Below are positions 1 to 64,000 of a stretch of 64,000 nt of DNA, in pieces (the first letter of the stretch is position 1; every line of letters starts with the position of its first letter). The position numbers and the translations under genes are program-made. The DNA is taken from contig NZ_LNQB01000073.1 in the NCBI RefSeq assembly GCF_001651875.1, positions 310,001 through 374,000 on the forward strand, written 5' to 3'. The notes under the pieces are model-generated. The model ran no database searches, had not been told where the DNA came from, and saw only the letters and a program-made list of their open reading frames with translations. Source of the stretch: Sinorhizobium saheli (GTDB lineage Bacteria > Pseudomonadota > Alphaproteobacteria > Rhizobiales > Rhizobiaceae).

Positions 1-1114
1 TCACCGAGGAGATGATCTCCTCGGGCGTGCGGTCGCCGGCAAGCATGTAGGTGTTGGTCATGCGCGGCATCGGCACGTGCGCATAGCCCTGGCGACGGCC
101 GTTGCCGGTCGGCTTCATGCCCATCAGGCGGGCATTCTGGCGGTCCTGCATGTAGCCGACGAGCATGCCGTCCTCGATCAGGACATTGTAGCCGGAAGGG
201 GTGCCCTCGTCGTCGATCGAGATCGAGCCGCGCCGCGCCTCGATCGTGCCGTCGTCGACGACGGTGACGCCCTTGGCCGCAACCTGCTCGCCGAGGAGCC
301 CGGCGAAGGCGGACGTCTTCTTGCGGTTGAAATCGCCCTCCAGGCCGTGACCTACGGCTTCGTGCAGCATCACGCCCGGCCAGCCGGAGGCGAGCACGAC
401 GTCCATGGTTCCGGCCGGCGCGTCGATGGCGTCGAGATTGACGAGCGCCTGCCGCAGAGCCTCGTCGGCGCCGCGCTTCCAGTTTTCCTCGGTGATGAAG
501 TCGCCGAAGCCGCGCCGTCCGCCGATGCCGAAGGTCCCGCTCTCCTGCCGGTCGCCCTCGCCGACGACGACCGAGATGTTGAGCCGCGTCATCGGCCGCA
601 CGTCATGGACGCGATGGCCGTCGGCCCTCAGGATGTCCACCACCTGCCAGCTTGCGGAGATCGTCGCGGTCACCTGCCGCACCTTGGGCTCCGTGGCGCG
701 AAGATAGGCGTCGATCTCCTGAAGCAGCGTCACCTTGGTTTCGAAGGCGGGCTCGCCGATCGGGTTCTCGTCGCCATAAAGCTTCTTGTTAGTGCGCTGC
801 GGGGCCGCGGCATAGGAGCCGGAATAGCCGCGCGTCACCTGCCCCACGGCGTCCGCCGCCCGCTTCAGGGCCGCGAGCGACAATTCGCCAGCGTGGGCGT
901 AGCCGACCGCTTCGCCCGCCACTGCCCGCAGGCCGAACCCCTGGTCGGTGTTGAAACTGCCGCCCTTCAGACGGCCGTTGTCGAAGGAGAGCACCTCCGC
1001 CTGCGCATGCTCGAGGAAAAGTTCGCCGTCGTCGGCGCCCGAAAGCGTCTCGGAGAGAACCTTGCGGACCGTCGCCTCGTCCGCATCGAAGAGGCTGATC
1101 AGGTTGGTGTCCAT
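1..1114 (-). CDS. tldD: TldD-family metalloprotease, C-terminus cut by window edge
   Basis: Partner of PmbA/TldE in the cytoplasmic TldD/E protease, which trims unfolded peptides and matures modified peptides. About 371 codons are visible and the reading frame runs off the left edge, so roughly the last 100 residues of a family that is usually about 475-480 aa are missing. The zinc-protease signature HEAVGHGLEGD (HExxxH) is present near residue 250. The start ATG at 1114 gives MDTNLISLFD, a normal TldD beginning. It lies downstream of, and in the same direction as, the YcaQ-like gene, with an 85-nt gap that must hold its own promoter or read-through. I am confident of the family; no lesion is visible in the part present. 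Confidence 0.95.
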   Translation of the reverse strand, partial: MDTNLISLFDADEATVRKVLSETLSGADDGELFLEHAQAEVLSFDNGRLKGGSFNTDQGFGLRAVAGEAVGYAHAGELSLAALKRAADAVGQVTRGYSGSYAAAPQRTNKKLYGDENPIGEPAFETKVTLLQEIDAYLRATEPKVRQVTATISASWQVVDILRADGHRVHDVRPMTRLNISVVVGEGDRQESGTFGIGGRRGFGDFITEENWKRGADEALRQALVNLDAIDAPAGTMDVVLASGWPGVMLHEAVGHGLEGDFNRKKTSAFAGLLGEQVAAKGVTVVDDGTIEARRGSISIDDEGTPSGYNVLIEDGMLVGYMQDRQNARLMGMKPTGNGRRQGYAHVPMPRMTNTYMLAGDRTPEEIISSV

Positions 1115-1199
1115 GGTGCTGCTCCGTGTCGTGAAGGACTATTGGCTCCATTTAGGGAGCGCAACGCGGCAAGCCAAGCAAAAACAGAACATGGACCGG

Positions 1200-2399
1200 T
1201 CAGGAAAGGGCGGCATTCCAGCCTTCGAGCAGATTGACCCTTTCGACGCCGGTGAAGCGGGCGACGCGATCGAGTTCGGCCATGAGCCTTTCCAAACGGC
1301 CGGACGACGCCCTGACCCCCTGCTCCAGCCAGAGCCGTCGCACGTCGAGGCTCCCGCCCTTGCGGTCGGCCTTCATGTCGATGCGGCCGATCAGCCGGTC
1401 GCTCTCCAGCAGCGGGAAGACATAGTAGCCGTATTCGCGCTTGGCTTCCGGGACGAAGACCTCGATGCGGTAGAAGTAATCGAAGAGGCGCTCGGTGCGA
1501 TTGCGGTCCCGCAGCAATGGGTCGAAGGGGCTCAGCACGCGCACCCTGGCGGGCGGATCGGGAATGTCGCCGAGACCGTCCAGGAACCCCGCGAAGGCAT
1601 AGGACGGCCGCGGCTTGCCGCCATTGGCGGACTCGATCACGACGTCCGCGAGCTCGTCGCGATGGGCGGCGACCCAGGCCTTGGCCTCATCGGGCGAGAC
1701 GAGGTCCCAGAAGGCGGCAATCTCGCCGTGCGTGGCGAAGCCCAACCGTTCAAGCGCGCTGCGGCAGGCCCAGTCGACGAAATCCGCATGCGTCACCTCG
1801 CCCTCGAAATGGTGCGGCGGGATGACCCGTTCGGTCAGGTCGTAGACCTTCTGGAAGTTCTCCCGCCGCGCGATCGCCAGCCGGCCCTGCCGCCAGAGCA
1901 CTTCGAGGGCCGTCTTCGACGGATGCCAGTTCCACCAGCCCCCGGACTGGTGACCATCCTCCTTCAGGTCGCGCGACATCACGGCGCCGTTGCTCGCGAT
2001 CCTCTCATAGGTTTCGTCGCAGCTCGCATCGAAGCCATCGCCGCGCCACTTGCGCCAGCGTTCCCGGATCGTCTCGCTCTCCCATTGGAAACGGTGCTTC
2101 CAATAGATGAAGAAGGCGCTCGGAATGATCGAGGCGTCGTGGGTCCAGTGTTCGAAAAGCTCGCCGTCCTTCTCCAGAAGTTCGGCCAGATGCTCGCGCC
2201 GATAGGTCTGGTTGCGTGAAAAGAGGATCTGGTGATGGGCCCGCTCGACCGTGGCGATGCTGTCGACCTGCACGAAACCGATGTCATGGATCAGCCGCAG
2301 CAGCCCCTCCTTGCCGAGCGCGCGGTGCGGCGCGGCCGACAGGCCTTGCTTGGCGAGGAAGATGCGCCGGGCATCGCGGTTGGAGAGCCGAATCGTCAT
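1200..2399 (-). CDS. YcaQ-like winged-helix DNA-binding protein (HTH_42 family)
   Basis: A 399-aa protein of the YcaQ/HTH_42 family, whose E. coli member YcaQ is a DNA glycosylase implicated in interstrand crosslink unhooking. Family hallmarks visible are the N-terminal LSNRDARRIFLAKQGL stretch, a central region rich in Trp/His (FEHWTHDASIIP), and a C-terminal FDPLLRDRNRTERLF motif followed by YYVFPLLESDRLIGRID. The frame stays open upstream to 2471, but I chose the ATG at 2399 because conserved family sequence begins there and the upstream extension is low-complexity. No strong Shine-Dalgarno is visible. It is divergent from bioM. Glycosylase function is inferred from the family only. Confidence 0.85.
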   Translation of the reverse strand: MTIRLSNRDARRIFLAKQGLSAAPHRALGKEGLLRLIHDIGFVQVDSIATVERAHHQILFSRNQTYRREHLAELLEKDGELFEHWTHDASIIPSAFFIYWKHRFQWESETIRERWRKWRGDGFDASCDETYERIASNGAVMSRDLKEDGHQSGGWWNWHPSKTALEVLWRQGRLAIARRENFQKVYDLTERVIPPHHFEGEVTHADFVDWACRSALERLGFATHGEIAAFWDLVSPDEAKAWVAAHRDELADVVIESANGGKPRPSYAFAGFLDGLGDIPDPPARVRVLSPFDPLLRDRNRTERLFDYFYRIEVFVPEAKREYGYYVFPLLESDRLIGRIDMKADRKGGSLDVRRLWLEQGVRASSGRLERLMAELDRVARFTGVERVNLLEGWNAALS

Positions 2400-2470
2400 G
2401 GGTGAAGAGAATAGGCTTTTATTCCCAAATTTCAAATGCAAGCCCAAGGGCAAAGCGCCGTGCAGCCGCA

Positions 2471-2500
2471 TTGCCCTTGCCGATCGACTTGCCCTATAGA
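2471..2500 (+). promoter_or_regulatory. Possible bioMNY promoter
   Basis: TTGCCC at 2471-2476 and TATAGA at 2495-2500, spaced 18 nt, lie 42 nt upstream of the bioM start in the bioM/ycaQ divergent gap. This is a reasonable sigma-70 type match by eye. I looked for a BioR operator (TTATCTATAA type) in this gap and did not find one. Confidence 0.35.
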
Positions 2501-2541
2501 GCGAGCGCTGGAGACGAGCACGAACGCGCGAGGAACAAGGA

Positions 2542-3222
2542 TTGGATATCCGCTTTACCGATTGCTCGGTCAGTTTCGGGGAAAGGGTCGCGCTTCATCC
2601 CGTGACGTTGGCCCTCGACGAGCGGCGGATCGGCATCATCGGCCTCAACGGCTCCGGCAAGACGACGTTCGCGCGGCTGATCAACGGGCTCGTCAAGCCG
2701 AGCACGGGCCATGTGAAGGTCAACGGGCTCGACACGGTCGCGGACGGCCGGGCCGTGCTCGCTGAAGCCGGCTTCATCTTCCAGAACCCGCAGCACCAGT
2801 TGATCATGCCGATCGTCGCCGACGACATCGCCTTCGGCCTCAAGAATCGCGGGCTGCCCGTCCATGAGATCTCCTCGCGCACGGAGGCGGTGCTGGCGCG
2901 CTTCGGGGTCAGCCATCTCGCGAGACGGCGGGTGCATGAGCTTTCCGGCGGCGAGACGCAGCTCGTCGCCATGGCGAGCGTCGTCGTCACCGGGCCGAAG
3001 ATCCTGATTCTCGACGAGCCGACCAACCAGCTCGACCTGCGCAACCGGCGCATGGTCGCCGATACCATCGAGGCACTCGAAGAGGACACGATCGTCATCA
3101 CCCATGATCTGGGCCTCGTCGAAGGCGTCGAGCGGCTGCTGCTCTTTCATGAGGGGCGCCTCATCGCCGACGGGAAACCGGACGAGACCGTCCGATGCTA
3201 TCACGAGGTCGCCGGATGCTGA
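2542..3222 (+). CDS. bioM: Biotin ECF transporter ATPase BioM
   Basis: Cytoplasmic ATP-binding subunit of the BioMNY energy-coupling-factor biotin importer. The 226-aa protein has Walker A GLNGSGKTT (residues 34-42), a Q-loop near FQNPQHQ, the ABC signature LSGGE and Walker B ILILDEPTN with a following D-loop, so it looks catalytically complete. The start is TTG at 2542, preceded by AGGA at 2531-2534 (7-nt spacing); no better in-frame ATG precedes Walker A. It overlaps bioN by 7 nt, consistent with translational coupling. The combination with bioN and bioY downstream makes the biotin assignment strong; ATPase sequence alone would only say ECF/cobalt-type. Confidence 0.95.
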   Translation: MDIRFTDCSVSFGERVALHPVTLALDERRIGIIGLNGSGKTTFARLINGLVKPSTGHVKVNGLDTVADGRAVLAEAGFIFQNPQHQLIMPIVADDIAFGLKNRGLPVHEISSRTEAVLARFGVSHLARRRVHELSGGETQLVAMASVVVTGPKILILDEPTNQLDLRNRRMVADTIEALEEDTIVITHDLGLVEGVERLLLFHEGRLIADGKPDETVRCYHEVAGC

Positions 3223-3821
3223 CGAGCCTCTATGTCGAGGGACGAAGCTGGTTTCACCGCGTGCCGGTGCGGGCCAAGCTGGTCGCGCTGCTGCTGGCGA
3301 GCATCGCCCTCTTTGCGACGGACTCGCCCCTTCCGCTGCTGGCCGCCTTCCTCCTCGCCGGCGGGCTCTATCTCTCGCTCGGCCTGACGCTTCGGCAGGC
3401 CTTTGCGCGGGTCGGCTTCGTATTCTTCACCATTCTCGTCCTTGCCGCCGTCAATCTCTTCCTCATTCCTCTGCCGCAGGTCCTCGCCCTCGCCCTGCGC
3501 CTCACGGCGCTCGTGCTCCTTGCCGCCGCCGTGACCGCGACGACGACGATCGGCGCCTTCATGGACGAGGTGACGGTCCTTCTGAAACCGTTCGAGCGCC
3601 TGGGCCTCGTCAGGGCGGCGGATGTCAGCCTGGCGCTTGGGCTTGTGCTGCGCTTCGTTCCCGATATCTTCGCCCGCTATCAGGCGATCAGCGAAGCGCA
3701 CCGCGCCCGCGGGCTTCCCGTCCGGCCGCTGACGATCATCGGGCCGCTGATCATCCTGACATTGAAAGATGCGGATACGATCGCCGCCGCCATTGACGCC
3801 CGCGGATTTCGCCGGCAATAA
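3216..3821 (+). CDS. bioN: Biotin ECF transporter transmembrane subunit BioN
   Basis: The 201-aa T-component (EcfT family) that couples BioM ATP hydrolysis to the substrate-binding BioY. Several hydrophobic helices are visible (for example LVALLLASIALFA and LVLRFVPDIF), and both coupling Ala-Arg-Gly motifs are present near the C-terminus, in AHRARGLP and IDARGF. The frame is open from 3195, but ATG 3216 is preferred because it overlaps the bioM stop (3220-3222) and has GAGG at 3204-3207. Middle gene of bioMNY. Confidence 0.93.
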   Translation: MLTSLYVEGRSWFHRVPVRAKLVALLLASIALFATDSPLPLLAAFLLAGGLYLSLGLTLRQAFARVGFVFFTILVLAAVNLFLIPLPQVLALALRLTALVLLAAAVTATTTIGAFMDEVTVLLKPFERLGLVRAADVSLALGLVLRFVPDIFARYQAISEAHRARGLPVRPLTIIGPLIILTLKDADTIAAAIDARGFRRQ

Positions 3822-3851
3822 ATTCGCGACCGCTAATAAAGGTAGGACCCC

Positions 3852-4415
3852 ATGAACACCAGAGACCTCGTCCTCGTTGCGCTGTTTGCCGCAATCGTCG
3901 TCGTGCTCGGCTTTATTCCCCCGATCACGCTCGGCTTCATCCCGGTTCCGATCACGGCGCAATCCATGGGCGTCATGCTCGCGGGCTGCATCATCGGCGC
4001 GAAGCGCGGCGCGCTTTCCTTCCTGCTCGTCATCCTGCTGGTCGCGATCGGCCTGCCGGTGCTCTCCGGCGGCCGTGGCGGGCTTGCAGTGCTGGCCGGC
4101 CCCTCCGGCGGCTTCATCCTCGGCTGGGCGATCGCAGCCTTCGCCACCGGCCTCATCGCCGAGTGTTTCGTGCGCGCTCAGAATTCGGAGGGACGCCAGT
4201 TCGCCGGCTTCTTCCTCGCCTCCGTGATCGGCGGCATCGTCGTGCTCTATGCGATCGGCGTTCCCTGGCTTTCGGCCGTTACCGGCACGCCGCTCGCGGC
4301 CGCCGCAACCGGCTCGCTCGCCTTCATCCCAGGCGACCTCATGAAGGCGGCGATCGCGACGCTCGCCGCCCGTGCGGTCTATGCGGGCTACCCGCTGCTG
4401 CCGGCCCGCGCCTGA
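3852..4415 (+). CDS. bioY: Biotin transporter substrate-binding subunit BioY
   Basis: The 187-aa integral membrane S-component that binds biotin and works alone or with BioMN. About six hydrophobic segments are visible, starting LVLVALFAAIVVVLGF. The family glycine-rich signature GGRGGLAVLAGPSGG lies near residue 75-90, with an ITAQ motif near residue 37 typical of BioY. It follows bioN after 30 nt with a GGTAGG ribosome site before ATG 3852, and is followed after only 4 nt by the acyl-CoA ligase, so all five genes 2542-7090 look like one transcript. Confidence 0.94.
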   Translation: MNTRDLVLVALFAAIVVVLGFIPPITLGFIPVPITAQSMGVMLAGCIIGAKRGALSFLLVILLVAIGLPVLSGGRGGLAVLAGPSGGFILGWAIAAFATGLIAECFVRAQNSEGRQFAGFFLASVIGGIVVLYAIGVPWLSAVTGTPLAAAATGSLAFIPGDLMKAAIATLAARAVYAGYPLLPARA

Positions 4416-4419
4416 GGCG

Positions 4420-5913
4420 ATGCCGCTCACCGCAGCGATCAAGCATCATGCGGGCGAACGCCCGGATTGCCCGGCCTTCCGCATGGAGGGCCGGGTTTTC
4501 ACGTTTGCGGAGCTTGCCGAAGAGGCCGGCCGCATCCTCCATGCGATCGAACGATCAGCGGAGGAAGCGACGCGGGCGAGCGTCCTTGCCGGTCGCACGC
4601 GCCTGGTCGCGATCGAAACCGGCAATCATCCGCTCTTCGCCGCCGCCTTTCTCGCCGCGACAGCGGCGGGCAATTGCGCCGCACTCATCGATCCGCACCT
4701 GCCGGAAGGGACGCGCCGACGGATGAAGGCGCAGTTGCAGCCCGAGATCGTCCTCCGCGCCGACGGCGACCACCTGCTGCTCGACGTCCCGTCGGCGGAA
4801 CGGACATATTCGCTCGATGCTTTCGAGGGCTCCTCCGCCCTTCGCGTCGGCAAGGACGCCGAACCCTTCCTCGTCGTCTTCACCTCCGGCACGACCGGCG
4901 AGCCGAAGGCGATCATCCGCGACCGCAGGTCCTGGCGCGCGAGCCTCGAAGCCGGGCGGCGTTTTTTCGGGATCGAGCCGGAATTGAGCACCTACGCGCC
5001 CGGACCACTGGCGCACGGCCTGACGCTTTATGCGCTGGCCGAAACCTTGGCGGTCGGAGCCGAGTTCATCGCTGCCCGCCATTTCGAGGCGCATGATGCC
5101 CTGGCGACGATTGCGGGCATAGGCGCAACGCGGCTGGTGCTGGTGCCGACGATGCTCAGGCGGCTGTGCGAAGAGGCTGGAAGCACAGCATCGCGCTCGG
5201 TCGAGAAGATCACGGTCGCCGGTGCCAAGCTTACGCCGGCGGACCGCGAGGCGGCGGACCGCGCCTTTCCCTCAAGCGAGGTCACGGAATATTACGGCGC
5301 GTCGGAACTCGGCTTCATCACCGTCGCCGGCGCCGGCGGCGACCCTTCGCCGACCGCCGTCGGCAAGCCATTCCCGGGCGTTCGCGTGGCGATCCTCGAC
5401 GATCAGGGCCGCGACCTTGCGCCAGGGGAGACCGGAACGATCTTCGTCGAAAGCGCGCTGACGTCGGACGGCTATATCGCCGGTAGCGACGGGGCCGGGT
5501 TTCGCCGCGAAGGCAATCTTGCCACCGTCGGCGATCTCGGATTTCTCGATGCGGACGGCACGCTGCATCTCCTCGGCCGCGCCGGCGGCATGGTGCTCTC
5601 CGGCGGCAACAACATCTATCCGTCCGAAGTCGAGGCCGTGATCCTCGCCGTCACCGGGGTGCGCGCCGCCCTGGTCTTCGGCCTTGACCATCCCGATCTC
5701 GGCAGCGAACTTGCGGCGGTGATCCAGCCGACCGGCACGTTCGACCGCGCGGCGCTGCTACGCCACCTTGCCGCCGCCCTGCCGCGCTACAAGCATCCGC
5801 GCAGGATCTGGCTCTGCCGGCAGATGCCGATGACCGCCTCGGGCAAGGTCGCGGCAAAGGAGCTCCGGCAATGGATCGCGGAGGAGAACGGTGCCCTTGA
5901 ACGCCTTGTCTGA
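4420..5913 (+). CDS. AMP-forming acyl-CoA ligase in the biotin transport operon
   Basis: ANL-superfamily adenylating enzyme of 497 aa that would activate a carboxylic acid to its CoA thioester. Visible motifs: the ATP-binding loop FTSGTTGEPKA, the YYGASELG aromatic/acidic motif, the hinge region LGRAGGMVLSGGNNIYPSE, and the C-terminal catalytic Lys in TASGKVAAKEL. Start ATG 4420 sits 4 nt after the bioY stop; the open frame to 4372 lies inside bioY and is ignored. It overlaps the thiolase by 23 nt. The substrate is unknown. The operon suggests a biotin-related, pimelate or other medium-chain acid, but that is inference. Confidence 0.88.
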   Translation: MPLTAAIKHHAGERPDCPAFRMEGRVFTFAELAEEAGRILHAIERSAEEATRASVLAGRTRLVAIETGNHPLFAAAFLAATAAGNCAALIDPHLPEGTRRRMKAQLQPEIVLRADGDHLLLDVPSAERTYSLDAFEGSSALRVGKDAEPFLVVFTSGTTGEPKAIIRDRRSWRASLEAGRRFFGIEPELSTYAPGPLAHGLTLYALAETLAVGAEFIAARHFEAHDALATIAGIGATRLVLVPTMLRRLCEEAGSTASRSVEKITVAGAKLTPADREAADRAFPSSEVTEYYGASELGFITVAGAGGDPSPTAVGKPFPGVRVAILDDQGRDLAPGETGTIFVESALTSDGYIAGSDGAGFRREGNLATVGDLGFLDADGTLHLLGRAGGMVLSGGNNIYPSEVEAVILAVTGVRAALVFGLDHPDLGSELAAVIQPTGTFDRAALLRHLAAALPRYKHPRRIWLCRQMPMTASGKVAAKELRQWIAEENGALERLV

Positions 5914-7090
5914 TCCGCCTCGAATACCGGTCATCATCGCCGCCCTTCGCACGCCGATCGGCCGCGTCGGCGGCAGCCTCGCCGCAATCGAGCCGGCAAG
6001 CCTTGCCGCCCTCCTGATCGAAAGGATTGTCGCCGACAGCGGCGTCGCGCGGGCCGAGGTCGACGACGTGCTCGTCGGCAATGCCGCCAACAGCGCCGGC
6101 AACCTCGCGCGCCTCGCGGCGCTCGAGGCCCGCCTTCCCGTCTCCGTCCCCGGCGTGACGGTCGATCGCCAGTGCGGCTCGGGGCTCGAGGCGATCGTGC
6201 TTGCGGCGCGGCTGATCCAGGCGGGCGCGGGCCGGTTCTATCTTGCCGGCGGCACCGAGAGCGCCAGCCGCGCCCATCTCCGGCTTCGGCCGCCGCTTGA
6301 ACGCGGCGGACAGCCGCAACCCGTCAGCCGCGCACGGATGGCGCCCGATTCCATTGGCGATCCGGATATGGGCGTCGCTGCCGAAAACGTCGCTTCGGCC
6401 TGCGGCCTCTCCCGCGAGCGGCAGGACCGGTTTGCCCTCGAAAGCCATCGCCGCGCCGTGGCGGCCGAGACGGCGGGCCGGTTCGCGCGCGAGATCGTCG
6501 CCGTGCGGACAGCCGCAGGTGCGGTGAGCAAGGACGAATGCCCGCGCGCGAACGCCTCGGCGGAGACCCTCGCGCGGCTGAAGCCGGTTTTCGTGAGGGA
6601 CGGCACCGTCACGGCCGGCAACGCCTGCCCGATCAATGATGGTGCGGCCATGGTGCTGGTGACCTCGCTCGCCGAGGCGCGCCGGCTCGGTGTTCCCTTC
6701 GCGCTTCAATTCATCGACGCCGCGACGGCCGGGGTCGATCCGAACCTGCTCGGGCTCGGCCCCGTCCCTGCGATGGCGAAGCTGCGGTCGCGCAATCCGG
6801 CGCTCGACCTCGCCGCCGTCGATTTCATCGAATTCAACGAGGCCTTCGCCTCGCAGGTTCTCGGCAGCCTCGACCGGCTCGGAATTTCGCCGGCCTGCGT
6901 CAATCGCGACGGCGGGGCGATCGCGCTCGGCCATCCCTACGGCGCTTCCGGCGCCATCCTCGTCGTCCGGCTGTTTTCGCAGATGCTTGCGGCCGGATCG
7001 GACAGCGAAGCCCTGGCGATGATGGGTATCGGCGGCGGCATGGGAATCGTCGCCCATTTCCGCAGCCTGAGGCCGGATCAGCCCGCGTAG
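5891..7090 (+). CDS. Thiolase-family protein lacking the C-terminal catalytic Cys
   Basis: Thiolase superfamily protein of 399 aa. The nucleophile region DRQCGSGLEA, the NEAFA motif and the GHPYGASGA histidine motif are intact. The third signature, normally CxGGGxG and supplying the second catalytic Cys, reads GIGGGMG here (codon GGT at about 7025), so that Cys is replaced by Gly. The start is GTG 5891 with GAGGAG just upstream, inside the ligase 3' end (23-nt overlap). It may be a specialised thiolase, an SCP2/PaaJ-like variant or a protein with reduced Claisen activity. It is convergent with the thioesterase, overlapping by 13 nt at the 3' ends. Confidence 0.87.
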   Translation: MPLNALSDPPRIPVIIAALRTPIGRVGGSLAAIEPASLAALLIERIVADSGVARAEVDDVLVGNAANSAGNLARLAALEARLPVSVPGVTVDRQCGSGLEAIVLAARLIQAGAGRFYLAGGTESASRAHLRLRPPLERGGQPQPVSRARMAPDSIGDPDMGVAAENVASACGLSRERQDRFALESHRRAVAAETAGRFAREIVAVRTAAGAVSKDECPRANASAETLARLKPVFVRDGTVTAGNACPINDGAAMVLVTSLAEARRLGVPFALQFIDAATAGVDPNLLGLGPVPAMAKLRSRNPALDLAAVDFIEFNEAFASQVLGSLDRLGISPACVNRDGGAIALGHPYGASGAILVVRLFSQMLAAGSDSEALAMMGIGGGMGIVAHFRSLRPDQPA

Positions 7091-7479
7091 GCGGCAAGCC
7101 ATTCCCGCGTGGCGACGGGCAGCGGCACCGGCTGATGACGAGCGGGATCGACCGCCACCCAGACAATCTCGACCTCCGCCGAAAGCCGGCTCCCGGTCTC
7201 GACGGTGACGGCGAAGCTCACCGAACTGCCGCCGATCTTCGCGACGCTGACGGTGAAGCGCGCCGGTTCGTCGAAGCGCAAGCCGCGGTGGAAGACGCAG
7301 GACGAGCGGCGGACGAGATAGGCGGGCTCGTTCGCCACCGCCGGCCGATGTCGCCAGAGATTGCCGAGCGCCGCCTCGGCATGCGCGTAGTAGGCCGCAT
7401 TGTGCATGTGGCCGTGCATGTCTATATCGCGAAACGGAATGCGAATTTCCGTGACGTTTTCCCGCTCCAGGCCGCCCAT
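7078..7479 (-). CDS. Hotdog-fold acyl-CoA thioesterase
   Basis: A 133-aa protein of the 4-hydroxybenzoyl-CoA thioesterase (YbgC-like) family, predicted to hydrolyse acyl-CoA esters in the cytoplasm. The catalytic-loop signature is visible as RDIDMHGHMHNAAYY, with the essential Asp and the glycine-His-Asn pattern of the family. GGGAG precedes ATG 7479. It is convergent with the thiolase (overlapping stops) and divergent from the MDR reductase gene with only 11 nt between the two start codons. Its substrate may relate to the adjacent ligase/thiolase products; that is inference. Confidence 0.85.
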   Translation of the reverse strand: MGGLERENVTEIRIPFRDIDMHGHMHNAAYYAHAEAALGNLWRHRPAVANEPAYLVRRSSCVFHRGLRFDEPARFTVSVAKIGGSSVSFAVTVETGSRLSAEVEIVWVAVDPARHQPVPLPVATREWLAAYAG

Positions 7480-7490
7480 GCGAGACTCCC

Positions 7491-8462
7491 ATGATGCGCT
7501 CCACCCTCGTTAGACAGTTTGGCGATCCCCGGCAAGTCATCGAACTCGTGGACGCCGAGCGCGTCGCGCCCGGCGCCGGCGAGGTCGAGGTGGAAATATC
7601 GCTCGCGGCGGTCAATCCGTCGGACCTCATTCCCGTGACGGGCGCCTACAGCGCGCGCACGAGCCTGCCTTTCGTCCCCGGATTCGAGGGCGTCGGCATC
7701 GTCCGGCGCGTCGGTCCGGATGTGCGCGGCCTTGCAGAGGGAGACCGCGTCATTCCGATCGGCGCGAGCGGCCTGTGGCAGCAATTCCTCCTGCGCCCGG
7801 CCGAATGGTGCTTTCGCGTGCCGGACGATATCGGAGACGAGCAGGCGGCGATGAGCTATGTCAATCCGCTGACGGCGCTCCGGCTCGTCGAGGCCCTGCG
7901 CGAGCATTTCGGTTCGCTCAAGGGTTTGAGCGCCGCTGTGACGGCCGCGGGTTCGGCGATCGGCGGCATGCTGATGAAGCTGCTCGCGCTCGAGGGGATG
8001 GTGCCGACGGCCATCCTGCGCAGCGATAAAAGCCGCATCCGCCTCGGCGGCGCGCAGCGGATCATCGTGACCGATGGCGGCAATCTTCCGACCGAGACCC
8101 GCTTCGACGCGGTGCTCGATGCCGTCGGCGGCCCGCTCGCGGGCGCACTGATCGAGCGGTCCGTCCGTCCGGGCGGGACCTTCATCCAGTACGGAGCCTT
8201 GAGCGGCATGGCCGTGCCGCAGGCCGCGATCGCCGCCCGCCCCGATGTCCGCTTCGCCTTCCTGTGGCTCAGAACCTGGGTGCATTCCGCCGGCCGCGAT
8301 GCGCTGCAGGCGGGCTTCTCTCGCAGCTTCACCGGCCTGCGCGACGGGCTCTTCAAGAGCCCGGTGGCGGCGATCTATCCCCTGAGCAGGCTTGCCGAAG
8401 CGCTCGCGCACCAGTCCGATCCACGCCGCGACGGCAAGATCCTGATCGATCCGCGCTGTTGA
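7491..8462 (+). CDS. Zinc-independent MDR oxidoreductase (enoyl-thioester reductase/quinone reductase type)
   Basis: A 323-aa NAD(P)H-dependent medium-chain dehydrogenase/reductase. The GroES-like N-terminal domain has PGFEGVGIV and GDRVIPIG; the Rossmann domain has TAAGSAIGG instead of the classic GxGxxG. Cys/His ligands for catalytic zinc are absent, placing it with enoyl-thioester or quinone reductases rather than alcohol dehydrogenases. It ends GKILIDPRC, typical of the family. Start ATG 7491 (or the adjacent ATG 7494) lacks an obvious ribosome site and faces the thioesterase start across 11 nt. Physiological substrate unknown. Confidence 0.85.
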   Translation: MMRSTLVRQFGDPRQVIELVDAERVAPGAGEVEVEISLAAVNPSDLIPVTGAYSARTSLPFVPGFEGVGIVRRVGPDVRGLAEGDRVIPIGASGLWQQFLLRPAEWCFRVPDDIGDEQAAMSYVNPLTALRLVEALREHFGSLKGLSAAVTAAGSAIGGMLMKLLALEGMVPTAILRSDKSRIRLGGAQRIIVTDGGNLPTETRFDAVLDAVGGPLAGALIERSVRPGGTFIQYGALSGMAVPQAAIAARPDVRFAFLWLRTWVHSAGRDALQAGFSRSFTGLRDGLFKSPVAAIYPLSRLAEALAHQSDPRRDGKILIDPRC

Positions 8463-8525
8463 AATCGCCATTTTCTCGGGTTCCCGCCATGGATTTCGGC
8501 GGCGGCGCGCACTAGCTTTCCGCGA

Positions 8526-9455
8526 ATGACCACGCATCTCTACGAGAACCCGATCTTCCTGGAGCACAAGGTTCCCGAAGGGCACCCTGAGCGGCCGGAC
8601 CGGCTGAGGGCGCTGAATATCGCTCTGGAGCATCCGAATTTCGCGGAACTGAAGCGGCTCGAGGCGTCGAAGGGCGACGAGGATCTGGTGCTGCTCGCTC
8701 ACACCGAAGACCACCTGCGGTCGATCAAGCGCGCCATTCCGGACGACGACATCAACCAGTTCGAAGCGGATACCTATGCGAGCGCGATGAGCCTGGAGGC
8801 GGCATTGACCGGCCTCGGTGGCGCCGTCGCGGCGGTCGACGCCGTATTCGCCGGGGAAGCGGACAACGCCTTCGTCGCGGCACGCCCGCCAGGCCACCAC
8901 GCCGAGAAGAACAGGCCGATGGGCTTCTGCTTCTTCAACACGGTGGCGATTGCCGCGCGTCACGCACAGACGGTGCATGGAGCGGAGCGCGTCGCCATCG
9001 TCGACTGGGACGTCCACCATGGCAACGGCACCCAGGACATCTTCTGGGACGATCCGTCCGTGCTCTTCTGCTCCACCCACCAGATTCCGCTCTATCCGGG
9101 CACCGGCGCCAAGGACGAGACGGGCGTCAGGAACAATATCGTCAATGCGCCGCTTTCGCCCAACAGCAGCGGCGAACATTTCCGCGACGCGTTCCGCAGC
9201 CGGGTACTTGCGGCACTCGAGAATTTCCGTCCCGACTTCGTCCTGATCTCCGCCGGCTTCGACGCGCACCATCGCGATCCGCTCGCCCAGATCAACCTCG
9301 TGGCCGAAGACTTCGACTGGGCGACGGGGCGCTTGCTGGACGTCGCCGGCAGAAGCGCGGACAACCGGATCGTCAGCTTGCTCGAAGGCGGCTACGATCT
9401 GCAGGGGCTCGCCGAATCGGCCGGGCTGCATATTCTGAGATTGATGAGAGGGTAA
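8526..9455 (+). CDS. Histone deacetylase-like amidohydrolase
   Basis: A 309-aa class II HDAC/acetylpolyamine amidohydrolase family protein, a Zn-dependent deacetylase. The signature elements appear in order: RPPGHHAE, DWDVHHGNGTQD with the zinc Asp and His, SAGFDAHHRDP with the second zinc Asp, and the terminal EGGYDL. All catalytic residues seem present. ATG 8526 is the only sensible start because the family N-terminus THLYENP follows directly. Its stop is 3 nt before xseB, so the two are co-transcribed, an arrangement common in alphaproteobacteria. Natural substrate unknown (acetylated polyamine or protein lysine). Confidence 0.93.
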   Translation: MTTHLYENPIFLEHKVPEGHPERPDRLRALNIALEHPNFAELKRLEASKGDEDLVLLAHTEDHLRSIKRAIPDDDINQFEADTYASAMSLEAALTGLGGAVAAVDAVFAGEADNAFVAARPPGHHAEKNRPMGFCFFNTVAIAARHAQTVHGAERVAIVDWDVHHGNGTQDIFWDDPSVLFCSTHQIPLYPGTGAKDETGVRNNIVNAPLSPNSSGEHFRDAFRSRVLAALENFRPDFVLISAGFDAHHRDPLAQINLVAEDFDWATGRLLDVAGRSADNRIVSLLEGGYDLQGLAESAGLHILRLMRG

Positions 9456-9458
9456 TCC

Positions 9459-9719
9459 ATGGACAACAATAACAACACGCAACCGGACGTTTCCGCCCTC
9501 TCCTTCGAGCAGGCCGTCGAGGAACTGGAGCGCATCGTCTCGGCGCTCGAACGCGGCGACGTGGCGCTCGACAAGTCCATCGAAATCTACGAGCGCGGCG
9601 AAGCCCTGAAGAAGCATTGCGAAGCCCTGTTGAAGGCAGCAGAGGATCGCATCGAAAAAATCCGCCTCGACCGCGCCGGCCGGCCGCAGGGTGTAGAGCC
9701 GCTCGACGCGGAGCAGTGA
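9459..9719 (+). CDS. xseB: Exodeoxyribonuclease VII small subunit
   Basis: Small subunit (86 aa) of exonuclease VII, which degrades single-stranded DNA together with XseA. The family core [18 protein letters not shown], followed by [12 protein letters not shown] and a short helical tail, is clear, and the length is normal (about 80 aa). ATG 9459 is 3 nt after the HDAC-like gene stop with GAGAGGG upstream. xseA is not in this window. A RIME-like palindromic element begins 22 nt after the stop. Confidence 0.95.
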
Positions 9720-9740
9720 CGTTTCGGCGGAGGAGTTGCC

Positions 9741-9867
9741 AAGATTCGCCCCTCATCCGCCTGCCGGCACCTTCTCCCCGCAAGCGGGGCGAAGGACACT
9801 CGCGGCGCCGTCTCAGTCCCCTCTCCCCGTTTTTACGGGGAGAGGGCCAGGGTGAGGGGCGAATCTT
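9741..9867. repeat. RIME-like palindromic intergenic element, copy 1
   Basis: A 127-bp element with perfect 15-bp terminal inverted repeats (AAGATTCGCCCCTCA at 9741-9755 and its complement at 9853-9867). Inside are two strong hairpins built on CTTCTCCCCG/CGGGGCGAAG and CTCTCCCCG/CGGGGAGAG. Related copies lie at 28773-28882 and 49412-49530. The structure matches Rhizobium-specific intergenic mosaic elements (RIME) as known from rhizobia. Here it follows xseB and may also act as a terminator. Confidence 0.8.
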
Positions 9868-9982
9868 GCGCAGTGACCGCGACAGATGGCGCGCAACGAG
9901 AAACACAGCGTCCTCCAATGCCCCGCTACCCGCCAGGGGGGATTGGCGCTAGTCTCCGGGGAAACCAACCGGAGCGAGCGCC

Positions 9983-10906
9983 ATGTCCTTCTTCCCTGGT
10001 CCCGATCCGCTTGCCGGCGAAAAGCCGGCCTGCGACGCCATCGAGCATCTGATCATTCCGCGCACCAGCGACATCGGCGGCCTGGAGGTGCGCCGGGCGC
10101 TGCCGACGGCACGCCGCCGTCTCGTCGGACCATTCATCTTCTTCGACCGGATGGGGCCGGCGCTGCTCCGCGCCGGCGAGGCGATCGACGTCCGTCCGCA
10201 TCCGCATATCGGCCTTTCGACGGTCACCTACCTCTTCGACGGCGAGATCAAGCACCGCGACAGTCTCGGCACCGAGATGGTGATCCGTCCCGGCGACGTC
10301 AACCTGATGACCGCCGGGCGCGGCATCGTGCATTCCGAGCGCTCGCCGGAAAACCAGCGCGGGCAAGAGCGTTCGCTGTCCGGATTGCAGACCTGGCTGG
10401 CGCTGCCCGACGACAAGGAAGAGATCGCCCCCATCTTCACCCACACCGAGGAACGCATGCTGCCGCACCTCGCCGATGGCGGCGTGCGCGCACGCGTCGT
10501 CATCGGTGCCTACGAGGGCGTGACCTCCCCCGTCTTGACCTTCACCGAAACGATCTACGTCGACCTCATGATCGAGGCGGGCAAGAGCGCGCCTTTCGCC
10601 GCCCGATGGGAGGAGCGCGCGCTCTATATCCTTTCCGGCGAAGCGATCATTGCCGGCGACCACTTCGCCGACAACCAGCTTCTCGTCTTTCGCCCCGGGG
10701 ACGAAATCACCATCACGGCCGGCCCCTCCGGCTGTCACGTGATGCTTTTCGGCGGCGCCGCGCTCGGTTCGCCGCGCCACATCTGGTGGAATTTCGTCTC
10801 CTCCTCCAAGGAGCGGATCGACAAGGCGAAGGAGGAATGGCGCTCGGGGCGCTTCGACATCGTTCCGGGAGCCGAGGAGGAGTTCATTCCCCTGCCGGAG
10901 CGCTAA
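9983..10906 (+). CDS. Pirin family protein
   Basis: A 307-aa bicupin of the pirin family, an iron-binding protein that in bacteria is linked to quercetinase-like or regulatory roles. The pirin signature HPHIGLSTVTYL at residues 73-84, H91 in KHRDSLG, and GIVHSER supply the usual metal ligands. The C-terminal pirin domain ends normally. Start ATG 9983 opens MSFFPGPDP; the ribosome site is weak (GAGCGAG). Its TAA stop merges with a TTTTGCAATCAGG sequence that resembles the stop-codon repeat described elsewhere. Function is not deducible beyond the family. Confidence 0.9.
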   Translation: MSFFPGPDPLAGEKPACDAIEHLIIPRTSDIGGLEVRRALPTARRRLVGPFIFFDRMGPALLRAGEAIDVRPHPHIGLSTVTYLFDGEIKHRDSLGTEMVIRPGDVNLMTAGRGIVHSERSPENQRGQERSLSGLQTWLALPDDKEEIAPIFTHTEERMLPHLADGGVRARVVIGAYEGVTSPVLTFTETIYVDLMIEAGKSAPFAARWEERALYILSGEAIIAGDHFADNQLLVFRPGDEITITAGPSGCHVMLFGGAALGSPRHIWWNFVSSSKERIDKAKEEWRSGRFDIVPGAEEEFIPLPER

Positions 10907-11115
10907 TTTTGCAATCAGGCTCGTGCGTCAAAATGGGTGATGTTTGAAAGGGCTGGGCCCTTTAGCGGCGGCGGTAGGTTTCAACCGATCCGACCGGAGC
11001 TATTGTGTGTCGTGGCGGGGCGCGTCCCGCGACCGCCGTTGGTATAATTGCGTTGGGCCCTTGGTTGGAGCCGCAGGAAAGCCTAATTTTGCATTCAACC
11101 GCGAATGCGTCTAAA
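10904..11115 (+). repeat. Pair of imperfect direct repeats flanking the dxs leader
   Basis: CTAATTTTGCAATCAGGC at 10903-10920 and CTAATTTTGCATTCAACC at 11084-11101, each followed within 15 nt by GTGCGTC or ATGCGTC and A-rich sequence, bracket about 180 bp between pirin and dxs. The first copy starts at the pirin stop codon. A perfect TATAAT hexamer lies between them at 11043-11048 and could be the dxs -10 box, though I see no good -35. No TPP riboswitch core was recognisable in this leader. Confidence 0.45.
10947..10963 (+). terminator. Hairpin after the pirin gene
   Basis: AAAGGGC (10947-10953) pairs perfectly with GCCCTTT (10957-10963) around a 3-nt loop, 41 nt after the pirin stop. There is no extended T-run beyond TTT, so it is a modest intrinsic terminator at best. 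Confidence 0.4.
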
Positions 11116-11184
11116 GAACCCTTTTGACCGACACCACCCAACAAGATCGCGCGCCCGGCCGTTGGCGCGCATGAGGCATGTAGC

Positions 11185-13122
11185 GTGACACAACTGCCAA
11201 CCACTCCGATGCCGGCGACCCCCTTGCTCGACAAGGTCCAGTATCCCGCCGATCTCAAGAAGATCGACGAGAGGGACCTGCCGCAACTGGCGGCTGAGCT
11301 GCGCGCGGAGATGATCGACGCGGTGTCGCGCACCGGCGGTCATCTCGGGGCGGGCCTCGGCGTCGTCGAGCTGACGATCGCCATCCACAAGATTTTCGAC
11401 ACGCCGAATGACCGGCTGATCTTCGACGTCGGCCACCAGTGCTACCCGCACAAGATCCTGACCGGGCGGCGCGACCGCATCCGCACGTTGCGCCAGGAAG
11501 GCGGCCTCTCCGGATTCACCCGCCGCGCGGAAAGCGAATACGATCCCTTCGGCGCCGCCCATTCCTCGACCTCGATCTCCGCCGGGCTCGGCATGGCGGT
11601 CGCGGCAGACCTCGACGGCAAGAGCCGCAACGTCATCGCCGTGATCGGCGACGGCGCGATGTCGGCGGGCATGGCCTTCGAGGCGCTCAACAATGCCGGC
11701 GCGCTCGATGCCCGCCTCATCGTCATCCTCAACGACAACGACATGTCGATCGCGCCGCCGACGGGGGCGATGAGCGCCTATCTGGCGCGGCTTGCCTCCG
11801 GGCGGACCTATATGGGCATCCGCGAGGTCGGCAAGAAGCTCACCGCCTATCTCGGCAAGACGGTGGACCGGGCGATCACCCGTGCGGTGGAACATGCGCG
11901 CGGCTACGTCACCGGCGGCACCATCTTCGAGGAGATGGGCTTCTACCACATCGGCCCCATCGACGGTCATTCCTTCGACCACCTGCTGCCGGTGCTGCGC
12001 AACGTCCGCGACAACGCCAAGGGCCCCGTGCTGATCCATGTCGTCACGCAGAAGGGCAAGGGCTATCCGCCGGCCGAAGCCGCGGCCGACAAGTACCACG
12101 GCGTCAACAAGTTCGACGTCATCACCGGCGCCCAGGCCAAGGCCAAGCCGAACGCGCCGGCCTATACCTCCGTCTTTGCCGACGCGCTCACGCAGGAAGC
12201 AAGCCTCGACGACAAGATCGTCGCGATCACCGCGGCGATGCCGTCCGGCACCGGCCTCGACCGGTTCGCGGCCGTGCACCCCTCGCGCTGCTTCGATGTC
12301 GGTATTGCCGAGCAGCATGCGGTGACCTTCGCCGCCGGGCTTGCGGCGGAAGGCTACAAGCCGTTTGCCGCGCTCTACTCCACCTTCCTGCAGCGGGCCT
12401 ACGACCAGGTCGTCCACGACGTGGCGATCCAGGGGCTGCCGGTCCGCTTCCCGATCGACCGCGCCGGCTTCGTCGGCGCCGACGGGCCGACCCATGCCGG
12501 CTCCTTCGACACCACCTATCTCGCGTCGCTGCCGGGTTTCGTGGTGATGGCCGCCGCCGACGAGGCGGAGCTCAAGCACATGGTGCGCACCGCGGCCGCC
12601 TATGACGAGGGCCCGATCTCCTTCCGCTATCCGCGCGGCGAGGGCGTGGGCGTCGAAATGCCCGAGCGCGGCGAGATCCTGCCGATCGGCAAGGGCCGGC
12701 TCGTCAAGCAGGGGAGCAAGGTGGCACTGCTGTCCTTCGGCACCCGCCTCGCCGACTGTCTGCTGGCGGCGGAGGATCTCGATGCGGCCGGGCTCTCGAC
12801 GACGGTCGCCGATGCGCGCTTCGCCAAGCCCCTCGACCATGATCTCATCCGCCAGCTCGCCCGCCATCACGAGGTGCTGATCACCATCGAGGAAGGCGCA
12901 ATCGGCGGCTTCGCAACGCACGTGCTGCATTTCCTCGCGAACGAGGGCCTGCTCGACGGCGGCCTCAAGGTGCGGCCGATGGTAATGCCCGACGTGTGGA
13001 TGGAGCAGGGGAAGCCGGAGGCGATGTATGCCCATGCCGGTCTCGATCGCGCCGGCATCGTCTCGACCGTATTTAAGGCGCTCGGCCAGAAACAGGCCGC
13101 CGGCCTCGGTGCGGCCGGCTGA
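11185..13122 (+). CDS. dxs: 1-deoxy-D-xylulose-5-phosphate synthase
   Basis: Cytoplasmic TPP-dependent enzyme that condenses pyruvate and glyceraldehyde 3-phosphate, the first step of the MEP isoprenoid pathway. The 645-aa length is normal. Visible motifs are [15 protein letters not shown], the TPP/Mg motif [24 protein letters not shown], the transketolase pyrimidine domain with [13 protein letters not shown] and the [15 protein letters not shown] motif, then the C-terminal transketolase domain. The start is GTG 11185; internal Met codons come only after the conserved beginning. ispE is also in this window, about 50 kb away. Downstream tlyA and the RNA methyltransferase follow on the same strand. 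Confidence 0.97.
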
Positions 13123-13233
13123 ACCGGACTCGACCCGGCCTCTCCCCTTCCCGGCGCCGGGACTCGCAACTGAATGCGGTTCCCCTCATCGGGGTCCCTT
13201 GCATTGCGGCGCGCGACGCGCGATGAGGGGCGC

Positions 13234-13989
13234 ATGTCCAGCCAGCCCCCTGCAATGACCCGCCTCGACCAGTTGCTCCTGAACAAGGGGCTGGTCGCCA
13301 GCCGTGCCCGCGCGCGCGATGCCATCCAGCGCGGAACGGTCAAGGTCGACGGCCGCGTCGTGACCAAGCCGGCTTCGGCCTTCGCCGAAGGGGTGACGAT
13401 CACGATCGACGACCCGGCGCAGGCCTATGTGTCGCGCGCGGCCCTGAAGCTCGTGGCCGCGCTCGACCATTTCGGCCTCGATCCCTCCGGCGAGACCTGC
13501 CTCGACATCGGCGCCTCGACCGGCGGGTTCACCGAGGTCCTGTTGAAGCGCGGCGCCGCGCATGTGGTCGCGATCGACGTCGGACACGGGCAGATGCATC
13601 CGCGCATTGCGGAAGACCAGCGGGTCACCAATATCGAGGGACTGAACGCCCGATCCCTCGGCCCCGACGATCTCGGCAGCCGGGCGGTCACCTTCGTCGT
13701 CTCCGACGTGTCGTTCATCTCGCTGAAGCTCGCCTTGCCGCCGGCACTGGCGATTGCCGAACCCGGCGCGCATTGCGTCCTCCTCGTCAAACCGCAGTTC
13801 GAGGCGGGCCGCGATGCGATCAGCAAGGCGGGTCTCCTCAAGGATCCGGAGAGCGCTCCGGCCGTCGCGGCCGAACTCAAGCGCTGGCTCGTCGAGGAAA
13901 TGGGCTGGCGGAGCCTCGGCCTCATCCCCTCGCCCATTGCTGGCGGCGACGGCAACAAGGAATTCCTTCTCGCGGGGCGGAAACCATGA
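13234..13989 (+). CDS. tlyA: TlyA-family rRNA methyltransferase (S4 domain + FtsJ-like)
   Basis: A 251-aa protein with an N-terminal S4 RNA-binding domain (RLDQLLLNKGLVASRARARD, residues about 8-65) and a Rossmann methyltransferase domain with the SAM motif DIGASTGGFTEVLL and a VSDVSFISL catalytic region. TlyA homologues 2'-O-methylate 16S/23S rRNA; some have been called hemolysins. ATG 13234 is preceded by GAGGGG; the frame is open to 13174 but without homology. The stop overlaps the next gene by 4 nt (ATGA), implying coupled translation. Confidence 0.92.
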   Translation: MSSQPPAMTRLDQLLLNKGLVASRARARDAIQRGTVKVDGRVVTKPASAFAEGVTITIDDPAQAYVSRAALKLVAALDHFGLDPSGETCLDIGASTGGFTEVLLKRGAAHVVAIDVGHGQMHPRIAEDQRVTNIEGLNARSLGPDDLGSRAVTFVVSDVSFISLKLALPPALAIAEPGAHCVLLVKPQFEAGRDAISKAGLLKDPESAPAVAAELKRWLVEEMGWRSLGLIPSPIAGGDGNKEFLLAGRKP

Positions 13990-15233
13990 GCACCGAAATC
14001 GTCACGATCGGCCGGCTGGGCGCGCAGGGCGACGGCATCGCGCAGACCGAAGCCGGCCCCGTCTACGCGCCGTTCACGCTCCCCGGCGAGCTGGTCGCGC
14101 TTGCCGTCAACAAGGCGCACGGCACGCTGATCGCGCTGAAGGAGGCTTCTGCGCAGCGGGTCGAGCCTCCGTGCCGGCACTTCGGACCCGAGGGCGTCAA
14201 CGGCACCTGCGGCGGCTGTTCGCTGCAGCATGCCGCCGACGGGCTGTACCACGCATTCAAGCGCCAACTCGTCGTCGATGCCCTCAGGGCGAAAGGCCTC
14301 GAGCCGGAGATCGCTCCGCTGATTATCGCGCGGCCAGGTGAGCGGCGCCGCGTCGTCTTCACCGCACGGCGAACCGAGAAGGAGTTGCTGCTTGGCTTCA
14401 ACCAGGCGGAAAGCCACCACATCGTGGCGATCGGCGAATGTCCCATCTCCAGCCCGGGCATCGTCTCGCGGCTGGCGACGATACGCAAGATCGCCTCCGC
14501 GATGGCGTCCAACGCCGAACCCTTCCGCATCACGGTGCTCGAAACGGCAACCGGCCTCGACCTTGCCTTCGAGGGGATCAAGCTCGGCGATCGACAGAGG
14601 CGCGCGACCGTGGAGGCCGTTCTCGGCGAACGCGGCATCGCCCGCGTCAGCCTCAATGGCGAGATCATCATCGAGCCGGTGAAGCCGTCGATCGATTTTG
14701 GCGGCGTGCCGGTATCGCCGCCGCCCGGGGCCTTCACGCAGGCGACGCGTCCGGCGGAAGAAGCGATGGCGAAGCTGGTGCTCAATCATCTCGGCAAGGC
14801 GAAACGCGTTGCCGACCTCTTTTCCGGGATCGGCACCTTCGCGCTGAGGATCGCCCGGACGGCACGCGTCCACGCCGTCGAAGGCGACGACAAGGCCCTG
14901 AAGGCGCTGGATTTCGCCGCGCGCAACACGCAGGGGCTGAAGCCGGTGACGGTCGAGAAACGCGACCTCTTCCGCCGGCCGATGATGGCGCAGGAACTGA
15001 AGGTCTTCGACGCCATCGTCTTCGACCCGCCGCGCGCCGGCGCCGAGGCGCAGTGTCACGAGCTCGCCCGCTCGGGCGTGAAGAAGATCGCCGCGGTCTC
15101 GTGCAACCCGGTGACGCTCGCGCGTGACCTCTCGATCCTCGCTTCCGCCGGCTACCGCATCACCTCGGTGACCCCGATCGACCAGTTCCTCTGGTCGGCG
15201 CATGTCGAGGCGGTGGCGACGCTGGAGAAGTGA
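13986..15233 (+). CDS. TrmA/RlmD-family class I SAM-dependent RNA (uracil-5) methyltransferase
   Basis: A 415-aa m5U methyltransferase likely acting on 23S rRNA. A TRAM-like N-terminal domain is followed by the iron-sulfur cysteine cluster CRHFGPEG..CGGC, the SAM motif FSGIGTFAL, DPPRAGAE, and the catalytic Cys in VSCNPVTLARDL. Start ATG 13986 overlaps tlyA by 4 nt; the longer open frame to 13773 lies inside tlyA. The last ~45 codons are duplicated, in decayed form, 2.5 kb downstream at 17679-17803. Which U is methylated (RlmC/RlmD/TrmA type) cannot be told from sequence alone. Confidence 0.92.
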   Translation: MSTEIVTIGRLGAQGDGIAQTEAGPVYAPFTLPGELVALAVNKAHGTLIALKEASAQRVEPPCRHFGPEGVNGTCGGCSLQHAADGLYHAFKRQLVVDALRAKGLEPEIAPLIIARPGERRRVVFTARRTEKELLLGFNQAESHHIVAIGECPISSPGIVSRLATIRKIASAMASNAEPFRITVLETATGLDLAFEGIKLGDRQRRATVEAVLGERGIARVSLNGEIIIEPVKPSIDFGGVPVSPPPGAFTQATRPAEEAMAKLVLNHLGKAKRVADLFSGIGTFALRIARTARVHAVEGDDKALKALDFAARNTQGLKPVTVEKRDLFRRPMMAQELKVFDAIVFDPPRAGAEAQCHELARSGVKKIAAVSCNPVTLARDLSILASAGYRITSVTPIDQFLWSAHVEAVATLEK

Positions 15234-15253
15234 TCCTCCTTTCTCCGGGAGAG

Positions 15254-15913
15254 CTAATCCCTGTCGGGTGCTCCGAGCGGAAAGAAGCTCCGGTAAGGGC
15301 GGGCCTCGTCAACGACCCGGGCCACGGAGGGGCGTGACAGGAGCCGCGCCCGGTAGGCCGCAAGGGTGGGATACCGCTCGGCAATCGGATGAACCCAGTC
15401 TCCGTAGAAAAGCGCCGGCGCGGCGGCGCAGTCGGCAATCGTGAAGCTGCCGCAGGCAGCCCAATCTTTCCCTTGCAGGCGCGGCTCCAGCCAGGCGTAG
15501 CAGCGTTCCATCTGCGCATGCGCATCGGCGACGCCGCGCGGGTCGCGCTCCTCCTTCTTGCGCAGGGCATCGCCGACAATCCGTTGCATCGGCACATGGA
15601 CGTAATCGTCGAATACGTCGGCCATCATGCGGGCCTCCAACGCTTGACGCCTATCCTCCGGTATCATCGGCGTCCCGTTTCCGTGAAACAGGTCGAGATA
15701 CTCGATCACGGCGTTGCTCTGCGTGACTTCCCGATCGCCGTCGACCAGTGCGGGAAATTGCCCCGTCGGCGACAGCGCAGCAATTTTTGCCTGGTTCTCG
15801 GGGTGATCGGGATCGATCATCTTGAACGTGAAGGAAACCCCGCGCTCGTAGAGCGCGATCAGCGGCTTCCAGACGAATGAGGCAAATGGATGCCCGTAGA
15901 GTGCGAGGGTCAT
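15254..15913 (-). CDS. Glutathione S-transferase family protein
   Basis: A 219-aa cytosolic GST-like protein. The N-terminal thioredoxin fold has LYGHPFASFVWKPL and the cis-Pro/glutathione site FPALVDGDREVTQSNAVIEYL; the helical C-terminal domain has the TIADCAAAPALFY motif with the N-capping Asp. It is last in a three-gene operon with the AHSA1-like and ArsR genes, each pair overlapping by 4 nt. It converges with the RNA methyltransferase (20-nt gap). Substrate unknown; GST fused to ArsR/AHSA1 operons is a common layout in rhizobia and related bacteria. Confidence 0.9.
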   Translation of the reverse strand: MTLALYGHPFASFVWKPLIALYERGVSFTFKMIDPDHPENQAKIAALSPTGQFPALVDGDREVTQSNAVIEYLDLFHGNGTPMIPEDRRQALEARMMADVFDDYVHVPMQRIVGDALRKKEERDPRGVADAHAQMERCYAWLEPRLQGKDWAACGSFTIADCAAAPALFYGDWVHPIAERYPTLAAYRARLLSRPSVARVVDEARPYRSFFPLGAPDRD

Positions 15914-16389
15914 AGCATTGCTCCGCAGGATTTGAGGGTCGCTTCGATCATGTCGAACTGAATTCCGGTCCCGTGGCGGCGGTCGGCGGTGCCGTCCCGG
16001 CCATCGAGGAAAACGATCTGCTCGGTGTAGGAGACGCGGGTTCCACCGCCTTCCGGTTCGAGCTCCAGGCTCGACAAGGTGACCGAATGGAAGCGTCCCG
16101 AGTGATGCAGGTCATAGGTATAAACGAGACGCCGGGCCGGCTCGATCACATGGAAGCGGGCCTCGAAAAGCGTCACCGTGCCGCTTTCCTGGAAGCGCCC
16201 TTCCAGAACCTCCTCTCCGCCCACGCGAAAGTCCATCGTTCGGCGCAGCAATGTCCAACGGTCCGGCGGGCCGGTGAACCATTGCGCCTTGAGCTCCGGA
16301 TCGGACCATGCGTCGAATACCCGCTGCGGAGGAGCCGCCCAGACGCGCTTCAGCGTGAAGGTGCCGTGGAAGAACGGGGCTGGCGTCAT
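15910..16389 (-). CDS. SRPBCC / AHSA1-domain protein
   Basis: A 159-aa START-like ligand-binding domain protein of the activator-of-Hsp90-ATPase (AHSA1) family. Features are the opening VWAAPPQRVFDAWSDPELKAQWF, the beta-sheet core ending in a terminal helix GIQFDMIEATLKSCG, and the conserved WxxP-like start region. ATG 16389 lies within the ArsR stop overlap (ATGA-type). Such proteins often pair with an ArsR repressor and bind small hydrophobic ligands; no specific function is assigned. Confidence 0.88.
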   Translation of the reverse strand: MTPAPFFHGTFTLKRVWAAPPQRVFDAWSDPELKAQWFTGPPDRWTLLRRTMDFRVGGEEVLEGRFQESGTVTLFEARFHVIEPARRLVYTYDLHHSGRFHSVTLSSLELEPEGGGTRVSYTEQIVFLDGRDGTADRRHGTGIQFDMIEATLKSCGAML

Positions 16390-16733
16390 GCGTTATCTCC
16401 CTTCGTGATGTCGCCGCCTTCGAGCAGCCTGCCGAGCCGGTCGAAGCGACTCTCCCAGAGCTGGCGGCGCTCGCTCAGCCAATTCTCGACACGCTGCACG
16501 GCCTCGCCGGCAATGCGGCATTCGCGGGTGCGGCCGCGTTTTTCCGTCACGATCAGCCCGCTCGCCTCGAGCACTTGCACGTGCTGATGGATCGCGGCGA
16601 GCGATGATTGGTAAGGCTTGGCCAGTTCGCTTACCGACGCCGGCCCCCGTGAAAGACGATCGAGAATGCCCCGGCGGGTTGCGTCCGAGAGCGCGTGAAA
16701 GGCCAGGTCCAGTTGCTTCGAATGCTCAACCAT
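16386..16733 (-). CDS. ArsR-family winged-helix transcriptional regulator
   Basis: A 115-aa HTH regulator: HALSDATRRGILDRL followed by VSELAKPYQSSLAAIHQHVQVLEASGLI is the wing-helix DNA-binding domain of the ArsR/SmtB family. Metal-binding cysteines of the alpha3/alpha5 type are absent, so it is probably not a metal sensor but one of the ArsR proteins that regulate AHSA1/GST operons. It heads the operon ArsR-AHSA1-GST. Just upstream of its start are two copies of an ACTTrAGT sequence that may be its own operator. Confidence 0.92.
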   Translation of the reverse strand: MVEHSKQLDLAFHALSDATRRGILDRLSRGPASVSELAKPYQSSLAAIHQHVQVLEASGLIVTEKRGRTRECRIAGEAVQRVENWLSERRQLWESRFDRLGRLLEGGDITKGDNA

Positions 16734-16735
16734 AC

Positions 16736-16782
16736 ACTTAAGTAACAGGCTGCCCGACAGAAAGTCAAGCGTCTACTTGAGT
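16736..16782 (-). promoter_or_regulatory. Putative ArsR autoregulatory operator pair
   Basis: ACTTAAGTA at 16736-16744 and TACTTGAGT at 16774-16782 are near-identical palindromic octamers (ACTTrAGT), 38 nt apart, immediately upstream of the arsR-type start at 16733. The first nearly abuts the start codon, where a repressor would block initiation. This is recognition by eye; no binding data. Confidence 0.4.
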
Positions 16783-16823
16783 TTTGAATTTCACAGAGCT
16801 TAAGCGACGCCGGCCGTTTTGGC

Positions 16824-16877
16824 CTTGCCACGCCAAGGGAGATCGGCTACCTGCATTTTGTTACGTAATAACGTAAC
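16824..16877 (+). promoter_or_regulatory. zinT promoter with Zur-type operator
   Basis: CTTGCC (16824-16829), 17-nt spacer, CTACCT (16847-16852) closely fits the rhizobial CTTGAC-N17-CTATAT promoter. It is followed at the expected transcription start by a perfect inverted repeat GTTACGT-AATA-ACGTAAC (16860-16877). A palindrome of AT-rich half-sites centred on the start site of a zinc-chaperone gene fits repression by the zinc sensor Zur. Confidence 0.65.
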
Positions 16878-16915
16878 GCGATCATTTTCTTCAACACAGG
16901 TAGAGGTCCAGAAAA

Positions 16916-17608
16916 ATGCAGTTTGCGGTCACCAGGTACATTGGCGCTTTGGCGATAGGTTCGGTGTTGCTTTTCGCAGTGCAGGCGCAGGGAAACCAAC
17001 GGGTCGACGACACTGCCGCGCAAAGCCGCTCACATGACCATGACAGAGCGCATGACCATTCTCACGGTTCCGACGACGCCATTTACAAAGGGCATTTCGA
17101 AGATGGCCAGGTCGAACCGCGGACGCTCTCCGACTGGGAGGGCGACTGGCAGTCTGTTTATCCTTATCTGGAGAATGGCACCCTGGACCCGGTCATGGCT
17201 CACAAGGCAAGAGATGGCGACAAGAGCGCCGAGGAGTACCGTGCCTATTACCAAGCCGGATACGAGACCGATGTCGATCGCATCGTCATCAGCGGCGACA
17301 GTGTCACTTTCCACCAGGCTGGCGGCGCCGCCAAAGGCCGTTACGCTGCCGATGGCTACGAGATCCTGACCTACGAAGCCGGCAATCGCGGCGTCCGCTA
17401 CATCTTCGAGAAGACAGAAGGCGACGAAGCGGCCCCGCGGTTCATTCAGTTCAGCGATCACCGCATCGCGCCGGCGCAGGCCGATCACTACCACCTCTAT
17501 TGGGGAGACGACCGCGCGGCATTGCTGAAAGAGGTGACCAACTGGCCGACCTACTATCGTTCCTCACTGAGCGGCGAACAGATCGCCAGCGAGATGATGG
17601 CGCACTGA
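16916..17608 (+). CDS. zinT: Periplasmic zinc/cadmium-binding metallochaperone ZinT
   Basis: ZinT binds periplasmic Zn(II) and hands it to the ZnuABC importer under zinc shortage. The 230-aa precursor has a signal peptide (GALAIGSVLLFAVQAQG), a His/Asp-rich linker (SHDHDRAHDHSHG), then the lipocalin-like ZinT domain with LSDWEGDWQSVYPYL and the metal-site region DHYHLYWGDD followed by NWPTYY. Length and domain are complete. GAGGT precedes ATG 16916. The Zur-type palindrome upstream agrees with zinc-responsive control. No znu genes are in this window, so it acts in trans or came in as a separate unit. Confidence 0.95.
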   Translation: MQFAVTRYIGALAIGSVLLFAVQAQGNQRVDDTAAQSRSHDHDRAHDHSHGSDDAIYKGHFEDGQVEPRTLSDWEGDWQSVYPYLENGTLDPVMAHKARDGDKSAEEYRAYYQAGYETDVDRIVISGDSVTFHQAGGAAKGRYAADGYEILTYEAGNRGVRYIFEKTEGDEAAPRFIQFSDHRIAPAQADHYHLYWGDDRAALLKEVTNWPTYYRSSLSGEQIASEMMAH

Positions 17609-17678
17609 TCCAGCATCGTTGACGGCACGACGAGGCCGGGAGCACTCGCGGCTTTGTCGAGCGCCCAGGGGGATCCGT

Positions 17679-17803
17679 GCGGTCTCGCGCAAGCCGGTGA
17701 CGCTTGCGCGGGACCTCTCGGTCCTTGCCGCCGGCTACCACCTCGATGACCCCGATCGACCAGTTCCTCTGGTCGAGGCGGTGGCGGCGCTGGAAAAGTC
17801 AGC
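17679..17803 (+). pseudogene. Decayed duplicate of the 3' end of the RlmD-like methyltransferase gene
   Basis: This stretch aligns with 15092-15233, the end of the methyltransferase gene. It keeps KPVTLARDLS, then AGY, then the nucleotide blocks coding PIDQFLW and EAVATLEK, but with several short deletions (3-10 nt) that break the frame, and the catalytic Cys codon is changed. Nothing of the rest of the gene is recognisable upstream. The remaining intergenic DNA from 17609 to 17967 holds no other gene I can support. The repeat pair brackets the 2.4-kb GST/AHSA1/ArsR/ZinT segment. Confidence 0.85.
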
Positions 17804-17967
17804 CCCTATGGACCACTTCATCTGGCAGGAGCGATGCGACGGCGGCCGGCAGCAGGAAACGCATCCTTTGCTGTCTTTGAACTGGCTTTGAGCCTTTCTC
17901 GAGCACCGGTGTCGGAGTCTCGTTTCGCCGGTCGTCTTCCAAGACAGGCAAGCCAGGGAGAACACCG

Positions 17968-18618
17968 ATGACGATCACGATTACCGCCTTTGAACGGTCG
18001 CCCGATCGCGGCAAGGGTCTGGCGCGTGACATGCGCGTTCGCTGGGCGCTCGAAGAAGCGGGCCAGCCTTACGGCGTTCGCCTTCTTTCGTTCAAGGCGC
18101 TGAAGGAACCCGCGCATCTCGCGCTTCAGCCTTTCGGACAGATTCCGACCTATGAGGAAGGCGATCTCGCCCTGTTCGGATCGGGGGCGATCGTGCTCCA
18201 TATCGCCGAGCGCCATGGGGGCCTGCTGCCGGAGGATGCGAATGCCCGGGCGCGGGCGATCGCGTGGATGTTCGCGGCGCTCAACACGGTGGAGCCGCCG
18301 ATCTTCGATCGTGCTCTCGCCCGGATTCTCGAGCGCGACGAGCCCTGGTACGAGCAGCGCCTGCGCGTCCTCGAGGACAGCATCCGCAAGCGGCTCGGCG
18401 CCCTTTCCAGCCGCCTCGGCGATGCCGACTGGCTCGATGGCGCATTCAGCGCCGGCGACCTTTTGATGGTGACGGTGCTGCTCAGGCTGAAGGGATCGGC
18501 TCTGCTGGACGAATTTCCGACCCTCTCCGCCTATGTCGCACGCGGCGAAGCGCGGCCGGCCTATAAGCGCGCATTCGACGCCCAGCTGGCTGTTTTCACC
18601 GCCGCATCGCCCGGCTGA
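17968..18618 (+). CDS. Glutathione S-transferase family protein
   Basis: A 216-aa GST with an N-terminal thioredoxin-like domain (VRWALEEAGQPY then FGQIPTYEEGDLALFGSGAI, the glutathione gamma-glutamyl site) and a helical C-terminal domain containing WLDGAFSAGDLLMVTVLLR. It is clearly different from the GST at 15254, so the two are not a recent duplication. AGGGAG lies 9 nt before ATG 17968. It lies downstream of the decayed methyltransferase 3' fragment and converges with the enoyl-CoA hydratase gene. Substrate unknown. Confidence 0.9.
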   Translation: MTITITAFERSPDRGKGLARDMRVRWALEEAGQPYGVRLLSFKALKEPAHLALQPFGQIPTYEEGDLALFGSGAIVLHIAERHGGLLPEDANARARAIAWMFAALNTVEPPIFDRALARILERDEPWYEQRLRVLEDSIRKRLGALSSRLGDADWLDGAFSAGDLLMVTVLLRLKGSALLDEFPTLSAYVARGEARPAYKRAFDAQLAVFTAASPG

Positions 18619-18676
18619 CAAAGGTCCGCTCCGGACACTATCGAGCCTTTCGGACGTCACAGACCGGCTCGCCCGT

Positions 18677-19429
18677 TCAGCGGCGCATGAAAGCCTCGAA
18701 GGCGGCACGCGCCTCGGCGCTCTTCAGCTGCGCCGCGAAATGCTTCGCCTCCTCGTCGATGCGGGCGAGCACATCCTGGCGGTCGCCGCGAATGAGATTG
18801 CGGGCGATGCGCAGCGCCTCCGGCGGTTTCCGGGCGAGGCGCGCCGCAAGCGAAAGCGTCTCCTCCTCCACGGCCTGCTCGTCGACGATCTTTGAGATCA
18901 GCCCGGCGCTGAGAGCCTCGCCGGCTTCCAAGGCTTCGCCGGCGGCAAGGAGGGCGAAGGCGCGTTGATGCCCCATGAGGCGCGGGGCAAGCAGGCTGGA
19001 GGCCGCTTCCGGAACCAGCGCCAGGTCGACGAAGGGCGTCTTGAACAGCGAGCGGGCGGAGGCGAGCGTCAGGTCGCAGTGGAGATGCATGGTGGTGCCG
19101 ATGCCGATCGCCAGCCCGTCGACACCGGATACGATCGGCTTCGTGGCCCCCGCGAGCGCCCGGAGAAATTCGAGAAGGTCGCTCCCCATGCTGCCGCCCG
19201 TCGCGACCGCGAGAAAATCGCCGAGATCGTTGCCGGCCGAGAAGCAGCCCGGCGTTCCGAGGAATGCCGTGACGCGGACGGCCGGATCCGTGCCGGCCAC
19301 CGTCAAGGCATTCGTCATCTTCGCGTACATCTCGCGCGTGATGGCGTTCTTCTTTTCCGGCCGGTTGAAGCGGATTACCTGGACGCCGGGATAGGCTTCC
19401 GGCCGTTCGACGAGCACGTGGTCGGTCAT
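18677..19429 (-). CDS. Enoyl-CoA hydratase/isomerase family protein
   Basis: A 250-aa crotonase-fold enzyme of fatty acid or branched-chain acyl-CoA degradation. The oxyanion-hole regions GCFSAGNDLGDF and VDGLAIGIGTTMHL are visible, followed by FVDLALVPEAASSLL carrying one acidic catalytic position. Length is normal (about 255 aa). It is 18 nt downstream of the acyl-CoA dehydrogenase gene on the same strand, so the two probably act in sequence: dehydrogenation, then hydration. Substrate chain not predictable. Confidence 0.9.
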   Translation of the reverse strand: MTDHVLVERPEAYPGVQVIRFNRPEKKNAITREMYAKMTNALTVAGTDPAVRVTAFLGTPGCFSAGNDLGDFLAVATGGSMGSDLLEFLRALAGATKPIVSGVDGLAIGIGTTMHLHCDLTLASARSLFKTPFVDLALVPEAASSLLAPRLMGHQRAFALLAAGEALEAGEALSAGLISKIVDEQAVEEETLSLAARLARKPPEALRIARNLIRGDRQDVLARIDEEAKHFAAQLKSAEARAAFEAFMRR

Positions 19430-19447
19430 GAGGTTCCCTTTCCTCTC

Positions 19448-21229
19448 TCAGTCCAGAACGGCGCGGGCGGCGGCAAGGCTCAAAGCGCCGTTGACGACGC
19501 GGTCCTTGAGCGCCGCCGTTTCGGCAAGCAGGTTTTCCGCCGCGAAGCGGCAGAGCGCGATGCGCCGGTCCTCTCTTCCGTCACCGGCTTCGGCAAGGCC
19601 GCCTTTCGCGAGATAGGCGCCGGTCAGCGCAAGGCCGAAGAGGCGCTGATAGGCGGTCGCGCCGGCGAGCGCATCCGCAAGCCTGCCGCCGCCAAGGGTC
19701 GCGATCAGCCAGTCGGTCGCCTCGGCGAGGTCCGCAATCGCCGCATCGAGCCGCGCCGCCGTGTCGCCGAAGCCTTCCCTGTTCGACGCCGCCACCGCCG
19801 CGGCGATCCGCTTGAGCTCGGCGATGAAGCCGCGCACATGAGCGCCATCGGAGAGCGGCAGCTTGCGGGTGACGAGATCGATTGCCTGGATGCCGTTGGT
19901 GCCTTCGTAGATCGGCGCGATGCGGGCATCGCGAAGATAGCGCGCCGCCCCCGTCTCCTCGATGAAGCCCATGCCGCCATGCACCTGGATGCCCATCGAG
20001 GCGACGTCGACGCCGGCATCGGTCGCGAAGGACTTGGCGATCGGCGTCAGCAGGCTCGAGCGTTCCTGCCAGTGGCGGGCGTCCTCGCCCACGCAAGCAT
20101 GCGCCATGTCGACGGCGTGGGCACAGGCATAGGCGATGGCGCGCGCCCCTTGCGTCAGCGCCTTCATGGTCAGGAGCGTGCGGGCGATGTCCGGATGTTC
20201 GATGATCGGGCTCATGCCCTCGCCGCTCCATCCGGGCGCCCTGCCCTGCGTGCGCTCCTTCGCATAGGCGATCGCCTTCTGGGTGGCGGCCTCGGCGATG
20301 GCGATGCCCTGCATGCCGACGGCGAGCCGGGCATTGTTCATCATCGTGAACATGCAGGCGAGGCCGCGGTTCTCCTCGCCGACGAGGTAGCCGATCGCAC
20401 CCTTCTCCTCGCCGAACTTGCCGTCGCCATAGATCATCGTGCAGGTCGGCGACCCGTGGATGCCGAGCTTGTGCTCGAGCGAATGGCAGAAGACATCGTT
20501 GCGCGCGCCGAGCGAGCCGTCGTCGTTGACCAGGAACTTCGGCACGAGGAACAGCGAGATGCCTTTGGTGCCGGGCGGCGCATCGGGCAGCCGCGCCAGC
20601 ACGAGGTGGACGATGTTGTCGGTGAAATCGTGTTCGCCCCAGGTGATGAAGATCTTCTGGCCGAAAATGCGGTAGGTGCCGTCGCCGCGGCGCTCGGCGC
20701 GGGTCTTGAGCGCGCCGAGATCGGAACCGGCATGCGGCTCGGTCAGGTTCATCGTCCCCATCCATTCGCCGGAGACCATCTTAGGCAGGAAGGCCGACTT
20801 CAGCGCGTCGGTGCCATGCTTTTCCACCGCCTCGACGGCGCCCATGGTCAGCGTCGGCCCGAGCGCGAAGGCCATCGAGCCGCTGTTCCACATCTCCATG
20901 GCGGCGACGTGCAGCATGTGCGGCAGGTTTTGCCCGCCGAAGGCCTCGGGCGCCGTCAGGCCGTTCCAGCCGCCGGCGATCCAGTTGCGGTAGAGCTCGC
21001 GCCAGCCCTCCGGCGTCCTGACTGCCCCGTCGACGAGCCGTGACCCCTGCCTGTCACCCACCTCACCCAAGGGCGCCACCTCTTCCGAGGCGAATCGGCC
21101 CGCCTCGACGAGGATCGCATCGACCAGGTCTTCCCCGAGCTCGCCGAACGTTCCGGCCGCGAGGGCTTCAGCCATGCCGGCCACGTGCTTCAAGGTGAAT
21201 GCGATCTCCTCGACCGGTGCCTTGTACAT
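19448..21229 (-). CDS. Acyl-CoA dehydrogenase (large, DmdC/FadE-like type)
   Basis: FAD-dependent acyl-CoA dehydrogenase of 593 aa, belonging to the longer family with an extra C-terminal domain (the DmdC/'3-methylmercaptopropionyl-CoA dehydrogenase-like' group). The FAD/substrate region MNLTEPHAGSDLG, the GKIFITWGEHD stretch, HGGMGFIEET and the catalytic Glu in YEGTNGIQAIDLVTRKL are visible. The start at 21229 (MYKAPVEEIAF) is preferred over an upstream GTG because of GGAGGAGG just before it. It is first in an operon with the enoyl-CoA hydratase. DMSP-type function cannot be claimed from sequence. Confidence 0.93.
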   Translation of the reverse strand: MYKAPVEEIAFTLKHVAGMAEALAAGTFGELGEDLVDAILVEAGRFASEEVAPLGEVGDRQGSRLVDGAVRTPEGWRELYRNWIAGGWNGLTAPEAFGGQNLPHMLHVAAMEMWNSGSMAFALGPTLTMGAVEAVEKHGTDALKSAFLPKMVSGEWMGTMNLTEPHAGSDLGALKTRAERRGDGTYRIFGQKIFITWGEHDFTDNIVHLVLARLPDAPPGTKGISLFLVPKFLVNDDGSLGARNDVFCHSLEHKLGIHGSPTCTMIYGDGKFGEEKGAIGYLVGEENRGLACMFTMMNNARLAVGMQGIAIAEAATQKAIAYAKERTQGRAPGWSGEGMSPIIEHPDIARTLLTMKALTQGARAIAYACAHAVDMAHACVGEDARHWQERSSLLTPIAKSFATDAGVDVASMGIQVHGGMGFIEETGAARYLRDARIAPIYEGTNGIQAIDLVTRKLPLSDGAHVRGFIAELKRIAAAVAASNREGFGDTAARLDAAIADLAEATDWLIATLGGGRLADALAGATAYQRLFGLALTGAYLAKGGLAEAGDGREDRRIALCRFAAENLLAETAALKDRVVNGALSLAAARAVLD

Positions 21230-21521
21230 GGTGCCTCCTCCTGCGCTTGCGGCCAAAGGGCCGCCTTATGCATCGTCCCGCGCCGCAGACTATTGATTTT
21301 TACGTAAACGTCAACTTCGTATGGACCGTACCCGTCGCCATCGACCGCTAGAAAACTGCGCGACCTCCTAACATTAAGCATCCGGTGCCCCCCACAATCC
21401 AGAGCCGAATTGCCGCACGTTTTGCTGCTCTCGGTCGGTGTACAGAAACGGCCGTCTCGCGCAGATTGGGCCAGGGGCTGGGATTTACGACCTTTTAACG
21501 CTAAGTCGGCAATCTCAGAGA

Positions 21522-22583
21522 ATGGAAAAGCGGGGAATCTCGATCTCGGGGATGATCTTGCGCCTGGTGGCCCTTTTGGGCCTGACCTTCGCGGCGGCGA
21601 ACACACGCGCCAGCGAGTTGGAGCCGTGGAAACAACGGCAGAATGCCATCATCGTCGACGCCTATGAACTGAACAGCATCGACTGGGAAGCGATGCTGAA
21701 GGACAAGCGCATTGCCGGCTTCATCGCCAAGGCCTCCGACGGCCTGCCGGAAAGCTTCACCTGCACCGGCGACCATGGCGGCGACACGGTCGCCCATTGC
21801 AAGACGATGTGGCGCAAATACGCAGTCAGCCGCGAGCTTTACCAGACGCGCCGGATGGTCGCGCGCTCGCAAGGACTGCTCTGGGGCGCCTACCACCTGG
21901 CGCGGCCCGGCAACCCCATCGAGCAGGCCAATCACTTCCTCGACTATGCGGACCCGCGCGAGGACGAATTGATGGTCCTCGACCTCGAAGGCATCGACCC
22001 GGAAAAATACATGTCGCTGGAGGACGCGGCGGTCTTTGCCGGGCACGTCAAGGCCCGCACCGGGCGCTATCCGATCCTCTATACCAACCACATCACCGCG
22101 AAGCACATTGCCGCCAATCGCTTCAAGCACCGGCTGCTTTCGCGCCTGCCGCTCTGGTACGCGCGCTACAAGCCCGACATCCGCGACGTCTTCCCGATGG
22201 GCAACTGGGACGGCTATGCGCTCTGGCAATTCTCGTCGGGGCAGAATTGCGGCAAGAAGCGTTGCCCCTACCGCGTGCCCGGCACGCTCAACGACATCGA
22301 CGTGAATGTCGCCGCCATGCCGGCTTCAGCGCTCCGGAAGACCTGGGCCCAGGGCGCGCTCCTGCCGGAGAAGCCGCCGGTCCTGACCGTCGTTGCCGCC
22401 GCGACGGTCGGCACGGCGCCGGCCGCCCGCGCGCAGGCTCCCGCCGCTGTCCTGCAGCCCCTCTTGATCAGCCGTGCCGAGGCCGAGGGCGGATCGGGCG
22501 CCGGCGTCGACATGACGGTCACCGGCACGATCAGCATCACCGCCGCCGAGGCTGAGCTGCCCAACCAGCCGGCGCGGCGTTAG
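21522..22583 (+). CDS. Secreted glycoside hydrolase family 25 (lysozyme-like) protein
   Basis: A 353-aa protein with a signal peptide (ISGMILRLVALLGLTFAAANTRA) followed by a GH25 muramidase-like domain. Visible are an IVDAYELNSIDW opening, GAYHLARPGNPIEQANHFL, the catalytic acidic motif LMVLDLEGID, the YPILYTNH strand, and the closing GTLNDIDVNVAAM. A Pro/Ala-rich tail of about 90 residues follows and has no recognised domain. The frame opens at 21438 but the ATG at 21522 gives a proper signal peptide. Likely periplasmic peptidoglycan hydrolase; the activity is inferred from the family. Confidence 0.87.
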   Translation: MEKRGISISGMILRLVALLGLTFAAANTRASELEPWKQRQNAIIVDAYELNSIDWEAMLKDKRIAGFIAKASDGLPESFTCTGDHGGDTVAHCKTMWRKYAVSRELYQTRRMVARSQGLLWGAYHLARPGNPIEQANHFLDYADPREDELMVLDLEGIDPEKYMSLEDAAVFAGHVKARTGRYPILYTNHITAKHIAANRFKHRLLSRLPLWYARYKPDIRDVFPMGNWDGYALWQFSSGQNCGKKRCPYRVPGTLNDIDVNVAAMPASALRKTWAQGALLPEKPPVLTVVAAATVGTAPAARAQAPAAVLQPLLISRAEAEGGSGAGVDMTVTGTISITAAEAELPNQPARR

Positions 22584-22606
22584 AGCGGACCGCCCGCCCC
22601 AACCGC

Positions 22607-23701
22607 TCACGCCTCGATCTGAACGTCGTTCATCGGCCGCGAACAGCAGGCGAGGATGTAGCCCTCCGCGATCTCGTCATCGAGGATGCCGCCATTGTGG
22701 TTCATCTCGACGTCGCCGGCGACCTTCATTACCCGGCAGGTGCCGCAAATGCCGCCCTCGCAGGCGGCGCCGATGCGGACGCCGTTGGCGCGCGCCGTCT
22801 GCAGGATCGTCTGGCCGGGAACCGCAGTCACTTCCTTGCCGCTCATGGTGAAGGTGACCCTTGCCGCACCGGCCTCGGCGCCCGCGGCCGGCCCGGCGCG
22901 GACCGCCAGTTCCTCGGCCGCGGGTGCCGCCGCCGGCTGGAAGCTCTCCTGATGATAGCGCGCCATGTCGAACCCGGCCGCCTCCAGCATCTCGCGCACA
23001 CCGCGCATGAAAGGCTCGGGACCGCAGCAGAAGACCGTTCGCTCCAGGAAATCCGGCGCCAGCAGCGGTAGCTTCGTCGCGTCGATCCGCCCGCGCAGGC
23101 CGTGCCAGCCGTGGCGCGCCTCGTGCCCCTCGACGAGGAAGCCGAGATGGAGCCGCGGCATCTGGCGGGCGAGAACTTCGAGTTCCGGCTTGAACAGAAG
23201 ATCCTCCGGCCGCCTTGCACAGGAGATGAAGGTGACGTCCGTGTCCGGCGCGCAGTCGGCCATCCAGCGCGTCATCGACATCATCGGCGTGATGCCGGAA
23301 CCGGCCGAGACGAAGAGGTATTTCTCGCCGGGATGGCGGACGAAGCTGAAGTCGCCGAGCGGCCCGAGCGCCTTCAGCACCATCCCCGGCTTCAGATTGT
23401 CGAACATCCAGCGCGTGCCGATGCTGCCCGGCTGCGCCTTGACGGTCACGGCGACCGAAAGCGGGCGCGAGGGCGAGGACGACAGCGTGTAGGTCCGCAT
23501 CACCGGCTCCTCGCCGACGGGCAGTTCGAGCGTCACGAACTGCCCGGGCAGATAGCGGAACCAGGCCGGCTTGTCGGAGCGGAAGGTGAAGGTCATCACA
23601 TCCGCGGTCTCGGCGACCGCCGAAATGCACTCGAGCAGGTGCTGGCGGTCTCTCCATGGCTGGAGCTCATCGAAGTGCTGGAAGGAGCGTGCCATTTCCA
23701 T
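22607..23701 (-). CDS. gbcB: Ferredoxin-NAD(P)H reductase partner of the Rieske oxygenase (GbcB type)
   Basis: A 364-aa electron-transfer component of a two-part Rieske oxygenase. The FAD domain carries RTYTLSSSPS, the NAD domain VSAGSGITPMMSM and CCGPEPFM, and the C-terminal plant-type [2Fe-2S] domain CEGGICGTC with the fourth Cys near ILACCSRP. It passes electrons from NAD(P)H to GbcA. The start at 23701 lies 3 nt after the gbcA stop, so the two are one operon behind the cobalamin riboswitch. Closely related pairs demethylate glycine betaine, stachydrine or carnitine; glycine betaine is the best guess. Confidence 0.88.
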   Translation of the reverse strand: MEMARSFQHFDELQPWRDRQHLLECISAVAETADVMTFTFRSDKPAWFRYLPGQFVTLELPVGEEPVMRTYTLSSSPSRPLSVAVTVKAQPGSIGTRWMFDNLKPGMVLKALGPLGDFSFVRHPGEKYLFVSAGSGITPMMSMTRWMADCAPDTDVTFISCARRPEDLLFKPELEVLARQMPRLHLGFLVEGHEARHGWHGLRGRIDATKLPLLAPDFLERTVFCCGPEPFMRGVREMLEAAGFDMARYHQESFQPAAAPAAEELAVRAGPAAGAEAGAARVTFTMSGKEVTAVPGQTILQTARANGVRIGAACEGGICGTCRVMKVAGDVEMNHNGGILDDEIAEGYILACCSRPMNDVQIEA

Positions 23702-23704
23702 GGG

Positions 23705-24949
23705 TCAAGCCACCCGCGACAGACGGGTGGCGCCACCCTGAAGACGATCCAGCATGAAGCTCGAATACCACTCGACGAACTGCATCACGCCGCCCTCGTG
23801 CTCGGCCGAATAGGGGCCCGGCTCATAGGCCGGCGAGCGGATGCCGAAGGCGTTCTCCTCGACGATCTGCCGGTCCTGGTCGTTGGTCTCCGTCCAGACA
23901 TGGGTCAGTTCCTCGAGCGTGTAGTCGACGCCCTCGACCGCATCCTTGTTGACGAGCCACTTGGTGGTGACCTGCGTCAGCTCCGGTCCGAGCGGCAGCA
24001 CGCGGAAGGTGATCGCGTGATCGCCGAGGATATGGTTCCAGGTGGTCGGATAATGGAAGAGAAGCAGCGTGCCGATGCCGCCGGCGTTCACCGCGGCGGA
24101 GAGTTGCCGGCGCACGGCCTTCTCGCCCGACATCGTATAGCTCTCGGCGCCGTTGATCAGCGGCATTCTCGTCATGCGGAACTGGCCGGCCGGGCCGATC
24201 CTGAAGGCGCTCGGCAGGCCCGCCGCCTCGCATTTCGCCCAATGGGCGCCGATTTCCGGATCGTCCATCGCCCCCTTCACGCCCGTCACCGTCGGAGCCT
24301 CGGGATAGGTGCGGCAGAGCTCCGGATGGTTTGCGGCGCAGTGGTAGCACTCGCGGTTGTTTTCCCAGACGAGCTTCCAGTTGCCCTTCTCGACGATGGT
24401 GCTTTCGAAGGCGACCTTGGTTTCGCCGAGACGATGCGGCGCGAGATAGCCCGTCACCATGTCGCGGAACGGCCCAAAATCCATCGGCTGATCGGCAAGG
24501 CTGATGAAGATATAACCGCCGACCGTCTCGCAATGGACCGGCTTCAGGCTGTGCTCAGCGGGGTCGAAACCCTCCGGCATCTGCCGGGCGAAGAGCAGCC
24601 GGCCGTCCAGTTCGTAGGTCCACTGGTGATAGGGGCAGACGAGTTTGGCGGAAGAGCCCTTGTGCTGCGTGCAGACGCGCGAACCGCGGTGACGGCAGGA
24701 ATTGTGCAGCGCCCGGATCGTGCCCTGCCGGTCGCGCACGACGACGATCGGATAATCGCCGACCTGCACCGTGAAATAGTTTCCGGCCCGCGGGATTTCG
24801 CAGTCATGGCCGATGAAGAGCCAGTCCTTGTACCAGATATGCTCCAGATCCTGGCGGTAATAGTCCGGGTCCACGTAGAAGGCCCGGTCGAGACTGTAGC
24901 CTTCCCGGCGGTTCTGGAGCTTGCGCAGCATGTCGTTCTGAATATCCAT
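23705..24949 (-). CDS. gbcA: Rieske oxygenase, glycine betaine demethylase type (GbcA)
   Basis: The 414-aa catalytic subunit of a Rieske non-heme iron oxygenase. The Rieske cluster ligands are C85-x-H87 (NSCRHRGS) and C105-x2-H108 (CPYHQW). The mononuclear iron site is at H203 and H208 in NNRECYHCAANHPE. In the GbcA family it removes a methyl from glycine betaine as formaldehyde to give dimethylglycine. GAGGGACCAGGAC precedes ATG 24949. A cobalamin riboswitch lies 123 nt upstream on the same strand. Stachydrine or carnitine demethylase remain alternatives. Confidence 0.9.
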   Translation of the reverse strand: MDIQNDMLRKLQNRREGYSLDRAFYVDPDYYRQDLEHIWYKDWLFIGHDCEIPRAGNYFTVQVGDYPIVVVRDRQGTIRALHNSCRHRGSRVCTQHKGSSAKLVCPYHQWTYELDGRLLFARQMPEGFDPAEHSLKPVHCETVGGYIFISLADQPMDFGPFRDMVTGYLAPHRLGETKVAFESTIVEKGNWKLVWENNRECYHCAANHPELCRTYPEAPTVTGVKGAMDDPEIGAHWAKCEAAGLPSAFRIGPAGQFRMTRMPLINGAESYTMSGEKAVRRQLSAAVNAGGIGTLLLFHYPTTWNHILGDHAITFRVLPLGPELTQVTTKWLVNKDAVEGVDYTLEELTHVWTETNDQDRQIVEENAFGIRSPAYEPGPYSAEHEGGVMQFVEWYSSFMLDRLQGGATRLSRVA

Positions 24950-25071
24950 GTCCTGGTCCCTCGTTCACCCTTGTTTCGGAGGCAGGACAGGAACCCGCGC
25001 CGGCCAGAAAGCCGCGACGTCGATGGTCCCGATCCGGCTGCCCGCCGCAACCTTTACGGTCTATTTCTCGC

Positions 25072-25248
25072 GTCAAGGCTGGTTTCCGGGCTCTGGAGCC
25101 GTCCGCGAAGGACCCGCCCGGCGCCTTCCCGGACGGGACGTCCAGTGACTTTTTGCCGTGGCTTTGCTCCACCACCGTTGCGGGGGCAGCGCCGGGTTTT
25201 GACCGGCTTCCCAATTCTCCGCCTCGCTGAAAAGGCGGCACCTTGAGT
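25072..25248 (-). ncRNA. Cobalamin (AdoCbl) riboswitch upstream of gbcAB
   Basis: Read on the minus strand, the segment starts AAGGTGCC near 25245 and continues with AATTGGGAAGCCGGT, the AACCCGGCGCTGCCCCCGC stretch, AACGGT, AAGCCA, the AGTCACTG box and a GGGAAGGCGCCGGGC hairpin, ending GAGCCCGGAAACCAGCC near 25078. These are the conserved elements, in the right order and spacing, of the B12 riboswitch. The only gene in its path is gbcA, 123 nt further on. No clear terminator hairpin with U-tract is visible between them, so control may be at translation initiation. Confidence 0.93.
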
Positions 25249-25253
25249 GTCCG

Positions 25254-25281
25254 TATCTAAGCCTCGAGACTGCCCGAACAA
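25254..25281 (-). promoter_or_regulatory. Possible promoter of the riboswitch-gbcAB transcript
   Basis: On the minus strand TTGTTC (25281-25276), a 16-nt spacer and TAGATA (25259-25254) sit just 5' of the riboswitch, placing transcription start at about 25247, exactly where the riboswitch begins. Confidence 0.45.
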
Positions 25282-25569
25282 CTGCCGGTCTGCGACATTC
25301 GCTTCCAGAAAGACGACAGGGAATGCGCCGTGGAGAGGGCGCACGACGAAGCAAGATTATACATTGTAAACAATGCAATAGGAGAAAACTTGAGCAGTTG
25401 CTCATTTTTTCGTCAGCGCCATTCCCGACGCGAAGGCGCCTGACCATTTTGCGACATGGCATCCTAGGTCGCTCGGCCTCGGATGCGCGGCCAACAGTCT
25501 GTTAACCCTGATGATTTACCATCTTTCGACTGATCAACCGTTTGCGGGCAGGATGGGGCCGAGACGTCC
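25282..25569. other. Intergenic region between gbcAB riboswitch and the gene at 25570
   Basis: No gene seen. A perfect inverted repeat CATTGT-AA-ACAATG lies at 25362-25375, about 80 nt upstream of the putative gbcAB promoter, a candidate site for a betaine-responsive regulator or for the divergent gene. TGAGC and GCTCA (25391-25404) with a following T6 form a very small hairpin that could be a weak terminator on the plus strand. The region is more AT-rich than its surroundings. Confidence 0.4.
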
Positions 25570-26169
25570 ATGGCGAAGTTCCGATACTACGACGCTGCCG
25601 AAAGGGCTCCGGCCGAAGCGCCGAAAGCCGCGACCCATACCGAGTTCCTGCGGACCGGCCGCATCGACCGGCGTCGCCACTGGACGGCCGATGAGCGGCG
25701 CTACCTGAGCTATGCCGAGGTTGCCGAGCTTACGGGGCGGAAACTGACGGCCGCCGGCGAGACCACCTACCGGAGGATCAACGGCTTCCACACCTCGATC
25801 CAGTTTCCGAAGATGATCTTTCACCGCACGCTCGCCAAAAGCCCCCACCTCGGCTACTGCCACGTGACCGCCGCGAGGACGCACCTTGCAAGGGCGCACG
25901 AGATCACGTGGTCGTTCTATTTCGCGAATTTCTTCTCCGACCTCGGCAACGAGACGCATTTCTTCGATCGCATCCAGGCGGGATATTCCCGCATGTACTT
26001 CGCCGTCGCCATCGAGCCCGACGCCGAAGAAGGCCGGATCGTCATCAATCGCAACGTTCGCGGCAACGGGCTGATCTTCCGGACGCAGGATCCGAAGGTT
26101 GCGCTGAAGAATGTCCTGATGCTCGGCGCGCACGACGACGCGCTGCGCCGGATCATCCGCAGGCTCTGA
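25570..26169 (+). CDS. Uncharacterised rhizobial protein
   Basis: A 199-aa soluble protein, no signal peptide or membrane helix. I do not recognise its domain with certainty; it resembles proteins annotated only as DUF in Rhizobiaceae. It has a basic start (FLRTGRIDRRRHWTADER), a YLSYAEVAELTGRKL helix that hints at a small DNA- or protein-binding fold, and a Phe/Tyr-rich middle (ITWSFYFANFFSDLGNETHFF). Codon use is like its neighbours, and the frame has no internal lesion, so it is probably real. The ribosome site is weak (GGGGCCGAG). Function unknown. Confidence 0.75.
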   Translation: MAKFRYYDAAERAPAEAPKAATHTEFLRTGRIDRRRHWTADERRYLSYAEVAELTGRKLTAAGETTYRRINGFHTSIQFPKMIFHRTLAKSPHLGYCHVTAARTHLARAHEITWSFYFANFFSDLGNETHFFDRIQAGYSRMYFAVAIEPDAEEGRIVINRNVRGNGLIFRTQDPKVALKNVLMLGAHDDALRRIIRRL

Positions 26170-26286
26170 CGGCGGTCCTTGTCCCCGCGCATCTGGTCGC
26201 CTCGACATGCGCCGACGAAGAAAATCGTTCTGTTTTTCCGTCACCTCGATTAATACCGACGGCGGAAAAGGAACGTGAAGAGAGCA

Positions 26287-27261
26287 ATGGCCGAGATCAT
26301 CGACACGCGCACCGAACCGGACCGGGCTATCGAGAAAGCCTGCGGGGTTCTTTCGGACGGCGAACCCGTCGCGATCCCGACGGAGACGGTCTACGGCCTG
26401 GCTGCCGATGCCACCAACGCCGATGCGATCAGCCGTATTTACGAGATGAAGGGCCGGCCGCGCTTCAACCCGCTGATCTGCCATGTCTCGGATATGGCGA
26501 TGGCCGAGGCGCATGTCGCCTTCGACCCGATCTCGCGGCGCCTGGCTGAGTCCTTCTGGCCGGGCCCACTCACCCTGATCCTGCCGCAGCGGCCGCAAAG
26601 CAGCGTGCATGCGCTCGCCTCCGCCGGTCTCGATACGCTCGGCATCCGCATGCCCGAAGGCTTTTCTCGGCGGGTGATCGCCCGCTTCGGCCGGCCGCTT
26701 GCGGCGCCGAGCGCCAACACCTCGGGCAAGATCAGCCCGACCAGCGCCGCCCATGTCGAAGCCGACCTCGGTCCCAGGCTGAAACTGATCCTCGATGCGG
26801 GCCCCGCAGAGATCGGGCTCGAGTCGACGATCATCAAGGTGGAAGGCGGAAAGCTCCGGCTGCTGAGGCCCGGCGGGCTCGACGCTGCGGCGATCGAAGC
26901 GCTCACGGGCCTGCCCGTCGAGCGCCCCGAGACCGCCGGCGCGACCATCGAAGCGCCCGGGATGCTTGCCTCACACTATGCGCCGGGAGCCGCGGTCCGG
27001 CTGAATGCCGAGGATGTCCGCAGGGGCGAGGCCCTGATCCGCTTCGGCGGCAAGGCGCTTCCCGGCGAAAGCGAGGCGGCGATCGTGCTGGATTTGAGCC
27101 CCGGCGGCGATCTCAGGGAGGCGGCCGCCAATCTCTTCGATTATATGAAAAGGGCGGATGCGAGCGGGGCCGCCACCATCGCCTTCGGTCCGGTCCCCGG
27201 CGAAGGGCTCGGAGAAGCGATCATCGACCGGCTGCAGCGGGCGGCCGCGCCACGCGGCTGA
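26287..27261 (+). CDS. L-threonylcarbamoyladenylate synthase (Sua5/TsaC)
   Basis: A 324-aa Sua5-type enzyme making threonylcarbamoyl-AMP from Thr, bicarbonate and ATP for the t6A37 tRNA modification. The YrdC domain shows IPTETVYGLAADATN, KGRPRFNPLICHV, WPGPLT and PLAAPSANTSGKISPT. The extra C-terminal Sua5 domain (from about residue 225, after PGMLASHYAP) distinguishes it from the short TsaC. ATG 26287 is chosen with GAAGAGAG upstream; GTG 26275 with AAGGAA is an alternative. No obvious operon partner other than the flavoprotein 41 nt downstream. Confidence 0.93.
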   Translation: MAEIIDTRTEPDRAIEKACGVLSDGEPVAIPTETVYGLAADATNADAISRIYEMKGRPRFNPLICHVSDMAMAEAHVAFDPISRRLAESFWPGPLTLILPQRPQSSVHALASAGLDTLGIRMPEGFSRRVIARFGRPLAAPSANTSGKISPTSAAHVEADLGPRLKLILDAGPAEIGLESTIIKVEGGKLRLLRPGGLDAAAIEALTGLPVERPETAGATIEAPGMLASHYAPGAAVRLNAEDVRRGEALIRFGGKALPGESEAAIVLDLSPGGDLREAAANLFDYMKRADASGAATIAFGPVPGEGLGEAIIDRLQRAAAPRG

Positions 27262-27302
27262 AGACCGCGATCGAGCGCCCGGAAACGCGTAAAGACAGGG
27301 CC

Positions 27303-28736
27303 ATGACGACCATCACTCCTTCCCCCGAACTGATCGCCTCCTTCGTCGACATCGTCGGCCCCGGCAATGCGCTCACCGCGCCCGCGGAAATCGCGCCTTA
27401 TCTCGTCGAATCGCGCGGCCTCTATCGCGGCACGACGCCGCTGGTGCTGAAGCCCGGTTCGGTCGACGAGGTTTCCCGCATCCTGCGGCTCGCGAGTGAG
27501 ACCCGCACGGCGATCGTTCCGCAGGGCGGCAATACCGGGCATGTGGCGGGGCAGATCCCGCGCGAGGGAAAGGCCGACATGGTCCTCTCGCTCGAAAGGC
27601 TGAACCGCATCCGCGACATCGATCCCGTCGGCAATGTCATCGTCGCCGACGCCGGCTGCATTCTCGCCGATATCCAGAAGGCGGCGGACGACGTCGACCG
27701 CCTGTTCCCCTTGTCGCTCGGCTCGGAAGGTTCGGCGCGGATCGGCGGCAATCTTTCGACCAATGCCGGCGGCACCGCGGTGCTTGCCTACGGCAACATG
27801 CGCCAACTCTGCCTGGGGCTAGAGGTCGTGCTGCCGACCGGCGAGATCTGGGACGGCCTGAGAAGGCTCAAGAAGGACAATACCGGCTATGATCTGCGCG
27901 ATCTCTTCATCGGCGCGGAGGGGACCCTCGGCGTCGTCACCGGCGCCGTGCTGAAGCTCTTCCCGAAGCCGCTCGGCCATCAGGTCGCCTTTGCCGGCCT
28001 CAAGAGCGTCGAGGCCGCGCTTGCCCTTTTCGACCGGGCGTCAAGCCTCTGCGGCCCGGCCCTGACGGGTTTCGAACTGATGCCGCGGCTCGGCATCGAA
28101 TTCACCACGCGGCACATTCCCGGCGTGCGCGACCCCTTGCAGACGATCCATCCGTGGTATGCGCTGATCGACATCTCCACCTCGGATTCCGCCGAGAGCG
28201 CCGAACGCATGGTGGAGGGCCTGCTCGAAGCCGCCATCGCCGACGGCCTCATCGAAAACGCCATCGTCGCCCAGAGCGAAGCGCAACGGAGGACCCTCTG
28301 GCACATGCGCGAAAGCATGTCGCCGGCCCAGAAACCCGAGGGCGGCTCGATCAAGCATGACATCTCCGTCCCGATCTCGAGCATCCCCGCCTTCATGGCG
28401 GAGGCGGACGCGATGGTCATGGCCGCCATGCCCGGCGCACGCATCTGCGCCTTCGGACACATGGGGGACGGCAATATCCACTACAACATTTCGCAGCCAC
28501 TCGGCGCCGACAAGGAGGCTTTCCTCGGCCGATGGCGCGAGATGAACGCGATCGTTCACGCGATCGTGCTGAAATACAACGGCTCGATATCGGCCGAACA
28601 CGGCATCGGCCAGTTGAAGCGCGACGAGCTCGCATCGATCCGCTCCCCGATCGAGATCGAGCTCATGCGGCGGATCAAGCATGCCTTCGATCCGGCCGGG
28701 ATCATGAATCCCGGCAAGCTGTTGCGGCAGGATTGA
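27303..28736 (+). CDS. FAD-binding oxidoreductase, D-2-hydroxyglutarate/D-lactate dehydrogenase type
   Basis: A 477-aa flavoprotein of the GlcD/D2HGDH family. The N-terminal PCMH-type FAD domain has VPQGGNTGHVAGQ and SLGSEGSARIGGNLSTNAGG; the C-terminal FAD-oxidase domain has GHMGDGNIHYN, the metal/substrate His motif SAEHGIGQLKRDEL, and the terminal DPAGIMNPGKLL. Length is normal for a single-subunit D-2-hydroxyacid dehydrogenase passing electrons to ETF or a cytochrome. ATG 27303 follows AAGACAGGGCC. Substrate (2-hydroxyglutarate or lactate) is not settled by sequence. Confidence 0.9.
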   Translation: MTTITPSPELIASFVDIVGPGNALTAPAEIAPYLVESRGLYRGTTPLVLKPGSVDEVSRILRLASETRTAIVPQGGNTGHVAGQIPREGKADMVLSLERLNRIRDIDPVGNVIVADAGCILADIQKAADDVDRLFPLSLGSEGSARIGGNLSTNAGGTAVLAYGNMRQLCLGLEVVLPTGEIWDGLRRLKKDNTGYDLRDLFIGAEGTLGVVTGAVLKLFPKPLGHQVAFAGLKSVEAALALFDRASSLCGPALTGFELMPRLGIEFTTRHIPGVRDPLQTIHPWYALIDISTSDSAESAERMVEGLLEAAIADGLIENAIVAQSEAQRRTLWHMRESMSPAQKPEGGSIKHDISVPISSIPAFMAEADAMVMAAMPGARICAFGHMGDGNIHYNISQPLGADKEAFLGRWREMNAIVHAIVLKYNGSISAEHGIGQLKRDELASIRSPIEIELMRRIKHAFDPAGIMNPGKLLRQD

Positions 28737-28772
28737 GGCGGCCGATCCAGGGCTAAGGCGTTGCTGTACATT

Positions 28773-28882
28773 GATTTTGCCGCTCACCGCAGGCGGGGAG
28801 AGGGTACGAGGTTGGCGCGGCTTGCCCCTTCTCCCCGTCAAGACGGGGAGAAGGTCGCGGCAGCGGGTTGAGGGGCAAATCG
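28773..28882. repeat. RIME-like palindromic intergenic element, copy 2
   Basis: About 110 bp with inverted ends (GATTTTGCCGCTCA and TGAGGGGCAAATC) and an internal perfect hairpin CCTTCTCCCCGTC-AA-GACGGGGAGAAGG (about 28826-28853). Same architecture as copies at 9741 and 49412. It sits between the convergent flavoprotein and mctR genes, where it can serve as a two-way terminator. Confidence 0.75.
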
Positions 28883-28921
28883 CATAGGCCGCTTTCAAAA
28901 CCGCTACCCGCGCATCCCGCG

Positions 28922-29575
28922 CTAACCAGGGTCGCGCGTGCCGGTCGACAGCAGGCGTTCGCACAGCACCGCCGCCTGGGTGCGGCTGACGACGCCGAGT
29001 TTCTTGAGGATCGTCGAGACGTGCACTTTCACGGTCTGCTCGGCGATTTCCAGCTCGCCGGCGATCTGCTTGTTCAGCTTGCCATCGACTATTCTCGTCA
29101 GGATCCGCAATTGCTGCGACGACAGCGAGGCCAGGCGCGCGCTGAAGGCGGCGTCCGGGTCGGCGGCGGTCGAGATGCCGGACCGGGACGGCGTCCACAC
29201 CTCTCCATCGAGGATGCAACGGATCGCTTCCACCATCTCGGGCAGGTCGAGCGATTTCGGAATATAGCCGGAAGCGCCGAATGTGATCGCCTTGCGGATC
29301 GTCTCGCCATCCTGCTTTGCCGAAACGATCGCAACCGGCAATGTCGGGTGATGGGCATGCAAGAGGAACAGACCGGCAAAGCCGTCCGTTCCCGGCATGG
29401 TCAGATCGAGAAGGACGAGATCCACCTCGTGCCGATCCCCGGCAAGCACCTCGATGACCTCGTCGACCGACCGGCAGGCGATCAGTTCGAGATCCGGCAG
29501 CACCGCGACGAGGGCACTCCTGAGGGCTGCCTGCACCATTGGATGGTCATCGGCGATGACGATGCGCGTGCTCAT
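28922..29575 (-). CDS. mctR: LuxR/NarL-family response regulator MctR (CrbR-like)
   Basis: A 217-aa response regulator. The receiver domain carries the acidic pair in IADDHP, phospho-acceptor D57 in LLDLTMP, and K107 in IPKSLD. The C-terminal LuxR-type HTH (about 150-205) includes LSSQQLRILTRIVDGKLNKQIA and VHVSTILKKLGV. It overlaps the 3' end of mctS by 29 nt, so it is translated with its cognate kinase. In R. leguminosarum the MctRS pair controls the monocarboxylate permease MctP; the same family (CrbS/CrbR, MxtR/ErdR) runs acetate responses in other proteobacteria. mctP lies just upstream on this strand. Confidence 0.9.
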   Translation of the reverse strand: MSTRIVIADDHPMVQAALRSALVAVLPDLELIACRSVDEVIEVLAGDRHEVDLVLLDLTMPGTDGFAGLFLLHAHHPTLPVAIVSAKQDGETIRKAITFGASGYIPKSLDLPEMVEAIRCILDGEVWTPSRSGISTAADPDAAFSARLASLSSQQLRILTRIVDGKLNKQIAGELEIAEQTVKVHVSTILKKLGVVSRTQAAVLCERLLSTGTRDPG

Positions 29576-32500
29576 TCTCTTCCTCCTCCTCCTCGATCCC
29601 GGTGCGCTTCGCCAGTGCTGCAGCGTCCAGGTATCGTCTCAAGGCGGCCGGCTTCACCGGCTTCGCCATGATGTCGCAACCGGCAGCTCTCGCCTCGGCG
29701 CCGACCTCCTCGCTTCGGTCGGCGGTGATCACCAGGCCCCTTATCTCCCGTCCCCAATGCTCCCGCAGCGCGCCGAGCACCTCAAGACCCGTCGCGCCGT
29801 CGTCGAGATGAAAATCGACGAGTGCCAGATCCGGCACCTCACCGCCGGCGGCGGCAAGCGCCGTTTCCGCATCTCGCGCGATGATCGGCCTGTGTCCCCA
29901 GCGGCCGATGAGAGCGGCCAATCCTTGCAGGATCGAGGCGTCATTGTCGACACAAAGCACGACGAGCGAGCCCTTTTCATTCGCATCGCCGAGGTAGGAC
30001 TTTTCCGGGACCAGTGCCGTCGTGGCGCTTTCAGCGAGCGGCACGGTCACGGCAAAGCATGTCCCGCGTCCCGGGACCGAACGGATTTCGATCGGATGCT
30101 CGAGGAGGCGACAGATGCGTTCGACGATCGCGAGGCCGAGCCCGCTTCCCTTCTCGTGATCCTGGCCATTCCCGAGCCTGCGAAACTCCTCGAAGATCTC
30201 CTTCTGCTTCTCCGCCGCAATACCGATGCCGGTATCCAGGACTTCGATCCGAAGCCGACCCGCCATTCGCCGGCAGCCGAGCACCACCTTGCCCGTGCGC
30301 GTGTAGCGGATGGCATTCGACAAGAGATTCTGCAGCACCCGGTGCAACAGCTGTGCATCAGTTCGCACCGCCGCGGAACAGGGAACGACGCGCAGGGTCA
30401 GTCCGCGCTGGCGGGCCAGAGCGGCAAATTCGAGCTCCAACTGGGCGAAAAGCGTGCCGATCGAGAAATCGACCGGACGCGCCCGGACTGCACCGGAATC
30501 ATAGGACGAGATGTCCAGAAGCTCGTCGAGCAGCCGCTCGGTCGAGGACAGCGCCGCCGCCGCATTGCTTGCAAGCGTCCGCTCCTCCTGCCGCTGGTCG
30601 CTCACCGCTTCGCCTGCACGCAGGCTCTCGTCGAGTGCCGCGAGATAGAGACGCGCCGCATTCAGCGGCTGCAGCAGGTCATGGCTGGCGGCGGCGAGAA
30701 AGCGCGTCTTGCCCATGTTGGCGAGTTCCGCCTCCGCCTTGGCGCGCTCCAGGGCCTGCGTCCTTTCCTGGACGCGTCGCTCCAGTTCCTCGTTGGCGCG
30801 GCGAAGCGTCGCCGCGGTACGGTAGCGCCCGGTCACGTCGGTATAGGTCGAAATATAGCCGCCCTCGGCCATGCGGTCATAGGCGATCTCGAGCACCATG
30901 CCGTCCGGCCGTTTCCGCTCGTAGACATAGGGCCAGGTCTGGGTCGCGAGATCCCTGTTGACGAGCAGCGCCTTGAGGTCGTCCGCGTCGTATTCCCCGC
31001 GCTCGCGGTTGAACTCTACCAGGTTTGCAAGCGGCAGTCCGACATGGATCAGATCCTTCGGCAGGTCGAGCAATGCCAGGAACCGGCCGTTCCAGGCCTC
31101 GATGTTGAAGTCCGGATCGAAGACGCAGATGCCCTGCGGCACGCTTTCCAGCGCCCCTTGTAGCAATTTGCGGCTGAAGTGAAGCGCCTGGGAGGCCTCG
31201 TCGAGCATCACGGCCGCCTTGCGCGAAAGCGAGCGGCTCTCGAATGCCGCGGCCATCACGACCCGGGCCGAGGCGGCGCCGAGGGCGCCGGCAATGAGGT
31301 TCTCGGTAAAGCGCATCGCATCGAGATCGGCCGGATCGTCGCTTCGCTTCCGGGCACCGCCCCTGGAGCCGTAACGCTCCCGGAACTCGCCGAAGGCGCG
31401 CGCGCTGCGCTCCGGTCCGACGAAACGGGCGGCCAGCGCCTCCAGGTCGTCCAGCCCGGTGACGAGCGGCAGGGACGCCAGCGAAAACCTTCCGACCGCC
31501 GCCTCGCCCACGAAGGCCTCGGCCTGGCGCCGCTCCAGCGGTGAACGGCCCCTGATCAGCGACAGGGCAACGAAGACCGTCAGATTGGCGCCGAGGCTCC
31601 AGAGCGTCGCATGTGAGATCGGGTCCAGTCCGCTCAGGCCGAAAAGCGATTGCGGCTTCAGCCAGAGGATTCCCGGCGGCCCGTTGACGACAAGGTCGTC
31701 GACGGCCGGCAAGAGCGGCGCGATTGAGGGAACGAGCAGCGTATAGGTCCACAATGCGAAACCGGCGACGATCCCCGCAATCGCGCCGGCCGCGTTTGCC
31801 CGACGCCACAGCAATCCGCCGAGGAAGGCCGGTCCGAACTGCGCGATGGCGACGAAGGACAGGAGCCCGATCATGGTCAGCGGATAGGCCTGGTCGACCA
31901 TCCGGTTCATGAGGTAGGCAAGCAGGAGTATCGCCGCGACCGAGACGCGTCGCACCATGAGCAGCACCGCGGGCGATGGCCAGACGGTGCCGCCGCCGCT
32001 GGCGAGAAGACGCGAGCGCAGGAGCACGGGAACGATGACGTCGTTGCAGAGCATCGTGCTCAGCGCGACCGAGGCGACGATCACCATGCCGGTCGCTGCA
32101 GACAGCCCGCCGATGAAGGCCAGGAGCGCGACCGTGGGTGCCTCCGCCGCGAGCGGCAGCGAAATCACGAAAGTATCCGGGTTCACCGTCTCCCCGAACG
32201 TCGCAAGCCCGGCAATGGCGATCGGCACCATCAGAAGGCTGAAGGCGAGCAGGTAACCCGGATAGAGCCAGGCGGCCGCACGCGCCTGCGACGGCGATTT
32301 GTTCTCCACCACGGCGACATGAAACATGTGCGGAAGGCAGAGGAAGGAGATCGCGGCGATGACCGTGTTCGATATCCAGGTCGGATCGGAAAAGTCCGGC
32401 GTCAGCAACGGCCCCATGCGCGGATCGGCCTCGGCGCGGGCGATCAGATCGCCGAAGCCGTCGAACATGCCGTAGACGACGAACAGCGCCACGGCCAGGA

Positions 32501-33128
32501 AGGCCGAGAGCTTGACCAGGCTCTCGAAGGCGATCGCCGCCATCAGGCCCCGATGGTGCTCGCTTGCATGGATGTGCCGGACGCCGAACATGATGGCGAA
32601 GAGCGCCATCGAGGCGGCCACTGCGAGGCTGCTGTCGCTGCTGAGCAGCCGGTTGCGCCCATCGGCGGGCAGAGCCGGCGAGGTCAGGATATCGAAGCTG
32701 GTGCCGACCGCTTTCAATTGCAGCGCTATGTAAGGCAGGACGGCGACGAGGGCGGCCAGGGTCACCAGGGCCGCCAGCGTATGGCTCTTGCCGTAGCGCG
32801 CGGCGATGAAATCGGAGATCGAGGTGATGTTCTGGCTCTTTGCCACGGCGATGATCTTCGAAACCAGCCGCTGGCCGAAGACGAGCACCAGCGTCGGTCC
32901 GATGTAGATCGCCAGGAAGTCGAAGCCGCCGAGCGCCCGTCCGACCGAACCGTAGAAGCTCCATGACGTATTGTAGATGGCAAGCGTCAGCGGATAGGCG
33001 GCGACCGCCAGCCAGCGTGTCGCAACGGGCAAGCCCCGCCCAGCGCCCCGCCGATCCGTCCACCAGGCGATCAGGAACAGGACGGCGACATAAACCGTCG
33101 AGATGAAGAGGACGAGCCAGCCGGCCAT
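29547..33128 (-). CDS. mctS: Hybrid sensor kinase with SSS-transporter domain, MctS (CrbS-like)
   Basis: A 1193-aa membrane kinase. Residues 1 to about 500 form a sodium:solute symporter-like domain of some 13 helices; a linker and a PAS domain follow (about 650-740), then a coiled region, HisKA with H816 in AAASHDLLQPLN, HATPase with NLLSNAIRYT, DTGIGIA and GSGLGLAI, and a C-terminal receiver with D1105 in ALVDFHLDD. All phosphorelay residues are present. The start at 33128 (MAGWLVLFIS) has GCGGGGTG upstream; the longer frame lacks homology. It probably senses a carboxylate or its flux and phosphorylates MctR. Confidence 0.92.
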   Translation of the reverse strand: MAGWLVLFISTVYVAVLFLIAWWTDRRGAGRGLPVATRWLAVAAYPLTLAIYNTSWSFYGSVGRALGGFDFLAIYIGPTLVLVFGQRLVSKIIAVAKSQNITSISDFIAARYGKSHTLAALVTLAALVAVLPYIALQLKAVGTSFDILTSPALPADGRNRLLSSDSSLAVAASMALFAIMFGVRHIHASEHHRGLMAAIAFESLVKLSAFLAVALFVVYGMFDGFGDLIARAEADPRMGPLLTPDFSDPTWISNTVIAAISFLCLPHMFHVAVVENKSPSQARAAAWLYPGYLLAFSLLMVPIAIAGLATFGETVNPDTFVISLPLAAEAPTVALLAFIGGLSAATGMVIVASVALSTMLCNDVIVPVLLRSRLLASGGGTVWPSPAVLLMVRRVSVAAILLLAYLMNRMVDQAYPLTMIGLLSFVAIAQFGPAFLGGLLWRRANAAGAIAGIVAGFALWTYTLLVPSIAPLLPAVDDLVVNGPPGILWLKPQSLFGLSGLDPISHATLWSLGANLTVFVALSLIRGRSPLERRQAEAFVGEAAVGRFSLASLPLVTGLDDLEALAARFVGPERSARAFGEFRERYGSRGGARKRSDDPADLDAMRFTENLIAGALGAASARVVMAAAFESRSLSRKAAVMLDEASQALHFSRKLLQGALESVPQGICVFDPDFNIEAWNGRFLALLDLPKDLIHVGLPLANLVEFNRERGEYDADDLKALLVNRDLATQTWPYVYERKRPDGMVLEIAYDRMAEGGYISTYTDVTGRYRTAATLRRANEELERRVQERTQALERAKAEAELANMGKTRFLAAASHDLLQPLNAARLYLAALDESLRAGEAVSDQRQEERTLASNAAAALSSTERLLDELLDISSYDSGAVRARPVDFSIGTLFAQLELEFAALARQRGLTLRVVPCSAAVRTDAQLLHRVLQNLLSNAIRYTRTGKVVLGCRRMAGRLRIEVLDTGIGIAAEKQKEIFEEFRRLGNGQDHEKGSGLGLAIVERICRLLEHPIEIRSVPGRGTCFAVTVPLAESATTALVPEKSYLGDANEKGSLVVLCVDNDASILQGLAALIGRWGHRPIIARDAETALAAAGGEVPDLALVDFHLDDGATGLEVLGALREHWGREIRGLVITADRSEEVGAEARAAGCDIMAKPVKPAALRRYLDAAALAKRTGIEEEEEENEHAHRHRR

Positions 33129-33271
33129 AGCACCCCGCTGCCTTGTGCAGCAATTCCGCGGCATTCCCCTCGGCACCGCTGCCGGATCATCTCCATATCG
33201 CTCATTGACCGGCAAGGCAAACGGGAGGGATCGGATGACGCCGGCCGCATTCGGCCGGCGTCAGGTTTTGC

Positions 33272-33373
33272 CTGGAGCGGACTGCGCTCACATGCGTTCG
33301 CGCCACCGCTCTACCTGTTTGTTTTTGCCGCATTCGTGCGACGTCAGGTGATTCCACCTGACTGCAAAATGCT
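33272..33373 (-). repeat. Stop-codon-proximal AGCATTTTGC repeat, copy after mctP
   Basis: On the minus strand the mctP stop TAG runs straight into AGCATTTTGCAGTCAGGTG, then GAAT, CACCTGAC (a hairpin), GTCGCACGAATGCGGCAA, and a second palindromic part rich in GAGCGGTGGCGCGAACGC, ending near CGCTCCAGG at 33272. It fills most of the mctP-mctS gap and is a likely mctP terminator. Confidence 0.8.
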
Positions 33374-34885
33374 CTACTTGCCTGATTCGCCCTCTGCCGC
33401 GACAGCCAGCGGTCCCGGTGCCGTCGCCTTGGCGGATACGAACAGATTGACGACCACGGCGACCGCGACGTTGAGCGCCAGAGCCAGAAGGCCCGTATAG
33501 ATCGAAACCGTCATGCCGTCGAAGGAAAGCGCGTGGAGCGGTTTCAGACCATCCGACCAGACGAGAACGGTGCCGCCGATGAAACCGGCTGCCCAGCCCC
33601 AAAGAAGCGCGGGAGCCCGGAACCAGCTCGTGTAAAGGCCGAAGACGAGCGCCGGCAGCGTCTGCAGGATCCACAGGCCGCCGAGGAGCTGCAGGTCCAG
33701 CGCAAACTGGGTCGGCAGCAAGAGGATCGCGAGAAGCGCCCCCACCTTGACCAGCATCGAAGTGATCTTGGCGACCTTCGCCTCTCCCGCCGGGGTGACA
33801 TCGGGATTGACCCAGACTTTCCAGAAATTCCGGGTAAAGAGGTTCGCCGCGCCGATGCTCATGACCGCGGCCGGCACGAGAGCGCCGATGGCGATCGCCG
33901 CGAAGGCGAAGCCGGCGAACCAGCCCGGGAACAGGGTCTTGAACAGCGTCGGGACGACGTCGTTGTTGCTCTGTAACTGCAGCCCGGCGGCATGACCCAT
34001 GTAGCCGAGAAGCGCGAGCAGGCCGAGGAGCAGCGTATAGGCCGGAAGCAGCACGGCGTTCTTGCGGATCGTATTGGCGCCGGCCGAGGCGAAGATGCCG
34101 GTCAGCGTGTGCGGATACATGAAGGCGGCAAGCGCCGAGCCGAGAGCCAGCGTCACATAGGGAACGAGCTGCGCCGAGTCGAGCAGGATCCCGCCCTTGC
34201 CTTTCGCCTCGAATGCGGCATCTGCCGCCGCGAACACTGCGCCGTAGCCGCCGAGCTTGGACGGAACGACGATGATCGCCGCCAGCACCACGATATAGAT
34301 CATGATGTCCTTGACGAAGGCGATGAGCGCCGGCGCGCGAAGGCCCGACGAATAGGTGTAGAGCGCGAGCACCAGGAAGGCGAGGATGATCGGCATTTCG
34401 CCGGTCAGGCCCAGCGCCTTGATCGCCACCTCCATGCCGATCAGCTGCAAGGCGATATAGGGCATGGTGGCGATGACGCCGGTCGAAGCGACCGCGAGCT
34501 CGAGGGCGCGCGAACCATAGGAGCCGCGGACGACGTCGCCGGCGGTCACGTAACCCCGGCTTTTTGCCACCTTCCACAGAAGCGGCATCACGGCGAAGAC
34601 CAGCGGGTAGACGATGATCGTATAGGGGAGCGCGAAGAAGCCGTAGGCGCCGATCGCATAGACCAGCGCCGGCACGGCGATGACCGTATAGGCGGTGTAG
34701 AAATCGCCGCCGACGAGGAACCAGGTGATCCAGGTGCCGAACTTGCGGCCGCCGAGACCCCATTCGTCCAGATGGTCCAGCGATTCCGGCCTGCGCCAGC
34801 GCGCCGCGACGAAGCCCATCACGGTGACGAGCAGGAAGAAGAACACGAAGACGGCGAGCGCCGGCATGTCGATGTTAGCCGTCAT
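33374..34885 (-). CDS. mctP: Monocarboxylate uptake permease MctP (sodium:solute symporter family)
   Basis: A 503-aa inner-membrane symporter with about 13 hydrophobic helices (first AVFVFFFLLVTVMGFVAA). SSS family features are visible: GGRKFGTWITWFLVGGDFYTAY in the first two helices and a long Gly/Ala-rich core (FAAIAIGALVPAAVMSIGAANLFTRNF). The locus with mctRS and the DUF3311 partner matches the R. leguminosarum MctP system for lactate, pyruvate, propionate and alanine uptake. AGGAGC precedes ATG 34885, which overlaps the DUF3311 gene by 11 nt. ActP-like acetate transport is the alternative. Confidence 0.9.
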   Translation of the reverse strand: MTANIDMPALAVFVFFFLLVTVMGFVAARWRRPESLDHLDEWGLGGRKFGTWITWFLVGGDFYTAYTVIAVPALVYAIGAYGFFALPYTIIVYPLVFAVMPLLWKVAKSRGYVTAGDVVRGSYGSRALELAVASTGVIATMPYIALQLIGMEVAIKALGLTGEMPIILAFLVLALYTYSSGLRAPALIAFVKDIMIYIVVLAAIIVVPSKLGGYGAVFAAADAAFEAKGKGGILLDSAQLVPYVTLALGSALAAFMYPHTLTGIFASAGANTIRKNAVLLPAYTLLLGLLALLGYMGHAAGLQLQSNNDVVPTLFKTLFPGWFAGFAFAAIAIGALVPAAVMSIGAANLFTRNFWKVWVNPDVTPAGEAKVAKITSMLVKVGALLAILLLPTQFALDLQLLGGLWILQTLPALVFGLYTSWFRAPALLWGWAAGFIGGTVLVWSDGLKPLHALSFDGMTVSIYTGLLALALNVAVAVVVNLFVSAKATAPGPLAVAAEGESGK

Positions 34886-35048
34886 GACGCACGCTCCTGT
34901 AAACGAAATAGGTCAAGAGCGACGTCAGCGGCACCCAGGCGAGCTGGTACCAGTAGAAGAAGGGAAAGCCGAAGAGCTTCGGCTCCGCGAAATTATAGAA
35001 TGGAACCCAGAGCAACCCGACATAGGGCGCCAGCAGCAGTAGTCGCAT
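34875..35048 (-). CDS. Small DUF3311 membrane protein, symporter partner
   Basis: A 57-aa protein with two hydrophobic helices: LLLLAPYVGLLWVPFYN, then a second near YWYQLAWVPLTSLLTYFVY, separated by a short polar loop. DUF3311/YhdT-type small subunits are typically encoded just before SSS-family transporters (as in PanF-YhdT), and this one overlaps mctP by 11 nt. GGAGGAAAG lies 5 nt before ATG 35048, a strong ribosome site. Probable accessory subunit of MctP; the role is inferred from position. Below usual ORF-calling length limits. Confidence 0.85.
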   Translation of the reverse strand: MRLLLLAPYVGLLWVPFYNFAEPKLFGFPFFYWYQLAWVPLTSLLTYFVYRSVRHDG

Positions 35049-35138
35049 CACGCTTTCCTCCCGTAATGGCTGGACAGTTTGGCCGCGCCATCCTCGGCAC
35101 GCCGCCCCGCATTAGCGTGTAGCGTCCTCTCACTCCCT

Positions 35139-35170
35139 CCCTACTTTCGCTCCGAAATCCCCTACTTTCG
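35139..35170 (-). promoter_or_regulatory. Tandem 11-bp direct repeat upstream of DUF3311-mctP, putative MctR site
   Basis: CGAAAGTAGGG occurs twice on the minus strand (35170-35160 and 35149-35139), exactly 21 bp apart, two helical turns, about 91 bp upstream of the DUF3311 start. Tandem sites on one face of the helix are typical for a dimeric NarL-type activator. MctR is the obvious candidate. Confidence 0.6.
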
Positions 35171-35202
35171 TTCATGCCACAGGACCTCCGGCCGCTCGAC
35201 TT

Positions 35203-35348
35203 TGCCGCATTCGTGCGACGTCAGGCGACGCCGCCTGACCGCAAAATGCAAAAGCGGAATGCGCTCACATGCGTTCGCGCCGCCGCTCTATCTTTTTGGT
35301 TCTGACGCATTTGCGCGAGTCAGGCGATTCCACCCGACTGCAAAATGC
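35203..35348 (-). repeat. Two tandem AGCATTTTGC-type repeats after the DUF1217 gene
   Basis: On the minus strand the DUF1217 stop TAA is followed by GCATTTTGCAGTCGGGTGG, AATC, GCCTGACTCGCGCAAATGCG, the GCGGCGGCGCGAACGCATGTG tail near 35270-35290, and then a second unit GCATTTTGCGGTCAGGCGGC-GTC-GCCTGACGTCGCACGAATGCGGC (35203-35250). Both units point the same way as the gene. The remaining 35049-35202 holds only the mctP promoter/operator region. Confidence 0.8.
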
Positions 35349-37658
35349 TTAGCCGCCCATCCGCAGCTGCGACAGCTGGAAGAGCATGTCGGCACTGATG
35401 CCGATGCTGCTGCCGCTCGTCGAAAGCACCGTCACCGCCGGGTCGATCTCGGTGTTGTTCTCGAGGTCATAGAGCACGGCAAAGCGCGCCAGGAGCTTTT
35501 TCAGTTCGGCCGGATCGCTCAGTTTCTCGAGATCGAGATTTTTCTCGACGAACTTCGCCTGCTGATCGATATCCATCGAACTGAACTCGTCGGGCAGGCT
35601 GAAGATGGTGCGGAACACCTCGGCGAGAGCGTCGTCGGCGAGGAGATCATAGGCGTCGACGAGCGAGCCCGCCTGCCGCTCGAAATAGAGCGCGAGACGA
35701 ACCCCCGCATTGTCCTCGCCCGCCTGTTCCTCCAGCGTCTGGTGGAGATATCGGTCGAGGGTCTCGTAAAGCCCGTGGCGCGTCGCGATCGCATCCCTGG
35801 CCTCCCGCAACAGCTTTCCTTCGCTGTCGAAATTGAAAGAGGTCACGAGCGAGATATAGGCCGCGGAATTTTCCTGCTGGTTGAGGAAGCTGTCCGGGTC
35901 GTCGAGGTCTGAGGTGAAGATGTCGCGAAGGAAATCAGCGGTCACGTCCTCGGGGTCGATGCCGTTCGCCTCGAGCGCGAAGCTCCAGAGACGCGAGTCC
36001 GCCAGCAATTCGTCAAGCGAGGAAAGCTTGGCAACCTCGGCGGTGTAATATTTGCTTTCCTCCTCGGCCTCGGTCTTGTCCTCCTCCGACCCAAAACGGG
36101 ACTTGATGACGATGTAGCTCTTCGCCGTTTCCTGGATCTGTGTCTCGGATTGGGCGAGCGCCGGAGCGCCGATCTCACCCGTTGTCGTAAAGTTGAACAG
36201 TTGCGCGAGCTTCAGGTAGCGCTCGTCCTTCAGCGCGTAGACGAAGCTTTTCGGATCGTTGAGGTCGCTCGTCAGCACCCGCTTGATCGTGCGGACGCTT
36301 TCGGTCTCCGGATCGAGACCGACGGCCGCCAGGGCGAAATCGTAAATCCTGGCGCTTTTGACGAAATCATCGACGGAGGTCATGCTGGCGACGGCTGTCT
36401 TATAGGAACTGATCGCCTTCTCGTCCGCTTCGTCGTCCTCGTCGTTGTAACGCGTCATATAGCGACTGGAGGTGAGCGTCGTCTGCTCCGTCGTCTGGGC
36501 CGTGTCACCGGCGGCGAGCGTCCCGTCCTCCTGGAAGTTGAAGGCCTTGGCAAGCGCTATGTAGTTCTCGTCGCCCTTGCCGATCGTATTGACGTAGCTC
36601 GTCGGATCGTCCGGATCGCTCGTCAGGATGTTCTTGATGGTGGCGGTGACGACGGTGACGCCGTCGAGATTGAAGGCGGTCCTGATGTAGTCGTAGAGCC
36701 GCGTATCGGCGACGAGCTCGTCGACGGTCGCGATGGTGCCGATCGTCTCCTCGAAATAGGCCTTGTTCAGAAGCGCCGCCTGCGGCGTGACGCGGGCGTT
36801 GCTGTAGACGTAGCGCTCGTTGATCGCCTGCTTGTTCGCGGCCGTCTGTGCCGCGCCGGCGGTGGCCGTGCCATCGGCGCCGAAGTCGAAGGCCGCCGCG
36901 AGCTCGAGGTAGCTGTTGAGCGTGGCGAGGGATTTCTTGTAGGTCGCAATCTTGCTTTCGAGCTCGGCTTCCTCCGCCTCCGAGAGGCCGCCCGCATCGA
37001 GCTCGGCCTCCGCCTCGGCCTTGGCCGCTTCGATCTCGGAGATCTGCGGGCCGAGCACGGTATTCTCGTAGCTGTGCGCATCGGCGGAATTGCTGGACAG
37101 CACGCTGCGGATCGTCTGGCGGGAATAGGTGCTCTCGTCGACGCCGAAGGCGGTGAAGACATAGGCCCTCAGCCGATCATCGTTCAGAAGCTGATCGACG
37201 CCGGTGATCTTGTCGATCATGACGTTGTAATAACGGGTTTCCTCCTTCTGGGTCTCCGCGATGTTGAGGATGCTCGTGTTGTAGAGGCCGATGATCTCGT
37301 CGAGCTGCTCTTCCGTCTGCGACACGGCGACGCCGCCCGAAAAATTGAAGGCGGTTGCGAAATCGCGATAGCGCTCGTCCGTCAGCTTGTTGGCGAAGCT
37401 GTTGTCGTCGGAGAGGTCGCTTTCGAGGACCTTGCGCATGAAGGCGACCGAATCGGTCATGTCCTCGAGGCCATAGGCCTTCATTGCGTATGAGTAGAGA
37501 CGGAAGTCGGCGAGAAACGCGTCGACCGAGGTCACATTGCCGATATTCTCTTTGTAGTACTGCGTGTCGCGGGCAACGATCGTCTGCTCCGACACGCGTT
37601 TCAGGCTCACCTTCATATCCCGCGCGATGAGATTGTAGTCGAGATATGTCGAAACCAT
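35349..37658 (-). CDS. DUF1217 repeat protein, five tandem modules
   Basis: A 769-aa acidic protein made of five tandem DUF1217 modules of about 130-150 residues plus a partial sixth. Each module repeats the pattern D-x-[FL]-[LV]-x(2)-xRLY, then a-x-G-[LIV]-D, then TSD-x-[DN]-[DP]-xS[FY], then AFNF-x(3)-G (for example LADFRLYSYAMKAYGL and VLTSDLNDPKSF). The family is largely confined to alphaproteobacteria and is linked to flagella or the cell surface. No signal peptide is visible. Start at 37658 (MVSTYLDYNLI) is preferred as the family N-terminus; the ribosome site is poor. Function unknown. Confidence 0.85.
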   Translation of the reverse strand: MVSTYLDYNLIARDMKVSLKRVSEQTIVARDTQYYKENIGNVTSVDAFLADFRLYSYAMKAYGLEDMTDSVAFMRKVLESDLSDDNSFANKLTDERYRDFATAFNFSGGVAVSQTEEQLDEIIGLYNTSILNIAETQKEETRYYNVMIDKITGVDQLLNDDRLRAYVFTAFGVDESTYSRQTIRSVLSSNSADAHSYENTVLGPQISEIEAAKAEAEAELDAGGLSEAEEAELESKIATYKKSLATLNSYLELAAAFDFGADGTATAGAAQTAANKQAINERYVYSNARVTPQAALLNKAYFEETIGTIATVDELVADTRLYDYIRTAFNLDGVTVVTATIKNILTSDPDDPTSYVNTIGKGDENYIALAKAFNFQEDGTLAAGDTAQTTEQTTLTSSRYMTRYNDEDDEADEKAISSYKTAVASMTSVDDFVKSARIYDFALAAVGLDPETESVRTIKRVLTSDLNDPKSFVYALKDERYLKLAQLFNFTTTGEIGAPALAQSETQIQETAKSYIVIKSRFGSEEDKTEAEEESKYYTAEVAKLSSLDELLADSRLWSFALEANGIDPEDVTADFLRDIFTSDLDDPDSFLNQQENSAAYISLVTSFNFDSEGKLLREARDAIATRHGLYETLDRYLHQTLEEQAGEDNAGVRLALYFERQAGSLVDAYDLLADDALAEVFRTIFSLPDEFSSMDIDQQAKFVEKNLDLEKLSDPAELKKLLARFAVLYDLENNTEIDPAVTVLSTSGSSIGISADMLFQLSQLRMGG

Positions 37659-37980
37659 GCGCCGCCCGCCAATAAGGATCGGGGACCGTCGGCATCCCGA
37701 CATCCCCGCAATCAAGTCGATGAGCCCAAAAATGGTTGAGGAGGCTTGTGTGTGGCTTTTCGCCCGGCCGTCGCCGGCGCGAAAAATTGTCAGGTTTCCG
37801 TTGACGAAAGGGAAACCTTGTCGCCTCGGCTTTTGCTAACCATCGGACAACGCAAAGTTTTTTTAACCGCGAATTTTAAGTCGCCCGGAAGAGCGGCCGC
37901 CTATCCTGCCCGCCATAGAGGACGAAAAGTCCCGACACGAAGGCCGGATCCGGCTCTCAAGGAAAACAAGGGCGATTGAA
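37659..37980. other. Divergent intergenic region with hairpins
   Basis: No gene seen in these 322 nt. AGGTTTCC (37792-37799) and GGAAACCT (37811-37818) form a perfect 8-bp stem with an 11-nt loop, and GCCGGATCCGGC near 37942-37953 is a perfect palindrome. An AT-rich patch (about 37850-37880, with a T7 run) is the likeliest promoter zone for the plus-strand gene. A small RNA cannot be excluded. Confidence 0.35.
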
Positions 37981-38547
37981 ATGCGCAACACACTCTCTCA
38001 ACCGGCGTGGGTCGAAAACACCCTTAGGCTTGACCCGAAGCGTTTTCCGCAGCAAGCGACCTATGCCTTGCGCGGTTCCACGGGCAATGTCAGCATCAAC
38101 TTGGACCACCGTGGCGCCGTGTTGCGCAAGGTGCTACCATCCAGCGGCCTGCCGCTGTCGATTGCCCTGCCGGCGCGAGCCTTCAGGGGCGTGGCGGCGC
38201 GGGCCATCGACCATGGCGACGGGGAGGTTACAGTGACGCTCGAACTTCATCACGACGATCCGGATCTCTGCATCCCGCTGCTCGTCGCGCATGACCTTTC
38301 CGACATCGCCGCCGACTGGCGCGCCTGGGCCGAGGCTTACCGCATCCCGATGCTGATGGTGGAAGCGGACGGTGTCGCGCGGCCGCTCGAAGAGCATCTC
38401 GGCGACCTGCGCACCGCACCGGCAAAGCCGCGCCGCCGTCACGCCTTCTTCGCGGAGCGCCGCCCGCGCTTCCTGGTGCGCCGCTCCACCGGCACCCTCG
38501 GCGTCCAGATGAAGATCGACGGGCGCGAGATCATCGCCCGGAGCTGA
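37981..38547 (+). CDS. DUF6101-like hypothetical protein
   Basis: A 188-aa basic soluble protein; I think it belongs to the rhizobial DUF6101 family but have only pattern recognition for this. No signal peptide or membrane helix. The central part (VTVTLELHHDDPDLCIPLLVAHDLSDIA) is followed by a stretch resembling a PilZ-like beta-rich domain end, and a basic C-terminal region (KPRRRHAFFAERRPRF). ATG 37981 has a GGGCGATTGA context. A strong terminator follows at 38579. Function unknown. Confidence 0.75.
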   Translation: MRNTLSQPAWVENTLRLDPKRFPQQATYALRGSTGNVSINLDHRGAVLRKVLPSSGLPLSIALPARAFRGVAARAIDHGDGEVTVTLELHHDDPDLCIPLLVAHDLSDIAADWRAWAEAYRIPMLMVEADGVARPLEEHLGDLRTAPAKPRRRHAFFAERRPRFLVRRSTGTLGVQMKIDGREIIARS

Positions 38548-38578
38548 TCGGCACAAGCATCCCCGATTTCGTCGATCC

Positions 38579-38610
38579 GCCGGCCGATCACCACGGCCGG
38601 CCATTTTATT
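38579..38610 (+). terminator. Intrinsic terminator after the DUF6101-like gene
   Basis: GCCGGCCG (38579-38586) pairs perfectly with CGGCCGGC (38594-38601) around a 7-nt loop, followed by CATTTTATT. Strong stem plus T-rich tail 32 nt after the stop. Confidence 0.8.
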
Positions 38611-38732
38611 CGGTGGCCGCGATCACAAGACGTTTCCAAGTCGCGAGAAAGTGTTACCGCCGAAACAAGGCCCTCGCCTCCTTCATGCCATAAGCGGTCC
38701 GTAGCCCGGACACAAATGAAGGAGACAATCCG

Positions 38733-38837
38733 ATGCGCAAGTACCTGCTTGATGCCCTCGCCGCCCTCAGGGCTTTGTTCAAGACGCAGATCGCAGCCAA
38801 GCGCCGCAAGGCGGACGCCGAGACGAGCTGGGCGTAA
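38733..38837 (+). CDS. 34-aa small basic protein
   Basis: MRKYLLDALAALRALF, then a Lys/Arg-rich helix ending in TSWA. The 35-codon frame is preceded by a textbook ribosome site (AAGGAG, spacing 9) and followed by its own hairpin terminator at 38847-38881, so a free-standing small gene is likely. The sequence would form one amphipathic helix with a hydrophobic N-terminal half and a basic end, reminiscent of small DUF1127-type proteins of alphaproteobacteria but not clearly a member. Too short for standard gene callers. Function unknown. Confidence 0.6.
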   Translation: MRKYLLDALAALRALFKTQIAAKRRKADAETSWA

Positions 38838-38846
38838 GCGACTGCC

Positions 38847-38881
38847 TCATTCCTCAGGTCGAAATGCGATTTGAGGAATGA
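38847..38881 (+). terminator. Hairpin after the 34-aa gene
   Basis: TCATTCCTCA (38847-38856) pairs perfectly with TGAGGAATGA (38872-38881), loop 15 nt, 9 nt after the small ORF stop and 26 nt before the ubiA stop from the other side. It can serve both convergent genes; no clean T-run. Confidence 0.6.
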
Positions 38882-38907
38882 TGCAGCCGTCGTGCTGGAG
38901 ATGCGTT

Positions 38908-39867
38908 TCAGAGGAGGCGCACGAGAAGCGCCAGGACAAGCCCGGCAAACACGATCAGGCCGACGACACTGTTGAACTTGAAAAGCGCCAGGCATTGCAG
39001 CGGATCGTGGATGTTGAGCACCAGGATCTGGTAGGCGAGCATCACCGCCGCGACGACAAGCCCGACATAGGCGAAGAACCCGGCACCGGCCGCCACGAAG
39101 GCGAAAAACATCAGGATGACGGTGATCCCGTAGAGCCCGATCAGCCAGGGCTTCGGCTCGTCGCCGAAGCGACGCGCCGTCGAGCGGACGCCGATCAGCT
39201 CGTCATCGTCCCGATCCTGGTAGGCATAGATCGTATCGTAGCCGATCGTCCAGGCGATGGCGGCGGCGTAGAGGATGATCGCTGCCGGCGACAGGGTGCC
39301 GAATTCCGCCGACCAGCCCATGAGCGCGCCCCAGGAGAAGGCAAGGCCGAGGAAGAATTGCGGCCAATCGGTGAAGCGCTTGGCGAAGGGATAGACCGCC
39401 ACCAGCGCCAGGGAGAGGATGCCGAGAAAGATCGAGAAGCCGTTGAACTGCAGCAGGATGACGAGGCCCGCAAACGCCTGCAGCACCATGAAGGCCTTGG
39501 CCTCGAAGCGGGTGACGCGACCGGACGGCAGCGGCCGCGAGCGGGTCCGCGCCACTTCCATGTCGATGTCGTGGTCGACGATATCGTTGTAGGTGCAGCC
39601 GGCGCCGCGCATGGCGATCGCCCCCGCGGTGAAGAGGAAGGCGTGGAACAGGAAGCGGCCGGCGGAGAAGCTGCCGCTCGCCGCGGCCGTTCCCGAGGCC
39701 AGCGCGGCCGACCAGAGGCACGGCCACAGCAACAATTGCCAGCCGATCGGCCGGTCCCAGCGGGCGAGCTGCGCATAGGGCCACAGCGCCCGCGGCAGCA
39801 CGCGATAGACCCAGTTGTTGGACGGCGCGTCGTGGACGCGCCCGGAATCGGCTGAGGTTGTCTTCAT
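38908..39867 (-). CDS. ubiA: 4-hydroxybenzoate polyprenyltransferase
   Basis: Inner-membrane prenyltransferase that attaches the polyprenyl tail to 4-hydroxybenzoate in ubiquinone biosynthesis. The 319-aa protein has about eight to nine hydrophobic helices and both Asp-rich Mg/diphosphate sites: NDIVDHDID followed by RSRPLPSG, and YAYQDRDDDELIGVRSTA. The start ATG 39867 (MKTTSADSG) is chosen over an upstream TTG at 39888. The prenyl donor is probably made by the polyprenyl diphosphate synthase at 59387. It stands alone, divergent from nothing, and is convergent with the small protein gene. Confidence 0.95.
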   Translation of the reverse strand: MKTTSADSGRVHDAPSNNWVYRVLPRALWPYAQLARWDRPIGWQLLLWPCLWSAALASGTAAASGSFSAGRFLFHAFLFTAGAIAMRGAGCTYNDIVDHDIDMEVARTRSRPLPSGRVTRFEAKAFMVLQAFAGLVILLQFNGFSIFLGILSLALVAVYPFAKRFTDWPQFFLGLAFSWGALMGWSAEFGTLSPAAIILYAAAIAWTIGYDTIYAYQDRDDDELIGVRSTARRFGDEPKPWLIGLYGITVILMFFAFVAAGAGFFAYVGLVVAAVMLAYQILVLNIHDPLQCLALFKFNSVVGLIVFAGLVLALLVRLL

Positions 39868-39925
39868 CGCTTCTGTTTGGCCCCGCAAATCCGGTCGGTC
39901 AAGCGCCCGTGATCATCGTCGGCCT

Positions 39926-40741
39926 TCAAGCCGCCTGGGTGCGAAGATAGAGGCTCGGCGGCGCGCCGAGCATGCGCCGAAACATGGTGGTGAAGGCCGC
40001 GACATTCTCGTAGCCGGCATCGAGCGCCACGGTGGTGATCGGCTCGCCGTCGGCGATGCGCGGCAACGACGCGAAGATGCAGGCCTGCTGCCGCCAGGTG
40101 ACGAAGCTGACGCCCGTCTCCTGTCGAAACAGCCGCGTGAAGGAGCGCCGGCTGATGCCCAGGCGCTCCGCCCACTCGTCGATATTCGCGGCCGCCGAGG
40201 GCGCCTTCAGAAACTGCCGGCAGAGCGCGGCGAGCTTGCGATCCCGCGGGAAAGGCAGGCCGAGCGGCCGCTCCGTCAGGCGCGGGATCTCCTCGAGCAG
40301 CAGATCCATGATCAGGCTTTCCCGCCGTTCAGACGACGTCGCGCATTCGACGCCGACGAGTTCGTCGATGAGGCTGGCGGCGAGCGGGCTGACCTCGAGA
40401 ACGAGGGGCCGGCGTGCCTGACTTGCTGTGGGAGAGATATAGATCGAGTGCATCCGGACGTCGCTCACCATCTCGGCCGAATGCTCCATGCCGGCCGGAA
40501 TGAGCAAGGCGTGGCCGGGCGGGATCATCCACCGCCCGTCCGGCGTGCGGACGAGCACGACGCCGGAGCGCGCCCACCACAGTTGCGTCCGGCTGTGGCT
40601 GTGAAGGGGCACGACCAGCCCGCTGCCGTAATCTTTCCCGATCGCCAGGACGGGCGCGTTCGCCTTCTCGATCCACTCCAGACTCCTGAAATGATCGTCG
40701 TCCGGCAGTTCCGGCACGTAGTTTCGGTCGGATTTCGCCAT
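39926..40741 (-). CDS. AraC-family regulator with N-terminal cupin, next to Fsr
   Basis: A 271-aa AraC/XylS regulator. The N-terminal cupin holds PLHSHSRTQLWWA and MIPPGHALLIPAGMEH; the C-terminal two-HTH domain holds WAERLGISRRSFTRLFRQETG and VALDAGYENVAAFTTMFRRMLG. ATG 40741 (MAKSDRN) is preferred to GTG 40750. It is divergent from the fosmidomycin-resistance-type exporter gene with a 109-nt gap, so it most likely regulates that exporter. This cupin-AraC layout (YdeC/NimR type) often pairs with MFS or LysE exporters. Confidence 0.9.
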   Translation of the reverse strand: MAKSDRNYVPELPDDDHFRSLEWIEKANAPVLAIGKDYGSGLVVPLHSHSRTQLWWARSGVVLVRTPDGRWMIPPGHALLIPAGMEHSAEMVSDVRMHSIYISPTASQARRPLVLEVSPLAASLIDELVGVECATSSERRESLIMDLLLEEIPRLTERPLGLPFPRDRKLAALCRQFLKAPSAAANIDEWAERLGISRRSFTRLFRQETGVSFVTWRQQACIFASLPRIADGEPITTVALDAGYENVAAFTTMFRRMLGAPPSLYLRTQAA

Positions 40742-40850
40742 ATGGCCCACTCACGAAAGAAGTCGACCAAAACACAAAAGCAGGCCAACCGCAAGCCCGT
40801 TAAGAGAGGGCCGAAACGGCTCCCGCGGCGAGCCCGGAAGGAGCATCCCC

Positions 40851-42047
40851 ATGGCATCGGTCACGTCGGCAGGCAGCATGCATCCGGAAAAGACAGCCTT
40901 CTCCGTCATCCTGGCCGTCAGCTTCTGCCACATGCTGAACGACATCATGCAATCGCTGCTGACGGCGCTCTATCCGGTACTCAAGGCGAATTACGCCCTC
41001 GATTTCGTCCAGATCGGCCTCCTGACCTTCACCTTCCAGGTGACGGCATCGATGCTGCAGCCGGCGGTCGGCATCGTCACGGACCGCTGGGGGCTGCCCT
41101 ATTCGCTGCCGGTCGCCATGCTTTCGACCTGCATGGGCCTCCTCCTTCTCGCCAGTGCCGATCATTTCGGGATGCTGCTTTTGGCGGCAAGCCTGATCGG
41201 CATCGGCTCGGCGATCTTCCATCCGGAGTCCTCGCGCGTGGCCCGGCTCGCTTCGGGCGGCCGCCACGGCCTTGCGCAGTCGCTGTTCCAGGTCGGCGGC
41301 AATGCCGGCAGCGCCATGGGGCCGCTGCTCGCCGCCTTCATCGTCATTCCGTTCGGCCAGGCCAGCCTCGGCTGGTTCTCGATCGTCGCGATCACCGGCT
41401 TCTTCGTGCTCTCCTGGGTCAGCACCTGGTATGTCCGGCACCGCCGTTCGACCATGAGCCGGCCGGTGCAGAGCCGCGCCCTGCCGCTGCCCAAGGCCCG
41501 CGTCCTGTGGACGATCGCGATCCTCGTCCTGCTGACGGCGACGAAGAACGTCTATCTCGCCAGCGTCTCCAGCTACTTCACCTTCTTCGTCATCGAAAAG
41601 TTCGGGACGACCGTGCAGCAGGCGCAACTGATGCTGTTCCTGTTCCTCGGCTCGGCCGCCGCCGGCGTGTTTCTCGGCGGTCCGATCGGCGACCGCTACG
41701 GCGCCCGCTTCGTCATCTGGCTGTCGATCCTCGGCGTCGTTCCGTTCGCACTGCTGCTGCCCTATGCGAACCTGTTCTGGACGGGCGTGCTCAGCATCAT
41801 CATCGGTCTCGTCTTCTCATCGGCCCTCTCCGCGATCGTCGTCTTCGCGCAGGAGCTCGTCCCCGGCCGCGTCGGGCTCATCGCCGGCGTCTTCTTCGGC
41901 TTTGCCTTCGGCTTCGGCGGCATGGGCGCGGCGGTGCTCGGCATCTTCGCCGACAGCCACGGCATCGAGTTCGTCTACAGGATCTGCTCCTATCTGCCGC
42001 TGCTCGGCATCTTCACCGTCTTCCTGCCGAAAATACCGTCGCGCTAA
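40851..42047 (+). CDS. fsr: MFS exporter, fosmidomycin resistance protein (Fsr) family
   Basis: A 398-aa 12-helix major facilitator. The Fsr family hallmarks are the opening SFCHMLNDIMQSLLTALYP, the HPESSRVARLASGGRHG loop and the FQVGGNAGSAMGPL helix. Fsr exports fosmidomycin, an inhibitor of the MEP enzyme Dxr, but the family includes exporters of other drugs. GGAAGGAG precedes ATG 40851 (MASVTSAGS). Divergent from the AraC gene at 39926. Its stop TAA is fused to an AGCATTTTGC repeat. Confidence 0.9.
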   Translation: MASVTSAGSMHPEKTAFSVILAVSFCHMLNDIMQSLLTALYPVLKANYALDFVQIGLLTFTFQVTASMLQPAVGIVTDRWGLPYSLPVAMLSTCMGLLLLASADHFGMLLLAASLIGIGSAIFHPESSRVARLASGGRHGLAQSLFQVGGNAGSAMGPLLAAFIVIPFGQASLGWFSIVAITGFFVLSWVSTWYVRHRRSTMSRPVQSRALPLPKARVLWTIAILVLLTATKNVYLASVSSYFTFFVIEKFGTTVQQAQLMLFLFLGSAAAGVFLGGPIGDRYGARFVIWLSILGVVPFALLLPYANLFWTGVLSIIIGLVFSSALSAIVVFAQELVPGRVGLIAGVFFGFAFGFGGMGAAVLGIFADSHGIEFVYRICSYLPLLGIFTVFLPKIPSR

Positions 42048-42105
42048 AGCATTTTGCAGTCAGGTGAGATCACCTGACGACGCGCAAAGCGAACAGATGG
42101 GAGCG
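42048..42105 (+). repeat. Stop-codon-proximal AGCATTTTGC repeat, copy after fsr
   Basis: AGCATTTTGCAGTCAGGTG-AGAT-CACCTGAC, then GACGCGCAAAGCG, beginning at the base after the fsr TAA (42045-42047). The inner GTCAGGTG/CACCTGAC pair is a perfect 8-bp hairpin at 42058-42077. The tail beyond 42090 has diverged. Confidence 0.8.
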
Positions 42106-42197
42106 CACGCCGCCCTCGCTCGCGCCCCGCCCCGTAAGCATTCCTCAATTTTTGCTGGGTACGCTCGGCAGATGGGGACTTTCTGCGGGGGCAGAGA

Positions 42198-43238
42198 ATG
42201 AGAAGACGCACGGCTCTATCCGTCTTCCTGGCAACATTGCTTTGCACAGCTGCAAGCCGCGCCGAGACGCTGAACCTCTTGATCTGGGAAGCCTATATCG
42301 ACCAGGGTCTCATCGACCGCTGGACGCAGGAGACCGGGGTTTCGATCCGCCAGATCAATTTCGACAGCGACGACGCGCGCGATGAGGTCCTCGCCGATCC
42401 GGGCAACAATGTCGACCTCGTCGTCGTAGACGAGAACGGCGCCCATCTTTTCGGCAAGAACGGTGTTCTCCAGGCCGTCGACGAAGCCAATTTGCCGACG
42501 CTTTCGGACTACGCGCCAAAGTGGCGCGACCGATGCGCCGGATACGGCCTTCCCTATTTCACCGGGACGGTCGGCATCCTCTATCGCTCCGATGTGATCG
42601 CGCAGCCGCCGACATCCTGGCAGGACCTGATGCGTCCGGTATCATCGCTCGAGAAACACATCGCGATGTTCGACGATCACACCGAACTTTTCGTGCCGCC
42701 GCTGATGCTGCTTGGTGCCGCGATCAATGCCAGCGACACGGAGACCCTGAAGGCTGCCTTCGAACTGCTGAGGGCACAGGCGCCCGCAGTGCTCACCTAT
42801 GACTATGTCATCACCGCCGTTCAGGACCAGGCGATCGGTCCCGAGATCCACATGGCGCTCGGCTACAGCGGCGATCAGCACGTCCTCAACGACAAGGTCG
42901 GCAAGCCGGGATTGTGGCGCTATTCGGTGCCTGAGGAAGGGACGCTTTCCTGGATCGACTGCGTTTCGGTTCTCGCGAGTTCGCCTCACAGGCAGAGGGC
43001 CCTGGAGTTCCTCGATTTCATTGGTTCCCCCGAGGGGGCCGCCGCCAATGCCGTGGCTTTGACGATGCCCACCACGAGCGACGCAGCGTTGAAGCTTCTG
43101 CCGGAGGCGATGCGCTCCGATCCGGAAATTTATCCGCCGGCTGCGGCGCTGGCGAAAAGCCAGTTCCAGCAGGAACTTTCAATCAGCTCGGTCCAGGCGC
43201 GTCGGCGCATCATCAGCACATTGGCGAATTTTCAGTGA
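42198..43238 (+). CDS. PotD-like periplasmic polyamine-binding protein (NspS-like)
   Basis: A 346-aa exported protein of the spermidine/putrescine-binding family. The signal peptide RRRTALSVFLATLLCTAASRA is followed by LNLLIWEAYIDQGLID, the typical PotD start, and the usual two-lobe pattern (FTGTVGILYRSDV, YDYVITAVQD, GYSGDQHVL, PEEGTLSWIDC). There is no permease or ATPase beside it. Instead its stop overlaps the GTG start of a membrane GGDEF-EAL gene by 4 nt, so it probably acts as a ligand sensor like NspS in Vibrio rather than in transport. Confidence 0.87.
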   Translation: MRRRTALSVFLATLLCTAASRAETLNLLIWEAYIDQGLIDRWTQETGVSIRQINFDSDDARDEVLADPGNNVDLVVVDENGAHLFGKNGVLQAVDEANLPTLSDYAPKWRDRCAGYGLPYFTGTVGILYRSDVIAQPPTSWQDLMRPVSSLEKHIAMFDDHTELFVPPLMLLGAAINASDTETLKAAFELLRAQAPAVLTYDYVITAVQDQAIGPEIHMALGYSGDQHVLNDKVGKPGLWRYSVPEEGTLSWIDCVSVLASSPHRQRALEFLDFIGSPEGAAANAVALTMPTTSDAALKLLPEAMRSDPEIYPPAAALAKSQFQQELSISSVQARRRIISTLANFQ

Positions 43239-45610
43239 CTCTCGGCAAGCGCGCACTCTTCCTGATCTTCCCCGTCGTGCTTTTAGGCTATCTGCTCGCG
43301 GCGCTCTCGGTCTATATCGCCCAGGAGCGATCGATCCGCGCGTTGGAACAGGCGAAGCTGTCGCAACGGCTCGAGCACACCGCCGCGGTTTTCCAGAACG
43401 AGATCCAGCGCAGCAAGAGTTTCCTCAACGCTCTCCTCAACGGCAACGTCCTGCGCCAATTCGTGGCCGAAACCGACGAGCGCTACCGCATGACCGCGCT
43501 CGGCCAGCGCCTGCAGGAGAGCATCAAGTCGCTGTCCGAAGACCCGATTGCGTATATCTCCTTTGCCGTCCTCAACGCGCAAACGGAGCCCGAATACTAT
43601 TTCGAGAACAGCTGGGACCCCTTTGCCGAGATCGACGGCCCCCAGCGCGATCTGGCGAGACGGTTGATCGCCGGCAAGCGGCTGAGCGATCTGACCTATC
43701 TCCAGCCCACCGGCGACCGGCCGCGGATCGTCTACTCGCTCTTCATCGACCCGGTCACCTTCGCCCGCCCCATGCCGAGCAACAAGGCCAACGCGTTGCT
43801 TATGCAGATAGCCGTGCTGCCGGACCGGTTCCTCGCCATGCAGGCAGCCCTGAAGAAGGAGTACGGGGCCGACATCGTGCTTCAGCCATGGCCGCTCGCC
43901 GTCACCGACGCTCTTTCCGCGAGCGTGCCGCTCGCGTCGCAGCTTTACGCGACGATCGTCGTCCCGGACGCCTATTTGAAAGAGCAGATGCTTCGCCGGA
44001 TGGCGCTGCTCGCCCTCGGCGCTCTCGCCATGAGCCTTGTGTCCATTTTCCTGATCGTGCTCTTGATCCGGCGCTTCATCACCGGACCGATCGCGAGCCT
44101 GGACGCGGACGTCACGGCGGTGATGAACGGCGAGCGCGACGACATCCGGGACATGGACGAGGCGGGTGAGATCGGGCGTCTGACGCACAATATCCGCGAG
44201 CTTCACGGCCATTCGGCTCGTTCCCTGCGGCTCGTGCAGGAGAATTCGTGGACGGATACGCTGACCGGCATCAGCAACCGCGGACGCTTCAACACACTTG
44301 CGGCGGGCGCCGTCGAGGAAGCCATCGCTTCCGGCGAGAAGTGCAGCCTGTTGTTCTTCGACATCGACAATTTCAAATTCGTCAACGACAAGCACGGTCA
44401 CAATGTCGGTGACGATCTCCTGAAGGCGCTTGCGGCCCGAGTCCGCCAGACCGTCGACGGCATCACCCGGAAAAGAGGGCGGCAGCCGGCGGTTCTCGCC
44501 CGCCTTTCCGGCGACGAATTTGCGGTTCTGGTGCGGTCGAGCGCGGGCGACGGCACCGTCCGCGAGATATGCAACGCGATTTTGGCCCTGTTTGACGGCG
44601 GCTTCGAAGTCGCCGGCAAGCGGTATCCGGTGACGGCGAGCATCGGCGTTGCCGTCTGCCCGGACGACGCCAGTACCGTCGCGGAACTGATCTCGAATGC
44701 CGACGCCGCCATGTACCAGGCGAAAAGCGCCGGCAAGAACCGTTCGGCGCGCTTCTCCCGCGCCCTCAACGACGAGCGGACCCGGCAGCGGCAGATCCAG
44801 GACGAATTGCGCTCACTCGATCCGGACGAGCAGTTTCACCTCGTCTATATGCCGATCGTCAATGCGCGCGGCGAGGTCACCGGCTGCGAGGCCCTGCTGC
44901 GCTGGAACTCGCCCCTCCTCGGCCCAGTGACGCCGGACGAATTCGTGCCGATCGCCGAGAGTTCCGGTCTCTTCACCAAGATCGACTGGTGGGTCATCGA
45001 CAAGGCGATGTCGGACTGCCGTCAATTGAAGGGCCTGTTCGGGCCGGACACCGTGGTCGCGATCAACGTCTCTTCGGCCGAGCTGCATTCGCGATCGATC
45101 AGCGACTATTTTTCCGAATGCCTGGGACGCCACGGGCTCGAGCCGCAGTCGATCGACATCGAGCTCACCGAAACATTCGCGGTCAAGATCAGCGACGGGT
45201 TGCGCTGGAACATCGAGGAGTTGCGCCAGAAAGGCTTCCGGCTTTCGATCGACGATTTCGGCGCGGGCTACACTTCGGTGCAGCAGATCATCGACTATGC
45301 CGCCGACACCATCAAGCTCGACCGGGTCCTCGTCTCGAACCTGACGGCCTCCCATTCCCTGGCGGTGCTCAAGGCCGTCATCGCGCTCTGCCACGCGAAG
45401 GACATGGCCGTGGTCGGCGAAGGCGTCGACACGCCGGAGAAGCTTGCGATGCTGACCGCGGCCGGCTGCGACCGGTTCCAGGGCTATCTGATCAGCAAGC
45501 CGCTTGCCCTCGACGACCTCGCCATCTGGGCGCTCACGCGAACCGCACGCCCCTACGAGGGCTCGACCGCGGGCCTTGCGGATCGGCCGACGACCAAGCG
45601 CCAGGTCTGA
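43235..45610 (+). CDS. Membrane GGDEF-EAL c-di-GMP enzyme (MbaA-like)
   Basis: A 791-aa protein: helix 1 ([22 protein letters not shown]), a periplasmic sensor region of about 225 residues, helix 2 ([18 protein letters not shown], about 258-280), a HAMP-like linker, GGDEF (active-site S425-GDEF) and EAL (E552-AL, with [14 protein letters not shown] and KLDR). No RxxD inhibitory site is visible before SGDEF. Catalytic EAL residues look complete, so it could both make and break c-di-GMP, as MbaA may. The start is GTG 43235, overlapping the PotD-like gene's stop. Confidence 0.92.
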
Positions 45611-45671
45611 TGGCGGCCGCACGCAAGGCGCCGGACCGAACGCGAAATTTGCGTGCCCTGGCTGCTTTTTC

Positions 45672-45700
45672 CTTGACCTTCTGCCGCCTCACGTCCTAAC
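45672..45700 (+). promoter_or_regulatory. Probable purD promoter
   Basis: CTTGAC (45672-45677), 17-nt spacer, CCTAAC (45695-45700): the -35 is the exact rhizobial consensus, the -10 a partial match to CTATAT. Transcription would start about 27 nt before purD. Confidence 0.5.
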
Positions 45701-45734
45701 CGCAGCCCAACAATTCCTGAAGGCGGGGGTGGCG

Positions 45735-47006
45735 ATGAAGGTTCTTCTGATCGGATCGGGCGGGCGCGAGCATGCGCTAGCATGGAAGATCGCGGAGTCG
45801 CCGGAATTGACCGCGCTCTATGCCGCCCCCGGCAATCCGGGCATCGCCGAGGAAGCGGCGATAGTCGCGCTCGACACCGATAATCACGAGGCCGTCGTCG
45901 ATTTCTGCCGCGGCCAAGCGATCGACTTCGTCGTCGTCGGCCCCGAGGCGCCGCTGGTCGCGGGGCTCGCCGACGTGCTTCGCGCGGCGGGCATTCCCGC
46001 CTTCGGCCCCTCGGCTGCGGCGGCCCGGCTCGAAGGCTCCAAGGGCTTCACCAAGGATCTCTGCGCCCGCTACGGGATCCCGACCGGCGCCTACAAGCGC
46101 TTCACCGAGGCGGAGGGCGCCAGGGCCTATGTCCGCGAACAGGGTGCCCCGATCGTCATCAAGGCGGACGGGCTTGCCGCCGGCAAGGGCGTGACGGTCG
46201 CGATGACCCTCGACGAGGCGCTTCAAGCGGTGGACGAGTGTTTCGCCGGTGCTTTCGGTTCCGCCGGTGCGGAGGTGGTCGTAGAGGCCTATCTCGACGG
46301 CGAGGAAGCAAGCTTCTTCTGCCTCTCGGACGGCAGGAGCGTGCTGCCGCTCGCCTCGGCGCAGGACCACAAGCGCGTCGGCGACGGTGACACGGGACCG
46401 AACACCGGCGGCATGGGCGCCTATTCGCCGGCACCGGTGATGACTGCCGAGATGGTCGAGCGGACGATGAAGGAGATCATCGAGCCGACGGTGCGCGGCA
46501 TGGCCGAAAGCGGCCACCCTTTCACGGGAGTCTTCTTCGCCGGGCTGATGATCACCGCCAAGGGGCCGGAGCTCATCGAATACAATGTCCGTTTCGGTGA
46601 CCCGGAATGCCAGGTGCTGATGATGCGGATGAAGAGCGACCTCTTGCCGCTGCTCTATGCCGCCGCCACCGGTACGCTCGAGGGCATGAAGGTCGAGTGG
46701 CGCGACGAAGCGGCGCTGACGGTGGTGATGGCCTCCCGCGGCTATCCCGGCGCCTACGAGAAGAACACGCCGATCGCAGCCCTGCCCGACGCATCCGCGA
46801 CGACGAAGGTGTTCCATGCCGGCACGGCAATGAAGGACGGCGTCCTTGTCGCCTCCGGCGGCCGCGTGCTGAACGTCACCGCCATGGGAGAGACGGTCAG
46901 CGACGCCAAGGATGCAGCCTATGCGGCGCTGCAGGGCGTCGTCTGGGAGAACGGCTTCTATCGCCACGACATTGGCTGGCGAGCGGTCGCACGCGAAAGG
47001 GCCTGA
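45735..47006 (+). CDS. purD: Phosphoribosylamine-glycine ligase
   Basis: Second step of de novo purine synthesis: 5-phosphoribosylamine + glycine + ATP to GAR. The 423-aa length is normal. The opening [18 protein letters not shown], the ATP-grasp region [26 protein letters not shown] and [12 protein letters not shown]-like [10 protein letters not shown] motifs are all present. ATG 45735 is chosen as the family N-terminus, although the frame is open to 45504; GGGGGTGG lies upstream. Monocistronic, as usual in rhizobia. Confidence 0.97.
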
Positions 47007-47127
47007 GCACCGTTTGCCGCGCGGCTCTTCGGAAAAACGCCGCATCATTCAATTTTTACCAATTCTCCTGAGGGGACGGTAAGGGAGAACGCCTATTCTC
47101 GCCCTTGACGAAATCGAGGAGAGATAG

Positions 47128-47631
47128 ATGCGTTCCCTGCTGCTCACCGCCGCGCTCCTATGTGCCGCCGGCCCGGCTGCCGCCTCTTCGATCGAGGAGA
47201 TGGCGTCCGGCACGGTGGGCAGTGCCAGCGTCGCGACGATTTCCTGCGCGCGCTGCCCGACCCTGCAGCCGAAGACCAAGCCGTCCTATGTCGTTCCCGA
47301 ACTCGCGCCGGGCACCGAGCGGGTGGAACTCAAGGAAGTTGACGGCGAATTGAAGTCGCTGCGCACCGAAGCCTGGCTCGGCGGGTCGCCGGTCGTCTTC
47401 GTCAACAAGGCATCGCAAGAGGCGATCGAGGCCGCGGCAAGGAACGCCGACCAACAGACGGTTGCGGATGTCTCGGCGGGCGCCGTCCCGGCCGACACGG
47501 TCGGCATCGACCGTTCTGCCAAGACCGCCGCGGTCGCGACGATCTCGCATGCAGACCCGGTTGCCGCCTCGATGGCGGCCGACAGTTCACGAAAATTTGA
47601 TCCGGCAGGTTTCGATCTTCGCCTAGATTGA
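47128..47631 (+). CDS. Secreted HPE1-like domain protein
   Basis: A 167-aa protein with a signal peptide (SLLLTAALLCAAGPAAA), then SSIEEM, a CARCP Cys pair, and the conserved GELKSLRTEAWLGGSPVVFV segment. This resembles rhizobial proteins annotated as plant virulence effector HPE1-like; I recognise the pattern but could not check it. The name comes from a Liberibacter protein, and a role in virulence here is not implied. The CxxC pair may bind metal or form a disulfide. GAGGAGAG precedes ATG 47128. A strong terminator follows. Confidence 0.7.
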   Translation: MRSLLLTAALLCAAGPAAASSIEEMASGTVGSASVATISCARCPTLQPKTKPSYVVPELAPGTERVELKEVDGELKSLRTEAWLGGSPVVFVNKASQEAIEAAARNADQQTVADVSAGAVPADTVGIDRSAKTAAVATISHADPVAASMAADSSRKFDPAGFDLRLD

Positions 47632-47717
47632 GCCCATATTAGTAAACGTTCCCTGCCCCAGTCAGCCTGTCCCTGTGTTCAAGGCTGGCGGGCATTCGCT
47701 GCAATGGCGAGAGGTTG

Positions 47718-47748
47718 CGCCCCTGAGAGAAGCAGGGGCGTAATCTTT
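47718..47748. terminator. Bidirectional terminator between HPE1-like and DUF523 genes
   Basis: CGCCCCTG (47718-47725) pairs with CAGGGGCG (47733-47740), 7-nt loop, then TAATCTTT on the plus strand. An additional weaker hairpin (CAGCCT 47663-47668 with AGGCTG 47682-47687) precedes it. The DUF523 stop from the minus strand lies at its edge. Confidence 0.7.
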
Positions 47749-48256
47749 AGGTGGGTGCCTTTGCCGCCTCACCGTCAACGCTCGCGACCAAGGCCTCTAT
47801 CTCGCGCTCGGAATAGACCGCGATGCCATTGGCCCTGAGCAGCGCCGCCGTGGCGCCCTCCCCCGCAACGCGCGTGCCGGTGAAGCGACCGTCATAGATG
47901 AAGCCGGAGCCGCAGGACGGGCTGCCGTCGATCAACAAGGCAAATCGGCAATTCGTCTCGCGGGCAAGCGCAAGGGCGTTTTCGGCGGCATGGCGAAATT
48001 CCGCCGTGACGTCGCCGCCGGTCTTTTCCAGGACACGGGCCTTACCGGCCAGCACGTCGGCACCCGTGCCGCCGCCCTCGATCTCCGCCGGCGGGCGCGG
48101 TACCGGCATGCCGGCCGACATCTCCGGACAGATGGCGACGAGGCGGCCTTCCTGGCGCCAGCGATCGATCGCCGGGTGGCGCAGCGGCTTGGCGGCGCCG
48201 TCGTAGCGCACCGCATGGCCCATGAGGCAGGCACTGACGAGAATCCTGGCGGTCAT
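47747..48256 (-). CDS. DUF523 domain protein
   Basis: A 169-aa protein of the DUF523/YbbK-like family, with ILVSACLMGHAVRYDG at the start, LVAICPEMSAGMPVPRPPAEI in the middle and LLIDGSPSCGSGFIYDG carrying conserved cysteines. The Cys in SACL, ICPE and PSCGS are the usual conserved ones and suggest a metal or Fe-S site; function is unknown. GGAGG before ATG 48256 decides the start over longer frames. It is the last gene of a probable cupin-LysE-DUF523 run (49-nt gap from LysE). Confidence 0.87.
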   Translation of the reverse strand: MTARILVSACLMGHAVRYDGAAKPLRHPAIDRWRQEGRLVAICPEMSAGMPVPRPPAEIEGGGTGADVLAGKARVLEKTGGDVTAEFRHAAENALALARETNCRFALLIDGSPSCGSGFIYDGRFTGTRVAGEGATAALLRANGIAVYSEREIEALVASVDGEAAKAPT

Positions 48257-48305
48257 GGCGTCCTCCATAGCCGCGGGCGCCGCGACCACGCAAGGGGCGA
48301 GGAGG

Positions 48306-48908
48306 CTATGCGAGGGCCGAGAGAGCAACGGAGGCCAGCAAAAGGACCGCAAAGATCAGGTTGGCGACACGCGCCTTGGTCGGATCGCCGAGGATGGTGG
48401 CAATCGCAGCGCCGAAGGCGAGCCAGGTCGTATTCACAGCGATCGCCACCGCCGACAGAATCAGGACTCTGGCAACCGCGGCCCGGGTATCCTGATCGGC
48501 CTCGATCAGGCTGCCCGCATAGACGGCGCCAATCGCCGCATAGGCCTTCGGATTGGCGATCGCCAAGATGAAGCCGCCAAGGAACGAGGGAACATGCGAT
48601 CCCCGTTCGTCAGCCGAAACCGGCGGTGCCGTTGCTATGTGCCATGCCAAGTAGAGCATGTAGACGCCGGCGAGTACCATGGCCGCCGACTTCATCCCGG
48701 GTATGCCAAGGAGTACCGCGGTCACGCCCGTGGCGATCAGCAGCACGACGGCGATGGTGCCGATATTGACGCCGGCGGCGTAGCCGAGACTGCGCGCGAC
48801 GCCATGGGCGGCCCCCATGCCGGCAAGGCTGAGCGTCGCCGGTCCAGGACTGCCCATCAGCGGCAAGGCAGCAAGGACGAAAAGCGCGAGATCGCCGGCG
48901 ATCGCCAT
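48306..48908 (-). CDS. LysE/RhtB-family amino acid exporter
   Basis: A 200-aa inner-membrane exporter with six hydrophobic helices. The family motif LPLMGSPGPATLSLAG occurs in helix 1, GVARSLGYAAGVNIGT follows, and FLGGFILAIANPKAYAA is the central conserved loop. Such proteins export amino acids or homoserine lactone-like compounds. Start at 48908 (MAIAGDLALF) lies 4 nt after the cupin stop, so both are one operon. The AraC gene at 49535, transcribed toward it, may be its regulator. Confidence 0.88.
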   Translation of the reverse strand: MAIAGDLALFVLAALPLMGSPGPATLSLAGMGAAHGVARSLGYAAGVNIGTIAVVLLIATGVTAVLLGIPGMKSAAMVLAGVYMLYLAWHIATAPPVSADERGSHVPSFLGGFILAIANPKAYAAIGAVYAGSLIEADQDTRAAVARVLILSAVAIAVNTTWLAFGAAIATILGDPTKARVANLIFAVLLLASVALSALA

Positions 48909-48912
48909 CTCA

Positions 48913-49293
48913 TCATATCCAGATGTCTTGCCGGGCGGTCCGTTCGCCGCCCGCATGGCCGGTGTTCAAGGTGCCGCGCGGCTCGATCAGCAGCATCTTC
49001 ACTTCGTCCGCCGCATAGGGCTTGTGCTCGACGCCTTTCGGCACGACGTACATTTCGCCGGGGCCGAGCGTCACAGATCCATCGCGAAAATCGATCCGAA
49101 GCGTACCGTCGAGCACGATGAAGGCCTCGTCCGTCTCGGGGTGATCGTGCCAGATGAAATCGCCTTCGATGCGCACGATCTTGAACTGATAGTCGTTGAG
49201 CTCGGCAATCACGCGCGGCTGCCATTGATCGGCAAACTGCGCCAGCTTGTCGGCAAAATTGATCGGTGCGTAGCTCCGCCTGGACGTGTCCAT
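48913..49293 (-). CDS. Small cupin protein
   Basis: A 126-aa single-domain cupin. The two cupin motifs are visible: [21 protein letters not shown] (with His and Glu ligands in HDHxxxDE) and [14 protein letters not shown]. It is likely a metal-binding small enzyme or sugar/amino-acid binding protein; function not predictable. GGAGGAAACGGCG precedes ATG 49293. First gene of the cupin-LysE(-DUF523) run. Confidence 0.88.
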
Positions 49294-49411
49294 CGCCGTT
49301 TCCTCCAGTCATTTTGGGCCGAGATTAATGCGGCTGCGGCGATCGTTCTTGAATGATCGTGCAGCGCTCCTGTTGAGGAGGAATGGCTGAAAGGCCGTTT
49401 AGCAAAGCGCC

Positions 49412-49530
49412 GTATCTCGCCCCTGACCCTAACCCTCTCCCCGCATGCGGGGAGCGGGGAATGGCGCCGGCGCGGCATCGCCCCTTCGCCCCGCCTGCGG
49501 CGAGAAGGTGCCGGTAGGCGGGAGGGGCGG
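49412..49530. repeat. RIME-like palindromic intergenic element, copy 3
   Basis: About 119 bp beginning TCGCCCCTGACCC and ending GGGAGGGGCGG, with internal hairpins CTCTCCCCGCATGCGGGGAG (49434-49453) and CTTCGCCCCGC-CTGCGGCGAGAAGG. Same two-hairpin plan as the copies at 9741 and 28773, but the terminal repeats are more diverged. It separates the AraC gene from the cupin-LysE run. Confidence 0.7.
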
Positions 49531-49534
49531 CCGA

Positions 49535-50395
49535 CTACTCGGGGCTGCCGGCCATTCGCAGCCATCGTCCGGGCGAGATACCAAAGGCCTTCTTGAAGTG
49601 CCGGCTCATATGCGCCTGGTCGGCAAAGCCGGCATCGAACGCAGCTTCCGCAGCCGGCACGCCTCGCCTGAGTTCGGTCTTCACCGCCTCAAGGCGCCGC
49701 TGCACCAGATAGCGATAGGGGCTCGTCCCGAACAAGCGGCGAAAGTCACGGCTGAGGCCCCAGCGATCCCGGCCGCTGATCGCCTCGAGGCGTTCCAGCG
49801 TAACCGTGCCTTCGGGCAGATCATGCAGATAGAGGCGCGCGCGTTCGGCAGCGCGATAGTCGAGCGGCCCTCCCGCTTTCGCCGGCCCACCGGCCGCGGC
49901 TTCCAACGCGTGGGCAAGTTCGAAGAGGCCGTCCTCGAACTCCAAGGAATCGATTCGGGCATCCGTCGCGGGCAAGAGAGCATGGACCGCGGCGAACAGA
50001 CGAGGGTCCGATGAAATCCCGCCCTTGATATACGGCAGCGGCCGGCCGCCGAGGACGCCCTGGATAGCGGCCGGCTCGATATAGATCATCCGGTAGCGAA
50101 ACCCCTCCTCGGCGCCGGCCTGCCCGTCATGCAGCTCGTCCGGGTGCAGCACCATTGTGGTGCCGGGAAGGCTCGTACGCTCGGCGCCGCGATACCGGAA
50201 ACTCTGAACGCCCGAAAGTGTCTGGCCGACGGCATAGGTATCGTGACGATGCGGCTCATAGGCCCGGCCGGCAAAGAAGGCTTCGATTCGCTCGAACGGG
50301 ATCGCGTCCTCGGCAAGGGCGATCCAATCGCCGCGCCGCTCGAGGCCCGGAGGTTTGATGACACCTGCACCTGCGCTCGGATGATCGCTCGTCAT
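49535..50395 (-). CDS. AraC-family transcriptional regulator upstream of cupin-LysE
   Basis: A 286-aa regulator with an N-terminal AraC-type ligand-binding cupin (AYEPHRHDTYAVGQTLSG and MVLHPDELHDGQAG) and a C-terminal double HTH (LEAISGRDRWGLSRDFRRLFG and AAFDAGFADQAHMSRHFKKAFG). Start ATG 50395. It reads toward the cupin-LysE genes, a pairing seen with LysE exporters that are induced by their substrate. The ligand is unknown. The RIME-like element and about 240 nt separate it from the exporter operon. Confidence 0.9.
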   Translation of the reverse strand: MTSDHPSAGAGVIKPPGLERRGDWIALAEDAIPFERIEAFFAGRAYEPHRHDTYAVGQTLSGVQSFRYRGAERTSLPGTTMVLHPDELHDGQAGAEEGFRYRMIYIEPAAIQGVLGGRPLPYIKGGISSDPRLFAAVHALLPATDARIDSLEFEDGLFELAHALEAAAGGPAKAGGPLDYRAAERARLYLHDLPEGTVTLERLEAISGRDRWGLSRDFRRLFGTSPYRYLVQRRLEAVKTELRRGVPAAEAAFDAGFADQAHMSRHFKKAFGISPGRWLRMAGSPE

Positions 50396-50411
50396 GCGCC
50401 AGAGATAGGAT

Positions 50412-50438
50412 GGAGCCTGTCGGTTGTCGACAGGCTCC
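50412..50438 (-). terminator. Strong hairpin after glyS
   Basis: GGAGCCTGTCG (50412-50422) and CGACAGGCTCC (50428-50438) form a perfect 11-bp stem with a 5-nt loop, 22 nt after the glyS stop. No U-run follows, so termination may be Rho-assisted or the hairpin may protect the 3' end. Confidence 0.6.
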
Positions 50439-50460
50439 CAGCGAAAGTGTCCGGCAAACT

Positions 50461-52626
50461 CTAACCGGAGATCTTCGAAAAGTCCGCAACCTCGCCCGTC
50501 GCCGAACGGATCAGTCCCAAGAGTGCCAAGCGGTTGGCGCGGATCGCCGTGTCCTCGTCATTGACGAGCACGTCATTGAAGAACACGTCGACCGGCTCGC
50601 GCAATTTTGACAGCGCTTCCATGGCCGAGCGGAAATCCTCCTTGACGATTGCCTCGCGCGCGTCGTCGGAGGCGACCTTGATGGAGGCGTGCAGGGTGCG
50701 CTCGGCATCGAGGCTGAAAAGCTTCTCGTTGACCGTCGCGGCGACCTCCGTGCCTTTCTTCTCCTCGGCGGCGAGGATCTGCGTCGCACGCTTGGTACCG
50801 GCGAGCAGGTCCCTGCCCTCTTCCGCGGTGATGAAGGCCGTCAGCGCCTCGACACGGCGGGCGATCATCAACAGGTCGTCGGCCTGTGGCGTCAGCACGG
50901 CGTCGATGAGGTCGTAGCGGGCGCCGAGATCGCGCAGATAGACCTTCAGGCGGTCATGGAGAAAGGCCAGGAGATCGGCGGAAATGTCGCCTGCGAGGCC
51001 CTCCCGCTGGGCCTTGAGGCCCGCCAGGGCGGCATCGAAACAGGGCAGCAGCGGCAGCCGCGCCCGGCCTTCGAGGATGAGCCGGATGACGCCGAGTGCG
51101 GCGCGGCGCAAGGCGTAGGGGTCCTTTGAGCCGGTCGGCTTCTCGTCGATCGCCCAGAAGCCGACGAGCGTGTCGAGCTTGTCGGCAAGCGCCACGGTCG
51201 CCGAGACGGGATCGGTCGGAACGCGGTCGGAAGGGCCCTGGGGCTTGTAGTGATCTTCGATCGCATTGGCGACGGCCGCAGTCTCGCCCTGCAGGACCGC
51301 ATATTTGTGCCCCATGATGCCCTGCAGCTCGGGAAACTCGCCAACGGCCTCGGTGCGCAGATCCGCCTTGGCGAGGACGGCCGCGCGGTCGACCAGTGCC
51401 GGATCGGCGCCGGTGACCTCGGCGAGTGCGGCGGCGAGCGAACGGATGCGGGCGACGCGCTCTCCCTGGGTGCCGAGTTTGGCATGGAAGGTGACGTTCA
51501 GCGCGTCGAGCTTGGCCATGCGCTGGTCCAGCGGCTTTTTCAGATCGAGACCGAACTTTGCCGCCGACGCCTCCAGCGTTTCGAGGTCCGGCAGGTCGCC
51601 CTGGTCGCGCTTCCAGAAGTGCGCCGCGTCCGAGAGGCGCGCACGCACGACCTTGCCGTTGCCGTGCACGATCTCGTTGCCGCCGTCCTTGGCCTCGATA
51701 TTCGACACGAGGATGAACCTGTTCGACAGCGTTTCGGCGCCCGGCGCGCGGGTGACGAAGCATTTCTGGTTGGTCTTGATCGTCAGCCGGATGATTTCGG
51801 AGGGGATTTCGAGATAGCCTTCCTCGAAGCTTCCCATCAGCACCCGCGGCCATTCGATGAGACCCGCGACTTCCTCGAGCAGGCCCTCGTCCTCGACCAG
51901 TTCAAGGCCGTTGGCGAAGGCGATGTTGTGGGCGTCGGCGGAGATGATCTGCTTGCGGCGCTCGGCATCGATCACGACCTTCGCCTTTTCGAGCTTCTCG
52001 GCATAGTCGGCGAACCGCCGCACGGTGATCGCCTCCGGCGCATGGAAGCGGTGGCCGTAGGTGACGTTCCCGGCGACGATGCCGTCGACCGCGAAGGGGA
52101 TCACCCTGGTTTCGTCGTGGTCCGAACCGAAGGTGCAGACGATCGACTGCAGCGGCCGCACCCAGCGCAGGCTGCCCGGCCTGGCCGAAGCGGCGCCCGA
52201 CCGCATGGACTTCGGCCAGGGGAAATCGCGGATGATCGCCGGCATCACGTCGGCGATGATGTCCTCGGCCGCGCGGCCCGGCTTGACGATGTGGGCGACG
52301 TAGAAGTCACCCTTCTTCGGGTCGGTGTGGACGTGCGCCTCGCTGATCGAGGAGAGGCCGGCCGCGCGCAGGAAGCCCTCGATCGCCTTTTCATTCGCGT
52401 CGGTGCGCGGGCCCTTGCGCTCCTCGCGGACATCGGCGGAGCGAGCGGTGAGGCCGCGGATATCGAGCGTCAGCCGGCGGGGCGTCCAGTATTCGCGCGC
52501 CCCCTCGTAGGTCAGGCCCGCCTCGACCAGGGCGTCCATGACGAGCTTCTTCAGGTCGCCGGCCGCCTTGCGCTGCATGCGGGCGGGAATTTCTTCGGAG
52601 CGCAGTTCGATAAGAAGATCTGGCAT
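50461..52626 (-). CDS. glyS: Glycine-tRNA ligase beta subunit
   Basis: Large subunit (721 aa) of the alpha2beta2 glycyl-tRNA synthetase; it binds tRNA and works with GlyQ. The opening [46 protein letters not shown] and the HD-like domain [15 protein letters not shown] are characteristic; the C-terminal DALR-type anticodon region is intact. Start ATG 52626. Unlike the usual glyQ-glyS pair, DUF2207 and lemA lie between the two subunit genes here, all on the same strand. Confidence 0.96.
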
Positions 52627-52719
52627 GAATTCGAGACTTTGTTCTGTTCCGGACGGTTGCCGCGGGACTTAGCAAGCTCTGGCGAAAATGTCATCAAGTC
52701 CGGCGAGGAAATTGGGCGC

Positions 52720-54651
52720 TCACCAGCCCCCACCGCCGCCGCCCCCACCGCCGCCGCCGGAAAAGCCGCCGCCGGAGGAGAAGCCCGAAGACGAGCTCTT
52801 GGGCGGCGGCGGCAATGAGGAGGTGATGGTGCCGGCCATGGACTCGGCAAATCCGCCGATCGTGTCGGTGAAGGAACCGGGACCGAAGGAATCGCCGTGG
52901 TACCAGTTCGGCTGGTAGGCTGCCGCCGCCGCGCCCGCCGAGGCGGCGACAAGCCAGCGCTCGAAGGTCTCGGTCCAGGGCCGTTCGACACCGAGGGCGA
53001 CGGCATAGGGCAGCAGGGTCTCGAAATGCCGGGGCGACATTTTCGGCGCGCCCTGCATGTTCAGCCGCTCCTCTTCCGCGAGCGTCATATATTGCCGGAG
53101 CCCGTCGATCCCATCCATCATGCGCGTGCCGAGCGGCGTCGGCGCTCCCATCAGATAGAAGAACAGGACGTTGACGAGCGCGATGCCGCCGATCGCGAAA
53201 AGGAGCGGCAGGTCGTCAGGCTCGGTTGCCGAGAAGAGGAGCACGGCGACGACGCTCGAAAAGACCGTGAAGAGGACGAAGCCGATCGCGGCCAGGACCA
53301 CGATCGACAGGATGCGACGCTTGAGGCTCGAGCCGCGCCCGACCGATTTGCCGAAGGACACGGCGAAGATGGAAGCGAAGACGGCGAAGAAGACCGGGAC
53401 GATGACGAACGGAATGCTTTCCTCGGCAAGATCGCCGAAGATCAGCAGCGCCGCGACGGCGGCGATCGACAGCAGGAGGCCGCCGATAATGTAGCCGGTG
53501 TTGGCGCGATAGTATTTGCCGCGATGTTCGCGCTCCATCGCGCTGCGGAAGCTCGACCCCGCGGCCGCGACCGTCTTGCCGTTCGCCCGGTCGATCCTGA
53601 GCTTGCCGCCGGCGGCCTCGACCGCCTTCATCACCATCGCCTCGCCGGTCGGGAGCTTCTCGCCGCCCTTGCCGGTCGCGGTGACAATGATGGCATTCTT
53701 CAGATCGTCGAGGACGACATGGCCCTTGACCGCGAGGTTGAGCATGGTCGCCGACAACGCCGTCCAGCCTTCGCCGGAGAAACCCTTGTTATCGATATAG
53801 TTGACGAGCGCGGGCGAGATGCCGTCCGGCGGGTCCCAGCGCGGCACCATGACGCCGCGGGCGGGATCACGACCGACACGCCCCCAGGCGCGCCCGTAAT
53901 AGAGCGTGACGACGACGAGGCCGGCGCCGGCAATCGCCAGCGCCAGATGGTCGCGCAGCCACCAGATGTTTTCCTGCGACGCCGTCGGCGGCTCGATGCT
54001 GCCTTTGGGCAGCATGATCGCGATGGTCAGCCCTTCCTGAGGGCGCAGCCGGCGCGTGGTGGCGAAGAAGATCTCGCCGCCCTCCTCGACCGCCCGCGCA
54101 TCCTTGCCGGTGGCACCGTAGCCGCCGGTGAAGACGTCGAGCGCCTGCGCCTTGACCCCCTCCGGCAAGGTCACGGTCGCCGTTGCCTCCTCGATCGGGA
54201 AGATCCATTCGGTTCCGGTCACGTTCCAGTAGATCTCGTCATGATCGTCGAAGAAGCGTATCTGCCGGCTTGTCTCGTAGGTGATCTGAAAAGTGTGCTC
54301 GCCGCGCGGCAGGAAAACGTCGGCGCTGCCGGTATAGACGCGGATGCCGCCGTCGATCGATTCCGTGCGATGCTCCTCCTCCTCGCCGTCGCGTTCGACG
54401 GAAACGAGATTGAAATCCACCCGGCTTCGCCGACCGTGCGCGTCGGTGAAGGTCAGCGGGAAATCGCGATAGATGCCGCGCCGGATCCGGTTCCCTTCGA
54501 CATTCGCGGTGATCGTCTCGGTCACCGTCAACGTGCCGTCCTTGGCGACCTCGATGACCGAATGAAACGACGAGATGAACTCCTCCGCCGCCGCGACAAG
54601 CGGCATGGCGAGGACGAAGAGCACGGAAACAAGCGCCGCGAACGGCCGCAT
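52720..54651 (-). CDS. DUF2207 membrane protein with Gly-rich tail
   Basis: A 643-aa protein: signal peptide ([18 protein letters not shown]), an extracytoplasmic DUF2207 beta domain ([49 protein letters not shown]), one helix after it ([20 protein letters not shown]), a cytoplasmic stretch, and two or more helices near the C-terminus. It ends in a glycine run closed by Trp (GGGFSGGG then G10-W), typical of this family. Start ATG 54651 gives a clean signal peptide; 54690 is possible. It is paired with lemA, a common partnership in bacteria. Function unknown. Confidence 0.88.
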
Positions 54652-54715
54652 CGCCGCCTTTCCCCTTGAGCGCGCCTTTGCATCCCACATGTCGTCACCC
54701 CAAACCGCTGCCCAA

Positions 54716-54757
54716 GCGACATGCATTTGAATTGGCATGTCGCGACCGCAAAATGCT
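54716..54757 (-). repeat. Degenerate AGCATTTTGC repeat and hairpin after lemA
   Basis: On the minus strand the lemA stop TAG is followed by AGCATTTTGCGGTC, then GCGACATGC, a 10-nt loop and GCATGTCGC (54716-54743), a perfect 9-bp hairpin. The hairpin sequence differs from the other copies, but the start at the stop codon is the same. Likely lemA terminator or attenuator before DUF2207. Confidence 0.6.
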
Positions 54758-55306
54758 CTAGAACTTGACTGACGGCACCGCGCGATCGGCCTCGTTGGTG
54801 ATCTCGAAATAGCTTGCCCTGGCGAAGCGGAAGGCGTTGGCGATCAGGTTGGACGGAAAGCTCTCGACCCTGACATTGAGATCACGCGCCGCACCGTTGT
54901 AATAGCGCCGCGACATCTGGAGTTCGCCTTCGATCGTCTCCAGCGACCGCTGCAGTTCGGCGAAATTCTCGTTGGCCTTCAAGTCCGGATAGGCTTCCGC
55001 AAGCGCAAAGACGCGGCCGAGCGCCTGCGACAACGCGCCTTCGACGGCCGCGCGAGCCGCGACATCGCCTTCCGGCACCGATTGCGCCCGATTGCGCAAG
55101 GCGACGACCTCCTCGAGGGTCGACTTCTCGTGCGCCGCATAGCCCTTCACCGTCTCGACCAGATTGGGAATGAGATCGGCGCGCCGTTTCAACTGCACGT
55201 CGATGCCAGACCAGGCCTCCGCGGCCACCTGCCTTGCCTTCACGAGACCGTTATAGACGAAAATGAGATAGAGGATCACGGCGACCCCGATTGCCAGCCC
55301 GATCAT
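54758..55306 (-). CDS. lemA: LemA family protein
   Basis: A 182-aa LemA protein: an N-terminal membrane helix ([20 protein letters not shown]) followed by a long helical domain with [38 protein letters not shown] and [19 protein letters not shown], the family signature, ending [12 protein letters not shown]. The helix anchors it and the domain is probably extracytoplasmic or cytoplasmic coiled. It precedes DUF2207 on the same strand, and the two families are often linked. Function not established. Confidence 0.93.
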
Positions 55307-55597
55307 GGAATCCCTCCTTCAGAACCCGCCGGACATTAGCACCGTCTCCCCGTCCGAGATACCGGGCGCAAGGGCGAAAAGCACGCATTTCCCGCACCAT
55401 TCCAGGCATTTCTGCAGGAAACGGACGAACGGCCGCAGGCTTACGGTTTGGGATTCCAACCCGAACGGAATCGCTGCCTTGCTGGAAATTTTCATGCGGC
55501 CCGCTCAGGACGCCAGGCTGTTCCGCCGGTAACGGCGCGCGGGCCGTCGGTGATCGATACTCAAAGCATCGAACAACCGCAGCACGAAGCCAGGGCC

Positions 55598-55882
55598 ATG
55601 AGCGCGCTCGCCACTCTCGTCAACGTCGTCGCCTTTACGGCGCTCTTCGCCGCCCATGCGAGCGCGGCACCGGTCGAGAGGCCGAGCGGCGTCCGCCGCG
55701 CCTTGCAAATCTATGCCGGCGAGTTGTCGAAGGGCGCGTCACTGGCATTGGAACCGATGTTACGGCTCGATGGGGGCGAGCTTTTCTGCCCTGACCACGG
55801 CGCCTTGCCTGCCGGCGCGCAAGGGTCGGCAAAGCGGCCCGCCACCCTGCCATGTGGACGGGCGATCAGCCTCGTCTCGTAA
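55598..55882 (+). CDS. Small secreted hypothetical protein
   Basis: A 94-aa frame starting with a plausible signal peptide (TLVNVVAFTALFAAHASAAP) and ending exactly one base before the glyQ stop on the other strand. The mature part has two Cys (LFCPDHG and LPCGRA) that could pair. The longer open frame to 55448 has no coding character. CCAGGGCC is the only upstream purine-rich site. I do not recognise a family; real but modest confidence. The preceding 290 nt (55307-55597) contain nothing else I can support. Confidence 0.45.
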   Translation: MSALATLVNVVAFTALFAAHASAAPVERPSGVRRALQIYAGELSKGASLALEPMLRLDGGELFCPDHGALPAGAQGSAKRPATLPCGRAISLVS

Positions 55883-56845
55883 TCACGCCGCGTCCTTTGT
55901 CCAGTTGGCGCCGCCCGCATCCGTGAGCAGGAAAGCTTCGCCGCAGGCCTTCGCGAGCGTCCGCACGCGCAGGATGTAGCTCTGGCGCTCCGTTACGGAA
56001 ATGACGCCGCGCGCATCCAGGAGATTGAAGACGTGGCTCGCCTTGATGCACTGGTCATAGGCGGGCAGGACGCATCTGTGCAGGCGGTCGTTGCTGGCGT
56101 CGCCGGGCGCGCCGGCGGCGAGCAGCGCCATGCACTCCTTCTCCGCGTCGATGAAATGCTGGTGCAGCATCGCGGTATTCGCATATTCGAAGTTGTGCCG
56201 CGAATATTCCTGCTCGGCCTGCAGGAAGACGTCGCCATAGGTGATCCTTTCGGCGCCCTCGCGGCCGTTGAAGTTCAGGTCGTAGACATTGTCGACGCCC
56301 TGGACATACATGGCCAGGCGCTCGAGACCATAGGTGAGTTCGCCCGAAACGGGCGAGCATTCGATGCCGCAGACCTGCTGGAAATAGGTGAACTGGGAGA
56401 CTTCCATGCCGTCGCACCAGCATTCCCATCCGAGCCCCCAGGCGCCGAGCGTCGGGCTTTCCCAGTCGTCCTCGACGAAGCGGATGTCGTGCAACAGCGG
56501 GTCGAGGCCGATCGCCTCGAGCGAGCCGAGATAGAGCTCCTGCAGGTTGGACGGATTCGGCTTCAGGATCACCTGATACTGATAGTAATGCTGCAGACGG
56601 TTCGGGTTCTCGCCGTAGCGGCCGTCGGTCGGACGGCGCGAAGGCTGGACATAGGCCGCGCGCCAGGGCTTTGGCCCGAGCGCCCTCAGCGTCGTCGCCG
56701 GGTGGAACGTGCCGGCACCGACCTCCATGTCGTAGGGCTGGAGCACGGCGCAGCCCTTGTCGGCCCAATAGTTGTGCAGCGTCAGGATCAGGGCCTGAAA
56801 GGAGCGCTTCGGGTTCATGTGGTCCGGGAGGGATGCGGTCGTCAT
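55883..56845 (-). CDS. glyQ: Glycine-tRNA ligase alpha subunit
   Basis: Catalytic subunit (320 aa) of the tetrameric glycyl-tRNA synthetase. The class II aminoacyl-tRNA synthetase features typical for GlyQ are present: [56 protein letters not shown] and [19 protein letters not shown]. Start at 56845 (MTTASLPDH) is preferred; MNPKRSF at about 56818 is possible. It is separated from glyS by the small gene, lemA and DUF2207. An essential gene, intact. Confidence 0.96.
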
Positions 56846-56942
56846 GGGATCCAAGTCCGAATTCTTGCGATTTTGCCGGACAGGTGCCACGCCGCAAGGA
56901 AAGGGTCAAGCGCCTTGCCCGGCCGGGCCGGGTCCACCCTCC

Positions 56943-57134
56943 TCATTCGTCGTCGCGCTTGAGGCGGTATTCTCCCGTTTTCGGATCCTTAACGAGCGTG
57001 CCGTCGGCGCCGGTCTCGCGCTCCCGGCGCAGGCGCTCGCGCTGGCGCGTCACCCGCTCGGCATCGGCGATGAACTTGCGGTAGCCGAGCCAGGCGATGA
57101 GGGCGACGATCAGGAGCAGGATGATCTGCGGCAT
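56943..57134 (-). CDS. Small single-helix membrane protein
   Basis: A 63-aa protein: an N-terminal transmembrane helix (IILLLIVALIAWLGY) followed by a highly charged tail (FIADAERVTRQRERLRRERE) and LVKDPKTGEYRL. A perfect GAGGAGG ribosome site precedes ATG 57134. The family is typical of alphaproteobacteria next to glyQ, of unknown role; the charged helix could bind a cytoplasmic partner. It lies between the S49 peptidase and glyQ on the same strand, so may be co-transcribed. Confidence 0.8.
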   Translation of the reverse strand: MPQIILLLIVALIAWLGYRKFIADAERVTRQRERLRRERETGADGTLVKDPKTGEYRLKRDDE

Positions 57135-57288
57135 GGTTCCTCCTCTGCGGCTCCTCGCAGCAGACCTGGATTTCGGCGAGGAGATGCAGTGCCTCGAAGT
57201 GTTACAGCGACCTCGCCCGTCTGACCAGAGGCTGGCGACCGCCGCCCGAAAACGCCGCCCGAAACCACCGTGCGATCGGCGAGCCGCT

Positions 57289-58155
57289 TCAGAGTCCGAA
57301 ACGCGACCAAAGCGCCCTTTCCTCGATCGCCTCCATAAGGCCCGCGGCCGCGGCTGCAACCAGGGGCGTTGCGATTTCGCCGGCCACCGCGGCGCCGGGC
57401 TGGCGCCGCCCGAAGAGGCTGCGCGCCGGCTGGATCAATTCGAGCCGAGCCTTGTCGCCGTAGCGCTTCCTCACCTCGCCGCGCATGTCGCCGAGACCGT
57501 CGACGAGGCCGAGCTGCTGGCCGCGCCGTCCCGTCCAGAACAGTCCGGTGAAAATGTCCGGATCGTCTGCCAGCAGCGAGCCGCGCCGCGCCTTGACCAT
57601 CTGGATGAACGTGTCGTGAATCTCGAGCTGCAGGCTCTTCAGGAACTCGACGTCACGCTGCTTTTCCGGCTGGAACGGATCGAGCACCACCTTGTTTTCG
57701 CCCGCCGTGTAGACCCGGCGTTCGACGCCGATCTTCTTCAGGAGCTCCGGAAAGCCGAAACCGCCCGAAACGACGCCGATCGAGCCGACGATTGAGGTCG
57801 GATCGGCAATGATCTCGTCACCGGCAAGCGCGATCATGTAGCCGCCGGACGCGGCCACGTCCTCGACGAAGATCAGCACGCGCTTCTTCTTCTCAGACGC
57901 AAGATCGCGGATGCGCTGGTAGATCAGCCGGGACTGCACCGGCGAGCCGCCGGGCGAATTGACGGAAATCGCCACCGCCGGAGCTTCCTTCACCGAGAAG
58001 GCCTTTTCGAGAAGCGGCGCCACGGTCGCAAGGTTGAGAACCGGGCGGAACTGGCCGCCGCCGGCCATGATCGTGCCGTGCAGCCTGACCGCCGGAATCG
58101 TCACTCCATCCCGGCGGAACCGCCTCGGCATCAGCTTTTTCAAGAACCCGGCCAT
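57289..58155 (-). CDS. S49-family (SppA-like) peptidase
   Basis: A 288-aa serine protease of the signal-peptide-peptidase A family (short, single-domain type). The Ser/Lys dyad is visible as S103 in VAASGGYMIAL and K155 in AGENKVVLDP, 52 residues apart as in B. subtilis SppA. NSPGGSP and DPTSIVGSIGV are further family motifs. There is no clear N-terminal membrane helix, unlike classic SppA. AGGAGTGG precedes ATG 58155. Upstream of the glyQ gene on the same strand. Substrates are probably signal-peptide remnants; unproven. Confidence 0.92.
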   Translation of the reverse strand: MAGFLKKLMPRRFRRDGVTIPAVRLHGTIMAGGGQFRPVLNLATVAPLLEKAFSVKEAPAVAISVNSPGGSPVQSRLIYQRIRDLASEKKKRVLIFVEDVAASGGYMIALAGDEIIADPTSIVGSIGVVSGGFGFPELLKKIGVERRVYTAGENKVVLDPFQPEKQRDVEFLKSLQLEIHDTFIQMVKARRGSLLADDPDIFTGLFWTGRRGQQLGLVDGLGDMRGEVRKRYGDKARLELIQPARSLFGRRQPGAAVAGEIATPLVAAAAAGLMEAIEERALWSRFGL

Positions 58156-58248
58156 TTCCACTCCTGCCCGCTCACGAATTCGTCTGTGCATGTATGCATT
58201 GGCGCCGCAAACGCAATGCCGTGCCTGCCGTTAATCGTCGCCCGTCGA

Positions 58249-59037
58249 TCATCGGCGATGATAGGCCGTGCGGCCATTGTTGAGATCGTCGACCTCAGGG
58301 CAGAAACGGTGGCTTCCCTCGCCATGCATGACGAGCGGCGCGCGCAGCGCCAGCCGCTTGCGGCTCTGCTTGATCGCGGTGACGAGAATCCGCACCGCAT
58401 TCTCGCCGGCCCGCGGCAGGAGCGGCGTGATCTCGATACCGCCGAAGCGGCGGCCGCAGGCGGCGATGATCTCGGCGATCGATTCCGGCCGGGCGATCAG
58501 CGAGAGCTGGCCGCCCGGCTTCATGATGGCCCCGGCCGTCTTGATCCAGGTCTCGAAAAGGTCGTCGCTCATCGCATGGGCCTCGGCCTTGAGGCTGTCC
58601 GGCGTCCTGCGGTCGGCGGCATCGTTGAACGGCGGGTTCATGATCACGTGGTCGAAGGCATCGTCCGGAAGCCCGGCGGCGGCCCGCGCCTTGCCGTTCA
58701 GCGCAACATCGGCCTCGAGCACCGCGACGCGGGACGCAAAATGGGCGTTTTCCGGCAGGGCAAGGCTGCGGCGGGCGAAGTCCGCCATGATCGGCGAGCG
58801 CTCGACGAGAAGCACCTCCGCCTCCTCGATCCGCGCGGCGACGGCCATGCCGGCGGCGCCGGCACCGGCGCCGAGATCGGCGACGCGGCACCGGCCGCTG
58901 CAGGCAACGAGGGAGGCGAGCAGCATCGCATCCATGCCGGAGCGATGCCCGCGGCCGAGCGGCTGGATCAGGTGGAACCTGCCGCGATGGAACGCGTCCA
59001 CGGTCTCCGGCGTTGCTGTCATCGTCGCTTCCGTCAT
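58249..59037 (-). CDS. tRNA1(Val) (adenine37-N6)-methyltransferase TrmN6-like
   Basis: A 262-aa class I SAM methyltransferase. RFHLIQPLGRGHRSGMDAMLLAS, the SAM motif ADLGAGAGAAGMAVA and the catalytic NPPF in HVIMNPPFNDAADRR (N6-adenine type) are the YfiC/TrmN6 features. ATG 59037 is used; ATG 59022, with GGAAG upstream, is an equally possible start. It is transcribed with the DUF2007 gene (20-nt gap). Confidence 0.87.
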   Translation of the reverse strand: MTEATMTATPETVDAFHRGRFHLIQPLGRGHRSGMDAMLLASLVACSGRCRVADLGAGAGAAGMAVAARIEEAEVLLVERSPIMADFARRSLALPENAHFASRVAVLEADVALNGKARAAAGLPDDAFDHVIMNPPFNDAADRRTPDSLKAEAHAMSDDLFETWIKTAGAIMKPGGQLSLIARPESIAEIIAACGRRFGGIEITPLLPRAGENAVRILVTAIKQSRKRLALRAPLVMHGEGSHRFCPEVDDLNNGRTAYHRR

Positions 59038-59056
59038 GCGCTGAAAAGAGCGGGCT

Positions 59057-59278
59057 TCATTGCCGCAGTTCCCGTTCCAGGCCGGCATCGACGAGAATGC
59101 GGCGCGCCCGGTCCGCGTCGTCCTCGGCAACGAGGAAGCGCCGCGGCAGAAGGCCGAGCGAGCCTTCGAGGATGCTCATGTCCTGGTCGGCGATCAGGCA
59201 GGCAATGCCCGCGTCCTTCATCAGGCTTGCGGCGAAGGAGAGGAGGACGGCGTCGTTGGTGCGGATCAGTTCCTTCAT
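59057..59278 (-). CDS. DUF2007 small signal-transducing-like protein
   Basis: A 73-aa protein of the DUF2007 family, starting MKELIRTNDAVLLSFAASL and with IADQDMSILEGSLGLLPRRFLVAEDD, the conserved core. These ACT-like/PII-like small proteins are of unknown function and often precede trmN6 in rhizobia. ATG 59278 is chosen because the family begins there; longer frames to 59347 are not conserved. Divergent from the polyprenyl synthase gene. Confidence 0.85.
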   Translation of the reverse strand: MKELIRTNDAVLLSFAASLMKDAGIACLIADQDMSILEGSLGLLPRRFLVAEDDADRARRILVDAGLERELRQ

Positions 59279-59386
59279 CCGGCTTGAATTTCCCGTTTCA
59301 ATTTCCAGCGGGCGGGACAAATCGCCTCTTGCCGCCCGATGCCCCAATTTCTATTGTCGAAACCAAGTGAAACAGGAGTCCGGGCC

Positions 59387-60403
59387 TTGGGCGTAGTGAT
59401 ACCGCTGGAAGACAATAAAAACAAACAGGCGTCGGTGAAGCCGCTTGTCGACCTGACCTTGTCCGACATGGAGCGGGTCAACCAGCTCATTCTTTCCAAG
59501 GCAGGCTCCGACGTCCAGATGATTCCGGAAGTCGCCAATCACCTGATTTCGTCAGGCGGGAAGCGGCTGAGGCCGATGCTGACGCTCGCTGCCGCCTCGA
59601 TGTTCGGCTACGAGGGAGACGGCCATATCAAGCTTGCGACCAGCGTCGAGTTCATGCACACGGCGACGCTCCTCCACGACGACGTGGTCGACGAGAGCGA
59701 CCTGAGGCGCGGCAAGTCGACGGCGCGGACGATCTGGGGCAACCAGGCGAGCGTGCTCGTCGGCGATTTCCTGCTCGGCCAGGCCTTCCGGATGATGGTC
59801 GATGTCGGCTCGCTCGATGCGCTCGACGTGCTTTCGACCGCCGCTTCGGTGATCGCCGAAGGCGAGGTCCTGCAGCTTTCCGTCGCCAAGAACATGGAGA
59901 CGACCGAGGACGATTATCTGGAGGTCATCCGCGCCAAGACCGCGGCCCTCTTCGCCGCCGCCTCCGAGGTCGGGCCGATCGTTGCGGGCGCCGGCAAGGC
60001 CGATCGCAACGCGCTGAAGTCCTACGGCACGAATCTCGGCCTCGCCTTCCAATTGGTCGACGACGTCCTCGACTATGGCGGTTCGTCGAGCGAACTCGGC
60101 AAGAATGTCGGCGACGATTTCCGCGAGGGCAAGATCACGCTGCCGGTCATTCTCTCCTATCGCCGCGGCACGCCGGAGGACCGGGCGTTCTGGCGCGAGG
60201 CGATCGAGGGCGGCGCGAGCGATGCGGCCAATCTCGACAAGGCGCTTGGCCTCATCCGCCGCTACGGCGGACTGACGGACACGATCGCGCGCGCCCAGCA
60301 TTACGGCACGATCGCGCGCGACGCGCTCGCGCCGCTGCCCGCCTCGCCCTGGAAATCGGCACTGATCGAGGTGATCGATTTCTGCATCGACCGCGTGAGC
60401 TGA
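59387..60403 (+). CDS. Long-chain polyprenyl diphosphate synthase (octa/decaprenyl)
   Basis: trans-isoprenyl diphosphate synthase of 338 aa making the ubiquinone side chain (decaprenyl in rhizobia; IspB/DdsA family). Both Asp-rich motifs are present: LLHDDVVDESDLRRG (first) and VDDVLDYGG (second), with GGKRLRPML. The start is TTG 59387 because AGGAG lies at the right spacing; ATG 59339 in the same frame has no ribosome site and would lengthen the protein with nonconserved residues. Supplies substrate to UbiA (38908). Divergent from DUF2007. Confidence 0.93.
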   Translation: MGVVIPLEDNKNKQASVKPLVDLTLSDMERVNQLILSKAGSDVQMIPEVANHLISSGGKRLRPMLTLAAASMFGYEGDGHIKLATSVEFMHTATLLHDDVVDESDLRRGKSTARTIWGNQASVLVGDFLLGQAFRMMVDVGSLDALDVLSTAASVIAEGEVLQLSVAKNMETTEDDYLEVIRAKTAALFAAASEVGPIVAGAGKADRNALKSYGTNLGLAFQLVDDVLDYGGSSSELGKNVGDDFREGKITLPVILSYRRGTPEDRAFWREAIEGGASDAANLDKALGLIRRYGGLTDTIARAQHYGTIARDALAPLPASPWKSALIEVIDFCIDRVS

Positions 60404-60564
60404 GGGCCGGGCGGCGGGTGAGCTCCGGCTTTAGGAATTTCTTGCCGCGCCGCGCCAAAAAAGCCATTCTATTCTTTAAGATTTGCGTCCAGCGATTTCC
60501 AATCGATTCCGGACCAACCAGCGGTGGCTCCGCCAGTCGGACCGCCGGCGATGAAAGGTTTGAT

Positions 60565-62394
60565 ATGCGGCAGAATACAATCCTTCGCCTTCTCAGCGGC
60601 GCGGCGATGCTCGTCCTCGCGTCGGTGGCGGGCGGCCATGCAGTCCTTGCCGAGGAGAAAGCACCTGTCGAGGACGCCAAGCCTTTCGACGCCAGGAAAG
60701 TGAATACGTTTGCCGGCGCCTTCCTTGCCGCGCGCACCGCGGACGTCGATCGCGACTTCGCCACGGCAACGGAGCTCTATCGGATCGCGCTCAAGTTCGA
60801 GCCCGACAACAACGACGTCAAGCAGCGGCTGATGATCACGCTCCTGATGAGCGGCAAGTTCGATGAGGGCGTCAAGATCGCCGAGGACCTGAAATCCGAT
60901 CCGGCGGTCGAGCGGATCACAACGGTCGTCCGCGCCATCGAGGCGATCCGCAAGCGCGAATACCGCAATGCCCAGCGGCTGTTGGACTATAAAGGCCCGA
61001 ACGACCTCGACCGGATGATGAGCACGCTGCTCTCCGCCTGGGCCAAGTTCGGCCAGGGCCGTCCGAAGGAGGCGCTGGCGCAGATCAAGGCGCTGGAGGG
61101 CCCGGAGTGGTTCCGGGTTTTCAAGAACTATCATGCCGGAGCGATCGCGCTTGCGGCCGGTGACAAGACGACCGCGCGCAGCAGGCTGAATGATGCCATC
61201 CTCGACCGCGAAGGCGGCAGCGCGGCGCCCGACACCTTCATGCGGGCTGTCGAGGCGCTGGCCCGCTTCGAGGCGCGGGAAGGCAACAAGCAGAAGGCCC
61301 TGGATACGATTGCCGTCGGCGAGAACCTCGTCAACAATTACACGCCGCTCGAGGCGCTGAGAAAGAGCATCGAGGAAGGCAAGCCGCAGGAACAGCAGGT
61401 GCGCACCGCCGTCCAGGGTGCCGCTGCCGTGCTCTTCTCGGTCGGCGGCGCGCTCAATCGCGAGGGCGCCGAGGACATCGTCTCGCTCTATCTGCAGACG
61501 GCGCGCCGGCTCGACCCGGAAAGCGCCGACATCCTGGTGATGCTCGGCGGCATCGCCGAAAACCTGAAGAAGACGGAAGAGGCCATCGCGCTCTACAAGA
61601 GCGTACCGGAAGATTCGCCGATGCGCCGCCTTTCCGAACTTCAGCTCGGGCTCAGCCTTGCCGATATCGGCAAGGTCGACGAGGCCAAGAAGCATCTGAA
61701 GGCGCTGATCGAGGTCGATCCCAAGAACATCCGCAACTATCTTGCCTATGGCACCGTGCTTTCCGATGCCAAGGACTACAAGGAGATGGGCGAGCTTTAC
61801 GACCGCGCGGTCGAGGCGATCGGCCCGGTGCCGAAGCGCAGCGACTGGACGGTGTTCTTCCAGCGCGGCATCGCCTATGAACGGCAGAAGATGTGGGAGA
61901 AGGCGGAGCCGAACTTTCTGAAGGCCCTGGAGCTCAATCCTAACCAGCCGCAGGTGCTCAACTATCTCGGCTACTCCTGGGTCGACATGAACATAAAGCT
62001 CGAAGAGGGCCTCGACATGATCCGCAAGGCGGTCGAGCTGAAGCCGGACGACGGCTATATCGTCGACTCGCTCGGCTGGGCCTATTTCCGCATGGGCCGG
62101 TTCGACGAGGCGGTGGTCGAGCTCGAGCGTGCGGCGGAGCTGATGGCCGGCGACGCGACGATCAACGATCACCTGGGCGACGCCTATTGGCGGGTCGGAC
62201 GCAAGCTCGAGGCGGTGTTCCAGTGGAACCAGACACTCGAACTGAAGCCCGAGGAAACGGAAATTCCGAAAATCAAGGCGAAGATCGAAAACGGCCTGCC
62301 GCCGCTCAAGCCGCAGGTCCCGGCCGCGGCGGATGCCAAGGAAGGGCTGCCGAAGAAAGTCGACCCGCAGGCGGCACCGGGCAAGAAGTCCTGA
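60565..62394 (+). CDS. Exported tetratricopeptide-repeat protein
   Basis: A 609-aa protein with a signal peptide (LLSGAAMLVLASVAGGHAVLAEE, no lipobox Cys seen) and many TPRs. TPR helices are clearest at residues 55-90 (ATATELYRIALKFEPDNNDVKQRLM) and 390-600 (AEPNFLKALELNPNQPQ, RFDEAVVELERAAELMAGD). The Pro/Ala/Lys-rich tail is low-complexity. AAAGG precedes ATG 60565. It lies 7 nt before ispE, so both are likely co-transcribed. Family is common in rhizobia; a periplasmic scaffold role is only inferred. Confidence 0.9.
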   Translation: MRQNTILRLLSGAAMLVLASVAGGHAVLAEEKAPVEDAKPFDARKVNTFAGAFLAARTADVDRDFATATELYRIALKFEPDNNDVKQRLMITLLMSGKFDEGVKIAEDLKSDPAVERITTVVRAIEAIRKREYRNAQRLLDYKGPNDLDRMMSTLLSAWAKFGQGRPKEALAQIKALEGPEWFRVFKNYHAGAIALAAGDKTTARSRLNDAILDREGGSAAPDTFMRAVEALARFEAREGNKQKALDTIAVGENLVNNYTPLEALRKSIEEGKPQEQQVRTAVQGAAAVLFSVGGALNREGAEDIVSLYLQTARRLDPESADILVMLGGIAENLKKTEEAIALYKSVPEDSPMRRLSELQLGLSLADIGKVDEAKKHLKALIEVDPKNIRNYLAYGTVLSDAKDYKEMGELYDRAVEAIGPVPKRSDWTVFFQRGIAYERQKMWEKAEPNFLKALELNPNQPQVLNYLGYSWVDMNIKLEEGLDMIRKAVELKPDDGYIVDSLGWAYFRMGRFDEAVVELERAAELMAGDATINDHLGDAYWRVGRKLEAVFQWNQTLELKPEETEIPKIKAKIENGLPPLKPQVPAAADAKEGLPKKVDPQAAPGKKS

Positions 62395-62401
62395 TTTCAG
62401 C

Positions 62402-63310
62402 ATGCAGGCGGACGGCATTCCGGGTTTCGCGCTGACCGTTGCGGCGCCGGCGAAGATCAATCTGGCGCTGCACGTCGTCGGCCAGCGTGCCGATGGCCAT
62501 CATCTTCTGGAGAGCCTCGTCACCTTTGCCGGTTGCGGCGACCGCATTGGTCTCGAACCGGCGGATGCCGACCGCTTCACGCTGTCGGGCCGCTTTGCGG
62601 CCGATGTGCCGCTTTCCGGCGGCAAAGGCGGCAATCTCGTGCTGAGCGCCCGCGACCTCTTGCGGCATGAGCTCACTTTTGAGGGCGCGACCGCCGGGCC
62701 CGTTCACCTGCACCTCGAAAAGAACCTGCCGGCCGCCTCGGGAATTGGCGGCGGCTCGGCAGACGCGGCCGCGACGCTTGGCGGACTGCTGATGCTCTGG
62801 GGCGCCTCGTTGGCGCCGGCAAGGCTCCGGCGTCTCGCGCTCGCGCTCGGTGCCGACGTTCCGATGTGTCTCGAGAGCCGCCCGCTGCTGGCAAAGGGGA
62901 TCGGCGAGGAGATCACCCCCCTGCCCGACCTGCCATCCTTCGCAATGGTGCTCGTCAATCCGCTCGCCCCCGTCTCCACCCCAATGATCTTCCGGAGGCT
63001 CGTCAAGAAGGACAACCCGCCGCTTGCCTTGCCGGAATGCGCAGGCTTCACGGACGACTGGCTGGCGGCGATCGCCGCCATGCGCAACGACCTGGAGCCG
63101 CCGGCGCGCGCCCTCGAGCCGATGATCGCAGACACATCGGCCGCGTTGACGGCCGCGGGCGCCGCGCTCGTCCGGATGTCCGGCTCGGGCGCGACCTGCT
63201 TCGGGCTGTTCGATGACGATGCAAGCGCCGCGTCTGCCGCCGAGAGCATTTCCGCCGCGCATCCCAAATGGTACGTTCAGGCGACGCGATCCGCAGGAAA
63301 GAGAGGATAA
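62402..63310 (+). CDS. ispE: 4-diphosphocytidyl-2-C-methyl-D-erythritol kinase
   Basis: GHMP kinase (302 aa) phosphorylating CDP-ME in the MEP pathway. Motifs are APAKINLALHVVGQRADGHH at the start, the ATP loop KNLPAASGIGGGSADAAA, and the C-terminal VRMSGSGATCFGLF. Start ATG 62402. Together with dxs at 11185 it makes two MEP enzymes in this window; dxr, ispD/F, G and H are elsewhere. moaB begins 7 nt downstream. Confidence 0.96.
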   Translation: MQADGIPGFALTVAAPAKINLALHVVGQRADGHHLLESLVTFAGCGDRIGLEPADADRFTLSGRFAADVPLSGGKGGNLVLSARDLLRHELTFEGATAGPVHLHLEKNLPAASGIGGGSADAAATLGGLLMLWGASLAPARLRRLALALGADVPMCLESRPLLAKGIGEEITPLPDLPSFAMVLVNPLAPVSTPMIFRRLVKKDNPPLALPECAGFTDDWLAAIAAMRNDLEPPARALEPMIADTSAALTAAGAALVRMSGSGATCFGLFDDDASAASAAESISAAHPKWYVQATRSAGKRG

Positions 63311-63317
63311 TCCCGAG

Positions 63318-63869
63318 ATGCCCGGCATCGACGAAGCACGAACCTTCATTCCCGTCGGCATCGCCGTGCTCACGGTCTCCGACACACGCACGCTCGCGGA
63401 TGACAAATCCGGCGACACCCTCGAGGCCCGCATCCGCGAAGCCGGCCACCGGCTCGAGGCGCGCGCCATCGTTCCGGACGACCGCCAGAAGATCTACGAT
63501 CAGGTCAGTGCCTGGACGCTCGATGAGGCGATCGACGTGGTCATCACCACCGGCGGCACCGGATTCACGGGCCGCGACGTGACGCCGGAGGCACTGGAGC
63601 CGCTTTTCGAAAAGCGCATGGACGGCTTCTCCGAAGTGTTCCACCGCATCTCCTACGACAAGATCGGTACGTCGACGATCCAGTCGCGCGCCACGGGCGG
63701 CGTCGCCAATGCCACTTTCATCTTCGTCCTGCCGGGATCGCCCGGCGCCTGCAAGGATGCCTGGGACGGCATACTGAAGCAGCAACTCGACTACAGGCAC
63801 ATGCCCTGCAATTTCGTCGAGATCATGCCGCGGCTCGACGAGCACCTCCGACGCGGCAGCTCTTCTTAG
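63318..63869 (+). CDS. moaB: Molybdenum cofactor biosynthesis protein B
   Basis: A 183-aa MoaB/MogA-fold protein that adenylylates or binds molybdopterin. [36 protein letters not shown] and [13 protein letters not shown] are the family motifs. AGAGGA precedes ATG 63318, 7 nt after ispE, so the two are in one operon. The stop TAG at 63867-63869 leads directly into an AGCATTTTGC repeat. Confidence 0.95.
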
Positions 63870-63974
63870 AGCATTTTGCAGTCGGGTGGGGTCACCTGAC
63901 GTCGCACAAATTCGGCAACAAAAAGATGGAGCTGTGGCGCGAACGCAAGTGAGTGCGTCCCGCTCCAGCCGCGC
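63870..63974 (+). repeat. Stop-codon-proximal AGCATTTTGC repeat, copy after moaB
   Basis: AGCATTTTGCAGTCGGGTG-GGGT-CACCTGACGTCGCACAAATTCGGCAA, then GAGCTGTGGCGCGAACGCAAG and a closing CGCTCCAG, beginning at the base after the moaB TAG. It is nearly full length (compare 33272-33373). Confidence 0.8.
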
Positions 63975-64000
63975 AAGTATCGCAACAGCACTGCGGCGTC

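Follow-up and report, generated by a model that had tools for sequence, protein, structure and literature searches.

Why should a cobalamin riboswitch stand in front of a gene for a Rieske oxygenase? We addressed this question for a stretch of 64,000 nucleotides of Sinorhizobium saheli DNA, here called the window, in which the riboswitch precedes an oxygenase gene and its reductase partner (Table 1). We consider it probable that an OFF-type B12 riboswitch controls the translation, and possibly also the transcription, of a B12-independent stand-in for a corrinoid betaine demethylase.

Table 1. Coordinates of the riboswitch, leader and gene features in the window
Feature	Position	Strand	Basis or remark
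Reductase partner, GbcB-like	22607..23701	minus	Pfam FAD_binding_6, NAD_binding_1 and Fer2 (FAD, NAD and 2Fe-2S domains)
Rieske oxygenase, GbcA/Stc2 superfamily	23705..24949	minus	Pfam Rieske and Ring_hydroxyl_A
Predicted hairpin sequestering the oxygenase Shine-Dalgarno region	24950..24993	minus	Minimum-energy and centroid structures for the leader in the window
P13-L13 hairpin, RNA GGUU-GCGGCGGGC-AGCC	25036..25052	minus	Directly 3' of the aptamer, loop complementary to L5
Cobalamin riboswitch aptamer, RF00174	25060..25260	minus	106.4 bits, E 1.2e-25
L5 region of the aptamer, RNA GCUGCCCCCGCAAC	25177..25190	minus	Sequence; likely kissing partner of L13

The riboswitch is a real member of RF00174. 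In a cmscan of the whole window it was the only RNA family above its gathering score (31.5 bits), and the match covered the full length of the model (1-189 of 189). It lies upstream of the oxygenase gene on the same strand, as the sequence-only reading had claimed, but the aptamer ends 110 nt from the start codon and not the 123 nt given there. The open reading frames listed between the switch and the start, such as 24544-25050, run in other frames across part of the oxygenase gene or the aptamer, and inspection of the list gave no credible gene in between that could have been missed. The switch had also been credited with a possible promoter of its own, which we did not recover: a scan of 24800-25600 with the sigma-70 consensus, which may not suit an alphaproteobacterium, gave 0 sites. 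The divergent upstream gene is 620 nt away.

Cobalamin riboswitches are characterized by complementarity between the L5 and L13 loops and by a P13 stem in the expression platform, and the window riboswitch has both; the segments so named in Table 1 are those that we take to be L5, P13 and L13. The L5 motif GCTGC(C/G)CCCGCAAC was found in 47 of the 49 switch-bearing leaders; the GCGGNGGG loop motif likewise occurred in 47 of these 49, against 3 of the 26 switchless leaders. The P13 stem covaries, with 183 of 188 standard pairs across 47 leaders compared to a shuffled mean of 166.0 and a maximum of 177 in 2000 shuffles. The whole stretch after the aptamer was no more stable in its fold than shuffled sequences (z-score only -1.03). 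The median accessibility of the Shine-Dalgarno region was 0.27 in 48 leaders with the switch and 0.48 in 23 without it (U-test p 0.009, the sequences not being independent). The ribosome-binding site is thus more often hidden in the switch-bearing leaders, which matches the expectation for an OFF switch.

The oxygenase gene is followed by the reductase gene after a gap of 3 nt. This two-gene order and the domain architecture, with Rieske and catalytic alpha-subunit domains and an adjoining GbcB-type reductase, are shared with the GbcAB systems of Pseudomonas and Chromohalobacter. The pair had been named gbcAB, of which a Rieske oxygenase with its reductase stands; however, both proteins missed the cut-offs, with 516.8 bits for the oxygenase against the GbcA equivalog NF058607 (cut-off 670) and 397.2 bits for the reductase against the GbcB model NF058606 (cut-off 500). 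In a quick tree, the 17 sequences over the NF058607 cut-off formed a clade (support 99) with the window oxygenase outside it, in a clade beside Stc2 (SH-aLRT 91, unstarred, with long branches flagged). Its identity was 56% to Stc2 versus about 45-49% to the 17 bona fide GbcA sequences. We rejected an identity as bona fide GbcA on the grounds of the missed NF058607 cut-off and the position outside the GbcA clade. The closest solved relatives were the stachydrine demethylase Stc2 (3VCA) and 3N0Q, with 216 of 387 and 226 of 386 aligned residues identical, but the window oxygenase appears to belong to a sister clade of Stc2, and three homologues on the Stc2 side (G090, G002 and G098) have no switch. 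The protein is likely a quaternary-amine N-demethylase. As it is not a bona fide GbcA and falls beside Stc2, its substrate can only be proposed, with glycine betaine as the most likely candidate and proline betaine as the next. The wider context of the switchless loci, viewed by eye, gave no clue to the substrate.

Judged by domains and context, the same genome also contains a B12-dependent counterpart, as is the case for B12-independent isozymes under B12 riboswitches. Contig C70 brings together MTTB, B12-binding, pterin-binding, homocysteine-methyltransferase, RACo-type reactivase and MTHFR proteins, and it also carries cobQ and an OpuAC/ProV-type transporter. The homocysteine-methyltransferase is MtgE-like (PRK07534, 578.7 bits, cut-off 338); its presence on this contig bears, though indirectly, on the methionine synthesis from betaine that the sequence-only reading had also proposed. 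The MtgC-type protein stayed below the cut-off of the MtgC model (208.7 bits, cut-off 370), and so did the match to TIGR02369 (280.8 bits, cut-off 525). The genome thus appears to encode mtgB, C, D and E-like genes and a corrinoid reactivase, with the names MtgB and MtgC given from domains and context. The proposed B12-dependent partner is the corrinoid betaine demethylase MtgBCD(E), and in S. meliloti MtgBCDE adjoins the cob operon, according to the accessible text of PMC12478193.

The search of sister genomes that the sequence-only reading had suggested gave the same arrangement, with the switch upstream of the homologous oxygenase gene, in 49 of 75 genomes of the same family. By our count over the 75 genomes it is present in 31 of 45 genera, and its place is syntenic in at least 19 of the 49 genomes. 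A motif search calibrated on the 75 genomes (47 of 49 found, 0 false) detected the switch in 55 of 80 named loci. Of the 80, 25 were also checked with the covariance model, and all 25 agreed with the motif result. Comparison with MTTB over the 75 genomes gave 47 with both, 22 with neither, 4 with MTTB only and 2 with the switch only; the agreement was 69 of 75, and 48 of 50 in the named genomes, the two sets partly overlapping. A MtgC-like protein was found in exactly the 51 MTTB genomes, at most 8 kb from MTTB in 50 of them. MTTB genes numbered up to 8 per genome, and the switch was retained in the single-MTTB genomes G047, G140, G117, G014, G187 and G042.

Contrasts on the oxygenase tree, which is not a species tree, pointed in the same direction: for seven starred independent pairs, on average 5.7 went the same way, 0 the opposite way and 1.3 showed no difference (median p 0.031, the sign-test p being only about 0.03). 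With the 50 named genomes added, the corresponding values for eight pairs were 6.3, 0 and 1.7. MTTB without the switch was found in G174, G102, G090, G098 and L154. The switches without MTTB, in G094 (61.3 bits), G169 (56.3 bits) and L148 (57.9 bits), were the weakest of all, and the Shine-Dalgarno region was open in G094 and G169; these three look like decay, yet they also break the rule. Each of the 26 genomes that lack the switch at the oxygenase gene carried 1-6 RF00174 matches elsewhere, so the loss of the switch is local, and we rejected the explanation that these genomes have lost their B12 riboswitches in general. A search of the switchless loci L057, L058, L065 and L113 for remnants of the switch, with hits accepted up to E 10, did not match RF00174. 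Taken together, the data support that the switch has been kept and lost along with the corrinoid counterpart.

Since retention of the switch is nearly confined to species with the B12-dependent counterpart, the switch probably selects between two enzymes. When B12 is plentiful, the aptamer would bind coenzyme B12, L5 would pair with L13 and the ribosome-binding site would be hidden, while the corrinoid system MtgB-MtgC-MtgD would take the methyl groups of betaine. Under a shortage of B12 or cobalt, the ribosome-binding site would open and the Rieske oxygenase and reductase would be made, which may then demethylate the same quaternary amine with O2 and NADH to formaldehyde and a dimethylated product. 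The core of the earlier proposal, that low B12 turns on the oxygenase in place of a corrinoid betaine demethylase, is supported by the comparative co-occurrence (47 both, 22 neither and 6 mismatches) and by contrasts that never ran the opposite way, with glycine betaine as the part that we infer. We lean, somewhat more cautiously, towards a broader reading in which methyl removal from an abundant osmolyte joins methionine synthase and ribonucleotide reductase as a step where a B12 riboswitch picks the B12-dependent or the B12-independent enzyme, the oxygenase forms a distinct clade beside Stc2, and the loss of MtgBC lets the switch decay and frees the oxygenase from B12 control.

The position of the oxygenase beside Stc2 and the high number of MTTB genes in some genomes would also fit another substrate, proline betaine (stachydrine) or another quaternary amine, with a paralogous MTTB and not the betaine one as the B12-dependent counterpart. 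We regard this as possible but rather unlikely, as the six switch-bearing genomes with only one MTTB gene have it near MtgC, the MtgC-linked MTTB of S. saheli shares its contig with MtgE and the betaine-type transporter, and no switch precedes the three Stc2-side homologues. A bystander role, in which a vagrant or decayed riboswitch has no effect on the oxygenase gene, is very improbable. Although the regulation is deduced from sequence, and both the promoter scan and the fold stability after the aptamer would suit such a role, the switch has been retained across genera and in synteny, its expression-platform hairpin covaries, and it is absent in lineages without MtgBC though other B12 riboswitches persist there.

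Low B12 might also turn on betaine breakdown for B12 synthesis, which the target could serve because betaine is a source both of glycine, from which 5-aminolevulinate is made, and of one-carbon units, from which the corrin ring obtains its methyl groups. Betaine feeding increases the B12 yield of industrial producers (PMC8123684, accessible text), and the arrangement is present in an Ensifer adhaerens strain (L140). We nevertheless hold this explanation to be improbable: of the 22 genomes that lack both the switch and MTTB, 18 have cobQ and are thus apparent B12 makers that lost the switch, whereas 3 of the 47 genomes with both (G035, G177 and G148) had no cobQ match and retained the switch. 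B12 synthesis was therefore disfavoured as a correlate, the switch tracking MTTB/MtgC rather than cobQ. Additionally, metE was rejected as a correlate (full metE in 11 of 49 genomes with the switch versus 3 of 26 without it, p 0.35).

Stand-in control by this switch class has known parallels in metE and nrdAB, where a B12 riboswitch follows the same logic: the enzyme behind it takes the place of another in that cell that needs B12. Here, in contrast, the switch precedes a Rieske demethylase with a catabolic role. Isozymes of B12-dependent enzymes are a named class of the cobalamin regulon in the survey PMC3766115, the main text of which does not contain the words 'betaine', 'Rieske', 'demethyl' or 'dioxygenase'. 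The accessible text of PMC12478193 does not tie MtgBCDE to a riboswitch or to an oxygenase standing in within the same cell, its sole 'riboswitch' being in the title of a glycine reference. For P. aeruginosa, the accessible text of PMC12093977 describes the activation of gbcA and gbcB by GbdR and does not mention a riboswitch. A cobalamin riboswitch upstream of S. meliloti SMc00982 was listed in 2007 and 2008 (PMC2245857, PMC2573895), and the gene has been described as 'likely encoding a dioxygenase' (PMC2848018). Its divergent upstream gene is 637 nt away, compared to 620 nt in the window, and because the riboswitch, the dioxygenase label and this spacing are alike, SMc00982 is probably the same locus as the window oxygenase. 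The accessible parts of these three papers give neither a function of the target nor a B12 logic for the riboswitch. The riboswitch before what is probably the same gene has therefore been known since 2007, and we did not find a functional reading of the arrangement in print.

If our reading is correct, vitamin supply would set how rhizobia demethylate a plant-derived osmolyte: the methyl group would either stay on folate, through a corrinoid methyltransferase, or be released as formaldehyde by an oxygenase. The few B12-independent isozymes listed under B12 riboswitches would then gain a catabolic member. The reading may also account for the inconsistent results on betaine catabolism in Sinorhizobium between studies, as described in the accessible text of Mausz 2025. 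The joint losses of the switch and the corrinoid system would offer ready natural contrasts.

Genes for B12-independent enzymes (nrdAB/nrdEF, metE or prpDCB) were found near the oxygenase gene in 7 of the 49 switch-bearing and 1 of the 26 switchless loci, counts that carry no significance test, and in only 3 of 55 loci of the named set within 5 kb; we rejected such co-clustering as a general proof. The oxygenase gene lies beside nrdAB with metE in G035, beside nrdEF, metE and prpDCB in G178, and likewise beside metE and nrdAB or nrdEF in G131. The B12-requiring metH was near the oxygenase gene in 9 of the 49 loci with the switch.

The sequence-only reading placed a B12 riboswitch upstream of the Rieske oxygenase gene and on its strand, and the covariance search with cmscan confirmed this. 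The switch is followed by the oxygenase and reductase ORFs, which share its strand. The label gbcAB, given to the pair by the same reading, held only in part: both proteins resemble the glycine betaine monooxygenase components GbcA and GbcB and their domains fit, but the oxygenase (516.8 bits, cut-off 670) and the reductase (397.2 bits, cut-off 500) fell below the cut-offs of the curated GbcA and GbcB models. The window's genome contains no other full-length homologue of the oxygenase.

Features of the switch locus in window coordinates
Feature	Position	Strand	Evidence or remark
Cobalamin riboswitch RF00174	25060-25260	-	cmscan of the window, 106.4 bits, E 1.2e-25
Rieske oxygenase ORF	23705-24949	-	Rieske and Ring_hydroxyl_A domains
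Reductase ORF	22607-23701	-	FAD, NAD and 2Fe-2S domains
DUF6656 protein gene	25570-26169	+	PF20361, 279 bits; divergent, adjoins the switch

The cobalamin riboswitch is genuine and conserved upstream of this putative B12-independent demethylase. A homologue (E 1e-60 or better) was present in 97 of 199 genomes of the family, and among the 75 examined (best match at least 54% identity; the other 22 excluded) the arrangement recurred in 49, with RF00174 directly upstream of the oxygenase gene in 31 of 45 genera by manual count; for genomes without a listed RF00174 match, presence was decided by match counts or cmscan. A motif search that recovered 47 of these 49 switches, with no false call in the 26 genomes without one, detected the switch in 55 of 80 named loci (best 80 of 588), and cmscan of 25 of them gave the same call in all 25 (11 with, 14 without). 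Named carriers include S. medicae, Ensifer adhaerens, S. fredii, Shinella, Mesorhizobium loti and also Pannonibacter, which belongs to another family, the Stappiaceae; the nearest named loci among those listed, at 90% identity, belong to Sinorhizobium medicae and to a strain of Ensifer, which makes Sinorhizobium or Ensifer the probable origin of the window. Rhizobium leguminosarum and Agrobacterium have the syntenic locus without the switch, and share with S. medicae and E. adhaerens the common flanking genes for DUF6656, Sua5 and an acyl-CoA dehydrogenase. All three flanks were kept at 19 of 49 loci with the switch and 6 of 26 without, and no switch remnant was found in four loci lacking it. 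Three records labelled Arenimonas, Bacillus subtilis and Sphingomonas (L164, L216, L212) hold Rhizobiaceae-like genes, 66-72% identical, and are possibly mislabelled or contaminated.

The cells that carry the switch-bearing gene also encode a putative B12-dependent counterpart. Contig C70 of the window's genome encodes an MTTB protein (PF06253, MtgB type), a B12-binding protein with MtgC as top model (208.7 bits, below the cut-off of 370), a pterin-binding protein (MtgD type), a RACo-type corrinoid reactivase, MTHFR, DUF1638 and a homocysteine methyltransferase of MtgE or Bmt type (NCBIfam betaine-homocysteine S-methyltransferase, 578.7 bits, cut-off 338). The mtg-type genes are interspersed with some unrelated ones; cobQ, an OpuAC binding protein, a ProV-type ATPase and a LysR regulator are also encoded there. 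In S. meliloti, according to PMC12478193, MtgBCDE adjoins the cob operon. The genome has a full metH, and metE was not found in it.

Across the 75 genomes, switch and MTTB occurred together in 47 and were both missing from 22, while four had MTTB only (G174, G102, G090, G098) and two the switch only (G094, G169); without three Stc2-side genomes (n = 72) the counts were 47, 21, 2 and 2. An MtgC-like protein, picked by eye among metH-model matches, was found in exactly the 51 MTTB genomes, at most 8 kb from MTTB in 50. On the oxygenase tree the switch required 9 changes and MTTB 10, and seven starred independent pairs gave on average 5.7 in the same direction, 0 opposite and 1.3 without difference (median p 0.031). 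For 50 of the 80 named genomes, which partly overlap the 75, the counts were 29 both, 19 neither, one MTTB only (L154) and one switch only (L148); pooling 125 genomes gave eight pairs (6.3 same, 0 opposite, 1.7 without difference). The switches in MTTB-free genomes appear to be decaying, since they score lowest (G094 61.3, G169 56.3, L148 57.9 bits), and the Shine-Dalgarno region is open in G094, which lacks the loop motif, and in G169, where the stem is broken. The loop motif is likewise missing from G061, which has both traits.

Switch and oxygenase most likely constitute an isozyme switch, a regulation predicted from sequence. The replacement of a corrinoid-dependent betaine enzyme, as first proposed, agrees with the counterpart genes on C70 and with 69 of 75 concordant genomes, but the oxygenase lies outside the GbcA clade. 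That the switch instead serves B12 synthesis, with the oxygenase as supplier, is improbable: 18 of the 22 genomes lacking both traits have cobQ, and 3 of the 47 with both lack it. Genomes without a switch at the oxygenase gene each retain 1-6 RF00174 matches elsewhere. As a correlate of the switch, metE was rejected (11/49 with, 3/26 without; p 0.35).

Neighbouring genes for B12-independent enzymes are suggestive of the isozyme switch, although not general. In G178 the oxygenase gene comes after nrdEF, metE, prpD, prpC and prpB, and in G035 it is flanked by metE and nrdAB. Within about 7 kb, nrd, metE/core metE or prpC occurred at 7 of the 49 switch-bearing loci and at 1 of the 26 others, and the B12-dependent metH at 9 of 49 and 0 of 26; any such neighbour lay within 5 kb at 3 of 55 named loci with the switch and 0 of 25 without. 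The G178 locus (L108, C61:158600-178500) also contains a RamB-like regulator, the reductase gene and several B12 riboswitches.

In a quick tree of 50 oxygenase sequences the orthologue clade (support 99) joined that of the stachydrine demethylase Stc2 and 3N0Q (99; join 91, unstarred), and 17 sequences above the GbcA cut-off formed a separate clade (99). The oxygenase shares 216/387 residues with Stc2 and 226/386 with 3N0Q, compared to about 45-49% identity with the 17 GbcA sequences. In six switch-bearing genomes the only MTTB gene lies close to MtgC, which suggests the betaine system; given the grouping with Stc2 apart from GbcA, we infer only that the oxygenase may share the substrate of this system. 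Excerpts of PMC2245857 and PMC2573895 report a cobalamin riboswitch upstream of S. meliloti SMc00982, described in part of PMC2848018 as 'likely encoding a dioxygenase'. SMc00982 is presumably the counterpart of the oxygenase gene because switch, annotation and divergent spacing agree. Searches of open-licence PMC papers, covering listings and excerpts of some, yielded no explicit link of a B12 riboswitch to betaine demethylation or a Rieske enzyme.

The leader anatomy fits a putative translational OFF control. The loop GCGGNGGG after the aptamer, found in 47 of 49 leaders with the switch and 3 of 26 without, is complementary to the L5 motif of the aptamer, itself found in 47 of 49. Its 4-bp stem had 183 of 188 standard pairs in these 47 leaders (shuffled mean 166.0; the highest of 2000 shuffles reached 177), a test inflated by kinship among the leaders. 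Both GG/CC and GA/TC versions of the stem occur. Median Shine-Dalgarno accessibility was 0.27 with the switch (48 leaders) and 0.48 without (23; p 0.009, uncorrected for kinship). The predicted fold of the window leader places the start region in a hairpin, with ordinary overall stability (z -1.03 and -1.62), and no terminator-like site was listed on the minus strand between aptamer and gene.

The window's genome has five RF00174 matches above the cut-off and one below. Apart from the one in the window, riboswitches precede the genes of BluB, CbtA and a BtuF-like binding protein, and the match below the cut-off lies near cobW (adjacency by eye). A 103-bit riboswitch (L010:9808-10012(-); G000 C57:21807-22011) has no clear target: the single downstream ORF scanned matched no family, and a Pycsar-effector-like protein lies upstream. 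The BtuF-like gene and its riboswitch are directly preceded by the gene of an AraC/DJ-1-type regulator (L009:9070-10101(-)); GbdR, the Pseudomonas betaine regulator, is of this general type. Elsewhere, a distant second Rieske oxygenase (about 33-35% identical) in G157 (L255, C15:120000-131000; match C15:125924-127072(-)) immediately precedes a B12 riboswitch and metE, and its near relative in G062 (L110:9393-10649) adjoins the switch-controlled gene and core metE.
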